Shown one piece after another: positions 1 to 47,548 of a stretch of 47,548 bases of DNA (the first letter of the stretch is position 1; every line of letters starts with the position of its first letter). The stretch is from positions 105,048-152,595 of the forward strand of contig JAAYAM010000161.1 of the NCBI GenBank assembly GCA_012719355.1. The letters run 5' to 3'. Source of the DNA: Acidobacteriota bacterium (GTDB lineage: Bacteria; Acidobacteriota; UBA6911). The notes beneath the pieces were generated by a model. It had not been told where the DNA came from. It searched no databases and worked only from the letters and a program-made list of their open reading frames with translations. The translations under genes were made by a program, and so were the position numbers.

Positions 1-756
1 CCGAAACTTGTATCCCAGAATCCGTTCGTTCGCGAGCATACGACGCAGCGCATCCGTCAGCTGGATCTCGCCGCCGCTCCCGGTGCCGGTTTCGGCAAGA
101 GCGTCGAAGACCGAAGGAGTCAGGATATACCTGCCTATGATTGCGAGGTTAGACGGCGCCTTGTCCCTCGGTGGTTTTTCGACCATATCTGCGATTTCAA
201 AGAGCCCCTCGTCGCCGTTTGACATCTGTTTGGCTTTGACTATGCCGTAGCGCGTTGTTTCCTCGACCGGGACCTCCATCAACGCGACGACGCTTACCTG
301 GTAGCGGTCGTAAATATCTATCATCTGGCGGATGCAGGGAGGGTTGGCCTCGATGACGTCGTCTCCGAGCAATACGGCAAAAGGCTCATCATTCATAAGA
401 TCGCGCGCGACCAGGATAGCGTGTCCGAGTCCAAGAGCTTCCTTCTGCCGAACGTAAGCGATATGAACCATTTCGGAGACAGCACGCACCAAGTCCAGCA
501 GATCCGATTTGCCCCGCTCCTCAAGTATCTTTTCGAGCTCATAGGAAATGTCGAAGTGGTCCTCGATGGCGTTCTTTCCCCGTCCTGTTATGATGACCAG
601 ATTCTCAAGTCCCGAAGCGATCGCTTCCTCCACGGCATATTGGATAATCGGCTTGTCAACCAGTGGCAGCATCTCCTTGGGCTGGGCCTTGGTAGCGGGA
701 AGGAATCGTGTGCCTAATCCGGCAGCAGGAAAAAGGGCCCTTCGAACTCTTGTCAT
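1..756 (-). CDS. galU: UTP-glucose-1-phosphate uridylyltransferase (3' end cut by window edge)
   Basis: Makes UDP-glucose from UTP and glucose-1-phosphate, feeding cell-envelope and exopolysaccharide sugars in the cytoplasm. The minus strand is open for 252 codons from the ATG at 756 to the window edge. It begins MTRVRRALFPAAGLGTRFLP, which contains the nucleotidyltransferase G-x-G-T-R loop, followed by KAQPKEMLPLVDKP and later EKPP, as in GalU. The family is about 290 residues, so roughly 40 C-terminal residues lie outside. An AAAGGA Shine-Dalgarno lies 8 nt before the ATG. It is divergent from serS. RfbA/GlmU-type transferases share the fold, but the PKEMLPL motif favours GalU. Confidence 0.9.
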   Translation of the reverse strand, partial: MTRVRRALFPAAGLGTRFLPATKAQPKEMLPLVDKPIIQYAVEEAIASGLENLVIITGRGKNAIEDHFDISYELEKILEERGKSDLLDLVRAVSEMVHIAYVRQKEALGLGHAILVARDLMNDEPFAVLLGDDVIEANPPCIRQMIDIYDRYQVSVVALMEVPVEETTRYGIVKAKQMSNGDEGLFEIADMVEKPPRDKAPSNLAIIGRYILTPSVFDALAETGTGSGGEIQLTDALRRMLANERILGYKFR

Positions 757-826
757 GTCGCTTGTCCTTTTCTCGGGGTAAGTTCCTCGTCCGCATGGTA
801 CCTCGACGTCAAAAGTGATTGAAACA

Positions 827-855
827 ATGGCATCTTCTAAAGTCAATGGTAGAAT
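827..855 (+). promoter_or_regulatory. possible serS promoter
   Basis: In the 188-bp galU-serS divergent gap, ATGGCA (827-832) and TAGAAT (850-855) are separated by 17 bp. The -10 matches 5 of 6 consensus bases and the -35 matches 4 of 6. No T-box-like leader was recognised between here and serS. The prediction rests on hexamer similarity only. Confidence 0.3.
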
Positions 856-944
856 GCAATTGGTTCACCACCTCCCCCGGGAGTCTGGAATGCTCTATCC
901 TGAGTCTTCGGGTTGAGAAATCATTCCCTGAGAAGGAACGGGTT

Positions 945-2222
945 ATGCTGGATAAGAATTTTGTGCGGGAAAGCCTTGAGTACGTTCGAGAGAGACTGGG
1001 CGCCAGAGGGGGAACGTACTCTCTGGACGAACTGATCGCCGCAGATGCGGAGTGGAAAAGCATCATCCTGAAGAGCGAGGAGCTTCGCAGGCGGCGCAAT
1101 GAAGAGTCTGAGGAGATCGGGAAACTCAAGCGGGCCGGCAACGACACTTCGGCTCAACAGGCGAAAGTGAAAGAGATTTCGAACGAAATCAAATCGCTCG
1201 AGGAAGCGGCACAGGCCGCCGAACAGCGCCTCAACTCCCTGCTTCACAGCATTCCGAACCTACCGCATTCCTCCGTCCCGGTCGGTGCAGACGAGACGGC
1301 AAACGTTGAGGTGCGCCGCTGGGGAAAGGCCCCGGAGTTCGATTTCGAACCGCTGGACCATGTCGATCTCGGCTCCTCCCTGGGCATTCTCGATATGGAC
1401 AGGGCGGCGAAAATCACCGGCGCCCGCTTTTCACTGCTGCTCAGATCAGGGGCCCTCATGGAAAGGGCTCTGGTCAATTTCATGCTCGATGTCCACACAA
1501 AGCAGCACGGGTACACCGAAGTGCTCCCTCCTTTCATGGCAAACTCGAACAGCCTGTTCGGCACCGGCAACCTGCCGAAGTTCGGACAGGACCTGTTCAA
1601 AGTGGAAGGGACCGACTACTACCTGATTCCCACTGCAGAGGTGCCTGTAACCAATATCTACCAGAACGAGATACTCGATGAAGCCGAGCTGCCGAAGAAG
1701 TTCGTTGCCTACACCCCCTGTTTCCGCAGCGAGGCCGGATCGTACGGCAAGGATGTACGTGGACTGATCCGCCAGCACCAGTTCAACAAGGTGGAACTCG
1801 TGAAATTCGTAGCCCCTTCCACTTCGTATGACGAACTGGAATCGCTTACAGCCGATGCCGAGGACATACTGCAGCGGCTCGGGCTTCATTACCGCGTAGT
1901 CACTCTGTCAACCGGAGATATGGGATTTTCGAGCGCGAAGACTTATGACTTGGAGGTCTGGCTTCCCAGCCAGGGCCGTTTCCGGGAAATCTCGTCATGC
2001 AGCAACTTTGAAGCGTTCCAGGCCAGGCGGGCAAATATCAGGGTAAGAACGAAGGAGGGGAAGAAGCAGCTACTCCATACCTTGAACGGATCGGGGGTAG
2101 CAATCGGGAGAACCTGGTTGGCCATACTTGAAAACTATCAGCAGAGGGACGGCTCAGTGGTGATTCCGGAAGCGCTGCGGCCATACATGGGAGGAATGGA
2201 GGTTATTCGCAGAGAAGTCTGA
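945..2222 (+). CDS. serS: seryl-tRNA synthetase
   Basis: Class II aminoacyl-tRNA synthetase that charges tRNA-Ser (and tRNA-Sec where present). The chosen ATG at 945 follows AGAAGGA with 7-nt spacing and gives 425 residues, the usual SerRS length; the open frame extends upstream to 819 without a better start. Residues about 30-100 form the charged coiled-coil arm that grips the tRNA long variable arm. Motif 2 ([20 protein letters not shown]) and motif 3 ([16 protein letters not shown]) are intact. Its stop codon directly abuts the stop of the opposite-strand gene at 2223, so no terminator fits between them. Confidence 0.97.
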
Positions 2223-2879
2223 TTATTCCGATGGCACGGCCAGAGCCCGGTCGAGTGCGATGTCCATAGTCGAGCCTCTGCGCAATTCAAGATGCTTGCC
2301 GCGCGAGGTAAACACGGTCGCCAGCCCGATCCCGATTCCAACGCCTGTGCCGATGGCTGCGCCCTTTCCACCGCCGGCAAGTGTGCCGATTCCAGCACCT
2401 GCCAGGGCGGGCGCGACTATCTTTCCGGCGCTCTCGCCGGAGCCTTCGCCTTCAATCCTTCCCTCGATACCGACATCCCCGCTCCCCGGGGAATTAATCC
2501 TGGTGGCCGTTGCAAAAATCGGGAGCTGACCGCGGCCGGGAATCGAAATCGACTGAAAGAGGAGGTACATGCCGGCTTTCCCTTTAAATCTGCCTGGCCG
2601 GATCATTCGGGAAATGCTTCCGTTTACGACACTTCCCTTCGGGATCACAATCTTGTCTCCAAGATTGACCGGGGCCATGACGATGGCGGTAAATGCATCC
2701 CCCTCGCTGTTGGATTTTGTACTTAGATCATCATTCAGTTGCAGCGAAATGCGGGTCCCTTCGGGTAGAATCGTGTCTGCGGCCCTAAGCTCCAATGGCT
2801 GCAGCAATAGTGCTGCTGAAATAATGATCTGCAGCATAATGAGACGAAACGTCATTCTGGCATTCTTACACGGGAACAT
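2223..2879 (-). CDS. secreted hypothetical protein with glycine-rich C-terminal region
   Basis: Not recognised as a named enzyme. The 218-residue product begins with a basic stretch and a hydrophobic core (LIMLQIIISAALLL) ending near LRA-AD, a typical signal peptide, so it is probably exported. The mature part starts with a beta-rich segment (LPEGTRISLQLNDDLSTKS, then GDKIVIPKGSVVNGSI) that resembles the barrel-like region of TrbI/VirB10-type or LPXTG-free acidobacterial envelope proteins. Near the C-terminus is a Gly/Ala-rich stretch (about residues 155-190) that could be glycine-zipper or membrane-associated. The ATG at 2879 follows GGAAG with 5-nt spacing; a TTG at 2891 is the alternative. 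Function unknown. Confidence 0.75.
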   Translation of the reverse strand: MFPCKNARMTFRLIMLQIIISAALLLQPLELRAADTILPEGTRISLQLNDDLSTKSNSEGDAFTAIVMAPVNLGDKIVIPKGSVVNGSISRMIRPGRFKGKAGMYLLFQSISIPGRGQLPIFATATRINSPGSGDVGIEGRIEGEGSGESAGKIVAPALAGAGIGTLAGGGKGAAIGTGVGIGIGLATVFTSRGKHLELRRGSTMDIALDRALAVPSE

Positions 2880-2908
2880 AATTACTTCCAATCACTATAA
2901 TCGATGTC

Positions 2909-2936
2909 GAACCGGTCTGGACGGTTCAGCTTTTTT
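2909..2936 (+). terminator. possible intrinsic terminator or operator in divergent gap
   Basis: GAACCG-N7-CGGTTC (2909-2927) is followed by AGC and six T residues (2931-2936), which reads as a short intrinsic terminator on the plus strand. No plus-strand gene ends nearby, but serS stops at 2222 without a terminator, so a serS transcript reading through antisense to 2223-2879 could end here. It could equally be an operator for the divergent genes at 2879 and 3009. The stem is only 6 bp. Confidence 0.3.
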
Positions 2937-3008
2937 CGAACGATCTGATGCCACGACGGCTGCACCGCACCTTTCTTGACGGACATCGCAGGACTGTTAG
3001 CGTCTACT

Positions 3009-3740
3009 ATGATCAACTCGCCTCCCCCTTCAGTGCCCCGCAAATCCTGGCTTGACCGAGTTCAGGCTCTGTTCGAAATCCTTCTGATGTCGGGACTTGT
3101 CTCAGGTTTTCTGGCCAGCTTCCCCCTGTTTGCCCTCGTTGAGGGAAGCGGTGAATCACTGGTTGGAGATGCCCGCATCATCGCCCTGTCCCTTCTGCTG
3201 GAATCGGCGTTTTCGCTGCTGATCCTTATACTGATTCTACGGCTGCGAGGCGAGCCGTTCAGCAGCCTGGGACTGCACCTCGACCGCTGGAAATTTCAGA
3301 GCGCCCTGGGACTCGGACTGATCCCATTCCTTTTCTTCGTCAACGTCGTGGTAGCGGTGGTGTTCAAATACTACTTTCCGGAACACTATCTGGAGGAAAA
3401 CCCGCTGAGCAAAACCATTCGCAGCCCGGGTCAGCTGGTGCTGTTCATTTTCGCCGCTCTCATAGCGGGTGCGATCAAAGAAGAACTACAGCGCGCTTTC
3501 ATTCTGAACCGGTTCCGCGACTACCTTGGGGGAGCCGTCGTGGGACTTGTGGTCTGGAGTCTGGCTTTCGGAGCAGGGCACTATGTCCAGGGATATCAGG
3601 GGATTGCGACCACGACGTTGCTGGGGCTGCTCTTCGGCATCGTCTATCTGAAAACCAGGAGCCTGATCGGTCCGATCGTCGCCCATGGCACCTACAACAC
3701 GATTGCTCTTCTCGCGTACTGGTTCTTCGCCCCACGATGA
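3009..3740 (+). CDS. CPBP-family intramembrane metalloprotease
   Basis: Integral membrane protein of 243 residues, a relative of Rce1/Abi CAAX proteases. The three catalytic motifs are visible: the glutamate pair E158-E159 with R162 (KEELQRAF), F187-x3-H191 (FGAGH), and H226-x3-N230 (HGTYN). About six to eight hydrophobic segments span residues 22-45, 55-78, 98-120, 142-157, 173-190, 199-214 and 222-240. The arginine of motif 1 sits one residue closer to the EE pair than in the textbook EExxxR. Start: the ATG at 3009 is preferred over an upstream TTG (2976) that has no ribosome binding site. Substrate unknown; bacterial members have been linked to protein modification and bacteriocin immunity. 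Confidence 0.85.
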   Translation: MINSPPPSVPRKSWLDRVQALFEILLMSGLVSGFLASFPLFALVEGSGESLVGDARIIALSLLLESAFSLLILILILRLRGEPFSSLGLHLDRWKFQSALGLGLIPFLFFVNVVVAVVFKYYFPEHYLEENPLSKTIRSPGQLVLFIFAALIAGAIKEELQRAFILNRFRDYLGGAVVGLVVWSLAFGAGHYVQGYQGIATTTLLGLLFGIVYLKTRSLIGPIVAHGTYNTIALLAYWFFAPR

Positions 3741-3804
3741 CAAAAAGCAGGAAAGATCCTCTCAGGCTGCCGATAACGACTCTATCTTGCACACGGGTGA
3801 TCCG

Positions 3805-5160
3805 ATGTTTGTGAACCGAAAGCTGGTTACGGTGCTCCTTGAACTGCACCGGAGCCGCCGATCCGGTATTCTCCGGGCGGAAAAAGGACCGGCACGAAGG
3901 CAGTTGATTCTTAATTGCGGCACTCTTGTTTTCGCGGAAAGCAACCTACCCGAAGAGCATCTCGCGCGAATCATGGTAACGATGGCACTGCTGGAGAAGA
4001 CCCGGCTGAAGGAGATAGCGGGGATGATGAAGGAAGGGAGTACCAGCGAAGAGGCCATCCTCTCACTTCCCGGACTGAACATCGCCGGCATCGAAAAGAG
4101 CAGACTCGAACAGGCCGTGCTTATCACCGCTTCTCTGCTTGGACTCGACTGCAACCTCCGCTTCTACCCTGGCGAAAACCTCATGAAGAGTCGGGTGAGC
4201 CTGGGGCTGAAACTGCCGGAATTGATGCTTCTCTCGGTCAGACACGCCGTGAAGACCGGCATCCTGAAGGTGCCGCTGGAATTTGAAAATGCTATGTTTT
4301 CCGCCGCGATGGATGCGCAGTCAAGGGCTTCGGATTTCCCGCTCGACAGCGCCGAATCGCAGGCCCTCTCGCTGGTGAACGGCAAGACCGGCTCTGAGGA
4401 GTTTCTTTCCAGCATTCCTCGCGGCACACTCCTGACTCTCTATGTCCTGGGACTGGTGGATTTCGAACCGCGGATTTCGAGCGAAGACGAATCGGCCGCA
4501 CTCATTCAGCAATTCGATGAGATGCTACGCCGTTTCGAGACCGCATCTCTATACGAGATCCTTTCAGTTCCGGCTACGGCGGAGTCGAGGGAAATTCAGG
4601 CATCCTACCACGAACGCGCGAAACAGCTGCACCCTGACCGGTTTCAGTCGGATCGATACTCTCCCGAACTCCGCACCAAGGCTCAGCAAGTCTTCAGTCG
4701 GATCAATCAGGCTTACCTGACACTTAAGAACCCGGAGATGCGAGCCTTGTACGACGGACAAGACCCGGACAAGGCAAAGACGGCGCTGCGGCCCGAAGAA
4801 TCGGCAGAGGCGGCGTTCAGGGAGGGACGTGCGGCCATATCGCGGCGCGACTTTTCGACGGCGGTTCAGCGGTTCAGGACTTGCGTGTGGCTCTGCCCGG
4901 AAAATGCTTCCTACAACCACTACCTTGGCGTAGCCGAAGCCGAATTCCCGAACCTCAGAAAAAAGGCAGAAGAGCATCTGCTCAAAGCCATCGAGCTGGG
5001 AGACGTTTCGGCAGGCAGCCACCTGGAACTGGCAAAGCTGTATATCAAGGTGTCGCTGCCGAGGAAGGCCGAATACCAGCTGCAGGAGGCGGCACGCCGG
5101 AAGCCGGGCCATCCTGAAGTTGACCGACTCCGTGGAGAGCTGGAAAAGCTCAGGTCTTGA
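3805..5160 (+). CDS. J-domain and TPR protein with DUF4388-like N-terminal domain
   Basis: A 451-residue soluble protein. Residues 1 to about 240 look like a DUF4388/PATAN-type domain (RRSGILRAEKGPARRQLIL, then NCGTLVFAESN). Residues about 247-320 form a J domain with the HPD tripeptide (KQLHPDRF) required to stimulate DnaK ATPase. From about residue 332 there are TPR-like helical pairs (EAAFREGRAAISRRDFSTAV onward). J-domain proteins recruit Hsp70, and the TPR part would bind a client or partner. The ATG at 3805 follows GGGTGA with about 6-nt spacing; 64 bp separate it from the CPBP gene on the same strand. Not DnaJ itself: it lacks the Gly/Phe and zinc regions. Confidence 0.8.
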   Translation: MFVNRKLVTVLLELHRSRRSGILRAEKGPARRQLILNCGTLVFAESNLPEEHLARIMVTMALLEKTRLKEIAGMMKEGSTSEEAILSLPGLNIAGIEKSRLEQAVLITASLLGLDCNLRFYPGENLMKSRVSLGLKLPELMLLSVRHAVKTGILKVPLEFENAMFSAAMDAQSRASDFPLDSAESQALSLVNGKTGSEEFLSSIPRGTLLTLYVLGLVDFEPRISSEDESAALIQQFDEMLRRFETASLYEILSVPATAESREIQASYHERAKQLHPDRFQSDRYSPELRTKAQQVFSRINQAYLTLKNPEMRALYDGQDPDKAKTALRPEESAEAAFREGRAAISRRDFSTAVQRFRTCVWLCPENASYNHYLGVAEAEFPNLRKKAEEHLLKAIELGDVSAGSHLELAKLYIKVSLPRKAEYQLQEAARRKPGHPEVDRLRGELEKLRS

Positions 5161-5177
5161 GCCGCCGCGCCCGAACG

Positions 5178-5201
5178 GGAACTGGAAACTGGGAACTGGG
5201 G
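5178..5201 (+). repeat. 7-bp tandem microrepeat upstream of purM
   Basis: Three AACTGG cores spaced exactly 7 bp apart (5180, 5187, 5194) lie in the 97-bp gap between the J-domain gene and purM. No role is evident. Confidence 0.7.
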
Positions 5202-5257
5202 ACAACCCGTGTTACTATCGACAGTCACGACAAATTCGGCACGGGGTAACTAATTGC

Positions 5258-6349
5258 ATGAACAAGAAAGAATCGATGAGCTATAAAGCCGCCGGTGTGG
5301 ATTCAGTACAGAAAGATGTGGCCATGCAACGCCTCGGCGAGTGGGTGGAACGTAGTTTTGCCCTCCGTCCCGGCGAGGTGAAGATACCGCTTGGGTATTT
5401 CGCCAACGTGATCGACGGCGGCGGCGGAATGGGCATAGCGGTGTCGACCGACGGAGTGGGGACCAAGATCCTGGTGGCGGAGATGCTGGAGCGGTATGAC
5501 ACGGTCGGAATCGATTGCGTCGCAATGAACGTTAATGACGTTCTGTGCGTGGGTGCAGAACCGCTGGCCCTGCTCGACTATATTGCGGTACAGGTACCGC
5601 ACCCGGATCTCCTCGAGGGTCTCGCCCGCGGCCTTTACCGCGGCGCCGAACTGGCACGCATCACGATACCGGGCGGAGAGATAGCCCAGATCGCGGAAAT
5701 GATTAAGGGGAAGCGTGAGGGGTACGGTTTTGATCTTGTCGCTACGTGCGTCGGTCGGGTTCCGCTCGACCGTATCCTGACGGGAGATAGTATGGCCGCA
5801 GGAGACGCCATCGTAGGACTGGCGTCAAGCGGCGTGCACAGCAACGGTCTGACGCTCGCCAGAAAGGTCTTTTTCGAGCAGGCGGGATGGGCTCCCGACC
5901 GCTTCGTGCCGGAGCTGGGCAGGAGCATCGGAGAGGAACTTCTGGAACCCACGCGCATATACGTTCGTGAAGTTCGCGAGATGTTCGATGCCGGGCTGAA
6001 GATCAAGGCGCTGGCCCACATCACCAGCACCGGTTTCCTTAATCTCAATCGCGCCGTCGCTCCGGTCGGTTACGTTCTCGACGGCCTGCCGGAACCCCAC
6101 CCGGTATTCCGGCTGCTGCAGCAGGTGGGCTCCGTCAGCGATGAAGACATGTACTTCACGTACAACATGGGGATTGGATTCTGCATAGTTCTTGCGCCGG
6201 AAGATGTCGAAGCGGCACATGCGATTGCGCGCAAACATCAGGCCGATTCGTATACGATCGGCTATACGGTGGCAGATCCCGAGAAGAAGGTGTACGTCAA
6301 ATCCGTGAATCTGGTCGGCGTCGACGACAGGTTTGTAAAGGGCAGCTAA
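5258..6349 (+). CDS. purM: phosphoribosylformylglycinamidine cyclo-ligase (AIR synthetase)
   Basis: Catalyses ATP-dependent closure of formylglycinamidine ribonucleotide to aminoimidazole ribonucleotide, step 5 of purine synthesis. Signature segments are SYKAAGVDS, the ATP/Mg loop STDGVGTKI, CVAMNVNDVLCVGAEPLALL, and GDAIVGLASSGVHSNGLTLAR. At 363 residues it is slightly longer than the usual 345. Two ATGs are possible: 5258 (a GGGG stretch about 11 nt upstream) and 5276 (GAAAGAA close by), the latter giving the classic MSYKAAGVD start. Its TAA overlaps the TAG of the convergent rnc gene. PurM and the ThiL encoded at 7814 belong to the same superfamily. Confidence 0.95.
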   Translation: MNKKESMSYKAAGVDSVQKDVAMQRLGEWVERSFALRPGEVKIPLGYFANVIDGGGGMGIAVSTDGVGTKILVAEMLERYDTVGIDCVAMNVNDVLCVGAEPLALLDYIAVQVPHPDLLEGLARGLYRGAELARITIPGGEIAQIAEMIKGKREGYGFDLVATCVGRVPLDRILTGDSMAAGDAIVGLASSGVHSNGLTLARKVFFEQAGWAPDRFVPELGRSIGEELLEPTRIYVREVREMFDAGLKIKALAHITSTGFLNLNRAVAPVGYVLDGLPEPHPVFRLLQQVGSVSDEDMYFTYNMGIGFCIVLAPEDVEAAHAIARKHQADSYTIGYTVADPEKKVYVKSVNLVGVDDRFVKGS

Positions 6350-7077
6350 TGCAGCTCGCTGAGGCTCTCGAGAGCCAGGCGGGCAGCCGACTGCTGGGCC
6401 TCTTTCTTGGTCCGGCCGGAAGACTCGGCAACGACTTCGCCGTGAATCATCACCTGGACCACAAAGGTCTTCTTGTGGTCCGGCCCTATCTCATCCACCA
6501 CGCGATAGATCGGCTCTGGACGGCCCATGTTGTGCAAGTGTTCCTGGAGAGCCGATTTGAAATCACCGTAGGTTAATTCCCTCGGATCGAGCCCCTTGAG
6601 GAATTCGTCAACCTGACGTCCGACGAATTCCGATGCGGCCTCCACCCCTCCATCGAGGTAAATCGCTCCGATAATCGCCTCGTACGCATCCACGACGATA
6701 GCCCGCTTCGTGCGACCGCCCGTTTTCTCCTCGCCTCTGCTGAGGCGCACGAAATCTCCCAGACGAATCCTTTCGGCAAGCTTCTTGAGATTGACCGCGC
6801 TGACCAGGTAGGCCTTTATTTTACTGAGCTCCCCCTCCGTCAGTTCGGGGTAGGACTGAAATATACGCGAGCTTATGAGAAAGCCGAGGACGGCGTCACC
6901 GAGAAATTCGAGCGATTCGTTGTTTCTCAGGTTTTCCTCCTCGTGCTCGTTGACATAAGACCTGTGGGTCAGGGCCTGAAGAAGCAACGACGGGTCCCTG
7001 AACTTGTGCCCCAGCAGTTTTTCCAATTCATTTAGCCGAGCCGGTGTCGGTACGGCGCCTTCAATGTTCTCGCCCAT
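6346..7077 (-). CDS. rnc: ribonuclease III
   Basis: Endoribonuclease that cuts double-stranded RNA in rRNA precursors and structured mRNAs. It has 243 residues. The catalytic signature NNESLEFLGDAVLGFLIS is intact, a second acidic motif (VVDAYEAIIGAIYLDGG) supplies the Mg ligands, and a C-terminal dsRNA-binding domain carries GRTKKEAQQSAARLAL. The ATG at 7077 follows AGGA with a longish spacing. It is the last gene of a minus-strand series (lon, thiL, DUF2062, rnc), with a 103-bp gap from the DUF2062 gene, so it may also have its own promoter. Its stop overlaps that of purM. Confidence 0.97.
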   Translation of the reverse strand: MGENIEGAVPTPARLNELEKLLGHKFRDPSLLLQALTHRSYVNEHEEENLRNNESLEFLGDAVLGFLISSRIFQSYPELTEGELSKIKAYLVSAVNLKKLAERIRLGDFVRLSRGEEKTGGRTKRAIVVDAYEAIIGAIYLDGGVEAASEFVGRQVDEFLKGLDPRELTYGDFKSALQEHLHNMGRPEPIYRVVDEIGPDHKKTFVVQVMIHGEVVAESSGRTKKEAQQSAARLALESLSELH

Positions 7078-7180
7078 AGGTACCCATCCTGGAGTTTGAA
7101 TCCTCCCTAAGGATACGACTCCACTGCCTCTACCTCAATATCGGGAATTCAGAAATCTGCAGCCCGGCTCAACGGTAATC

Positions 7181-7654
7181 TTAATTCTGCAATGATTTAG
7201 CGCAGTGCTCCACCCTGAGTCTTCTGATCATGTGAAGGGCGGCCATATAGGCGAGGATGGCAGCCAGAACCGACAGGATGAATGAACCAAGGACCATCGG
7301 CTTGAGAATCGGCCACTGTTCCGCGAGCCGCAACCAGAAGCTGCTGCTGATGATCGCGCTCAGTTCAAAGCTCGGAAGAGAGGACCTGGAAGGGAAGCCG
7401 ACGAAGAGTCCACCAAGCCACGTGCCGGCGCCATAGATCGGCACCAGGGTCCAGGGATTGTTGACGAATACCCCCACCAGCATGGCAACGCGATTCAGGC
7501 CGAATAGAAAAGAGAAACAGAAAGCCAGGATAGTGTGCAGACCCAGCAGCGGACTGAACGCCAGAAAGACTCCCAGAGCGAAAGCCAGTGCGAGGCGCTC
7601 CGGCGTGTCATTAAGAAGAAACAGGCGTTTGCAGAGTAACTTCATTCCTGACAT
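7181..7654 (-). CDS. DUF2062 membrane protein
   Basis: 157 residues with the DUF2062 hallmark near the N-terminus (NDTPERLALAFALGVFLAFS then PLLGLHT) and a conserved VNNPWTLVPIY segment. Three to four membrane segments are predicted by eye (about 20-37, 40-65, 68-88, 118-140). The family has no settled biochemical role; it often lies near envelope or glycosyltransferase genes. ATG 7654 was taken as the start; an internal ATG (7645) is preceded directly by AGGA, too close to act as its Shine-Dalgarno. The gap to thiL upstream is 159 bp and shows no clear signal. Confidence 0.85.
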   Translation of the reverse strand: MSGMKLLCKRLFLLNDTPERLALAFALGVFLAFSPLLGLHTILAFCFSFLFGLNRVAMLVGVFVNNPWTLVPIYGAGTWLGGLFVGFPSRSSLPSFELSAIISSSFWLRLAEQWPILKPMVLGSFILSVLAAILAYMAALHMIRRLRVEHCAKSLQN

Positions 7655-7813
7655 TCAGACAATCTCACAGAATCACGCGTTGTCGGACCGGCCTGATTGA
7701 TTTGAGGCAGAGCGGAGCGGGAACTGCGGTAAAAAACGCCTTCAGATACAACCAAACACCAGCAGAATGATACAGGACAGCCAAGTGCGGAATCAAGCCA
7801 AGCCGTCCGGGGA

Positions 7814-8821
7814 TCAGGTTTGCTTGAAGTGATCGAAGCCGGCTTCAGGAAGCCGTCGCCGCTTCATGTCCTGCCCTATCAGCCAGATCTTGCCGGTTTC
7901 GGGTGTCAATTCTCCTATTCGCGTCACGGCTGGGAATTTCGCCGGATAGGAGAGTTGGAAGAGCTCTGTTTTCGATTCCGGCACTGAAAACAGGAGCTCG
8001 TAATCCTCACCGCCGTGCAGTGCCAGATCGACCGGATCTCCTCCCCACGATGCGGATTGTGCGAACACAGGGAGGTCCGCCGCGCGGATAATGGCGCCTA
8101 CGCCGCTCGCATTGCAGATGCGCGGCAGATCCATGGAGAGACCGTCACTAAGATCGATCATGCAGTTTGCAAGTCCGGATTGGGCAAGCCACAGCCCGGT
8201 TTCGCAACGGGCTTCCGGATCGAGATGCGCGCTTACGGCTTCCCTTCGGCTGCGTGCACCGGGAATCCGGTTGCCGTTGCGCAAGAGAGCCAGCCCCGCG
8301 GCCGATTTTCCCAAAACGCCTGTAACGTAGAGAGCGTCTCCGGCCCTTCCTCCGGAGCGATAGACTACCTTGCGGTTCAGCGATTCTCCGAACGCCGCTA
8401 TCGAGACGGCAATACCATCCCCGGAGCGTGACAGGTCACCGCCAATCAGGACAGCCCCCTGCGAAGCGTCAGCGAGGCCGTCGTAGAAACGATGGATCCA
8501 GGCTAGCGTCGTTGCATCCGGAATTGCGAGGGAAACGGTGTAGAAGCGTGGCCGGGCGCCCATTGCAGCAAGGTCGCTGAGGTTGACCGAAATCGATTTG
8601 CGCCCCAGAAGATGCGGGGTTATCCACTGGCGCCGGAAGTCGACGTTCTCAAGGAGCATGTCAGTCGTGACCAGCCAGTACTCCCCTCCCTTGACCGGTT
8701 CGACAACAGCAGCGTCATCTCCTATCCCTTTCCTCAGCCGCGGAGTCCGGGAACAGTATCTCTGCTGCAATTGCCGTATAAGCGTATTCTCAGTGAAGCT
8801 TCGTGGAGATTTCGGGGGCAT
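7814..8821 (-). CDS. thiL: thiamine-monophosphate kinase
   Basis: Phosphorylates thiamine monophosphate to the active cofactor thiamine diphosphate. It has 335 residues. It shows the ThiL/PurM-fold motifs IGDDAAVV, VTTDMLLENVDF, SVNLSDLAAMGARPRFYTVS, VLIGGDLSRS, CMIDLSDGLSMDL and LHGGEDYELLFSV. The ATG at 8821 follows AGGA with about 9-nt spacing. Only 18 bp separate it from the lon stop, so it is probably co-transcribed with lon. No thiamine riboswitch was recognised here, and no other thi genes are in the window. Confidence 0.95.
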   Translation of the reverse strand: MPPKSPRSFTENTLIRQLQQRYCSRTPRLRKGIGDDAAVVEPVKGGEYWLVTTDMLLENVDFRRQWITPHLLGRKSISVNLSDLAAMGARPRFYTVSLAIPDATTLAWIHRFYDGLADASQGAVLIGGDLSRSGDGIAVSIAAFGESLNRKVVYRSGGRAGDALYVTGVLGKSAAGLALLRNGNRIPGARSRREAVSAHLDPEARCETGLWLAQSGLANCMIDLSDGLSMDLPRICNASGVGAIIRAADLPVFAQSASWGGDPVDLALHGGEDYELLFSVPESKTELFQLSYPAKFPAVTRIGELTPETGKIWLIGQDMKRRRLPEAGFDHFKQT

Positions 8822-8839
8822 AGGGGGGTTCCTGTTATC

Positions 8840-11221
8840 TCAGCTCCAGGCAAGCGCTCGGCGAAGCACGTCGGTTACCCTGTCGATAAAGACGACGTCA
8901 ATCTCCTGCCTCAGCTGTTTTGGGATATCGTGAAGATCCTTCCGGTTTGTGCGCGGAATCATCACAGTGTGGACCTGTCCGCGGTGTGCCGCCAGGACCT
9001 TTTCCTTGATGCCGCCGACGGGGAGCACTTCGCCGCGCAGCGTGATCTCGCCCGTCATTGCTATGGTCTTGTGCACGGGCCTCCCCGTGCAGGCGGAGAT
9101 GAGAGCCGATGCGAGGGTGATTCCAGCTGAAGGTCCGTCCTTCGGAATAGCTCCTTCGGGGATGTGGATGTGGAAGTCATGAGAGGCAAAGAAGTCGTCG
9201 GGAATTCCATACTCCTTTGCATGAGCACGTGCGTAGCTCAGGGCCGCATGAGCCGACTCCTTCATAACATCGCCCATCTGGCCGGTGAGGATTAATCCTC
9301 CCTTGCCGCTCATGGCCTGTGCTTCGACAAAGAGCAGCTCCCCGCCGAACGGGGTCCAGGCAAGCCCGGTCGCGATGCCGACCTGATCCTGCACAAGGCG
9401 CTCTTCGGAAGTGATTCTCACCGGCCCCAGGTAGCTCCGTACCTTTGAAGCAGTCATGCTGACAGGTTTTCTCCTCCCCATCGCCACCCTGGTCGCCACT
9501 TTGCGGCAGATTGCCGCGATCTCTCTCTCGAGGCTGCGCAGCCCCGCCTCCCGGGTATATCCGCGGATGATCGATCGAAGAACATTTTCGGGAATCGTCA
9601 GGTCTTTTCCAGAGAGCCCGTTCGCTTCAAGCTGCTTCGGTATTATGTGGCGCTTTGCGATCTGAACCTTCTCCTCTTCGGTGTAGCCCGACAGGGTGAT
9701 TACCTCCATCCGGTCGCGAAACGCAGGATGGATTGTGTCGAGCACGTTTGCCGTGGTGATGAAGAGCACGTTCGACAGATCGAACGGGACTCCCAGATAG
9801 TTGTCACGGAACGAATAATTCTGTTCGGGATCAAGCACTTCGAGCAGTGCCGATGAAGGATCTCCGCGGAAATCCGCGCCAAGTTTGTCGACTTCATCCA
9901 TCATGAATACAGGGTTGTTTGATTTCGCCTGATGGATACCCTGAATGATTCTTCCGGGCATGGCGCCCACATAGGTCCGCCTGTGACCGCGTATTTCGGC
10001 TTCATCATGAACTCCGCCCAGGCTGAGCCTGACAAACGAGCGTCCGAGGGTACGGGCGATCGACTTTCCCAGAGAGGTTTTCCCAGTCCCCGGGGGGCCG
10101 ACAAAGCAGAGGATCGGTCCCTTGGTGTCTTTCTTCAGTTTACGGACGGCAAGATGCTCGATAATCCTCGTCTTAATCTTGTCCAGACCGAAATGATCCT
10201 CGTTAAGGATTTTCCGCGCCTTTTTCAGGTTGAGGTTGTCTCGGGTCCCGGCGGACCATGGGAGCCCCACCATCCAGTCGAGGAAGGTCCTGACCGTTGC
10301 GGTCTCGGCCATATCTGGCGCCATGCGCTCGAGCCGGCGCACCTGCCGGTCAAATTCCTCACGCGCCTCCTGCGGCAGTCCGGCTTCATCAGCACGTCTG
10401 ACATAATTGCGGATTTCTTCAGAGAGTTCGGTCCCTTCGCCGAGCTCCGACTGGATCGCCTTCAGCTGTTGACGCAGGAAGAACTCGCGCTGCCCCTTGT
10501 CAATCTCGTCCTTTGCCTGGGTGTTGATCTGCTGCTGTACCGTGAGAAGTTCTACTTCTCGTGCAAGGAGCTCGTATATACGACGGAGCCGCATCGAGGG
10601 ATCGAGGATCGAAAGAATTTCCTGCGCTTCCTCCAGCCTGAGCGAAATATTGCTGGCCACCAGATCGGCGAGGCGGCCCGGATCATCGAGGTTCGCAGCG
10701 ATGATCATGACTTCCTGGGAGATATTCTTTCCCAGGGCGGAGGCCTTTTCGAGCGCAGCATTGACGTTGCGCATCAAAGCCTCTAGCTGCAGCCCGGAAA
10801 TTTCGCGTGTACCCTCCTCGAGCACCTGGATATGGGCTTCGATATAGGGGAGTTCATCATTCCAGTTCCGCACCTGGGCTCTCGCTATTCCCTGTACCAG
10901 GACACGTACCTTCTGTTCCGGGAGCTTCAACATCCGGATGACCGCTCCGACCGTGCCTACCTCGTACATATCCTTCGATGTTGGGGTTTCGCCTGCCTGG
11001 TCGCGCTGTGTCACCAGCAGCACCATTCGGTTCTGCGCCAGCGCCTGATCCACCGCGCTTATCCCCTTTTCCGTGGATACCAGCAGCGGGACGATGGTGT
11101 AAGGATAGGTAACCACGTCCGGCAACGGAAGGACGGGAAGTACAGGCGGTATTTCGATGCGCTCCTCTTTTACCAGATCGTCTTTCTGGAAGCCGCTTTC
11201 ATTCATGTCCGGAGTCGGCAT
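8840..11221 (-). CDS. lon: ATP-dependent protease Lon
   Basis: Cytoplasmic AAA+ serine protease that degrades misfolded and regulatory proteins. At 793 residues it has the usual LonA length. Order of domains: substrate-binding N-terminal LON domain (about 24-220), AAA+ module with Walker [10 protein letters not shown] around residue 380 and Walker [11 protein letters not shown], then the protease domain with catalytic Ser698 (PKDGPSAG) and Lys741 (GGIKEKVL), spaced 43 residues apart as in characterised Lon. The ATG at 11221 is preceded by AAAGGACGG at a long spacing. A TTGACA-containing promoter is readable 70-100 bp upstream. thiL follows closely. Confidence 0.98.
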
Positions 11222-11290
11222 GCTCGTTCAACCGTCCTTTCATCTTGGCAGATCAACGAAGCGGGATTAATAACCATCCTCATCACTCCA

Positions 11291-11317
11291 AGTATCGCTA
11301 AACGTTTGAATTGTCAA
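11291..11317 (-). promoter_or_regulatory. candidate lon promoter
   Basis: On the minus strand a perfect TTGACA (11312-11317) is followed after 15 bp by GATACT (11291-11296, 4 of 6 matches). It lies in the 296-bp gap between nrdR and lon. No CIRCE or HAIR heat-shock element was seen. The rest of the gap shows no gene. Confidence 0.4.
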
Positions 11318-11517
11318 TCGGGGTTGACCGCCAAATTTGTGGGGGTGGAGGGTTCCGCGATCAACGACCCGGTGTTCCTCCCCCGCACCGAGACTACTGA
11401 TTCCGATTACCGCGGTTCAGCAAAGTTTCAAATCTTTTCGCACAGCTGGCGCAGGTTGAATAGTGAAAGGCCTGGAACTGAGATCAGGATAGAGGGGTCG
11501 AGACCAGCGCTCAATAC

Positions 11518-11976
11518 CTACTGCTTCTTCTCAAAGAGCTCGTTGATCTCCGTCATGAACTCGCTGACATCTTCGAATTCCAGGTAGACGGAAGCAAATC
11601 TGAGATAGGCGACTTTGTCGATGCGCCGCAGTTCCGAAAGGAGGATCTTTCCTATGGTCACCGACTCCAGTTCGCGCTCCGGGCTCTCCTGCACCGTCTG
11701 CTCCACCCTGTCGACAATCTTTTCCAACTGGGTCAGACTGACGGGCCTCTTCTCGCACGCCTTAAGCAGCCCGTTGAGGATCTTGTTCCGGTCAAACCGT
11801 TCCCTTCCACCGTCCTTCTTGACCACCATGTAGGGAATCTCGTCGCTGCGCTCATAACTGGTAAAACGCCGTCCGCAGTTCAAACACTGACGCCGGCGCC
11901 GTATCGAATCACCATCACGGCTTTCACGGGAATCGACGACGCGGTCCTTCAGGAATCCACAATATGGACACTTCAT
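11518..11976 (-). CDS. nrdR: transcriptional repressor NrdR
   Basis: Nucleotide-sensing repressor of ribonucleotide reductase genes. It has 152 residues. The N-terminal zinc ribbon has C3-C6 and C31-C34 (MKCPYCG ... RQCLNCGRRFTSYER), followed by an ATP-cone domain (VVKKDGGRERFDRNKILNGL onward). An AAAAAGG stretch precedes the ATG. No nrd gene is in the window. The start is 76 bp from a divergent leader ORF at 12053, so the two share a promoter region. Confidence 0.96.
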   Translation of the reverse strand: MKCPYCGFLKDRVVDSRESRDGDSIRRRRQCLNCGRRFTSYERSDEIPYMVVKKDGGRERFDRNKILNGLLKACEKRPVSLTQLEKIVDRVEQTVQESPERELESVTIGKILLSELRRIDKVAYLRFASVYLEFEDVSEFMTEINELFEKKQ

Positions 11977-12052
11977 CGCGCTGCCTTTTTGATCTTGATA
12001 CCAAAGATTGCTTACATTTGACCCGCATAGGATGGCATAATTTAGTAACTAC

Positions 12053-12163
12053 GTGAAGAGAAAAGGTTTGGGGAATCCGGGAGCCGGAATCGAGTCGGAA
12101 TGCCCGATCTGCGGCAGTTCTTTCATTGAACTTTCGCTTCCGCTTAATCGTTCCAATGACTGA
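12053..12163 (+). CDS. 36-residue leader ORF with CPIC knuckle, overlapping the sigma-factor start
   Basis: A GTG-initiated frame encodes 36 residues, beginning VKRKGLGNPGAG and containing ECPICGSSF, a single C-x2-C zinc-knuckle-like motif. Its TGA overlaps the ATG of the sigma factor (ATGACTGA, 12156-12163). The sigma gene has no visible Shine-Dalgarno of its own, so translation could be coupled to this ORF. A CATAAT -10-like hexamer (12036-12041) would put transcription start only a few bases before the GTG, making it nearly leaderless. Too short for family assignment and could be chance, but the overlap geometry and the cysteine pair argue for a real leader. Confidence 0.45.
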   Translation: MKRKGLGNPGAGIESECPICGSSFIELSLPLNRSND

Positions 12164-12770
12164 GGATTGGATAAACGACAAGGAGCCGCCAGTGCTCTCA
12201 GGGGATGAAAAACTTGTGGAGCGCTGTCTGCACGGAGACGAAGCCGCTTGGGAGCTGGTCGTGAAAGCATATGGGAAGCGGATTTATAACCTGAGTTACC
12301 GTTACACGAACCGCACCGACGTTTCGGAAGATCTCACACAGGACATCTTTGTCCGCATCTACCGGAACCTGCGTAGTTACCGGGCGGAAGCGGGAAGCTT
12401 CCAGAGCTGGATTCTCAAGGTGGCACGCAATCTTATCATCGATCACTACCGGCAATCGCGGAGGTACCCCCAGACCGGCGGGAGCGATCTTCTTGAAGAA
12501 ATCAGGATCAGCGACGACAGGGCCCCTGATCCGCAAAGATGCGCAGAGCGGGTGGAAGCATCGAAATTCCTCAGGGAAGGACTGGGGACGCTTTCTCCGG
12601 AACTCAGGGAAGCCCTGATTCTGAGAGAACTCGAAGGCCTGTCGTACAGCGATATCGCGGAAATCTGCCAGGTTCCGGAGGGGACCGTCAAGAGCCGCAT
12701 AAATCGTGGACGGATCGAGTTGGCGAAACTGCTGATGAAGCGCAGCGCAAGGACAGGAATGAAGGTATAA
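12156..12770 (+). CDS. ECF-type RNA polymerase sigma factor
   Basis: 204-residue sigma-70 family protein of the extracytoplasmic-function class. Region 2 runs from about YGKRIYNLSYRYTNRTDVSE through the -10-binding DLTQDIFVRIYRNL and SFQSWILKVARNLIIDHYR; region 4 carries the -35 reader helix-turn-helix (LSYSDIAEICQVPEGTVKSR). There is no sigma-1 or sigma-3 region. The anti-sigma gene starts 8 bp after its stop, so the pair is co-expressed. Start ATG 12156 lacks a Shine-Dalgarno and overlaps the end of the leader ORF, suggesting translational coupling. Its regulon is unknown; the downstream envelope genes are the natural candidates. Confidence 0.93.
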   Translation: MTEDWINDKEPPVLSGDEKLVERCLHGDEAAWELVVKAYGKRIYNLSYRYTNRTDVSEDLTQDIFVRIYRNLRSYRAEAGSFQSWILKVARNLIIDHYRQSRRYPQTGGSDLLEEIRISDDRAPDPQRCAERVEASKFLREGLGTLSPELREALILRELEGLSYSDIAEICQVPEGTVKSRINRGRIELAKLLMKRSARTGMKV

Positions 12771-12778
12771 GGGGGCAT

Positions 12779-13447
12779 ATGGAGTGCAGAGCCACAGAAG
12801 AAAGGCTGGATGAGTACATCGCATCGAGCCTACCCGCCGAAGAGATGGAGGAGATATCCAGACACCTTGGCGGGTGTGCCAACTGCTCTCTCCTTTCGAA
12901 AGAGCTGCAGACACTGCAGTCGATGTGGGACTGCTACCCTGTCCTGGAGCCCGACGAATCACTGGTAGACAGAATACTGCTGAGAACATCGGGCCGTCCC
13001 AGAACGCGATCCTTACAGGAGCGGCTGCAGTCAATTCTAAAATATTCGCTGTTGAATCCGAGGTTCGCAGCCGGTGCCGTACTGGCCACCGCCTTCGTCC
13101 TTGTTTCCTGCGGCCTGCTGCTCCCGAGGATTGCGGAACAGTACTCCGAATTATCACTCAAATCTGTGGCGAGCTTCATGGACAGAAGCGTTCACCGGCT
13201 CTATGGAGAAGCTCTCAAGATAAATGAGGCGAGAAGCGAGTGGCAGGCGCGTTTCACTTTCTACAAGAACACAACCTGGAACAAGCTGAGGTCGGTCGTA
13301 GAGAGAATAGAGGCCCCAGTCGAAAGGCCGAGTGAACTGGAAGAGCGGATACCGCCGGACAACGAACGATCCAAGCTGGGAGACGACTGGTCGGTAGCTG
13401 CAATTCGAAAATCCAGAACGGGTAGCAACACTGGAGATGAGGTATAA
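12779..13447 (+). CDS. zinc-binding membrane anti-sigma factor
   Basis: 222 residues. The N-terminus is a ZAS/zf-HC2 domain with C3, H29-x3-C33-x2-C36 (RHLGGCANC) that would clamp the partner sigma factor. One membrane segment is predicted at about residues 95-116 (FAAGAVLATAFVLVSCGLLL), leaving the C-terminal roughly 100 residues on the outer face as a sensor. GGGGG precedes the ATG. A longer open frame begins upstream inside the sigma gene, but the MECRATEERL start matches the family. Presumably holds the ECF sigma factor inactive until an envelope signal releases it, by intramembrane proteolysis or zinc-site change. Confidence 0.9.
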   Translation: MECRATEERLDEYIASSLPAEEMEEISRHLGGCANCSLLSKELQTLQSMWDCYPVLEPDESLVDRILLRTSGRPRTRSLQERLQSILKYSLLNPRFAAGAVLATAFVLVSCGLLLPRIAEQYSELSLKSVASFMDRSVHRLYGEALKINEARSEWQARFTFYKNTTWNKLRSVVERIEAPVERPSELEERIPPDNERSKLGDDWSVAAIRKSRTGSNTGDEV

Positions 13448-13451
13448 GCCA

Positions 13452-14078
13452 ATGAGATGTATCAACCATCCTGCGGTCGAAACACAGGAAGCCTGCAGCG
13501 CATGCAGCAGGGCCTTATGCAACGAGTGCATTCACAGGATCAAGGGCAAGCCCTACTGCGAAGACTGCCTCGCGCGCGGCGCGGAGTGGGCCTCGACCGT
13601 CAAAGACCTGCGCCTGCCGTCGGATTCACCCAAACGGGCCGCGCTATGCGCAATCATACCGGGCATGGGTGCGGTCTATAACAATGAGTACCTGAAAGCC
13701 ATAACTTACTTCGCGGTCTGGGCCGCCCTCATCACGATGGGAACCAGAGTCAGCGGTGTGTTCGGCTTCGGCTCGTTCGTCTTTCTTGTCTTCACTATTT
13801 TCGATGCCTACAGAAGCGCCGAGGATCTGGCACGTCGACGGATCGAGACCGGCATCGTCGAAGACCGGCGCCCAACGCAGGACAAGGCCTTGATCGGCTG
13901 GGGCGTTCTTCTGATTGTGATGGGTATTCTGTTCCTGCTGCACAACCTCATCCCGTACTACTGGTTGTACCGCTTCTGGCCGATCCTGTTCATAGCTCTG
14001 GGTGCATATCTCGTCTATCGCGCCATAAAGAGCCGCGATGACAACAGCGGCGAATCAACTTCCGGGGAGAATATCTGA
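13452..14078 (+). CDS. B-box zinc finger / TM2-like / LiaI-LiaF-TM membrane protein
   Basis: 208 residues. The N-terminal zinc module has C3/H6, C15/C18, C23/C26 and C36/C39 (CINH, CSAC, CNEC, CEDC), a B-box-like arrangement on the cytoplasmic side. Next comes a two-helix TM2-like region (IPGMGAVYNNEYLKAITYF, then a second helix ending IFDAYRS). The C-terminal part is a LiaI/LiaF-type module (GWGVLLIVMGILFLLHN then YRFWPILFIALGAYLVY). The ATG at 13452 follows GAGG with 9-nt spacing, 4 bp after the anti-sigma stop. Probably a membrane partner of the signalling unit; biochemical role unknown. Confidence 0.8.
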   Translation: MRCINHPAVETQEACSACSRALCNECIHRIKGKPYCEDCLARGAEWASTVKDLRLPSDSPKRAALCAIIPGMGAVYNNEYLKAITYFAVWAALITMGTRVSGVFGFGSFVFLVFTIFDAYRSAEDLARRRIETGIVEDRRPTQDKALIGWGVLLIVMGILFLLHNLIPYYWLYRFWPILFIALGAYLVYRAIKSRDDNSGESTSGENI

Positions 14079-14079
14079 T

Positions 14080-14292
14080 ATGTCGCGTCCGAGCAGCGGA
14101 GCCCTTACTGCGGGCCTGATCCTGATCATTATAGGAACAATCTTTCTGATTGAAAACTTCTATGAGCCCTTCTCGGTTTGGCGCATCATCATGCGCTATT
14201 GGCCTGTTATCCTGATCATTATCGGCGTGAAGAAGATTTATGACTACTTCACCTTCCCCAAAATCCCACCTGCGCCGGACAAGGCGCCTTAG
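14080..14292 (+). CDS. small LiaI/LiaF-TM (DUF5668-like) membrane protein
   Basis: 70 residues with two membrane helices (LTAGLILIIIGTIFLIENF and YWPVILIIIGVKKIYDYF). The RYWP entry into helix 2 is the same module present at the C-terminus of the preceding protein and the N-terminus of the following one. It starts one base after the previous stop, with GGGGAGA upstream. Likely a minimal membrane subunit; no enzymatic residues are apparent. Confidence 0.8.
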   Translation: MSRPSSGALTAGLILIIIGTIFLIENFYEPFSVWRIIMRYWPVILIIIGVKKIYDYFTFPKIPPAPDKAP

Positions 14293-14304
14293 GAGCCGGA
14301 GAGT

Positions 14305-15906
14305 ATGTCGAAAGGATACCGTCCATCACTGCTGGGAGGTTTGATCTGGCTCGGGTTGGGAGTCCTGTTGCTTCTGCACAATTTCAGAATAGGACCCGAT
14401 ATCTGGACCCTACTCGGACGGTACTGGCCCGTTCTGCTGATTCTCCTCGGTCTGGGCAAGATCCTTGACTATTTCCTTAACAGAGATTTCTCGATCAGGG
14501 TGGGCGAAGTGGTCGGAATCCTGGTATTCCTGCTCGTGGGCCTAGCTCTCACCGCAGTATCCGAGAGCCACGTCGGTGCTATGATCAGGGAGCTTCCGAT
14601 ACCGATCGGGGGGACTCTGACGAGGCCTGGAAGCTGGCTCGGCGACTCTCACACATACGTGGAAGAGAGGACGTTTCCGCTCGAGTCTCGACGGATAAAG
14701 GTCGAGAACAGTCATGGAGGAGTTGCGATCATTCCAGGCAACGACAAAGAGCTGAGGGTGCGTCTGAGGAAGACGATCTATGGGAGTGAAGAACGCGTCA
14801 GGAACTTCGCAGCGCAACTGAGGCTCTCCGGGGAACTGAGCGCGGGCGGACAGTTTCTCGTCCGGACCAACCGGGAGTCTTTGAGCACCCCGGTTCGCAT
14901 GTTTAAGACGGACATGGAGCTGTTTGTGCCGAGAGAATCGCAGGTGCAGGTCGTAAACAGTTTCGGGGATCTCACGGTCAGGAATATACATGGAAAACTC
15001 GATCTGACTACCACGCACGGGCAGCTGGACGTCAGGGCCTGCAGCGGCGACTTCACAGTCTCCAACCGTTATGGTGAGAGCCGTCTCATCAATCTCTCAG
15101 GCAGCCTCGCCCTCGACGCACGCGGCAGGGCGTACATCAAGGATATACGCGGGGATGTCACTGTCAGAAACGAGTACTCTCCCGTTGAGATTTTCGACGT
15201 GGACGGAAAAACGGATCTTTCGGTCACTGAAGGTTCCGTCAGGGCTGAGAACATCATGAAACCTCTGTCGGTCGTCGCTCGAGGGAGCCACGTGCGCCTG
15301 AACAATATCAGGGACAGCGTGAAGGCGGTAATCAGCCATAGAGACGCCGACATATCCAACACCGATGCGGATGTCAAAATTGAAAGCAGCTATGCAACTC
15401 TGAGGATCAGGAATATAAAAGGGAACCTCGACATCAACTCAGGCTTTGATCGCGTCTTCGCAAGCGATATCAGCGGCGGCGTGAAGCTGGCAGGAAAAGG
15501 GAGTGCCGTGCGGGCAAATTCCATCAAAGGCCCTCTCGACGTCCAGACCACATTCAAAGATGTTTTTGTCGACGGCTTCGAGAGCAGCTGCTTCGTCACC
15601 AATCAGCACGCAGGAATCAACATTTCTTCACAATCGGTCGGAAAGGGAGATATCGACGTCACGAACAACAACGGGTCCGTCACCCTGTTTCTGCCCGACG
15701 ACGCCGCGTTCAGCATCAGCGCATCGGCACAGAACGGAGCGATCCATTCCGGCTACCCGGGGCTGGAGCCGGTCAGGAAAGGGGGCGACGCTATGCTGAA
15801 ATCAACTGTGAATTCCGGCGGATCTGCTATCACCGTACAGACCCGTTACGGTAACATCAACATCTATCGTATGCGTGATCGGAGAAACGACCGATCAAAA
15901 TTCTAA
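14305..15906 (+). CDS. LiaI/LiaF-TM plus long DUF4097 beta-repeat protein
   Basis: 533 residues. Three N-terminal helices (about 9-27, 38-57, 66-86) comprise the LiaI/LiaF-type module (GLGVLLLLHNF ... RYWPVLLILLGLGKIL). The remaining roughly 400 residues are DUF4097/toastrack-type beta repeats with a periodicity near 22-25 residues (NSFGDLTVRNIHG, THGQLDVRACSGDFTVSNRYG, RGDVTVRNEYS, EGSVRAENI, SSYATLRIRNIKG, NNNGSVTLFLPDDA), predicted to stack into a right-handed beta structure outside the membrane. GGAGA precedes the ATG. Membrane anchor plus repeat domain suggests an envelope sensor or scaffold. No catalytic motif is seen. Confidence 0.85.
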   Translation: MSKGYRPSLLGGLIWLGLGVLLLLHNFRIGPDIWTLLGRYWPVLLILLGLGKILDYFLNRDFSIRVGEVVGILVFLLVGLALTAVSESHVGAMIRELPIPIGGTLTRPGSWLGDSHTYVEERTFPLESRRIKVENSHGGVAIIPGNDKELRVRLRKTIYGSEERVRNFAAQLRLSGELSAGGQFLVRTNRESLSTPVRMFKTDMELFVPRESQVQVVNSFGDLTVRNIHGKLDLTTTHGQLDVRACSGDFTVSNRYGESRLINLSGSLALDARGRAYIKDIRGDVTVRNEYSPVEIFDVDGKTDLSVTEGSVRAENIMKPLSVVARGSHVRLNNIRDSVKAVISHRDADISNTDADVKIESSYATLRIRNIKGNLDINSGFDRVFASDISGGVKLAGKGSAVRANSIKGPLDVQTTFKDVFVDGFESSCFVTNQHAGINISSQSVGKGDIDVTNNNGSVTLFLPDDAAFSISASAQNGAIHSGYPGLEPVRKGGDAMLKSTVNSGGSAITVQTRYGNINIYRMRDRRNDRSKF

Positions 15907-15925
15907 TTACTGGCCGGGAGTTGCC

Positions 15926-16792
15926 ATGAAGAGAGCAGGGTGGCTGTTCTTGCCGGGTCTGCTGTTGCTGGCCGGCTGCGATTTCGATGAGCGTCTGAGG
16001 ACGGATATGGTCACGCTGTCCCGGACCCAGCAGCTCGGAAATGAGAAGGAACTCACATCAAATATAGATTTCGATATCGGTTCGCTTGAAATCACCGCGA
16101 CGGATGATCCCGGCGTCCTGTATTCACTCGACCTGGAGTATGACAGGGCCAGCTACACGCCGGAGATACATTACGATTCCGGCGGTTCCGGGGAAGCGGG
16201 AACATTCCGATTCGACCTCGATAGCTCGCACATGATCGGGATCAGGCGGGACTCGCATGAAAACCGCCTGCGCCTCGCCTTTAACGGCTCCGTCCCGGTG
16301 CGCCTGAAGGTAAGTGCAGGAGTGGGGGGTGCCCGGCTCTCACTTTCCGGCATGAAGGTTTCGGAAATGGAATTTGACGCGGGCGTCGGCGGCTCGCAGA
16401 TCTCTTCCTACGAACCCAACCCGGTCTCCTGCGACCATATCAGGATAAGAAACGGCGTCGGAAGCGTCAAAGGTACCGGTTTGGGAAACCTCAACTTCCG
16501 CCAGTTCGAATTTGAAGGAGGAGTTGGGGGTGCCAATCTGGACTTCAGCGGAGAATGGAGACGGGACGCAGAAATCAGGATACGGGTCGGGGTCGGAGGA
16601 ATCAGCGTGCTGATGCCCAGAGAGGTCGGGGTCCGGCTCGAGGCCCAGAAAAACTTTCTGAGCGGCCTCCACCTCGAGGGATTCACTCTCCGGAACGATC
16701 ACTACTACAGCGATAACTATGACGATACCCGCTTCAAGGTCGTGATGCGGGTAGACACTGGTGTAGGCGGTTTCAAGATCAGCTGGATCTGA
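15926..16792 (+). CDS. toastrack-like lipoprotein
   Basis: 288 residues with a lipoprotein signal: basic MKRAG, hydrophobic core, lipobox LLAGC with the modified Cys near residue 18. The mature domain has repeated V-G-G turns (AGVGGARLSL, AGVGGSQISS, NGVGSVKG, GGVGGANLDF, VGVGGISVLM, TGVGGFKISW), a pattern seen in LiaF-like C-terminal and DUF4097 beta-solenoids. GGGAG precedes the ATG with 5-nt spacing. It is probably anchored in the inner or outer membrane and works with the neighbouring beta-repeat protein. No active-site residues are evident. Confidence 0.82.
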   Translation: MKRAGWLFLPGLLLLAGCDFDERLRTDMVTLSRTQQLGNEKELTSNIDFDIGSLEITATDDPGVLYSLDLEYDRASYTPEIHYDSGGSGEAGTFRFDLDSSHMIGIRRDSHENRLRLAFNGSVPVRLKVSAGVGGARLSLSGMKVSEMEFDAGVGGSQISSYEPNPVSCDHIRIRNGVGSVKGTGLGNLNFRQFEFEGGVGGANLDFSGEWRRDAEIRIRVGVGGISVLMPREVGVRLEAQKNFLSGLHLEGFTLRNDHYYSDNYDDTRFKVVMRVDTGVGGFKISWI

Positions 16793-16796
16793 ATTC

Positions 16797-17867
16797 ATGA
16801 AAACGTACGGCTGGCTTGGTCTGTCGCTTCTGGTCGTTTCCGGATACTTCCTCAGTCGTCGAATAGAGCCCTTCACTGCATGGTTCTACTGCTTTGCCTG
16901 GTGGTCCTATATCCTCCTTGCCGATAATCTGCTGCTGAAGCTTCGAGGCCGGTCGCTCCTGGTCAGCCGCAGGCGCGAATTCTGGGGCATGCTCCCGATT
17001 TCCGTTTTCATCTGGCTCCTCTTTGAAGCATACAATTTCGTGATCAACAACTGGTCGTACGATGCGGTCCCGCCTCAGACATGGCTCCGCTGGCCCGGCT
17101 ACGCGCTGGCCTTTTCCACGGTGCTTCCCGGGATCTTCATCACGTCCGATCTTGTTGAACTGGTTTTCGGCCGGTCCACCCGGCCTGCCGCTTCGGAGTA
17201 CGAACCGATTGAAGAACCACGCCCGGCACCCTCGCCTCTGTTCATCGTCGTTGGGCTCTTGCTGACGGCCGCGCCTCTGGTATTGCCGACCTACTTCTTC
17301 GCTGCCGTCTGGCTGGGGCCCATCTTCTTTCTCGATCCTCTGCTGGAGAAGTTCGGTATCAGGAGTCTCTCGTTGAGCATTCACAGCGGCGAACGAACGA
17401 GGGTCTGGAGCCTCATGCTAGGGGGATTCATCTGCGGATTGATATGGGAATTCTGGAATTTCTGGGCCGGTGCCAAGTGGATTTATTCGGTCCCGTTTTT
17501 CGACCGGCCGAAGATTTTCGAAATGCCGTTGCTCGGTTTCCTTGGCTTCCCACCATTCGCGCTCGAGTGCTGGATTCTGTACCACCTCGTAAGGGCTGTC
17601 CCCCGGCGCATGGTTTCTTCTGCAGCACGCATCGCCTGGTGGATGGCGTTAGCCGCGTTGTCTCTGGCCGTTCTTCGAGGGATAGACCGGCACACCGTGC
17701 TTCGCTTCGCCGCCGTCGTCACCGATAAAGCCGACTCCTGCAAAAATTTGGTCGCTTTCGCGGTCCCGGATGATAAACTCCAAGACGTTTCTTATTCAAA
17801 TCGAGGCGGGAGTGAGTATTTTGGGGTTTCCGGAATGAGCAGATTCCCAGCTTTATTTTTCGACTAA
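16797..17867 (+). CDS. polytopic membrane protein with internal duplication
   Basis: Not recognised as a characterised family. 356 residues with about eight membrane segments (roughly 4-21, 27-46, 62-84, 100-124, 147-180, 203-222, 244-268, 277-294). Two halves resemble each other: the first has E77-x2-N80, W86-x-Y88, P92; the second has E218-x2-N221, W228-x-Y230, P233, each preceded by an arginine-rich loop (SRRREFW, GERTRVW). Conserved polar residues inside membrane segments suggest a transporter or a membrane enzyme. It begins 4 bp after the lipoprotein stop, so it is part of the same operon. The last 40 residues are soluble and less ordered. Confidence 0.8.
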   Translation: MKTYGWLGLSLLVVSGYFLSRRIEPFTAWFYCFAWWSYILLADNLLLKLRGRSLLVSRRREFWGMLPISVFIWLLFEAYNFVINNWSYDAVPPQTWLRWPGYALAFSTVLPGIFITSDLVELVFGRSTRPAASEYEPIEEPRPAPSPLFIVVGLLLTAAPLVLPTYFFAAVWLGPIFFLDPLLEKFGIRSLSLSIHSGERTRVWSLMLGGFICGLIWEFWNFWAGAKWIYSVPFFDRPKIFEMPLLGFLGFPPFALECWILYHLVRAVPRRMVSSAARIAWWMALAALSLAVLRGIDRHTVLRFAAVVTDKADSCKNLVAFAVPDDKLQDVSYSNRGGSEYFGVSGMSRFPALFFD

Positions 17868-17886
17868 TTACCTGGAGGAAATTTCC

Positions 17887-18741
17887 ATGGAGATCAGATA
17901 TGCAGCCAGCGGGCTCAAACCATTGGCAATCAAGGTTTTCTACAGCGACGAGGATGGATTTGAAGTCGCTTCTGTAATCGTCACCGGGAAGAAAGACGCG
18001 GTTCTTATCGACGCTCAGTGGACGCTGTCGAACGCGCACAGGGTCATCAGCGAGATACTGGAGACCGGGAAGAACCTCAAGACGATCTATCTCACCCATG
18101 CGCATCCGGATCACTATTTCGGAGTCGGAACGATAGCCGAGGCTTTCCCGAAAGCTGAAGTAGTTGCCATCCCGTCGGAAGCCGACATCATCAACAAGCA
18201 GTTCTTCGGGAAAATGGAGATCTGGGAAAGTACCATAGGCTCCCACAACGTCTGCAGAAAGGCAGTAAATGTTACCGCTCTCAAGCAGGAGTACTTCGAG
18301 CTGGAAGGGCACCGTCTCGAGATCATCTCGAAAGTCATGGGCGACATGAGATATAACACGATGGTCTGGATTCCTGAAATCAAGGCCCTCTATGCCAGCG
18401 ACGTGCTGTTCAACCAGGCGCATCCGTTCACATGCGAGCTGACGGCGGGAGAGAGACAGCAGTGGATCAAAGACATCGACAAGATTGAAACGATGGGCGC
18501 CGACATCATCATCCCGGGTCACCAGAAACCCGGAATGCAGTTTGACAGAAGCTCGCTCGATTTCACTCGCGAGTACATTGTCGCCACCGAAGAGGTGCTG
18601 GCGAAGACAAGTACGGCGGCCGAGTTCTACTATGAAATGAATGCGCGCTTCCCTCAGGCGAATCTGATCCAGAAGAGCAACGAGATGAACGCGAATGTCT
18701 TCAAGGCCGGAAGAGACTGGCACTGGAGAGAAGAGGAATAG
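17887..18741 (+). CDS. metallo-beta-lactamase-fold hydrolase
   Basis: 284 residues with the MBL metal signature H71-A-H73-P-D75-H76 (THAHPDHYFG), a later metal-bridging Asp (LYASDVLFN) and a final His (IIPGHQKP). No signal peptide, so cytoplasmic. It resembles the broad MBL hydrolases related to glyoxalase II and quinone-type or lactone hydrolases; the substrate cannot be told from sequence. A strong GGAGGAAA Shine-Dalgarno precedes the ATG. It is the last gene of the sigma-factor unit, directly before a hairpin terminator. The 19-bp gap from the membrane protein supports co-transcription. Confidence 0.88.
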   Translation: MEIRYAASGLKPLAIKVFYSDEDGFEVASVIVTGKKDAVLIDAQWTLSNAHRVISEILETGKNLKTIYLTHAHPDHYFGVGTIAEAFPKAEVVAIPSEADIINKQFFGKMEIWESTIGSHNVCRKAVNVTALKQEYFELEGHRLEIISKVMGDMRYNTMVWIPEIKALYASDVLFNQAHPFTCELTAGERQQWIKDIDKIETMGADIIIPGHQKPGMQFDRSSLDFTREYIVATEEVLAKTSTAAEFYYEMNARFPQANLIQKSNEMNANVFKAGRDWHWREEE

Positions 18742-18750
18742 CCGCTCTGG

Positions 18751-18778
18751 AGCCCGGCCCTGCGGGGCCGGGCTTTAT
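18751..18778 (+). terminator. intrinsic terminator ending the ECF-sigma/toastrack unit
   Basis: A perfect 10-bp GC-rich inverted repeat (AGCCCGGCCC / GGGCCGGGCT) with a TGCG loop, followed by a short TTTAT tail, 9 bp after the MBL stop codon. Confidence 0.8.
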
Positions 18779-18897
18779 GCCCACACCGAATCGCCATCCC
18801 TCAGTACCGGCAGCGCCGGACAAATCACTAATCATTTCCCGCCCTGAAGACGACAACTCATTAGTACGGTTCCCAATCGGAGCCGCGGGAGCATAAT

Positions 18898-19707
18898 ATG
18901 CGGATTTGCCCGATTCTGTTGCTTCTCCTTCTTGTATCCGGCCTCCATTCGCAGGAGGCGCCGCCTCCTTCTTCCGCTCAAATCCCCTATGTGGAGCGGG
19001 AACAACGGAATTTCAATTTCTATCCGGGCGGCAAGCTGTCAATCTCGTCCGCAGTACCCGGGAGCCTGAAGATCATCGGATGGAAGACGGGCTCGGTTCG
19101 CGTTGATGCGGAGACAATCGTGTACTCCCTCCCCCCGGAAGAAGCGAAATCGTTGTTGAAGAAGCATCCCATCCGGGTGCGATGGAATCAGACGAGCGCT
19201 TCGGTGCTGGTCCAGGAAGCTCCGGCAAGGATGGAAGTCAACCTGACGGTCTACGTTCCCGGCGACAAGACGGACCTGATTGCGAAGATACCGCGTGGAG
19301 ACATCAGTATAGAATCGGTAAACGGCTGGATCGAAACCTCTACCGGAGAGGGGTGTCTGGAGGCCAGATCGCTGGGAGGGTATTTCTCGGGCATCACGCC
19401 GCGCGGCGATATTGTTGTTGAACTGTCTGGCCTCCGCTGGAAGGGACTGGAACTTGCGGCGATGACGCAGCACGGTTCGGTTGACCTGAGACTTCCGGAG
19501 CGATTCTCGGCCGCTCTCCAGCTCGAGACGCGCAACGGGAGCATTTCCGTGGACTATCCCGAACAGATCGTCGATGGAGAACCTCAACCTCCTGATATCC
19601 TGATCAACGGAAACGCCCAGTCTTTGAAAGCGACCGTCGGGGACGGCGGCGCCCCCATAAGACTGCTCACCTATTCGGGTAACGTCAGCCTCGTCAAAAT
19701 CGACTGA
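18898..19707 (+). CDS. secreted DUF4097-like protein
   Basis: 269 residues. A signal peptide (MRICPILLLLLLVSGLHSQ) is followed by a proline/serine linker and a DUF4097-type beta domain (GDISIESVNGWIETSTGEG, THGSVDLRLP-like MTQHGSVDLRLP, ETRNGSISVDYP). A GGGAG stretch precedes the ATG. It lies beyond the terminator at 18751, so it has its own promoter somewhere in the 156-bp gap, though no convincing hexamer pair was found. Fold similarity to the proteins at 14305 and 15926 suggests the same envelope function, possibly as a periplasmic partner. Molecular activity unknown. Confidence 0.8.
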   Translation: MRICPILLLLLLVSGLHSQEAPPPSSAQIPYVEREQRNFNFYPGGKLSISSAVPGSLKIIGWKTGSVRVDAETIVYSLPPEEAKSLLKKHPIRVRWNQTSASVLVQEAPARMEVNLTVYVPGDKTDLIAKIPRGDISIESVNGWIETSTGEGCLEARSLGGYFSGITPRGDIVVELSGLRWKGLELAAMTQHGSVDLRLPERFSAALQLETRNGSISVDYPEQIVDGEPQPPDILINGNAQSLKATVGDGGAPIRLLTYSGNVSLVKID

Positions 19708-19775
19708 AGACTGTCCAGCTTTTCATCGTCCGGACCGGTAGTTACAATCGACCCTGACGGCTTGGAATATGGAAT

Positions 19776-20321
19776 ATGATCGAGATTGACGGGGAAGGGC
19801 TGACGCTCGAAGCTATGGCGCAGGGTTGCGCTGCAACGCCGGCGCGTTGAACTGACACAAGGGGCGCGGATACGGGTGATCGAAAGCCGTGCCGTCATTG
19901 ACAAAGCCCTTGCAGGCGGCCTTCCGATCTACGGTGTGACCACAGGGTTCGGCAAACTCAGTGATGTCAGGATACAGCAGGACGAAATCCGCCAGCTGCA
20001 GATAAACCTCTTGCGCACCAGGCGTCGGTCGACAGTATCCCGACGTCCGCCAACAAAGAAGATCATGTCAGCATGGGAATGACCGCGGCGCTGAAGCTCA
20101 GATCTATCGTCGATAACCTGGAAATGGTGCTGGCGGGCGAAATTCTCGCTGCCTGCCAGGCAATGGAATTTCGCAAGCCGCTGCAGCCCGGGGCAGGGAC
20201 GAAAAGAGCCTTTTCGCTGGTGCGCGAGCACGATCGCATGATCTCGCCTGACCTCTCCATCATCAGCGGCCTGATCCGTCGGAATTGTTTCGCGGATCTG
20301 CTCCGCCGGAAGTCCGGCTGA
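19776..20321 (+). pseudogene. hutH: histidine ammonia-lyase remnant (frameshift and large internal deletion)
   Basis: From ATG 19776 the frame reads MIEIDGEGLTLEAMAQ, then an extra G in the run near 19823-19825 throws it off and it stops at a TGA ending near 19849. In the next frame the HAL N-terminus continues (VELTQGARIRVIESRAV, YGVTTGFGKLSDVRI, RQLQINLLR). Around 20013-20022 the sequence jumps directly to the HAL C-terminus in another frame (HQASVDSIPTSANKEDHVSM, then ALKLRSIVDNLEMVLAGEI), ending at 20321. About 320 of the usual 500 residues are missing, including the Ala-Ser-Gly triad that forms the MIO cofactor. HAL normally deaminates histidine to urocanate; this copy cannot. No other hut gene is in the window. 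Confidence 0.9.
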
Positions 20322-20344
20322 GCGGGCAGTGGGCCAATGCGCGG

Positions 20345-21139
20345 TCAAGGCTGAGACTCCCGCTTCTTCGGAACTAGGCGTATCTCGAAGATTCGGGGCC
20401 ATAACTTGCCGGTCACAAACAGCCTTTTCCTGACGGGATCGTAAGCTATGCCATTCAGCACCGCCTCAGGATCCTTTCGGTACATGGGGCCCAGGAGTCC
20501 CCGCAGATCAATCCAGCCCAGCACTTTGCCGGACTCCGGGGCTATGCGGGCAATGCGTTCGGTGTGCCAGACGTTTGCGAAAATCTGGCCATCCACCATC
20601 TCCAGTTCATTAAGCATCGTGACGGGCACGTTGCGATCGTGAACCTTGATTCGCCGTTTTTCCCGCAGCGTGTCCCCATCAAGCACGCGAATCGCGGCCG
20701 ATCCATCGCTCATCAGGAGGTCGCGGCCGTGTGCCGCCAGTCCCCACCCCTCCCCGGCATAGGAAAACTGGCGCATCAGACGGAAATCCTTAAGATCGTA
20801 AACGAATCCCTTCTGCGCTTGCCAGGTTAGCTGCACGACCCGGTTATCGACTATCGCGATTCCTTCTCCAAAGTACTCAGGCGGCAGATCCACTTTCTTA
20901 AGGATTTCTCCGGTTTCAAGCCGAACCTTGCGCAGGGATGAACGGCCGTATTGGCCTGTACCTTCGTAGAGGAACCCGTTGTGAAAAACAAGGCCCTGAG
21001 TGAAGGCGCCGGTATCGTGCGGATACGATCGCAGCACTTCATAGGTGTACTCAGGCGTAGTATTCCTCTGAACCTCGGCCAGAGACACGACCATGCAGAG
21101 AAGTGACATAAGAGCCAGTACTGTTTTCATCGCGATCAT
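20345..21139 (-). CDS. glutamine cyclotransferase, secreted
   Basis: 264 residues. A signal peptide (MKTVLALMSLLCMVVSLA) is followed by a five-bladed-propeller glutaminyl cyclase of the plant/bacterial type (PF05096), recognised from YPHDTGAFTQGL, FLYEGTGQYGRSSL, YFGEGIAIV, ELEMVDGQIFANVWHTERIA and LNGIAYDP. Such enzymes convert N-terminal glutamine to pyroglutamate in exported proteins. Start: GTG/ATG options at 21139 and 21130; neither has a good Shine-Dalgarno. It is divergent from padR and convergent with the hutH remnant (23-bp gap). Confidence 0.88.
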   Translation of the reverse strand: MIAMKTVLALMSLLCMVVSLAEVQRNTTPEYTYEVLRSYPHDTGAFTQGLVFHNGFLYEGTGQYGRSSLRKVRLETGEILKKVDLPPEYFGEGIAIVDNRVVQLTWQAQKGFVYDLKDFRLMRQFSYAGEGWGLAAHGRDLLMSDGSAAIRVLDGDTLREKRRIKVHDRNVPVTMLNELEMVDGQIFANVWHTERIARIAPESGKVLGWIDLRGLLGPMYRKDPEAVLNGIAYDPVRKRLFVTGKLWPRIFEIRLVPKKRESQP

Positions 21140-21164
21140 ACGAGATGATACAGCACCGAGCCAA

Positions 21165-21245
21165 TGCGATCATCAATAGAATGCCGAGCGCAATCAGTGA
21201 GAAAGAAAATCCCTTGCATTCTGACTAATTGTGATGCATCAATAG
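21165..21245. repeat. paired direct repeats in the cyclotransferase/padR divergent gap
   Basis: TGCGATCATCAATAG (21165-21179) and TGTGATGCATCAATAG (21230-21245) share the core CATCAATAG, with start points 65 bp apart. The second copy contains the perfect 10-bp palindrome TGATGCATCA (21232-21241), 24 bp upstream of the padR ATG. PadR repressors commonly bind palindromes over their own promoter, so these are candidate operators; this is inference. Confidence 0.4.
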
Positions 21246-21265
21246 CCGCGGTATAGAGAAAGATA

Positions 21266-21607
21266 ATGAGAACCCGCGCCTTCCTGAATTCAGAGCTGTT
21301 GCCCGGCACACTTGAAATGCTGATCCTGAAGACATTGAACCGCGGACCGGCTCATGGATACGCTATCGCCAGACATCTGGAGCGCACTTCCAAAGAGGTA
21401 TTGAGAATCGGAGAAAGTTCGCTCTATCCGGCCCTTCAACGGCTGCTTCTGAACGGTTTCGTGCGCGCTGAATGGGGTGAATCCGAGCTGAAACGCCGCG
21501 TCCGCATCTACCGGATCTCCCCTTTGGGACGCAAACATCTTGAACAGCAGGCCGAAAGCTTCGCCCGCCTTATTGACGCAATCGCTCTGGTAATGGAGGA
21601 ATCCTGA
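21266..21607 (+). CDS. PadR-family transcriptional regulator
   Basis: 113 residues. Winged-helix PadR domain: LLPGTLEMLILKTLNRGPAH then GYAIARHLE, IGESSLYPALQRLLLNGFV, and a short C-terminal helix (EQQAESFARLIDAIALVMEE) for dimerisation. The ADOP permease gene starts one base after its stop (TGATATG), the standard padR-ADOP pair of Acidobacteriota, so it likely controls that permease and itself. Ligand unknown. An AGAAAGA stretch before the ATG is a weak Shine-Dalgarno. Confidence 0.93.
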   Translation: MRTRAFLNSELLPGTLEMLILKTLNRGPAHGYAIARHLERTSKEVLRIGESSLYPALQRLLLNGFVRAEWGESELKRRVRIYRISPLGRKHLEQQAESFARLIDAIALVMEES

Positions 21608-21608
21608 T

Positions 21609-24263
21609 ATGTGGAGGCGGCTTTGCAACAGGATTCGGTTCTTTTTCGCGCGCACCCGTTTTGAGCGCGACCTGGCCGAAGAGATGGAGGGGCACAGAGC
21701 TTTGCTCGAGGCAGATAAACTCCGGGAAGGACTCTCCCCTGAGGAAGCCGCCGTCAGCGCCAATCGCCAGTTCGGAAACACGGTGTTTCCACGTGAAAAC
21801 TCAAGGGAGATCTGGAGCTTTTACCGGCTGGATGCATTATCCACCGATGTTCGCTGCGCGCTACGCACAATTGGCCGCCAGCCGGGCATGGCCGCCGCCG
21901 CCATCCTGGCGCTGGCGATTGGAATCGGCGCATGCGCGGCGACCTGGTCGTTGATTTCGGCCTTGCTTCTGCATCCATTGCCGGTCAAAGAGCCCGAAAG
22001 ACTCTTCTGGTCCAAGTCCCAGCCGGACGATGCCACATCAAGCGCAGTGGATTATCCAACGTACAAACAGATTCGAGAGGCTGAGATTTTCGACGGACTT
22101 GCAGCAAACGGCGTATTCTGGTTCTCGGTCTCCCTGGCAGGCGCCCCTCAGCCCAGGCCTGTCTGTTTTGTAAGTCATGACTACTTTGATACGCTTGGCA
22201 TTCAAATTCAGTCGGGCAGGAATTTTTCGCCGGATGACGATCGGCGAAGCGCTCTTCCCACGGCGATAATCTCCCATCGATTATGGAGTAGTGCGTTTCC
22301 CGACGACGGTAACGCAATCGGCCGGCCGATCACAATTGGGGGAGTACAGGCTGTCGTGGTAGGGATTGCGCCCCGGGAATTTCCTGGTCTCAATCTGGCC
22401 AATCCGGCGGATATCTACATGCCTATACACGCGGTGGGCGCTGTCGGCGATCGTGTTACCAACTATTTCAGTGATCCTATTCCACCGGCCGCATCTTCGC
22501 CTTCCACCTGGATTGGGATTGCGGGACGCCTGAAACCTGGAATGACCGCAGGCGAGACTGCCCGGAGGCTCAACAGCCTGCTTTCCAGGGAACCGGGCTC
22601 AGGCCGCTGGACCTTGACGAATGTCAACACAATGGCTATTCCCGTGGATCGCTCCGGCACAGTCAAGTTTTCACAGCTGCTCGCCATGACTGTCGGGTTG
22701 ATTCTGCTCATCGGGTGCCTGAGCACGGGGATGCTTCTGCTCGTCCGCACGGAAGCGCGTAAAGATGAGTTCGCGATGCGGCTGGCACTCGGGGCCTCCC
22801 GCGCGCGGCTGGTGCAGGGAATCATGGTCGAAGGAGTGGTGCTTTCGCTTGCGGGCGCGGTGCTGGCGCTTCCCGTTTCCGATATCCTGTTGAAAGGACT
22901 TCAGACTTTTGAACTGCCGGGAAGGATACGAATCAGTTCCATCAACCTGGCAGTCGATGGAAGAGTCCTTGCCGCCCTCGGTTCTGCAGCTGTCGCAGCC
23001 TGCATGCTTATTGCGCTGGTTGCAGCCGTTTATGGCTTCTCGGTCGATGTAGGGTCAGGTTTGCGTGCCCGCACCGGCGCGACTCGCAAGACTCGTTCCG
23101 TCCTTGTTGCGGCTCATGTCGCAGTCGCGCTCGTGCTGCTGTCGGGCGCAGGACTCCTGGTGCGCAGCCTTGTTGAGGCACTGCGCCTCAATTCAGAACT
23201 CGAGACCGGGCAGATTGTCACAGGACGTCTTTCCCTGAGTCCATACGGCTACACCCCGGCTCGCAGCGAAGAGCTTTTTCGGGATCTCAGGCAAAGGCTT
23301 GCCGTCAACCCCTCCATAGAGTCCGCGTCTTTCAGCATGGAGTACGTTGGCATGAGCCAGGGAGGGAGCCTGACGATAGACGGTATCGAGCGCACACCTC
23401 CGGGTTACGTCCGTTTCGTGTTTGTGGACGACCGCTTTTTCCGGACCATGGGCATGAACATTACACGAGGCAGAGAGTTCTCGACATTCGACGTCGATAA
23501 CGGCTCTCCGGTTGCGATCGTGAGTGATTCGTTTTCGCGGTTGCTCCCGCACGGCGACGATCCTTTAGGAAAATCTCTTACAGAACCAATCGGGCAGCCC
23601 GGCAAGCGTCGTGTTCTCCAGATTGTCGGAATTGCACCGGACGTGATTGATGACATCAATGTGCTTGAACCGATTGTGGTCTATTCGCCATTCGTTCCCG
23701 GACACCCGACTCCCGATCGGACACTCGTGCTGCGAGCGTCGGGAGCTCCGAAACGTGCGGTACAGGATGCCATGGGCGTGATCAGGCAACTGGATGGATC
23801 AGTCGTTGCTGCGCCGTTGCGTACGATAGATCAGCGCCTGCAGATGCAGATGGGGCCACAACAGCTGGGTGCGTCCGTGCTCGGCTCGTTGGGCATCATT
23901 GCGGCGTTCCTCTCCATGCTCGCCATCTATGTCCTGGCCACGTCGAGCGCGATTCAGCGACAGGACGAGTTGAGGATTAGGGCAGCCTTGGGAGCGCGTG
24001 GCAGACAACTCGTTCGGCCCATGATTGCAGAGACCACAAGACTCGTCGGCATTGGCCTGGCGATTGGACTTCTACTCACATGGATGGGAGAATCGTTGAT
24101 CGCTGCTTTCCTCTACAGAGTCAGGCCTCTCGATCCGGCGGCTCTTGGGACAGCGTCGGCAGGCATGCTTGTGATTGCCGTGGCAGTAAGCCTCGCCCCG
24201 GCACTGCGCAGCATACGGCAAACGGATGCAGTCAGGCTGCTGAAGCTGAAGAGCCGCTTCTGA
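21609..24263 (+). CDS. ADOP-type duplicated orphan ABC permease (MacB/FtsX-like)
   Basis: 884-residue membrane protein. An N-terminal cytoplasmic helical domain (FARTRFERDLAEEMEGHRA onward, about 1-60) is typical of acidobacterial duplicated orphan permeases. Two tandem FtsX-like units follow, each with a large periplasmic MacB-type domain and a helical bundle: first helix about 94-118, bundle about 360-480, second unit from about 500, C-terminal bundle about 755-880. Motifs EFAMRLALGASRARLVQG and ELRIRAALGARGRQLVRP mark equivalent positions of the two units. No ATPase gene is adjacent, hence orphan. The role may be efflux or envelope mechanotransmission. GGAGGAA precedes the ATG. It is convergent with aspS (13-bp gap). 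Confidence 0.9.
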   Translation: MWRRLCNRIRFFFARTRFERDLAEEMEGHRALLEADKLREGLSPEEAAVSANRQFGNTVFPRENSREIWSFYRLDALSTDVRCALRTIGRQPGMAAAAILALAIGIGACAATWSLISALLLHPLPVKEPERLFWSKSQPDDATSSAVDYPTYKQIREAEIFDGLAANGVFWFSVSLAGAPQPRPVCFVSHDYFDTLGIQIQSGRNFSPDDDRRSALPTAIISHRLWSSAFPDDGNAIGRPITIGGVQAVVVGIAPREFPGLNLANPADIYMPIHAVGAVGDRVTNYFSDPIPPAASSPSTWIGIAGRLKPGMTAGETARRLNSLLSREPGSGRWTLTNVNTMAIPVDRSGTVKFSQLLAMTVGLILLIGCLSTGMLLLVRTEARKDEFAMRLALGASRARLVQGIMVEGVVLSLAGAVLALPVSDILLKGLQTFELPGRIRISSINLAVDGRVLAALGSAAVAACMLIALVAAVYGFSVDVGSGLRARTGATRKTRSVLVAAHVAVALVLLSGAGLLVRSLVEALRLNSELETGQIVTGRLSLSPYGYTPARSEELFRDLRQRLAVNPSIESASFSMEYVGMSQGGSLTIDGIERTPPGYVRFVFVDDRFFRTMGMNITRGREFSTFDVDNGSPVAIVSDSFSRLLPHGDDPLGKSLTEPIGQPGKRRVLQIVGIAPDVIDDINVLEPIVVYSPFVPGHPTPDRTLVLRASGAPKRAVQDAMGVIRQLDGSVVAAPLRTIDQRLQMQMGPQQLGASVLGSLGIIAAFLSMLAIYVLATSSAIQRQDELRIRAALGARGRQLVRPMIAETTRLVGIGLAIGLLLTWMGESLIAAFLYRVRPLDPAALGTASAGMLVIAVAVSLAPALRSIRQTDAVRLLKLKSRF

Positions 24264-24276
24264 TTCCCCGCTGCAG

Positions 24277-26037
24277 CTAGTCGGTGAGCTTGATGTGGAG
24301 CTCGCGCAAGTGTTTCGGTTCCAGTTCCGACGGCGCGTCAAACATCAGATCGCTGCCGCTCGCAGTCTTCGGAAACGCGATCACTTCCCGTATATTCGGC
24401 TCGTCGGCCATGAGCATCACCAGCCTGTCGATCCCGGGAGCCATTCCGCCGTGCGGCGGCGCGCCGTATTCAAACGCATCCAGCATGTGGCCGAAGCGAC
24501 GGCGAATCTCTTCATCATTGTAGCCGAGACATCTGAATATCCTTGCCTGAAGCTCCCGCCGGTGAATACGAATGCTGCCGCTTGCAAGTTCGTATCCGTT
24601 GCAGACCAGGTCGTAGGCATCGCTCAGAACAGCGGCCGGATCGCTCTCGAGGATATCCATATGCTCGGGCTTCGGACTCGTGAACGGGTGATGGACGAAG
24701 CTCCAGCGATTCTCATCTTCGTCCCATTCGAACATCGGAAAATCCACGATCCAGCCGAAGGCCATCATGTTCGGATCCGCAAGCTTGAGCCTGTCACGAA
24801 ATTCCAGACGAAGCGCTCCCAGCCCCTTGCATACGGCCGGCTCTTTGTCTGCGACAATGCAGACGAGGTCTCCCTCTCTGGCCCCGGTAATTCTCGCGAT
24901 TTCCGCAGCTTCGTCTGGCTTGACCGATTTTGCGACCGTCCCTTTGATCCCGTCCGAAGTCCATGCCAGTGTACCGAGGCCTTTGGCGCCTGCGCCTTTC
25001 ACAAGATCGGTGATCACGTCAATGTCCTTCCGGGAATAGGAAGCGCAGCCCGGTGCGACGATGCATCTGACTACGCCGCCGGCCTGCAGTGTCTCCGAAA
25101 ACATCCGGAATTCAGAATTCCGCACCGCGGGTCCGAGGTCGATGATCTCCATTCCGAAGCGCAGATCCGGCTTGTCGTTTCCGAAACGCGCCATTGCTTC
25201 GCCGTAGCTCATCCTTGGGAACGGGCTGATGATGCGTTTGTGCGGCACGACCGCGGGAATCAATTCCGTGATGAGTCCCTCGACCACAGCAAGCACGTCG
25301 TCCCTTTCGACAAAAGACATCTCCAGATCAAGCTGGGTAAACTCCGGCTGCCGGTCACCCCTCAGATCCTCATCGCGCATGCAGCGTGCGATCTGGAAAT
25401 ATTTCTCGTAGCCGGCGACCATGAGGAGCTGTTTCAGCTGCTGGGGGCTTTGCGGCATCGCGTAGAATTTCCCAGGCTGGACGCGGCACGGCACTACGTA
25501 ATCGCGCGCTCCTTCGGGCGTCGACTTGATGAGCATCGGAGTTTCCACTTCGATGAATCCCTGGCGGTCAAGGTACTCGCGCATGAACAGGATCGCCTTG
25601 TGCCGAAGAATCAAATTCCGCTGAAGCCGTGCCCGGCGCAGATCGAGATAGCGGTAGCGCAACCTGGTCATCTCGTCAGTCTTGTAGCCGTCGTCGTCGA
25701 TCGGAAGCGGGGTCGGTTTGGCGGTGTTGAGAATGTTTATCGTCTCGGCAAGGACTTCGACTTCTCCGCTGGCGAGATTGGGATTGGCGCTCCCTTCGGG
25801 TCTTAATCTGACTCTGCCTATGACCTGCAGAACATATTCGTGCCGGGCCTTTTCCGCCACGCTGAAAGCTTCGGCCAGGCTCGGATCAGCCGTGACCTGT
25901 ACCAGCCCTGAGCGATCGCGAAGATCCATAAAGATGAGTCCGCCATGATCTCTTCTCCGCTGCAGCCACCCGGCGATTCTTACCGTCCTGCCGACGTCTG
26001 AAACACGCAGTTCACCACAATTTTCCGTCTTCAGCAT
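24277..26037 (-). CDS. aspS: aspartyl-tRNA synthetase, non-discriminating signature
   Basis: 586-residue bacterial-type AspRS with N-terminal OB anticodon domain, class II core (motif 2 [20 protein letters not shown], motif 3 near [14 protein letters not shown]) and inserted GAD domain. The OB domain has His31 (RRRDHGG) and Gly82 (RPEGSANPN). These two positions were reported in Pseudomonas aeruginosa AspRS to permit recognition of tRNA-Asn as well as tRNA-Asp. It therefore probably makes Asp-tRNA-Asn, to be amidated by GatCAB. It starts 40 bp after the ispG stop on the same strand, so likely co-transcribed with ispG. Confidence 0.96.
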
Positions 26038-26077
26038 ATTCTGATATTCCGTTCAGATAGTTTAGGGAGCAAAGCCG

Positions 26078-27373
26078 TTAACATACATCAACACTGCCTT
26101 CCGGAGCAGCAGGGTAATGTGAGGCAACATAGCGCTCGAGTATCCGGATGAACTCAGGAACAAGGTTTTCGCCGCTCAGTATCGTGTCGAGCCGGCCGTC
26201 GACATAGACTGGGGCTTTCGGATCTTCTCCCACCCCGGGAAGAGAGATCCCGATATTGGCGTGTTTCGATTCGCCCGGACCATTGACCACGCAACCCATG
26301 ACCGCCAGCTTCATCTGCTCCACGCCACGGTACTGCTTCTTCCATTCGTGCATCCTGGTCCTGATGTACGCCTGAATCTCGTCAGCCATATTCTGAAACA
26401 GCGTTGACGTGGTGCGTCCGCATCCCGGGCAGGCCGACACCTGGGGCATGAAACTGCGGATCTCGAGCGACTGCAGAATCTGCTGCGCCACCAGGACCTC
26501 TTCCGTGCGGTCTCCTCCCGGAGAAGGAGTCAGGGATACCCGTATGGTATCGCCGATCCCCTCCTGCAGCAGCACCGCCATCGCCGCGGTCGATGCGACA
26601 ATTCCTTTCGCCCCCATCCCGGCTTCGGTCAGCCCCAGATGGAGCGGGTAATCGCAGCGCGATGCAAGTCGGCGGTACGTATCAATCAGGTCCTGAACGC
26701 CCGATACCTTTGCGCTCAAGATGATACGATCGTGCGCGAGACCATATTCCTCAGCCGTCGCGGCCGATTCGAGCGCGCTGCGGCACATCGCCTCAATCAT
26801 GACTTCTCTGACGTCCTCAGGATGGGTGCTTCGGGCATTCTCGTCCATCAGGCGCGCCAGGAGCGACTGATCCAGCGATCCCCAGTTCACGCCGATCCGG
26901 ACCGGCTTTGAGTTTTCGATTGCGATGTCTATTATCCGGCGGAAGTTTTCATGACGCCTGCCGCCCGTTCCGACGTTGCCCGGATTTATCCGGTACTTGG
27001 CAAGAACGCGAGCGCATTCGGGATATTGCGCCAGGAGCAGGTGTCCGTTGTAATGGAAATCGCCTATGATCGGAACCTGCCCGTGCCGCTCCTCCACCCG
27101 CCGCACGATGTCGGGAACACGCTGCGCAGCCTTCGGGGTATTGACTGTAATCCGTACCAGCTCGGATCCTGCGGCCGCCAGAGCTGCAATCTGAGCAGCA
27201 GTGCTTTCGACATCTTCAGAGCTCGTATTGGTCATCGACTGGACCACGATCGGGGCGGTCCCGCCGACCGCTACTCCGCCGATGCTCACTTCGACTGATC
27301 GTCTTCGCACCCGAACCACTCCGGTTCCTTCCCAAAAATTGACGAAAGATTCATTATGGCATCTTTCGCGCAC
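26078..27373 (-). CDS. ispG: 4-hydroxy-3-methylbut-2-enyl diphosphate synthase (flavodoxin/ferredoxin)
   Basis: Iron-sulfur enzyme of the MEP isoprenoid pathway converting MEcPP to HMBPP. It shows the N-terminal TIM-barrel opening ([20 protein letters not shown]), [19 protein letters not shown], and the C-terminal [4Fe-4S] ligands SACPGCGRT and CVVNGPGE. The GTG at 27373 has AGGAGGA upstream at a 10-nt spacing and gives 431 residues; an internal GTG at 27319, preceded by GAAGGA with 6-nt spacing, gives a length closer to shorter homologues and is a real alternative. It is the first gene of an ispG-aspS unit, divergent from hpt. Confidence 0.96.
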
Positions 27374-27405
27374 CCTTACAGGATCCTCCTGCAGAATAAG
27401 CGCGG

Positions 27406-27414
27406 ATTATACCA
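27406..27414 (-). promoter_or_regulatory. extended -10 promoter for ispG-aspS
   Basis: The minus strand reads TGGTATAAT: a perfect -10 with the TGn extension, 33 bp upstream of the ispG GTG. No good -35 is present, as is common for extended -10 promoters. On the plus strand a TATGAT (27455-27460) may serve the divergent hpt. Confidence 0.5.
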
Positions 27415-27485
27415 GCCGGCCGGAATTCCGAACAGTGGTTCGCTCGAGCCACGCTATGATAGAAAGCATGCGAAGGAGAAAAGAC

Positions 27486-28025
27486 ATGGCTGTTGCCGGT
27501 GAAATGCTGGGGCCCGTGCTGTTGGACGCGAGACGGATAAGGGTGCGTGTGCGGCAACTTGGAATCCGGATCGCGCGCGACTACAGGGGAAAGAAGCTGC
27601 ATCTCATAGGCATTCTGAAGGGAGCCAGCATTTTCCATGCCGACCTCGTCCGCGCGATAGACCTCGATCTGTCCTTCGATTTCATCGCGGTCGGCAGCTA
27701 CGGCTCCCGGACCACGAGCAGCGGTGAAGTGAGGATTCTGAAAGATCTCGATGACAGTGTTGAAAACAAGGACGTCCTCCTGGTTGAAGACATAATCGAT
27801 ACAGGCCTGACGCTGCACTATCTTCTGCAGAACCTGGGCGCCCGCAGACCGTCATCGATCAAGGTGGCTGCCTTGCTCAGCAAGCCTTCACGACGCGAGA
27901 TCGCTGTGCCGGTCGAATACGTGGGCTTCGAGATTCCGGATGAATTCGTCGTCGGTTACGGACTCGATTACGGACAGCGCTACCGCAACCTGCCCGACAT
28001 CCGGGTACTGCGGATCACCGGCTGA
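27486..28025 (+). CDS. hpt: hypoxanthine phosphoribosyltransferase
   Basis: Salvages hypoxanthine/guanine with PRPP to IMP/GMP. 179 residues from the ATG at 27486, which has AAGGAG with 7-nt spacing; the longer upstream frame runs into ispG antisense and is not used. The PRPP loop VLLVEDIIDTGLTL carries E101-D102 and D105-T-G; LIGILKGASIFHADLVRAI and KVAALLSKPSRR are also typical. It ends 6 bp from the convergent purine nucleoside phosphorylase, so two purine-salvage genes face each other. Confidence 0.95.
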   Translation: MAVAGEMLGPVLLDARRIRVRVRQLGIRIARDYRGKKLHLIGILKGASIFHADLVRAIDLDLSFDFIAVGSYGSRTTSSGEVRILKDLDDSVENKDVLLVEDIIDTGLTLHYLLQNLGARRPSSIKVAALLSKPSRREIAVPVEYVGFEIPDEFVVGYGLDYGQRYRNLPDIRVLRITG

Positions 28026-28031
28026 ATCCCG

Positions 28032-28877
28032 TTATTGATGGTCGGCAACAAGCAGTTTGGGGATGACGGCATTAATGAGTGAGGCTACAGCGTCTTTCAT
28101 CATTGCGGCGCATTCCAGCACTTCGCGATGACTGAGCTTCCGAGGAAGGATTCCGGCGGCCATGTTGGCGATGCAGGAGATCCCGAGCACTCCGATCCCC
28201 ATATGATTCGCCACAATGACTTCCGGGATGCTGGACATTCCTGCTGCGTCTGCGCCGATTGTGCGGCACATGCGGATTTCGGCGGGCGTTTCGTAGCTCG
28301 GTCCACGCAGCCCTGCATAGATCCCCTGACGGAGCGAAATGCCTGTCTCGCGGCCCGCCTCGAGAGCGGCGTTCCGAAAACGGCTGTGGTACGCCTCGCT
28401 CATATCGGGAAACCTTGGACCCAGTTCGTCCAGATTGGGCCCCTCGAGCGGATTGGCTCCCATGAGGTTTATGTGGTCGGTTATCAGCATGAGGTCGCCG
28501 GGGCGAAATGCGGAATTGATCCCCCCGGCTGCGTTGGTGACGATCAGCTGCTTTATCCCGAGGCAGCCGAGAATGCGGGCAGGATAGGCGACCTGCTCCA
28601 TCGAATAGCCTTCGTAGACGTGGACGCGCCCCTGAAGCGCCGCTGCGGCAACGCCTCCAATTCTGCCGAGTATCAGGTTGCCTGGATGTCCCGGAACGGT
28701 CGGAATGGGAAAATAAGGAATATCTCGGAAGGGTATCGTGACGTGATCGTTGAAGGACTCGGCAATCGGCGCGAGTCCTGAACCGAAGATGAGTCCCAGA
28801 CAGGGCTTCAGCCGGCACCTTCTCTGGATCGATTCTACCGTCTCCTGCGTCCGGACTTTCATCCCCGTCGTCGTCAT
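28032..28877 (-). CDS. purine nucleoside phosphorylase, trimeric type
   Basis: 281 residues of the PNP/MTAP class II family: phosphate loop FGSGLAP, TVPGHPGNLILG, ALQGRVHVYEGYS, VTNAAGGIN, GPSYETPAEIRM (purine-binding Glu) and ADAAGMSSIPEVIVANHMGI. Asn in SCIANMAAGI favours 6-oxopurine substrates (inosine, guanosine), though methylthioadenosine phosphorylase activity cannot be ruled out by eye. ATG at 28877 with GGGGAG 11 nt upstream; an in-frame ATG at 28862 is possible. It follows rpsU on the same strand; the 87-bp gap carries a long-range inverted repeat that overlaps its translation start region. Confidence 0.92.
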   Translation of the reverse strand: MTTTGMKVRTQETVESIQRRCRLKPCLGLIFGSGLAPIAESFNDHVTIPFRDIPYFPIPTVPGHPGNLILGRIGGVAAAALQGRVHVYEGYSMEQVAYPARILGCLGIKQLIVTNAAGGINSAFRPGDLMLITDHINLMGANPLEGPNLDELGPRFPDMSEAYHSRFRNAALEAGRETGISLRQGIYAGLRGPSYETPAEIRMCRTIGADAAGMSSIPEVIVANHMGIGVLGISCIANMAAGILPRKLSHREVLECAAMMKDAVASLINAVIPKLLVADHQ

Positions 28878-28878
28878 A

Positions 28879-28934
28879 GGCTGCCGGCTCCCCTGTATAG
28901 TTCTTCAACAGGATCCTTCAAGAGACCGGCAGCC
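28879..28934 (-). promoter_or_regulatory. long-range stem between rpsU and the nucleoside phosphorylase start
   Basis: GGCTGCCGG (28879-28887) and CCGGCAGCC (28926-28934) are perfect 9-bp inverted repeats separated by 38 bp. In the mRNA the second arm lies between the GGGGAG Shine-Dalgarno and the ATG of the phosphorylase. Folding would hinder initiation, so it could tune translation or mark the rpsU transcript end. There is no T-run after it. Confidence 0.45.
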
Positions 28935-28964
28935 ATTACCTTCTAAAACTGGAAAGCCTGCAAG

Positions 28965-29162
28965 CTAGGGGTGTGCACTGCGCATCTTCTTACGCAGCCG
29001 CTTGCGCGCCAGAGCCTGTTTGATTCGTTTCTTTTCACCAGGCTTGAGATAGAACGAGTGCTTCTTTACATCCTTGATGATATCTTCCTGCTGCACCTTG
29101 CGTTTGAAGCGCCGCAAAGCGCTCTCGAGGGATTCACCTTCGTTCAAAATAACTTCCGCCAA
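28965..29162 (-). CDS. rpsU: 30S ribosomal protein S21
   Basis: 65 residues, the usual S21 size: AEVILNEGESLESALRRFKR, KKHSFYLKPGEKKRIKQ and a basic tail. The start codon is TTG (29160-29162), compensated by a near-complete Shine-Dalgarno AAAGGAGGTGA with the start 6 nt after it. No ATG is available at the right position. A TTGACA promoter lies 34-62 bp upstream. It sits downstream of gyrA and upstream of the nucleoside phosphorylase. Confidence 0.96.
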   Translation of the reverse strand: MAEVILNEGESLESALRRFKRKVQQEDIIKDVKKHSFYLKPGEKKRIKQALARKRLRKKMRSAHP

Positions 29163-29195
29163 TCCAGTTCACCTCCTTTGGTGACGAGGGGGATA

Positions 29196-29224
29196 AAATT
29201 ACTCTCGGTCGGCACGGGTGTCAA
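29196..29224 (-). promoter_or_regulatory. rpsU promoter
   Basis: Minus-strand TTGACA (29219-29224), a 17-bp spacer, then TAATTT (29196-29201), in the 120-bp gyrA-rpsU gap. The -35 is perfect; the -10 is weaker. Confidence 0.55.
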
Positions 29225-29282
29225 GTCCCTGACCACCCTCTGGTGTAATAATGCCCTATTCCGGCCCGTAACAGAATTGCGG

Positions 29283-31715
29283 CTATCCGCCGTTTTCGAC
29301 GGCCACCGGTGTCACACTTGCCACGTAGTCGCCTTCTTCGAGGTCGATGCATTTCACCCCGACTGCCGCGCGAGTGTGGGTGTTTCGGATGTCATCCGTA
29401 TAGAGCTGAATCAGCTTCCCCTGCGCCGTAATGAGCATGACCGAAGCGTCTTCCTGCACGTGGCAGGTATTGACTACGGTTCCGTTTTTTGAGCCTACCC
29501 TGATGTTGATTACACCGGAACCTCCGCGTCCCTGACAGGGGTATTCCTCGACGTCGGTACGCTTACCGAATCCTTTTTCGGTTACGGTAAGGAACTGTCC
29601 CGGACCCTTGAAGGCCGACATGGCCACTACTTTGTCTTCACCCGAAAGCCGGATTCCTATTACGCCGCGGGCACCACGTCCCATTTTGCGCACGGTCTTC
29701 TCCGAGAACCGGATTGCCTTTCCCATGCGGGTGGCAAGGAGAACGTCATAGCTTCCGTCGGTAAGCTGGCAGCCGATAACCTCATCATCGTCCGGAACAT
29801 AGATCCCGATGATCCCGGAACTGCGCGGGTTGCTGAATTCGCTCAGCTCGGTCTTCTTGATGATTCCGTTCCTGGTGGCCATGACGACATATTGGTCCGT
29901 ATCGAAGGATTTGACCGCAATGATATCCGCTATCTTTTCGTCTTTGTTGATATTGACGAGGTTCACGATAGCCTTCCCTTTGCCGGCCGCCCCGACGTCG
30001 GGTATGTTGTACACCTTAAGCCAGTAAACCTGGCCGCGATTAGTAAACACCAGCAGATAGCTGTGGGTGGATGCAACAAACAGGTGATCGATGAAATCCT
30101 CGTCACGAGTCGTCATCCCGATGCGTCCTTTTCCTCCCCTCCCCTGCGGATGGTAGAGCGAAGTCGCGGTACGTTTTATGTAACCCGAGTGCGTAACCGT
30201 TATAACGACATCTTCTTCGGCTATCAGGTCCTCCCTCGTGAGTTCCACCTCTTCGTCCACGATCTCGGTCCGTCTTTCGTCGCCGTAGGTTTTCTGCACC
30301 TCGCGCAGCTCTTCGATGATGACTCCTTCCAGCACTTTCTCGCTGGCCAGGATCTCCTTGAGACGCGCGATCAGCTTCAGGATCTCCTCATATTCGGAAA
30401 CGATCTTCTCGCGTTCCAACCCGGTCAGGCGCTGCAGCCTCATGTCAAGGATCGCCTGCGCCTGAGCCGCAGTGAACTGAAACTGCGTGATGAGTCCCTC
30501 TCTTGCCACGGCCGGTTCCTTCGACGCCCGAATCAGTGCGATGACCTGATCGAGGATCTCGAGAGCGCGCTTGAGTCCTTCGAGAATATGGGCCCGCGCT
30601 TCCGCCTTCCTTAGCTCGAAAATCGTCCTGCGACGCACGACGTCTTTGCGGTGGTCGATGAAATATGTCAGCGTTTCACGCAGGTTCAGGATGCGCGGCT
30701 GGTTGTTGACGATCGCCAGCAGTATGATTCCGAAACTGCTCTGCATCGGAGTCAGTTTGTAGAGGTTGTTGAGCACAACCTGCGCGGGTTCGTCCTTTTT
30801 CAGCTCAATGACGATGCGCATTCCTTCGCGGTCCGATTCATCGCGCAGATCCGAGATCCCTTCAATTTTCTTTTCGCGCACAAGTTCGGCGATGCGCTCG
30901 ATCAGCTTCGCTTTGTTGATCTGGTACGGAATCTCGGTGACGACAATGGCTTCCCGGTCGCGGCCGGACTTCTCAACTGAAGCCCTGGCACGCATCATGA
31001 TTATGCCGCGCCCGCTTTCGTAGGCGGTTCTGATACCGCCGCGCCCGTAGATGAATCCCGCAGTCGGAAAATCAGGGCCCGGGACAAAGGCCATGAGATC
31101 GTCGAGCGTAGCATCGGGGTTCTCGATCAGAAGAATCGTCGCATTGATGATTTCGGTGAGATTGTGCGGTGGAATGTTGGTCGCCATTCCTACCGCGATT
31201 CCTGAGGAACCGTTGACGAGCAGATTCGGAAATTTCGCCGGCAGCACCAGAGGTTCCGTCAGAGACTCGTCGTAATTGGGGCCGAAGTCAACCGTTTCCT
31301 TGTCCAGATCGGAGAGGAGTTCGTCCGAAAGCCGGGCCATCCTGATTTCCGTGTAACGCATGGCCGCCGCGCTGTCCCCGTCGACTGATCCGAAATTCCC
31401 CTGTCCGTCTATCAGAGGATAGCGAACCGAAAAATCCTGCACCAGCCGGACTATGGTGTCGTAGACAGCGCTGTCGCCGTGGGGATGGTATTTGCCGATG
31501 ACGTCTCCGACCACACGGGCAGATTTCTTGTAGGGCTTGTTGTACGTGTTACCAAGATCGTACATGGCATAGAGCACGCGCCTGTGCACAGGCTTGAGCC
31601 CGTCGCGCACGTCCGGCAGCGCTCGGCCGATTATGACGCTCATGGCATAGTCCAGGTAGGACTTGCGCATTTCGTCGATGATGTTTACCGGTGTATGTTC
31701 AAGGGCTTGATTCAT
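29283..31715 (-). CDS. gyrA: DNA gyrase subunit A
   Basis: Breakage-reunion subunit of gyrase. 810 residues. Catalytic Tyr121 ([10 protein letters not shown]). The quinolone-resistance region [15 protein letters not shown] carries the susceptible-type Ser82 and Asp86. The C-terminal beta-pinwheel begins with the GyrA box written as QGRGGKG, a one-residue change from the usual QRRGGKG. It lies 24 bp after the gyrB stop, probably co-transcribed. No strong Shine-Dalgarno is visible before the ATG at 31715. GyrA rather than ParC: the box and the adjacency to gyrB support this. Confidence 0.98.
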
Positions 31716-31739
31716 AAAAGCAAATGGACTCGTTCTTTC

Positions 31740-34292
<2,553 letters not shown>

Positions 34293-34293
34293 T

Positions 34294-34317
34294 TAATTCG
34301 TTGCAACCAACGAATTA
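34294..34317. promoter_or_regulatory. palindromic operator candidate overlapping the gyrB promoter
   Basis: TAATTCGTTG and CAACGAATTA form perfect 10-bp arms around a CAAC centre. The element overlaps 4 bp of the gyrB -10 and covers the predicted start of transcription, an ideal repressor position. No T-run follows on either strand, so it does not look like a terminator. Confidence 0.6.
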
Positions 34318-34322
34318 TAGCA
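34314..34322 (-). promoter_or_regulatory. extended -10 promoter for gyrB
   Basis: The minus strand reads TGCTATAAT, a perfect TATAAT with TGn extension. No recognisable -35 lies 16-18 bp upstream. Predicted transcription start is near 34307, giving a roughly 95-nt leader to the gyrB ATG. Confidence 0.55.
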
Positions 34323-34405
34323 CACGAAAGCCTCAAAAAGGAGCTAAAATGTCTCCGAAATCGCCTATTTAAGTTACTCAAAAGAAAAGATTTATTGTCT
34401 CAGTT

Positions 34406-35536
34406 TCAGCGGGATCCAGTTTCTCCGGGGCGGCCCGTTCCGAGGGGGGTCGCAGCGCCATTCCAAACCTCGAACCGCAGCGTGTTTTCGGGCACCGAGG
34501 AGACGAGAAATTCCTTCGCGGAAGTCAGAAAAACCTGGGTTCGCCTCGCCAGGAAACTGAGAAATGTGTGCAGCCTCTGCTCATCAAGTTCCGCTTCAGC
34601 GTCATCTACGAGAAACACCGGGTAGTGGTCATTGACCTTTTGGTGAATCTCCATCTGGGAAAAGTAGAGCGACAGCAGGCAGGAGCGCTGCTGTCCCGCT
34701 GAACCGAAATCAGCCAGCGCCTTGCCGTTGACGTACAGCTTCAGATCATCCCGGTGCGGGCCCGGGGAAGTGTATCCAGTTCTCCTGTCGGAGGCACGTG
34801 CCTGGACAAGCCTACGCCTGAATAGTCCTTCGATTTCGGCTAAAGCGGGGCTCTCGGCTCCTATACTGGAAAGATAGTGTATTTTGAAGACATCGGCGCC
34901 GAACAGGCCCTGGGGGAGTTGCTGCTTCATCATTTCTGAGTAGCGCAGGCGGTTGGAGATGATGCGCGTGCCCGGCTTGATGAGCGCCTCATCCCAGCTG
35001 TCGAGCAGAGCGTCATCGATCCTCCCGGACCCGTCGCGCGCCGCCGACAGGAGTCTGTTGCGCTGCCTGAGTGAGCGTCCATAGGCCGCCAGATCGCTTA
35101 TATGGCCCGGAAAAAGGTTGACCATAGCCCGGTCCAGGAAAGATCTTCTGTCGGCCGGTGTGCCCCTTACAACGTTCAAATGCTCATGCGTGAAAGCAAG
35201 GATCTGAAGATTGCCGACGAAGGCATCCAGCGGAACAGGCTTTCCAAGCACGAAGAGCTTTTTTTCGGAAATGGAAATAGAAACCTGCAGATCGCGTGTC
35301 AGGGTGCCATGCTGCACTGTCCCCTCGACGCGGCACTCCTTTTGTCCGTGCCGGATGCAGTCCCGTGGCACGGCAGTACGGAAGCTCTTGCCATACCCGA
35401 GCAGGTAAATAGCTTCGAGCAGATTCGTTTTTCCCTGTCCGTTCAGACCCGAGATGAGATTCGTTTCTGCAGAAGGAACTATTTCCAGTTCCCTGATATT
35501 CCTGTAATTGAACAGACGGAGTCGTGTGAGATGCAC
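34406..35536 (-). CDS. recF: DNA replication and repair protein RecF
   Basis: SMC-like ATPase that loads RecA at gapped DNA. 376 residues. Walker A is SGLNGQGKTNLLEAIYLL, the signature region is GSAGQQRSCLLSLYFSQMEI, and Walker B is YPVFLVDDAEAELDEQR. It starts 2 bp after the dnaN stop, so dnaN-recF are one transcript in the classic dnaA-dnaN-recF-gyrB-gyrA order. The 194 bp after its stop contain the gyrB promoter and palindrome. Confidence 0.96.
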   Translation of the reverse strand: MHLTRLRLFNYRNIRELEIVPSAETNLISGLNGQGKTNLLEAIYLLGYGKSFRTAVPRDCIRHGQKECRVEGTVQHGTLTRDLQVSISISEKKLFVLGKPVPLDAFVGNLQILAFTHEHLNVVRGTPADRRSFLDRAMVNLFPGHISDLAAYGRSLRQRNRLLSAARDGSGRIDDALLDSWDEALIKPGTRIISNRLRYSEMMKQQLPQGLFGADVFKIHYLSSIGAESPALAEIEGLFRRRLVQARASDRRTGYTSPGPHRDDLKLYVNGKALADFGSAGQQRSCLLSLYFSQMEIHQKVNDHYPVFLVDDAEAELDEQRLHTFLSFLARRTQVFLTSAKEFLVSSVPENTLRFEVWNGAATPLGTGRPGETGSR

Positions 35537-35538
35537 GC

Positions 35539-36648
35539 CTAGAACTTCATCGGCATTACAACATACCGGTAATCAAGCTCGGATGTTCCGACCGGCCGCA
35601 GCAGGCCCTGCGTTTCCGAGTCTTTAATCGAAATCGAGATCGATTCGGAACCCGAAGCTCCGACGAAATCGAGCAGATACATCGGATTGAATCCGATCTC
35701 GAGGCTCTCGCCTTCGTAATCGATAGGAACCACTTCCCTCGCCTCGCCGGCGTCGGCGCAGCTCGCGGTAAGTTCCAGGGCGCCGGTCTTGAATGAAAGA
35801 CGTATGGCTCTGAGCTTCTCATCGGACATGATAGCAGCTCTGCGGATCCCGTCTCCCAGGGCTTTCGTGGATGCTATGATCAGCTTGTCATTGTCGCGCG
35901 GAATCACCAGCTCGTAGTTCGGGAACTGGCCCGCAAGAATCCTCGAAACAAGCCTCTTTCCACCGACGCCAAAAAAGAGATGGTTTTCGTCGCGGCCGAA
36001 TTCGATGAAGACGTCCTGGTCGCCGATCAGCTTCAGAATCTCTACCAGGGTCTTGCGCGGAATGAGCGCCCGTACCTCGGCATCGATCCCGGGTACCTCC
36101 ATACTCTTGCTCACCAGCGCCAGCCTGTGGCCATCAGTCGCAACCATCCGGATTTCGTTTGGAAAAAGTGCGAGAAGCGCCCCGTTGAGCGAATAGCGTG
36201 ATTCCTCCTGCGTGATGGCAAACATGCTCCGCTGTATCATGCTTCTCAGCAGCCCCCCGGGAATCGTCGCCGTGGCTGGTGCGGCTTCAGGAATCGAGGG
36301 AAAATTATCCTTCAGAAGCGCCACGATCTTGTATTCGGAATTTCCGGAACGAAGCTCGACCCAGTCGTTCTCCAGAAGAGAAAACTCTATGTCCGAACTC
36401 TCCGGGAGCAGCCTCACTATGTCGAACAGGCGCCGCGCCGAAATCGTCGTCGTACCCTCAGCCTGCACAACAGCAGGGCAGCCGCACCGGATAGTAACGT
36501 CAAGATCTGTAGCGGCTATATCGATATGCTCGCCTGCGGCTTCCAGAAGAATATTTGAAAGAATCGGTATCGTGGTCTTTTTCTCAACTACGCCCTGCAC
36601 CAGATTGAGTTCATTCAGCAATGCGTTCCTGGTTACCGTGAATTTCAT
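35539..36648 (-). CDS. dnaN: DNA polymerase III beta sliding clamp
   Basis: Ring-shaped processivity clamp. 369 residues from the ATG at 36648 (MKFTVTRNALLNELNLVQG), which has AAGGAG about 8 nt upstream; the open frame extends to 36786 through the origin region but that part is non-coding. Conserved segments include TTIPILSNILLEA, ATDLDVTIRC, and the C-terminal YRYVVMPMKF (usually ...MPMRL/KF). A TATAAT lies 56-61 bp upstream. recF follows after 2 bp. Confidence 0.97.
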   Translation of the reverse strand: MKFTVTRNALLNELNLVQGVVEKKTTIPILSNILLEAAGEHIDIAATDLDVTIRCGCPAVVQAEGTTTISARRLFDIVRLLPESSDIEFSLLENDWVELRSGNSEYKIVALLKDNFPSIPEAAPATATIPGGLLRSMIQRSMFAITQEESRYSLNGALLALFPNEIRMVATDGHRLALVSKSMEVPGIDAEVRALIPRKTLVEILKLIGDQDVFIEFGRDENHLFFGVGGKRLVSRILAGQFPNYELVIPRDNDKLIIASTKALGDGIRRAAIMSDEKLRAIRLSFKTGALELTASCADAGEAREVVPIDYEGESLEIGFNPMYLLDFVGASGSESISISIKDSETQGLLRPVGTSELDYRYVVMPMKF

Positions 36649-36703
36649 GAATGACGCTCCTTGGGGAAATGAGAGATTGCATTCCTGCACTGCCGGACCT
36701 GTG

Positions 36704-36709
36704 ATTATA
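36704..36709 (-). promoter_or_regulatory. -10 box for dnaN
   Basis: Perfect TATAAT on the minus strand, giving a roughly 50-nt leader. The sequence 16-18 bp upstream has no recognisable -35, so strength is uncertain. Confidence 0.4.
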
Positions 36710-36794
36710 CCGCTTCTCAAGCCTGAAGTTTCATCAAAAAACAGATGTCGGTCGCGGGTCTTTTCTTCTTCTACTGAATCTATCAATCAAACTA

Positions 36795-37016
36795 CTAACT
36801 AGTAGAAATAGTAGGAGCTGTGGATTTGTGGAAAAGCGGGATAATCGCCGCTATTCCGGAGAGATGCCCCGTGAATGCTCGCCGGGCGCCACTGTGCAAA
36901 AAAGGGCTCTTCTGTGGAAAACAGGCGACACCCCAAAATCCACAATTCATTCAGAAGCGCTGCTTGTGAATAACATGCCCAAGTCCTGAAAAAGTGGTGA
37001 CTTGTCTTGTGAATAT
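36795..37016. other. oriC: candidate oriC: DnaA-box cluster with DnaA-trios (dnaA-dnaN gap)
   Basis: The 434-bp gap between dnaN and the small gene at 37083 has no coding sequence. Minus-strand boxes fitting TTWTNCACA exactly: 36827-36835 (TTTTCCACA), 36893-36901 (TTTTGCACA), 36913-36921 (TTTTCCACA), 36965-36973 (TTATTCACA). Weaker ones: 36819-36827 and 36936-36944 (AAATCCACA, the second on plus), 37008-37016 (ATATTCACA). Directly beyond the 36819 box the minus strand reads CTCCTACTATTTCTACTA (36800-36817), i.e. repeated 3'-GAT trios, followed by an AT-rich stretch to about 36763. Box pair, trios, then AT-rich DNA is the order of the B. subtilis basal unwinding system. Confidence 0.8.
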
Positions 37017-37082
37017 CCTGTTAATAAGTCCTGGAGACAGACGTCGTGCCGGCAGAATCAAAGGGGGGAAGGCTTTCAGGCT

Positions 37083-37268
37083 CTACGCCTGCATGTTGAT
37101 TGTCGGTGTCGGGAGTTCTATGTCTTCGACCTGTCTCGGGCCTTTAACTCTGGTGCCGAAACGGTCGGCGTGGTCTCTCATGGCCCTGTACGCCTCCTCA
37201 AGTGTGTCATAGGGCCCTTCAGGCAAGAATCCTGATTGATCGAATCTGCTGTATTCGTAAATCCACAT
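37083..37268 (-). CDS. 61-residue conserved-looking small protein downstream of dnaA
   Basis: Not recognised. The product (MWIYEYSRFDQSGFLPEGPY ...) is acidic and aromatic at the N-terminus with a helix around DTLEEAYRAMRDHADRFG and an IELPTPTIN tail; no signal peptide or membrane segment. AAGGAGG lies 5 nt before the ATG, one of the best ribosome binding sites in the window, which argues strongly for expression. It begins 21 bp after the dnaA stop on the same strand and ends beside the origin boxes, so it is presumably co-transcribed with dnaA. A GTG three bases upstream is a minor alternative start. Confidence 0.75.
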   Translation of the reverse strand: MWIYEYSRFDQSGFLPEGPYDTLEEAYRAMRDHADRFGTRVKGPRQVEDIELPTPTINMQA

Positions 37269-37289
37269 CACTTCCTCCTTCGGGACGGA

Positions 37290-38603
37290 TCAGCGTAGTG
37301 ACTTGACGATTGCATTTACAGCCGCATCAATCTCCGAATCCTTCTTTCTGAGCGAGTCTATTTTTCGAATGGAATGCAGAACGGTCGTGTGGTGCTTCCC
37401 TCCGAAATCCTTGCCGATCTGTGGCAGAGAATTGTTTGTTAGTTCCTTGCAGATATACATAGCGATCTGCCTTGGCACGGCAATCGGGCGGGAGTTGTTC
37501 TTTGCTTTGAGCTGCGCCGGTCTGAGCGAAAAGAAAGAGGCGACGGCACGGAGGACTGCCTCAGTGGAGATGACCGGGTTTTCTTCGGTGGTGAATCCCT
37601 TGAGCACTTCTCTGGCGTATGGCAGATCGATATCTGCGACATCCATACCGTCAAGTGAAGCCCTCGCGCTGAGGCGATTGAGCGCGCCTTCGAGTTCGCG
37701 CACATTTGAACGAATGCCGTTGGCAATGAAGATTGCCACTTCATCGCGCAAGGCAAACGACTCCGCATCCGCCTTCTTCCTGAGGATTGCAAGCTTGGTT
37801 TCGAGATCCGGCGGCTGGATGTCCGCAATGAGCCCCCATTCAAACCGGGAATGGAGCCGCTCTTCCAGCGTCGGGATCTGTTTGGGGGCGCAGTCGCTGG
37901 TTATGACAATCTGCTTCTGTGCGTCATAGAGGGCGTTGAAAGTATGGAAGAACTCCTCCTGGGTTCTTTCCTTTCCAGCGATAAACTGTATGTCGTCCAT
38001 CAACAGGACATCGATATTGCGGTACTTCTGGCGGAACTGAATGGTGCGATCGTAGCGTATCGCGTTGACCAGTTCATTCATGAACTTTTCCGACGACATG
38101 TAAGCCAGCCGGATGCTCTTGTTCCGTTTCTGAATCAGGTTCCCGACCGCATGCATCAGGTGTGTCTTTCCAAGACCGACGCCGCCGTACAGGTACAGGG
38201 GATTGTACGCTATCGAAGGACGCTCCCCAACGGCGAGCGCGGCGGCCCGTGCGAGCTGATTGCTGGCCCCGACCACGAACGTGTCGAAGGTGTATTTCGG
38301 GTTAAGCCTCGGTCCCGAATCCGCTGTCGCTGCCGCGAGAGCAGCCTGCGGCTGTTCCTGCGCCTGCTGCGCCTCGACCGAAATCCTGAGCGAAAGCGGC
38401 GACCGGGAGATTTCACCGGCCGTCTTCATCAGCAGATCTGAATAATTCTCGAGCAGGCAGTTCTTGAACATCTCGGACGGTACCGCCAGCCGCAGTGTTC
38501 CATTATCACGTCCTTGATATGCTATGGGCTTGAACCAGGTTTCAAAACTCTGCCGGTTTGTATGTTTCTGGATGACTGAGAGGACGTGTTGCCAGAAATC
38601 CAT
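37290..38603 (-). CDS. dnaA: chromosomal replication initiator DnaA
   Basis: 437 residues. Domain I (MDFWQHVLSVIQKHTNRQSF), short variable domain II, AAA+ domain III with Walker A GGVGLGKTHLMHA and Walker B VLLMDDIQFIAGKE, and domain IV with the box-reading signature IGKDFGGKHHTTVLHSIRKI. It binds the boxes in the two flanking gaps and opens the origin. The start ATG at 38603 has only a weak Shine-Dalgarno. Three DnaA boxes lie 40-75 bp upstream of the ATG, pointing to autoregulation. Confidence 0.98.
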   Translation of the reverse strand: MDFWQHVLSVIQKHTNRQSFETWFKPIAYQGRDNGTLRLAVPSEMFKNCLLENYSDLLMKTAGEISRSPLSLRISVEAQQAQEQPQAALAAATADSGPRLNPKYTFDTFVVGASNQLARAAALAVGERPSIAYNPLYLYGGVGLGKTHLMHAVGNLIQKRNKSIRLAYMSSEKFMNELVNAIRYDRTIQFRQKYRNIDVLLMDDIQFIAGKERTQEEFFHTFNALYDAQKQIVITSDCAPKQIPTLEERLHSRFEWGLIADIQPPDLETKLAILRKKADAESFALRDEVAIFIANGIRSNVRELEGALNRLSARASLDGMDVADIDLPYAREVLKGFTTEENPVISTEAVLRAVASFFSLRPAQLKAKNNSRPIAVPRQIAMYICKELTNNSLPQIGKDFGGKHHTTVLHSIRKIDSLRKKDSEIDAAVNAIVKSLR

Positions 38604-38642
38604 AAGCTCAATACCCTAAAATCCGGTTGCCCTACTCTTGGT

Positions 38643-38675
38643 TTTTCCACAGAGTTTTCCACAACTGTGGAAAAC
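38643..38675. promoter_or_regulatory. DnaA-box group upstream of dnaA
   Basis: TTTTCCACA at 38643-38651 and 38655-38663 on the plus strand and again at 38666-38674 on the minus strand. The last two form a perfect inverted repeat, GTTTTCCACA-AC-TGTGGAAAAC (38654-38675). Placement just ahead of dnaA suggests autoregulation and possibly the second half of a bipartite origin. Confidence 0.85.
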
Positions 38676-38787
38676 ATAGAGGTGCCCATGGCCAGCAAAT
38701 GCTCGATCTGCTTGCTGTTCCCTGAAAATCTGAATGTCAGGATTTCGCGCGACCTCGCGTACTGTTTTTTCTCAACAACGGGCCCGA

Positions 38788-38817
38788 AATCTAACACACG
38801 CACTCCGGCACATTCAA
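38788..38817 (-). promoter_or_regulatory. possible dnaA promoter
   Basis: Minus-strand TTGAAT (38812-38817), 18 bp, TAGATT (38788-38793); each matches 4 of 6 consensus bases. It would place the DnaA boxes at 38643-38675 in the transcript leader. The 537-bp gap 38604-39140 holds no gene; besides the DnaA boxes it contains a very AT-rich run at 38957-38979. Confidence 0.3.
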
Positions 38818-39017
38818 CAAAAAAATAACTCGTTTGGTATTTTGGCCGGTAGTGATTATTGCCCGTAACCATGCGGTTTTCAACGTGTTTCGGTCATCGA
38901 GATGCCCACAAACAAAGGTTGAAAGAACGGTGCTATAAAATGAAAAGTCCTATCAAGATAATAATAGTAAATTATATATCGTCTGACCATGGTGATGGTC
39001 GTCGATTCGGGAAATAC

Positions 39018-39057
39018 CCTGCCCTGTAGCACCTTTGGGACGGAAGGGTCGGGCAGG
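39018..39057 (-). terminator. stem-loop after the HIT gene
   Basis: CCTGCCC (39018-39024) pairs with GGGCAGG (39051-39057) across a 26-nt loop that itself contains near-complementary ACCTTT/AAGGGT. On the minus strand it is followed by GTATTT. It could end the rpsA-sppA-HU-HIT transcript before dnaA. The short T tail keeps this tentative. It was compared with the SRP RNA tip and does not match. Confidence 0.35.
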
Positions 39058-39140
39058 AAATTGCCGGCAAGGATAGCTAAAACAGATTGGAAATAATCTT
39101 CAGTGTGACCAGAATCACAGCAAACTCGCCTGTCCAGGCC

Positions 39141-39626
39141 TTAAAGTTTTTCGAAATAGGGGAGCAATCTCTTGTAAGTGGCGGGCAATTCTTCAGGCAG
39201 GACGCGGGTTTCACCGATTACGGAAACAAAGTTCGAATCGCCCACCCAGCGGGGGAGCACGTGCATGTGCAGGTGGTGTTCAACCCCGGCGCCGGCGGCG
39301 CGGCCGACATTGAAGCCCATGTTGAAACCATCCGGGCGATACTCTTCCCTTAGCGCGTACTCGCAGCTGCGGCTGAGTTCGATGATCTCATGCAATTCTT
39401 CAGCACGTGCGGCAGTCATGGATGAGATATGCCGGCGCGCGACACACATGAGGTGTCCTGAAGTGTAGGGGAAAAGGTTGAGGAGCACGAATGCGTGCGC
39501 GCCCCGGAACAGAACAAGGTTTTCTGCATCGCGTGTATCGTCGATAATCTCGCAGAATACACACGATTGAGCTTTGTCGGCGTTGCGGATATACTCGAAA
39601 CGCCAGGGAGTCCACAAGCGATCCAT
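39141..39626 (-). CDS. HIT-family nucleotide hydrolase/transferase
   Basis: 161 residues. Histidine triad H118-L-H120-M-H122 (EHHLHMHVLPRW), N-terminal zinc-type Cys pair C22/C25 (SCVFCEI), and the FNMGFNVGRAAGAG loop typical of the AP4A phosphorylase-like/HINT branch. Probably acts on dinucleoside polyphosphates or AMP-linked substrates in the cytoplasm. Its ATG overlaps the TGA of the HU/IHF gene by one base (TGATG), so the two are translationally coupled. Confidence 0.9.
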   Translation of the reverse strand: MDRLWTPWRFEYIRNADKAQSCVFCEIIDDTRDAENLVLFRGAHAFVLLNLFPYTSGHLMCVARRHISSMTAARAEELHEIIELSRSCEYALREEYRPDGFNMGFNVGRAAGAGVEHHLHMHVLPRWVGDSNFVSVIGETRVLPEELPATYKRLLPYFEKL

Positions 39627-39901
39627 CAGAGATTGACCAGATCCTTGATTTCTTTCCCGGGCTTGAAATAGGGCACTTTCTTTGCAGGCACGCTTACGCC
39701 CGTGCCGGTCTTGGGATTTCGGCCCTGGCGTGATGAACGGTTGCGGATCCGGAACGAGCCGAAACCGCGCAACTCGATCTTTTCACCACGCTGAAGCGAC
39801 TCGGTGATGCTGTCCAGTACAGTCTGAACGATCACCTCGGCGTCCTTCTTGGTAAGTTCCGACTGGGCTGCCACTTCCTCTACCAACTCTGCTTTTGTCA
39901 T
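39626..39901 (-). CDS. HU/IHF-family nucleoid protein
   Basis: 91 residues from the ATG at 39901 (MTKAELVEEVAAQSELTKKD), preceded by GGAGAT with 7-nt spacing. The DNA-bending signature is present (GRNPKTGTGVSVPAKKVPYF), along with GEKIELRGFGSFRIRNR. IHF-like more than HU-like (RNRSSRQGRNPKTG), but the two are hard to separate by eye. It follows sppA closely, in the S1-sppA-IHF arrangement that recalls rpsA-ihfB of other bacteria. Confidence 0.94.
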   Translation of the reverse strand: MTKAELVEEVAAQSELTKKDAEVIVQTVLDSITESLQRGEKIELRGFGSFRIRNRSSRQGRNPKTGTGVSVPAKKVPYFKPGKEIKDLVNL

Positions 39902-39905
39902 GAGT

Positions 39906-40811
39906 CTATCTCCAAAGATATTCAAACCGGATGTGAGACCCTGAACGGTCGCGGTTCAGCGAGAGAGCGGAACTTGAATCCCCGAACAGTAGATCCAGAA
40001 TCGAAAAAGATTTCTTCACAGGCTCCACGATGCCGGGTTTTCCCGAAACTCCGCCCATTTCGGCAGCCGCTGCGATTGCATCTTCCAGACCGCCTAGCTC
40101 GTCCACCAGACCGTCCTCCTTAGCTTGCTCACCTGCATACACTCTGCCGTCGGCAAGCTTGCGTACATCTTCTTCCTTCATGCCGCGGCCGCTCGCCACG
40201 GCCGATACGAACTGGCCGTACATCGTGTCAATCAGAGCCTGAAAATAGGCTCTCTCTTCTTCCGTGAGCGGACGCGTAGGGGAACCGGCGTCCTTGAAGG
40301 CACCGGTCTTGATCACTACATCCTGCATCTTCGCCCACCTGAGCAGGTCACCGTAATTGTACCACTCAGCGATCACTCCGATGCTTCCAGTGATGGATCC
40401 AGGGTTAGCATAGATTCTGTCGGCGGCGCAAGCAATATAGTATCCGCCCGATGCAGCCACAGATGCCATGCTTACCACCACCTTCTTTCCGGATTCGGAG
40501 CGGAATCTCTTGATGCCGTCATAAATCTCCTGCGACGCAGCAACACCGCCGCCGGGGCTGTCGACACGAATAACAACCGCCCGAACGCCCGACCGGTTGC
40601 CGTAATCCTTGAGGTCGTCCAGAAACTCTCTGGAATCTGAGATTACCCCTTCCAGTTTCAGCAGGGCGACCTTGCCGTCGGATAAGGAAAGGCTGCGGGA
40701 GCCTCCATCCGCAAAGTACACCACCAGTCCAAGCAGGACTAGTATGAAAAAGAGGAAGGCTCCCCCACCGACGACGATCCAGAGCAACAGATTGGTGCGC
40801 TTCTGAGTCAT
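39906..40811 (-). CDS. sppA: signal peptide peptidase SppA (short form)
   Basis: Membrane-anchored serine-lysine protease that clears cleaved signal peptides. 301 residues: one N-terminal membrane helix (about 8-33), catalytic Ser121 (SVAASGGYYIACA) and Lys173 (TGAFKDAGSP), plus VIRVDSPGGGVAAS. Only one S49 domain, so it is the 36K-type that works as an octamer. AAGGAA abuts the ATG. It lies 18 bp after the rpsA stop. Confidence 0.95.
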   Translation of the reverse strand: MTQKRTNLLLWIVVGGGAFLFFILVLLGLVVYFADGGSRSLSLSDGKVALLKLEGVISDSREFLDDLKDYGNRSGVRAVVIRVDSPGGGVAASQEIYDGIKRFRSESGKKVVVSMASVAASGGYYIACAADRIYANPGSITGSIGVIAEWYNYGDLLRWAKMQDVVIKTGAFKDAGSPTRPLTEEERAYFQALIDTMYGQFVSAVASGRGMKEEDVRKLADGRVYAGEQAKEDGLVDELGGLEDAIAAAAEMGGVSGKPGIVEPVKKSFSILDLLFGDSSSALSLNRDRSGSHIRFEYLWR

Positions 40812-40829
40812 TTCCTTATAGGAAAACAG

Positions 40830-42614
40830 TTATTCGGTTTCGGGCTTCTTGAAGCGTGAAAGCTGCTCGCCAAGCCTTTCGCCCATGGAAGTTCCACCCG
40901 AATCGGCCGTGGCCAGGTACGATGTGAATTCAAGACGGGGCTCGTCTTCTTTCATGGCCTTCAGACTCAACCCGATCTTCTTTTCCTGCAGGCTGAGCTT
41001 AATTACCTTCATCTCCACTTCCTGGCCGATGTTAAGAAACTCGGTCGGCTTCTCAACATGCTTCTCGTCAAGCTCGGAAACATGGCACAAGCCCTCGATT
41101 CCCTCTTCGAGTTCGACAAAGGCTCCGAAATTCGTCATTCGAACCACTTTGCCTTTCACCGTGTCTCCAAGATTGTGGCGGCTGAACCATTCCTCCCACC
41201 GGTCGGGTTCGAGCTGCTTGATTCCGAGCGAGAGCTTCTGGTTGGCGGCATCTATGCTGAGAATAACCGCCTGCACCTCGTCGCCCTTCTTCAGAACCTC
41301 AGACGGATGCTTCATTCGTTTGGTCCATGAGATGTCCGAAACATGAACGAGCCCGTCGATGCCGTCCTCCACCTCTATGAAGGCGCCGAAATCAGTAACA
41401 TTGCGCACCTTGCCGGAGATTACCATCCCGGGGGCGTACCGGGTCTCAATCACATCCCATGGATTCGGTTCAGTCTGCTTCAGCCCGAGCGATATGCGCC
41501 TGGATTCGACGTCGATGTCGAGCACCACGGATTCGACCGTATCGCCGACGGCCAGGATTTTCGACGGGTGTTTAACCCTCTTGTTCCACGTCATCTCGGA
41601 GATGTGTATCAACCCTTCGACGCCCGGCTCCAGTTCGATGAATGCTCCATAGTCGGTGAGGCTTACTACCTTCCCCTGAACACGCATGTTTTTCGGATAC
41701 CGCTCATCGGCATGAAGCCATGGATCTTCAGTAAGCTGCTTGTATCCCAGCGATACCCTGCCGTCTTCTCTGGTGAACTTGATGACCTTCACCGTGATCT
41801 TGTCGCCTACCGAAAACAGTTCTGAAGGATGATTGACGCGGCCCCACGACATGTCCGTGATGTGGAGAAGCCCGTCGACCCCGCCGAGATCAATGAAGGC
41901 GCCATAGTCGGTGATGTTCTTCACAATGCCTTCCATGACCTTGCCGCTTTCGAGCACCTCCATCGTTTTGGCTTTCTCTTCCTTCATCGATTCTTCAAGA
42001 ACCGCCTTGCGGGAGAGCACGATGTTGCCGCGCTTTTTGTTCACCTTGATGACGCGCATCTCGAACTCTTCGCCGCGCAGGCTGTCGAGATTGCGCACGG
42101 GCCTCACATCTATCTGGGATCCGGGGAGAAAAGCGCGGACCCCGATATCGACGGCCAGGCCGCCTTTGATCCGCTCAATAACACGGCCCTTCACCACAGT
42201 CCCTTCGCGATAAGCGCGCTCGATCTCGTCCCAGATCTTCATGCGCTCGGCTTTCTCTCGGGAAAGCACCACATATCCATTCGCATCCTCGGTTTGCTCG
42301 AGGAAGACATCTACGGAGTCCCCCGTCTGAACTGTGACCTGTCCCCGGTCATTCATGAACTGCTCAATGGGGATAATACCCTCGGACTTGAATCCGACAT
42401 CGACAATAACACCACCGCCTGAGATGGCGATGACCTTGCCTCTGATTACCTCCCCTTCGGAAAAACTCTGGGTTCTTCCTTCATAAGCTGCCAGGAGATT
42501 CTCGAAGGATTCATCCTCCTTGGCTCCGGCTCCAGCAGCCGCTTCATTCTGCCCGGCGTTGTCCGGACGAGGCTCCTCAGCTGCAGGGTGCGTTTCGTTG
42601 ACGTCAAATGACAT
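40830..42614 (-). CDS. rpsA: 30S ribosomal protein S1
   Basis: 594 residues with an acidic, low-complexity N-terminal extension (about 1-45) followed by six S1 RNA-binding repeats (starting near FSEGEVIRGKVIAI, EGTVVKGRVIERIKGGLAVD, SGKVMEGIVKNITDYGAFID, KNMRVQGKVVSLTDYGAFIE, PGMVISGKVRNVTDFGAFIE, LGDTVKGKVVRMTNFGAFVE). Binds mRNA leaders and brings them to the 30S subunit. AGGAGG with 5-nt spacing precedes the ATG. A strong promoter 180-208 bp upstream gives a roughly 170-nt leader with a small CCCGC-TCT-GCGGG hairpin near the Shine-Dalgarno, a plausible autoregulation site. Heads rpsA-sppA-HU-HIT. Confidence 0.97.
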   Translation of the reverse strand: MSFDVNETHPAAEEPRPDNAGQNEAAAGAGAKEDESFENLLAAYEGRTQSFSEGEVIRGKVIAISGGGVIVDVGFKSEGIIPIEQFMNDRGQVTVQTGDSVDVFLEQTEDANGYVVLSREKAERMKIWDEIERAYREGTVVKGRVIERIKGGLAVDIGVRAFLPGSQIDVRPVRNLDSLRGEEFEMRVIKVNKKRGNIVLSRKAVLEESMKEEKAKTMEVLESGKVMEGIVKNITDYGAFIDLGGVDGLLHITDMSWGRVNHPSELFSVGDKITVKVIKFTREDGRVSLGYKQLTEDPWLHADERYPKNMRVQGKVVSLTDYGAFIELEPGVEGLIHISEMTWNKRVKHPSKILAVGDTVESVVLDIDVESRRISLGLKQTEPNPWDVIETRYAPGMVISGKVRNVTDFGAFIEVEDGIDGLVHVSDISWTKRMKHPSEVLKKGDEVQAVILSIDAANQKLSLGIKQLEPDRWEEWFSRHNLGDTVKGKVVRMTNFGAFVELEEGIEGLCHVSELDEKHVEKPTEFLNIGQEVEMKVIKLSLQEKKIGLSLKAMKEDEPRLEFTSYLATADSGGTSMGERLGEQLSRFKKPETE

Positions 42615-42793
42615 TCATTCCTCCTGAAATAGATCCAGCCCGCAGAGCGGGATAGGGACCCGTATTTTTTGAACTCTTATAAGTGCGTTGTGGTATGGAA
42701 CAGGAAGTGGCTTAGCCGTGTTCTTCTTCGTTTATTCTGGCGAGGCAAATCCAAATGTCCACATCCCTTTATCACGAGAGATATAAGCAGTGA

Positions 42794-42822
42794 TTTATAA
42801 CTCTTTTGCGGACTTCTGTCAA
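42794..42822 (-). promoter_or_regulatory. rpsA promoter
   Basis: Minus-strand TTGACA (42817-42822), exactly 17 bp, TATAAA (42794-42799): 11 of 12 consensus bases. The best sigma-70-type promoter in the window. Confidence 0.75.
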
Positions 42823-42838
42823 GGGGGTGGCGGTTCGA

Positions 42839-42894
42839 CCGGTTCCCGCTTTCAGGTTCACTCTTCAGGAGTTAACGTTCACAACGGGAACCGG
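42839..42894 (-). terminator. stem-loop between metK and rpsA
   Basis: CCGGTTCCCG (42839-42848) and CGGGAACCGG (42885-42894) are perfect 10-bp inverted repeats with a 36-bp loop, starting 21 bp after the metK stop and ending 16 bp before the rpsA -35. No T-run follows in the metK direction, so it is either a factor-dependent 3' end or a processing/stability stem. The rest of the 301-bp gap carries the rpsA promoter and leader. Confidence 0.4.
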
Positions 42895-42915
42895 ATTTTC
42901 TTCATCATTTAGTCA

Positions 42916-44049
42916 TTACTCTTCCCACGGCAGCCCGGGTTTCCCAAAATGCCCGTAGTTGGTCGTCTGCCGGTAAATGGGCCTGAGGAGCTTGAAGCGC
43001 TCGATGATCGCCGCCGGCCGGAAGTCAAGATTCCTGACAAACTCGGCAGCTTCCGCCGCATCGCCGGTCCCGAATGTGTCCACTTTGACCGAAAGCGGGT
43101 GAGCTTCACCAATAGCGTAAGAGATCTGTATCTCCGCCCGGTGAGCGAGCCTCCGCTTGACCAGTTCGCGGGCGATGTAACGGCAGAAATAGGCGCCGCT
43201 GCGGTCTACCTTTGAGGGATCCTTTCCGCTGAAGGCGCCGCCGCCATGCCTGCCTGCGCCGCCGTAGGTATCCACGATGATCTTTCTGCCGGTCACGCCT
43301 GCATCCGCCGAAGGGCCCCCAAGAACGAAGCTTCCCGTAGGGTTGACGTGGAACCGGATCTTGCTCGTAAACCAGTTCCCGAGGATGCGCGGAGCGAGCG
43401 ACTCCACGACATACGAGACGATCGATTCACGGGACACCACCTCCGAATGCTGCGGAGAGACGATTACATCGGTAACGGCAACCGGCTTGTTGTCCTCATA
43501 CAGGACAGAAACCTGCGTCTTTCCGTCCGGACGGAGCCAGGCATGGCTTCCGTTGCGACGGTCTTCAGCCAACCCGCTGGCCAGGCGGTGCGCAAGAAGA
43601 ATCGGCAGCGGCATCAGTTCAGGAGTCTCGTCAGTGGCATATCCGAACATGATCCCCTGATCCCCCGCACCCTGCTCGTGTTCCATGTTGCGGTCGAAGT
43701 CGACTCCCTGCGCGATCTCCTGAGATTGTCTCGATATGAACTGGCTTATCCGCACCCCCTCAGCATTGAAGGACATGGAGGGGTCAGTGTACCCGATCTC
43801 CCGGATAGCCTGTCTTGCCACGGCCTCGTGATCCACTTCGGCGCTCGAAGTGATTTCGCCTGCTATGACGACGTTCTCTTCCTTGCACAGCACTTCACAT
43901 GCTACCCGGCTATTGGGATCCCGTTGCAGATACGCATCGAGGATCGAATCGGCGATATAATCGCAAACTTTGTCGGGATGTCCTTCAGTAACTGATTCGG
44001 AGGTGAATGCATATGGGGCAGAACGGTCTACAGTGCGGGTCGTGGTCAT
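42916..44049 (-). CDS. metK: S-adenosylmethionine synthetase
   Basis: Makes SAM from methionine and ATP. 377 residues. Signatures: SESVTEGHPDKVCDYIADS, the catalytic-loop hexapeptide GAGDQG, FVLGGPSADAGVTGRKIIVD and GGGAFSGKDPSKVDRSGAY. AAAAGGAG lies upstream of the ATG at 44049. A TTGACA promoter sits 31-58 bp upstream. The leader is too short and shows no SAM riboswitch. It lies downstream of the DksA/TraR-like gene (91-bp gap). Confidence 0.98.
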   Translation of the reverse strand: MTTTRTVDRSAPYAFTSESVTEGHPDKVCDYIADSILDAYLQRDPNSRVACEVLCKEENVVIAGEITSSAEVDHEAVARQAIREIGYTDPSMSFNAEGVRISQFISRQSQEIAQGVDFDRNMEHEQGAGDQGIMFGYATDETPELMPLPILLAHRLASGLAEDRRNGSHAWLRPDGKTQVSVLYEDNKPVAVTDVIVSPQHSEVVSRESIVSYVVESLAPRILGNWFTSKIRFHVNPTGSFVLGGPSADAGVTGRKIIVDTYGGAGRHGGGAFSGKDPSKVDRSGAYFCRYIARELVKRRLAHRAEIQISYAIGEAHPLSVKVDTFGTGDAAEAAEFVRNLDFRPAAIIERFKLLRPIYRQTTNYGHFGKPGLPWEE

Positions 44050-44079
44050 CTATAGGCTCCTTTTCATAAACGTCACCCT

Positions 44080-44107
44080 ATTCTCTATACTTCAGTGTGC
44101 ATGTCAA
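44080..44107 (-). promoter_or_regulatory. metK promoter
   Basis: Minus-strand TTGACA (44102-44107), 16 bp, GAGAAT (44080-44085, 4 of 6). Confidence 0.45.
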
Positions 44108-44140
44108 GGAAAGTGCGCCCTCGGGAGAGTAAAAACAAGT

Positions 44141-44530
44141 CTACATCGTTGGTCCCCGTCCGCGGATTTTCGTCTGTTCGTAGCGCTCCTCATCCTCAAC
44201 GCATCGCACCGCATAAGGGAGCGCAGCCAGTCGTTCTTCGCTGATTTCCCTGCCGCACTCTTCGCAGATTCCGTACGTACCCTGGCGGAGCTTGCGTTCC
44301 GCCTCGTCCATCTTGATGAGCTCTTCCTGCCGTATATCGACCAGCTTTATTCCGACCGACTGCATCAGGTCGACAAAAGAGATGTCGCCTGAATCCATGC
44401 CCCTCTCAAATTCTTTCCCGTATTCACTTCCAAGCTTTTCAAACAGCTCGTCGTGAAGACCCTTGAGCAGCTTCTGTTTTCTCTCCCTAAGGAGTTTTTC
44501 CAGTCTGGCCTGTCTGATCCTTTTCGGCAT
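44141..44530 (-). CDS. DksA/TraR-family protein with incomplete zinc finger
   Basis: 129 residues: a long charged helical N-terminal region (coiled coil, about 5-85, which in DksA reaches into the RNA polymerase secondary channel), then the TraR/DksA finger C89-x2-C92-x17-C110. The fourth position is Asp113 (CVED) rather than Cys, so zinc binding would need a C3 or C3D site or be lost. DksA-type proteins work with ppGpp on rRNA and amino-acid promoters. Acidic tip residues (SGDISFVD) are present. No clear promoter was identified. Confidence 0.85.
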   Translation of the reverse strand: MPKRIRQARLEKLLRERKQKLLKGLHDELFEKLGSEYGKEFERGMDSGDISFVDLMQSVGIKLVDIRQEELIKMDEAERKLRQGTYGICEECGREISEERLAALPYAVRCVEDEERYEQTKIRGRGPTM

Positions 44531-44639
44531 CTCTGCACTCCTCTCTCTAGTTTATCGGAGTCCTAACTGAATGCAATCTCGGCGCCTGTCACCACAATTG
44601 TGTGTGAAACTTCGCATGATTGGGGTTATTGTTCCCCCC

Positions 44640-46205
44640 ATGATACGGATTTTCGCTTTCCTGGTCCTTGCCGCCGCCGGCACTGTTCTCTCTCTGCCCG
44701 CGCAGGAGAAGATCGACGTTGAGATGAACAGGAGAATCCGACAGGAACTGTCGGCGAACTCCCGGATCATGCATACGATCCATCGCCTCACGGATGTGTA
44801 TGGGCCTCGACTCACCGGCTCGCCGGGCTTCGAAGCCGCGTGCCGCTGGGCGCTCGGTCAGCTGAAGGAATGGGGGCTGCACGCCGAGCTTGAAGAATGG
44901 GATTTCGGGAGGTTCGGATGGGTGAATGAGAAGACTTCGGTCGCCGTCACGTCACCATTCAGGGGCCGGCTCGAGGCCAGCGCTATTGCCTGGACTCCCA
45001 GCACCAGCGGTACCATCAAAGCTAATGCGGTGCTGATCATTCCTCCCTCGCGCCCTACCCGCGAGAGTCTCGATGCATATCTCCACAGCGTCGGAGAGAA
45101 AGTCCGGGGGAAAATCGTCCTCGCAGGTGCCCCGGCAGTGGTGCCGGTCAGGTTTGTCTCTCCTGCCAAGAGGAGGGATGATTCCGAACTGCTTGCTGAA
45201 TACGATTCCGATCAGAAAGGCCGCCAGAAGGAGCGCGAAGACGCTTCGCCGGACATGCTGCCTCGGCTGCAGCCCTACGAGATCGACCAGACGATTGATG
45301 CCTTCCTGCTGGCACAGGGGGCGCGGGTAAAGATAACCGATTCCGCAAGGGAACACGGGCAGCTGCGTGCTTCCACGAATTACACGTACAATGCTTCCAC
45401 CGCACTGCCCGGAATCGTCATCAGGAACGAGGATTATGGACGGCTCTGCCGCCTCCTGGCCGGTGGAATGGATGTTGAAATGGAGATCGATATCCTCAAC
45501 AACATCCATCCCGAGGGGAGAAAATCGTTCAACGTTGTTGCGGAAATACCCGGGACCGACATGAAGGAACAGGTAGTCATGATCGGGGCACACATCGATT
45601 CGTGGCACACGGGGACCGGAGCTACCGATAATGCCGCCGGCGTCGCAGTCATGATGGAGGCGGGACGCGTGCTCCAGAGACTCGGGACAAGACCCCGGCG
45701 CACGATCAGAATTGCGCTCTGGGGCGGGGAAGAACAGGGCTTGCTTGGATCAAAGGCCTACGTGCGAGACCACTTCGGGACATTCGAATCTCCCGGCAGG
45801 GAGTTATCGAATCTTTCGGCCTACATCAATCTCGATTCGGGAACAGGACGAGTTCGCGGCGGCTCGGTCTTCGGACCACCGGAGGCCGCCTCGGTGGTCA
45901 GGGAGATTTTATTTCCTTTCCAGGATCTCGGAGTCGCAGGCGTGAATTCCATAAGAAACCGTTCCCTGGGCGGCACTGATCACTCCTCTTTCAACAGGGC
46001 AGGCCTCCCTGGAATCAACCTGCTGCAGGACCCGATAGAATACCGGACCCACACCTGGCACACGGAGCTGGATACCTTTGAACGTATATTGGAGGAAGAT
46101 CTCCGGCAGTGCACGATAGTCATCGCGTCTCTCGTATACCATCTGGCGATGCGACAGGAGATGCTGCCACGCTTTACACGATCTGAGATGCCCCTGCCCG
46201 ACTAG
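44640..46205 (+). CDS. secreted M28-family zinc aminopeptidase
   Basis: 521 residues from the ATG at 44640, giving a clean signal peptide (MIRIFAFLVLAAAGTVLSLP-AQ). Upstream in-frame ATGs at 44571 (GGAG about 10 nt before it) and 44616 are alternatives. The M28 metal and catalytic residues are visible in order: H and D in GAHIDSWHTGTGATDNAAG, the EE pair in LWGGEEQGLLGS, D in INLDSGTG, and the last His in GGTDHSSF. Between about 120 and 270 is an inserted PA-like segment (GKIVLAGAPAVVPVRF). Closest in layout to carboxypeptidase Q/PGCP-like exopeptidases, so a periplasmic or outer-membrane role in peptide scavenging is likely. Convergent with tkt (14-bp gap). Confidence 0.88.
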   Translation: MIRIFAFLVLAAAGTVLSLPAQEKIDVEMNRRIRQELSANSRIMHTIHRLTDVYGPRLTGSPGFEAACRWALGQLKEWGLHAELEEWDFGRFGWVNEKTSVAVTSPFRGRLEASAIAWTPSTSGTIKANAVLIIPPSRPTRESLDAYLHSVGEKVRGKIVLAGAPAVVPVRFVSPAKRRDDSELLAEYDSDQKGRQKEREDASPDMLPRLQPYEIDQTIDAFLLAQGARVKITDSAREHGQLRASTNYTYNASTALPGIVIRNEDYGRLCRLLAGGMDVEMEIDILNNIHPEGRKSFNVVAEIPGTDMKEQVVMIGAHIDSWHTGTGATDNAAGVAVMMEAGRVLQRLGTRPRRTIRIALWGGEEQGLLGSKAYVRDHFGTFESPGRELSNLSAYINLDSGTGRVRGGSVFGPPEAASVVREILFPFQDLGVAGVNSIRNRSLGGTDHSSFNRAGLPGINLLQDPIEYRTHTWHTELDTFERILEEDLRQCTIVIASLVYHLAMRQEMLPRFTRSEMPLPD

Positions 46206-46219
46206 TACTACGGCGGCCT

Positions 46220-47548
46220 TCAGCCCAGCAGCTGGAGGGCACGGTTCACGACATCATCAACCGTAAACCCGAACTTTGCAAAAACCACGTCTCCGGGTGC
46301 GGAGGCTCCGAAGTGGTCGAGGCCCATCATCTGTCCACCGGCGCCCAGATACTTGCACCACCCTTGCGAGATACCGGCTTCCACGGCAAGCCGCGCCGTC
46401 ACCGAGGGAGGAAGCACTTCGTCTCTGTACTGCTGCGGCTGGGCGTCAAAAAGTTCCCAGCTGGGCATCGAGACTGTCCGGACCGACACACCTTTTTCCA
46501 AGAGTCTCTGTTGAGCGGCCGTGATCAGACTCACTTCGGAACCAGTTGCAATCAGGATCAAATCCAACTTTTCCCCCTGCCCGTCCGCCAGAACATACGC
46601 GCCTCGCCTCAAGCCGTCCGCAGGCCCGTAGACGGTCCGGTCGAGAGTAGGAACCCCCTGCCGCGTGAGCACAAGAGCAACGGGACGGTCGCGTGTTTCG
46701 ATCGCGATACGCCATGCTTCGGCCGTTTCATTTGCATCGCAGGGCCTGATTACGACAAGACTTGGTATTGCCCGAAGGGCGGCGAGGTGTTCCACCGGCT
46801 GGTGTGTAGGTCCGTCTTCCCCGACCCCCACGCTGTCATGTGTAAAGACAAAGACGACTCCCAGCTCCATGAGTGACGCCAGCCTGATCGGGGGACGCAT
46901 GTAGTCGGAAAATACGAAAAAGGTCGCCGTGTAGGGGATGATGCCGCCATGTGCAGCAAGCCCGTTTGCAATCGATCCCATGGCGTGTTCCCGCACGCCG
47001 AAGTGCAGGTTTCTTCCCTGGTATCCCCAATCCCCTCCACTTGTTCCCTGCCGGATCTGCGCGACGTAATCCGGATTCTGGAAGTCGCCGCTTCCTTTGA
47101 TAACCGTCTGGGTAGACGGATTGAGATCAGCCGAACCGCCTATGAGGGACGGGATTCTGGGAGCGATTGCATTCAGGACTTTTCCCGACGCGGTCCGGGT
47201 GGCGACGCCTTTGGCATCGGCCGGAAAAACCGGGACGTCCGATGCCCAGTCGGGCGGCAGCTCGCCGCGCATCAGCTGCCGGAATTCCTCTGCCGGTCCC
47301 GGGAACTCTTTCTCATACGCCGCAAATGCGGAATTCCATGCAGCTTCGTATTTCTTCCCACGGTCAACGGCCTTGCGGAAGTGTTTCAATGCCTCATCAG
47401 GGACATAAAACGGAGCATCGGACGGCCACCCGAGGTTCTGCTTCGTGAGTTTCACTTCATCCACACCGAGCGGAGAACCGTGAGACTCGAATGAGTCCTG
47501 CTTGTTCGGGGAACCATAGCCTATATGGGTTCTTACGAGAATCAGAGA
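46220..47548 (-). CDS. tkt: transketolase (5' end cut by window edge)
   Basis: Thiamine-diphosphate enzyme of the pentose phosphate/Calvin cycles. The minus-strand frame is open from the edge for 442 residues up to the stop at 46220; homologues have 660-690, so about 230-240 N-terminal residues are outside. At the edge it reads THIGYGSPNKQDSFESHGSP (end of the ThDP domain). The middle pyrimidine-binding domain shows HFGVREHAMGSIANGLAAHG and FVFTHDSVGVGEDGPTHQPV, and the C-terminal domain ends in ASAPGDVVFAKFGFTVDDVV. The GTG at 47464 is internal, not the start. Confidence 0.97.
   Translation of the reverse strand, partial: SLILVRTHIGYGSPNKQDSFESHGSPLGVDEVKLTKQNLGWPSDAPFYVPDEALKHFRKAVDRGKKYEAAWNSAFAAYEKEFPGPAEEFRQLMRGELPPDWASDVPVFPADAKGVATRTASGKVLNAIAPRIPSLIGGSADLNPSTQTVIKGSGDFQNPDYVAQIRQGTSGGDWGYQGRNLHFGVREHAMGSIANGLAAHGGIIPYTATFFVFSDYMRPPIRLASLMELGVVFVFTHDSVGVGEDGPTHQPVEHLAALRAIPSLVVIRPCDANETAEAWRIAIETRDRPVALVLTRQGVPTLDRTVYGPADGLRRGAYVLADGQGEKLDLILIATGSEVSLITAAQQRLLEKGVSVRTVSMPSWELFDAQPQQYRDEVLPPSVTARLAVEAGISQGWCKYLGAGGQMMGLDHFGASAPGDVVFAKFGFTVDDVVNRALQLLG

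Follow-up and report, generated by a model that had tools for sequence, protein, structure and literature searches.

The operon described here raises the question of whether a compact run of genes headed by an ECF sigma factor constitutes a dedicated cell-envelope stress system and, if so, which of its genes belong to that system. Acidobacteriota are abundant in soils, and to our knowledge little is known about envelope-stress regulation in this phylum. The operon lies within a 47,548-nucleotide stretch of DNA (the window) from an Acidobacteriota bacterium, the genome assembly of which resembles a MAG and totals 4.57 Mb over 377 contigs. The initial annotation viewed the locus as a candidate envelope-stress system with a gene set that should be conserved among relatives. 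This view can be upheld for a core of genes that is co-conserved across Acidobacteriota behind a conserved ECF-type promoter, and has to be given up for the MBL-fold hydrolase and the 356-aa membrane protein encoded downstream. The operon probably serves as a dedicated system against cell-envelope stress; its core and promoter are kept across the phylum, and the stress role is argued from domain families only.

Organization of the Operon

The features of the locus are as follows, with profile matches and their E-values in brackets.

12124..12155, + strand: ECF-type promoter (-35 element GAAC at 12128-12131; -10 element CGTT at 12149-12152; 17-nt spacer)
12192..12770, + strand: ECF sigma factor (Sigma70_r2, 2.1e-18; Sigma70_r4_2, 1.6e-16; TIGR02937, 2.3e-30; Pfam and NCBIfam)
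12779..13447, + strand: zf-HC2 anti-sigma factor (zf-HC2, 5.5e-7; ZAS zinc motif; one TM helix)
13452..14078, + strand: protein with a B-box-like zinc finger, membrane helices, and a LiaI-LiaF TM domain (LiaI-LiaF-like_TM1, 1e-8)
14080..14292, + strand: small LiaI-like two-TM protein (LiaI-LiaF-like_TM1, 5.3e-11)
14305..15906, + strand: fusion of LiaF-TM (3 TM) with a long toastrack beta-solenoid (DUF4097, 3.2e-10; LiaF-TM, 1.7e-6)
15926..16792, + strand: toastrack lipoprotein (Toast_rack_N, 1.3e-5; LiaF-like_C, 6.4e-6; LAGC lipobox)
16797..17867, + strand: 356-aa multi-TM protein without a Pfam match; accessory, outside the core
17887..18741, + strand: MBL-fold hydrolase (Lactamase_B, 2.2e-14)
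18748..18777 (approximate), + strand: terminator-like hairpin with a short T-run
18898..19707, + strand: secreted toastrack protein with a signal peptide (DUF4097, 7.3e-4, below cut-off)

The co-directional run from 12192 to 18741 is compact, with intergenic gaps of 8, 4, 1, 12, 19, 4, and 19 nt. It had been described as nine genes ended by a strong terminator; the compact run stands, with eight genes before the hairpin and nine only when the toastrack gene at 18898, which lies beyond it, is counted. The hairpin at approximately 18748-18777 is very stable when the stretch is folded (-28.3 kcal/mol); it is not listed by a consensus terminator scan, and its T-run is short. The count of four DUF4097-type proteins also requires correction, as the toastrack-type proteins number three (14305, 15926, and 18898).

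An NrdR repressor gene (11518-11976, - strand) is divergent from the operon. Many loci of the class have an ORF matching it in size and orientation ahead of the sigma gene, and an NrdR-like protein is also encoded upstream in locus L085; conserved synteny of the NrdR gene with the operon is suggested. On the other side, 19876-20320 holds what is left of a gene for an aromatic amino acid lyase of the histidine ammonia-lyase type; two ORFs match profile positions 28-78 and 414-466 of 466, and the middle is absent. A glutamine cyclotransferase gene (20345-21139, - strand; PF05096, 2.3e-97) is located close to the gene for the 356-aa protein.

The Sigma Factor, the Anti-Sigma Factor, and the Promoter

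The sigma factor contains regions 2 and 4 only, in keeping with its assignment to the ECF type. Judged from the sequence, its start is probably GTG 12192 rather than ATG 12156. The GTG follows an AAGGAG at 12180 and matches the starts of 192-aa orthologues, and it is preferred because ATG 12156 lies 4 nt downstream of the -10 element. The adjacent gene encodes an anti-sigma factor with a single predicted TM helix (approximately residues 100-118), followed by a predicted extracytoplasmic tail of approximately 100 aa. The ZAS motif HX3CX2C is present in all 19 anti-sigma orthologues of the class, together with one TM region, and the protein is found phylum-wide. By analogy, the anti-sigma factor would bind and inhibit the adjacent sigma factor.

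The promoter has been probed by motif analysis. The pattern GAAC-N17-CGT[T/C] precedes the sigma gene in 18 of 18 class loci with upstream sequence, whereas dinucleotide-preserving shuffles give a mean of 0.69 of 18. Similarly, GAAC-N17-CGT is present in 38 of 40 independent loci (vs 0.7 in shuffles), which consist of Terriglobia and a phylum sample and were not used in defining the motif. A PWM of the class sites has a single hit across the window, at 12124; this matrix was trained on the class sites themselves, such that the fair tests are the shuffles and the independent loci. An ECF motif had been envisaged upstream of both the operon and the 18898 gene; the former is borne out by the counts above, and the PWM scans, which covered the window and the retrieved loci, detected no ECF motif upstream of 18898 in the window. 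By analogy with other ECF systems, the conserved promoter would be recognized by the sigma factor of the operon itself. A large regulon defined by the motif was also considered and rejected, as a stricter pattern gave 126 matches across 38 genomes vs 153 for the reversed control and thus no excess. Consequently, the regulon looks narrow, and the main target of the sigma factor is probably its own operon.

Distribution and Gene Order

The full-length fusion protein is encoded in 22 of the 38 genomes of the window's class, and its anticipated association with ECF sigma genes is confirmed: in all 19 class loci whose contig reaches the sigma gene, the order is sigma, anti-sigma, B-box, (LiaI), fusion, with the sigma and anti-sigma genes leading. 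The lipoprotein gene follows the fusion gene in 21 of 22 class genomes, while loci from Terriglobia have the same order without a recognized lipoprotein. Most named relatives of the fusion protein come from Acidobacteriota ('gp18' and 'Zod_Metabat' MAGs, Terriglobia, Acidobacteriaceae, and Bryobacteraceae) and span soil, groundwater, and sediment lineages. Matches in Bacillota are weak, and two Bacillota loci (L106 and L109) have the same four-gene order. Across the phylum, a match to the B-box family is found in 254 of 396 genomes, most of the genomes compared being MAGs. Among 20 phylum loci, which were hand-picked from the better B-box matches and are not a random sample, all 20 encode the sigma factor, 19 the anti-sigma factor, and 15 the fusion. 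As judged from these gene orders, the system is the first part of the operon only, comprising the sigma factor, the anti-sigma factor, the B-box/LiaF-TM protein, the small LiaF-TM protein, the fusion, and, in one class, the lipoprotein.

Membrane Proteins and the Topology of the Toastrack Domains

Three consecutive proteins of the operon contain LiaI-LiaF-like_TM1/LiaF-TM domains (Pfam and NCBIfam). The B-box match of the first is below the Pfam cut-off for the window protein (E = 0.067) and above it for a Terriglobia orthologue (L074), and the zinc ligands C3, H6, C15, C18, C23, C26, and C36 are invariant in the family alignment. The B-box domain is not essential, because two relatives (L047 and L051) have lost the N-terminal zinc finger and kept both the membrane part and the operon. 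The small LiaI-like protein is fused to the product of the next gene, the fusion protein, in many relatives.

In the model of the fusion protein (pLDDT 85), three membrane helices precede a beta-solenoid of approximately 400 residues. This solenoid is a single-stranded beta-helix of the toastrack type, and its closest fold is 4qrk (Foldseek E = 2.1e-7), a structure that serves as a toastrack example in PMC11237479; a search for solved relatives by sequence returned none that is convincing. Most fusion proteins of the phylum have three TM helices, or five when LiaI is fused in front, and some have only one or two by a simple hydropathy scan. In the class orthologues, the loop between TM2 and TM3 contains a mean of 3.9 K+R vs 1.4 D+E. 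The odd helix count and these positive-inside charges place the beta-solenoid outside the cytoplasm. Taking helix parity, charges, and signal peptides together, the toastrack domains are predicted to be extracytoplasmic and located on the same side of the membrane as the tail of the anti-sigma factor.

The Lipoprotein and the Downstream Genes

A lipobox-like cysteine is present in the alignment of the lipoprotein family. The site between the genes for the lipoprotein and the 356-aa protein is a variable cargo position in several genomes, with a Peptidase_S58 (DmpA-type) gene in four loci (L037, L042, L045, and L046) and a gene for a PLP enzyme in L039. The 356-aa protein itself has no family match in Pfam or NCBIfam, and its model (pLDDT 73) has no confident PDB match. 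It had been expected to accompany ECF sigma genes, and proves to be a family-level neighbor, its gene being next to the operon in the window's family and, beyond it, in a single genome from a different family. In other families its gene is found away from the operon, in several cases beside an M28-peptidase-like gene (Pfam-confirmed in one), and this separability led to its rejection as a core component. Together with the glutamine cyclotransferase gene close to it in the window, the M28 neighborhood points to a possible link between the 356-aa protein and N-terminal peptide processing.

The MBL hydrolase, initially regarded as a further component, is probably a bystander, because orthologues with 69-76% identity sit at unrelated loci in nine sister genomes, some of which lack the operon. 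The toastrack gene at 18898 is a family-level accessory located behind the operon in family f1 and genome G005, and signal peptides are present in its protein family.

Relation to Known Systems

In the RpoE/RseA and SigW/RsiW systems, the gene after the ECF sigma factor encodes an anti-sigma factor of the single-pass ZAS or membrane type, and an autoregulated promoter of the GAAC...CGT type is used. The operon described here has the same sigma/anti-sigma pairing and promoter type. Unlike these systems, it includes downstream LiaF-TM/toastrack genes, and no large regulon is apparent by motif. The operon also shares with the Bacillus LiaFSR/LiaIHGF system the small LiaI-like TM proteins, the combination of LiaF-type TM and toastrack, and matches to LiaG-like toastracks. 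In contrast to Bacillus Lia, which uses the LiaRS two-component system, the operon encodes an ECF sigma/anti-sigma pair and contains neither LiaRS nor LiaH (PspA); likewise, the PspA/IM30 effector of the PSP system is absent from the operon, and PspA is encoded on another contig. PspA is undetected in 11 of the 22 operon-bearing genomes, some of which are incomplete. It does not appear to be obligate, since half of these genomes have no detectable PspA. The three TM helices of the fusion differ from the four-TM region described for Lia in PMC11237479.

Ravi et al. (2024; PMC11237479) predicted sigma-linked, PspA-free contexts of toastrack, LiaI-LiaF-TM, and B-box domains as an analogue of PSP/Lia. 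These contexts resemble the operon in combining the three domain types with an operon-linked sigma factor. The four-gene context named in that work centers on a DUF2089-like protein, and its main text does not contain the terms 'anti-sigma', 'ECF', or 'Acidobacteria'. It was initially thought that no described system has exactly this set of genes. This statement is too broad, given that sigma-linked toastrack contexts had already been predicted in PMC11237479, although the main text of that paper does not name an anti-sigma factor. The present analysis adds the exact ECF/anti-sigma composition, shows that the system occurs widely in Acidobacteriota, and contributes the promoter and the topology argument. 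With respect to topology, PMC11237479 argues that the toastrack is generally intracellular, whereas the odd helix parity observed here puts it outside. No ECF group with toastrack or B-box partners was found in the open-access papers searched.

Proposed Mechanism and Alternative Interpretations

With somewhat better than even confidence, the operon is interpreted as an envelope-stress module built on an autoregulated ECF sigma/anti-sigma pair. In the resting state, the sigma factor would be held by the cytoplasmic ZAS zinc domain of the single-pass anti-sigma factor, as the protein families suggest. The toastracks of the fusion and the lipoprotein may interact with the LiaF-TM/B-box membrane proteins to form a complex for extracytoplasmic sensing and scaffolding. 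Envelope damage would perturb this complex and free the sigma factor through a conformational change or proteolysis. The freed sigma factor would then transcribe the operon from the GAAC-N17-CGT promoter upstream of its own gene, and the main output would be more toastrack/LiaF membrane hardware, which would stabilize the envelope and re-sequester the sigma factor. A further proposal, offered tentatively, is that the operon represents an ancient, Acidobacteriota-widespread surveillance system in which extracytoplasmic toastracks gate the ECF anti-sigma factor directly via its periplasmic tail. Such a system would be an ECF counterpart of LiaF/LiaSR that depends on neither PspA nor a histidine kinase, with its own operon as the main target.

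Alternatively, the operon could be an effector module of the Lia/PSP type with the ECF pair as just one of its regulators; the toastrack would then be a cytoplasmic, membrane-proximal scaffold in a PspA-free phage-shock analogue that senses membrane damage from inside. The shared LiaF-TM and DUF4097 domains speak for this alternative, and PMC11237479 argues for an intracellular toastrack and for sigma-linked toastrack contexts. However, the helix parity and charge distribution of the fusion argue against a cytoplasmic scaffold, as do the toastracks of the operon that carry a lipobox or a signal peptide, making this alternative unlikely. It is more doubtful still that the beta-solenoids have a structural role at the surface or in the periplasm (as adhesin-like proteins, or by binding polysaccharide or peptidoglycan), with the ECF pair simply turning on this surface program upon a cue from nutrients or a surface, and not upon damage. 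The best fold matches, 4qrk and 3pet, are structural-genomics putative adhesins (a matter of naming, not of tested function), and the narrow regulon would fit, but the LiaF-TM domains in three consecutive proteins tie the operon to envelope-stress families, and conservation across lineages from soil, groundwater, and sediment also speaks against this reading. Finally, the co-directional, nearly gapless arrangement in the window could suggest that all nine genes, including those for the 356-aa protein and the MBL hydrolase, form one functional pathway; this is highly improbable in view of the separate loci of both genes in other genomes.

Implications

This analysis delineates a core that is widespread in the phylum, together with a concrete promoter motif and a topology prediction; the core is best read as an autoregulated envelope-stress module. 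If the predicted topology is true, it would contradict the published proposal of an intracellular scaffold for the toastrack and would suggest a route for LiaF-type signaling without a two-component system.
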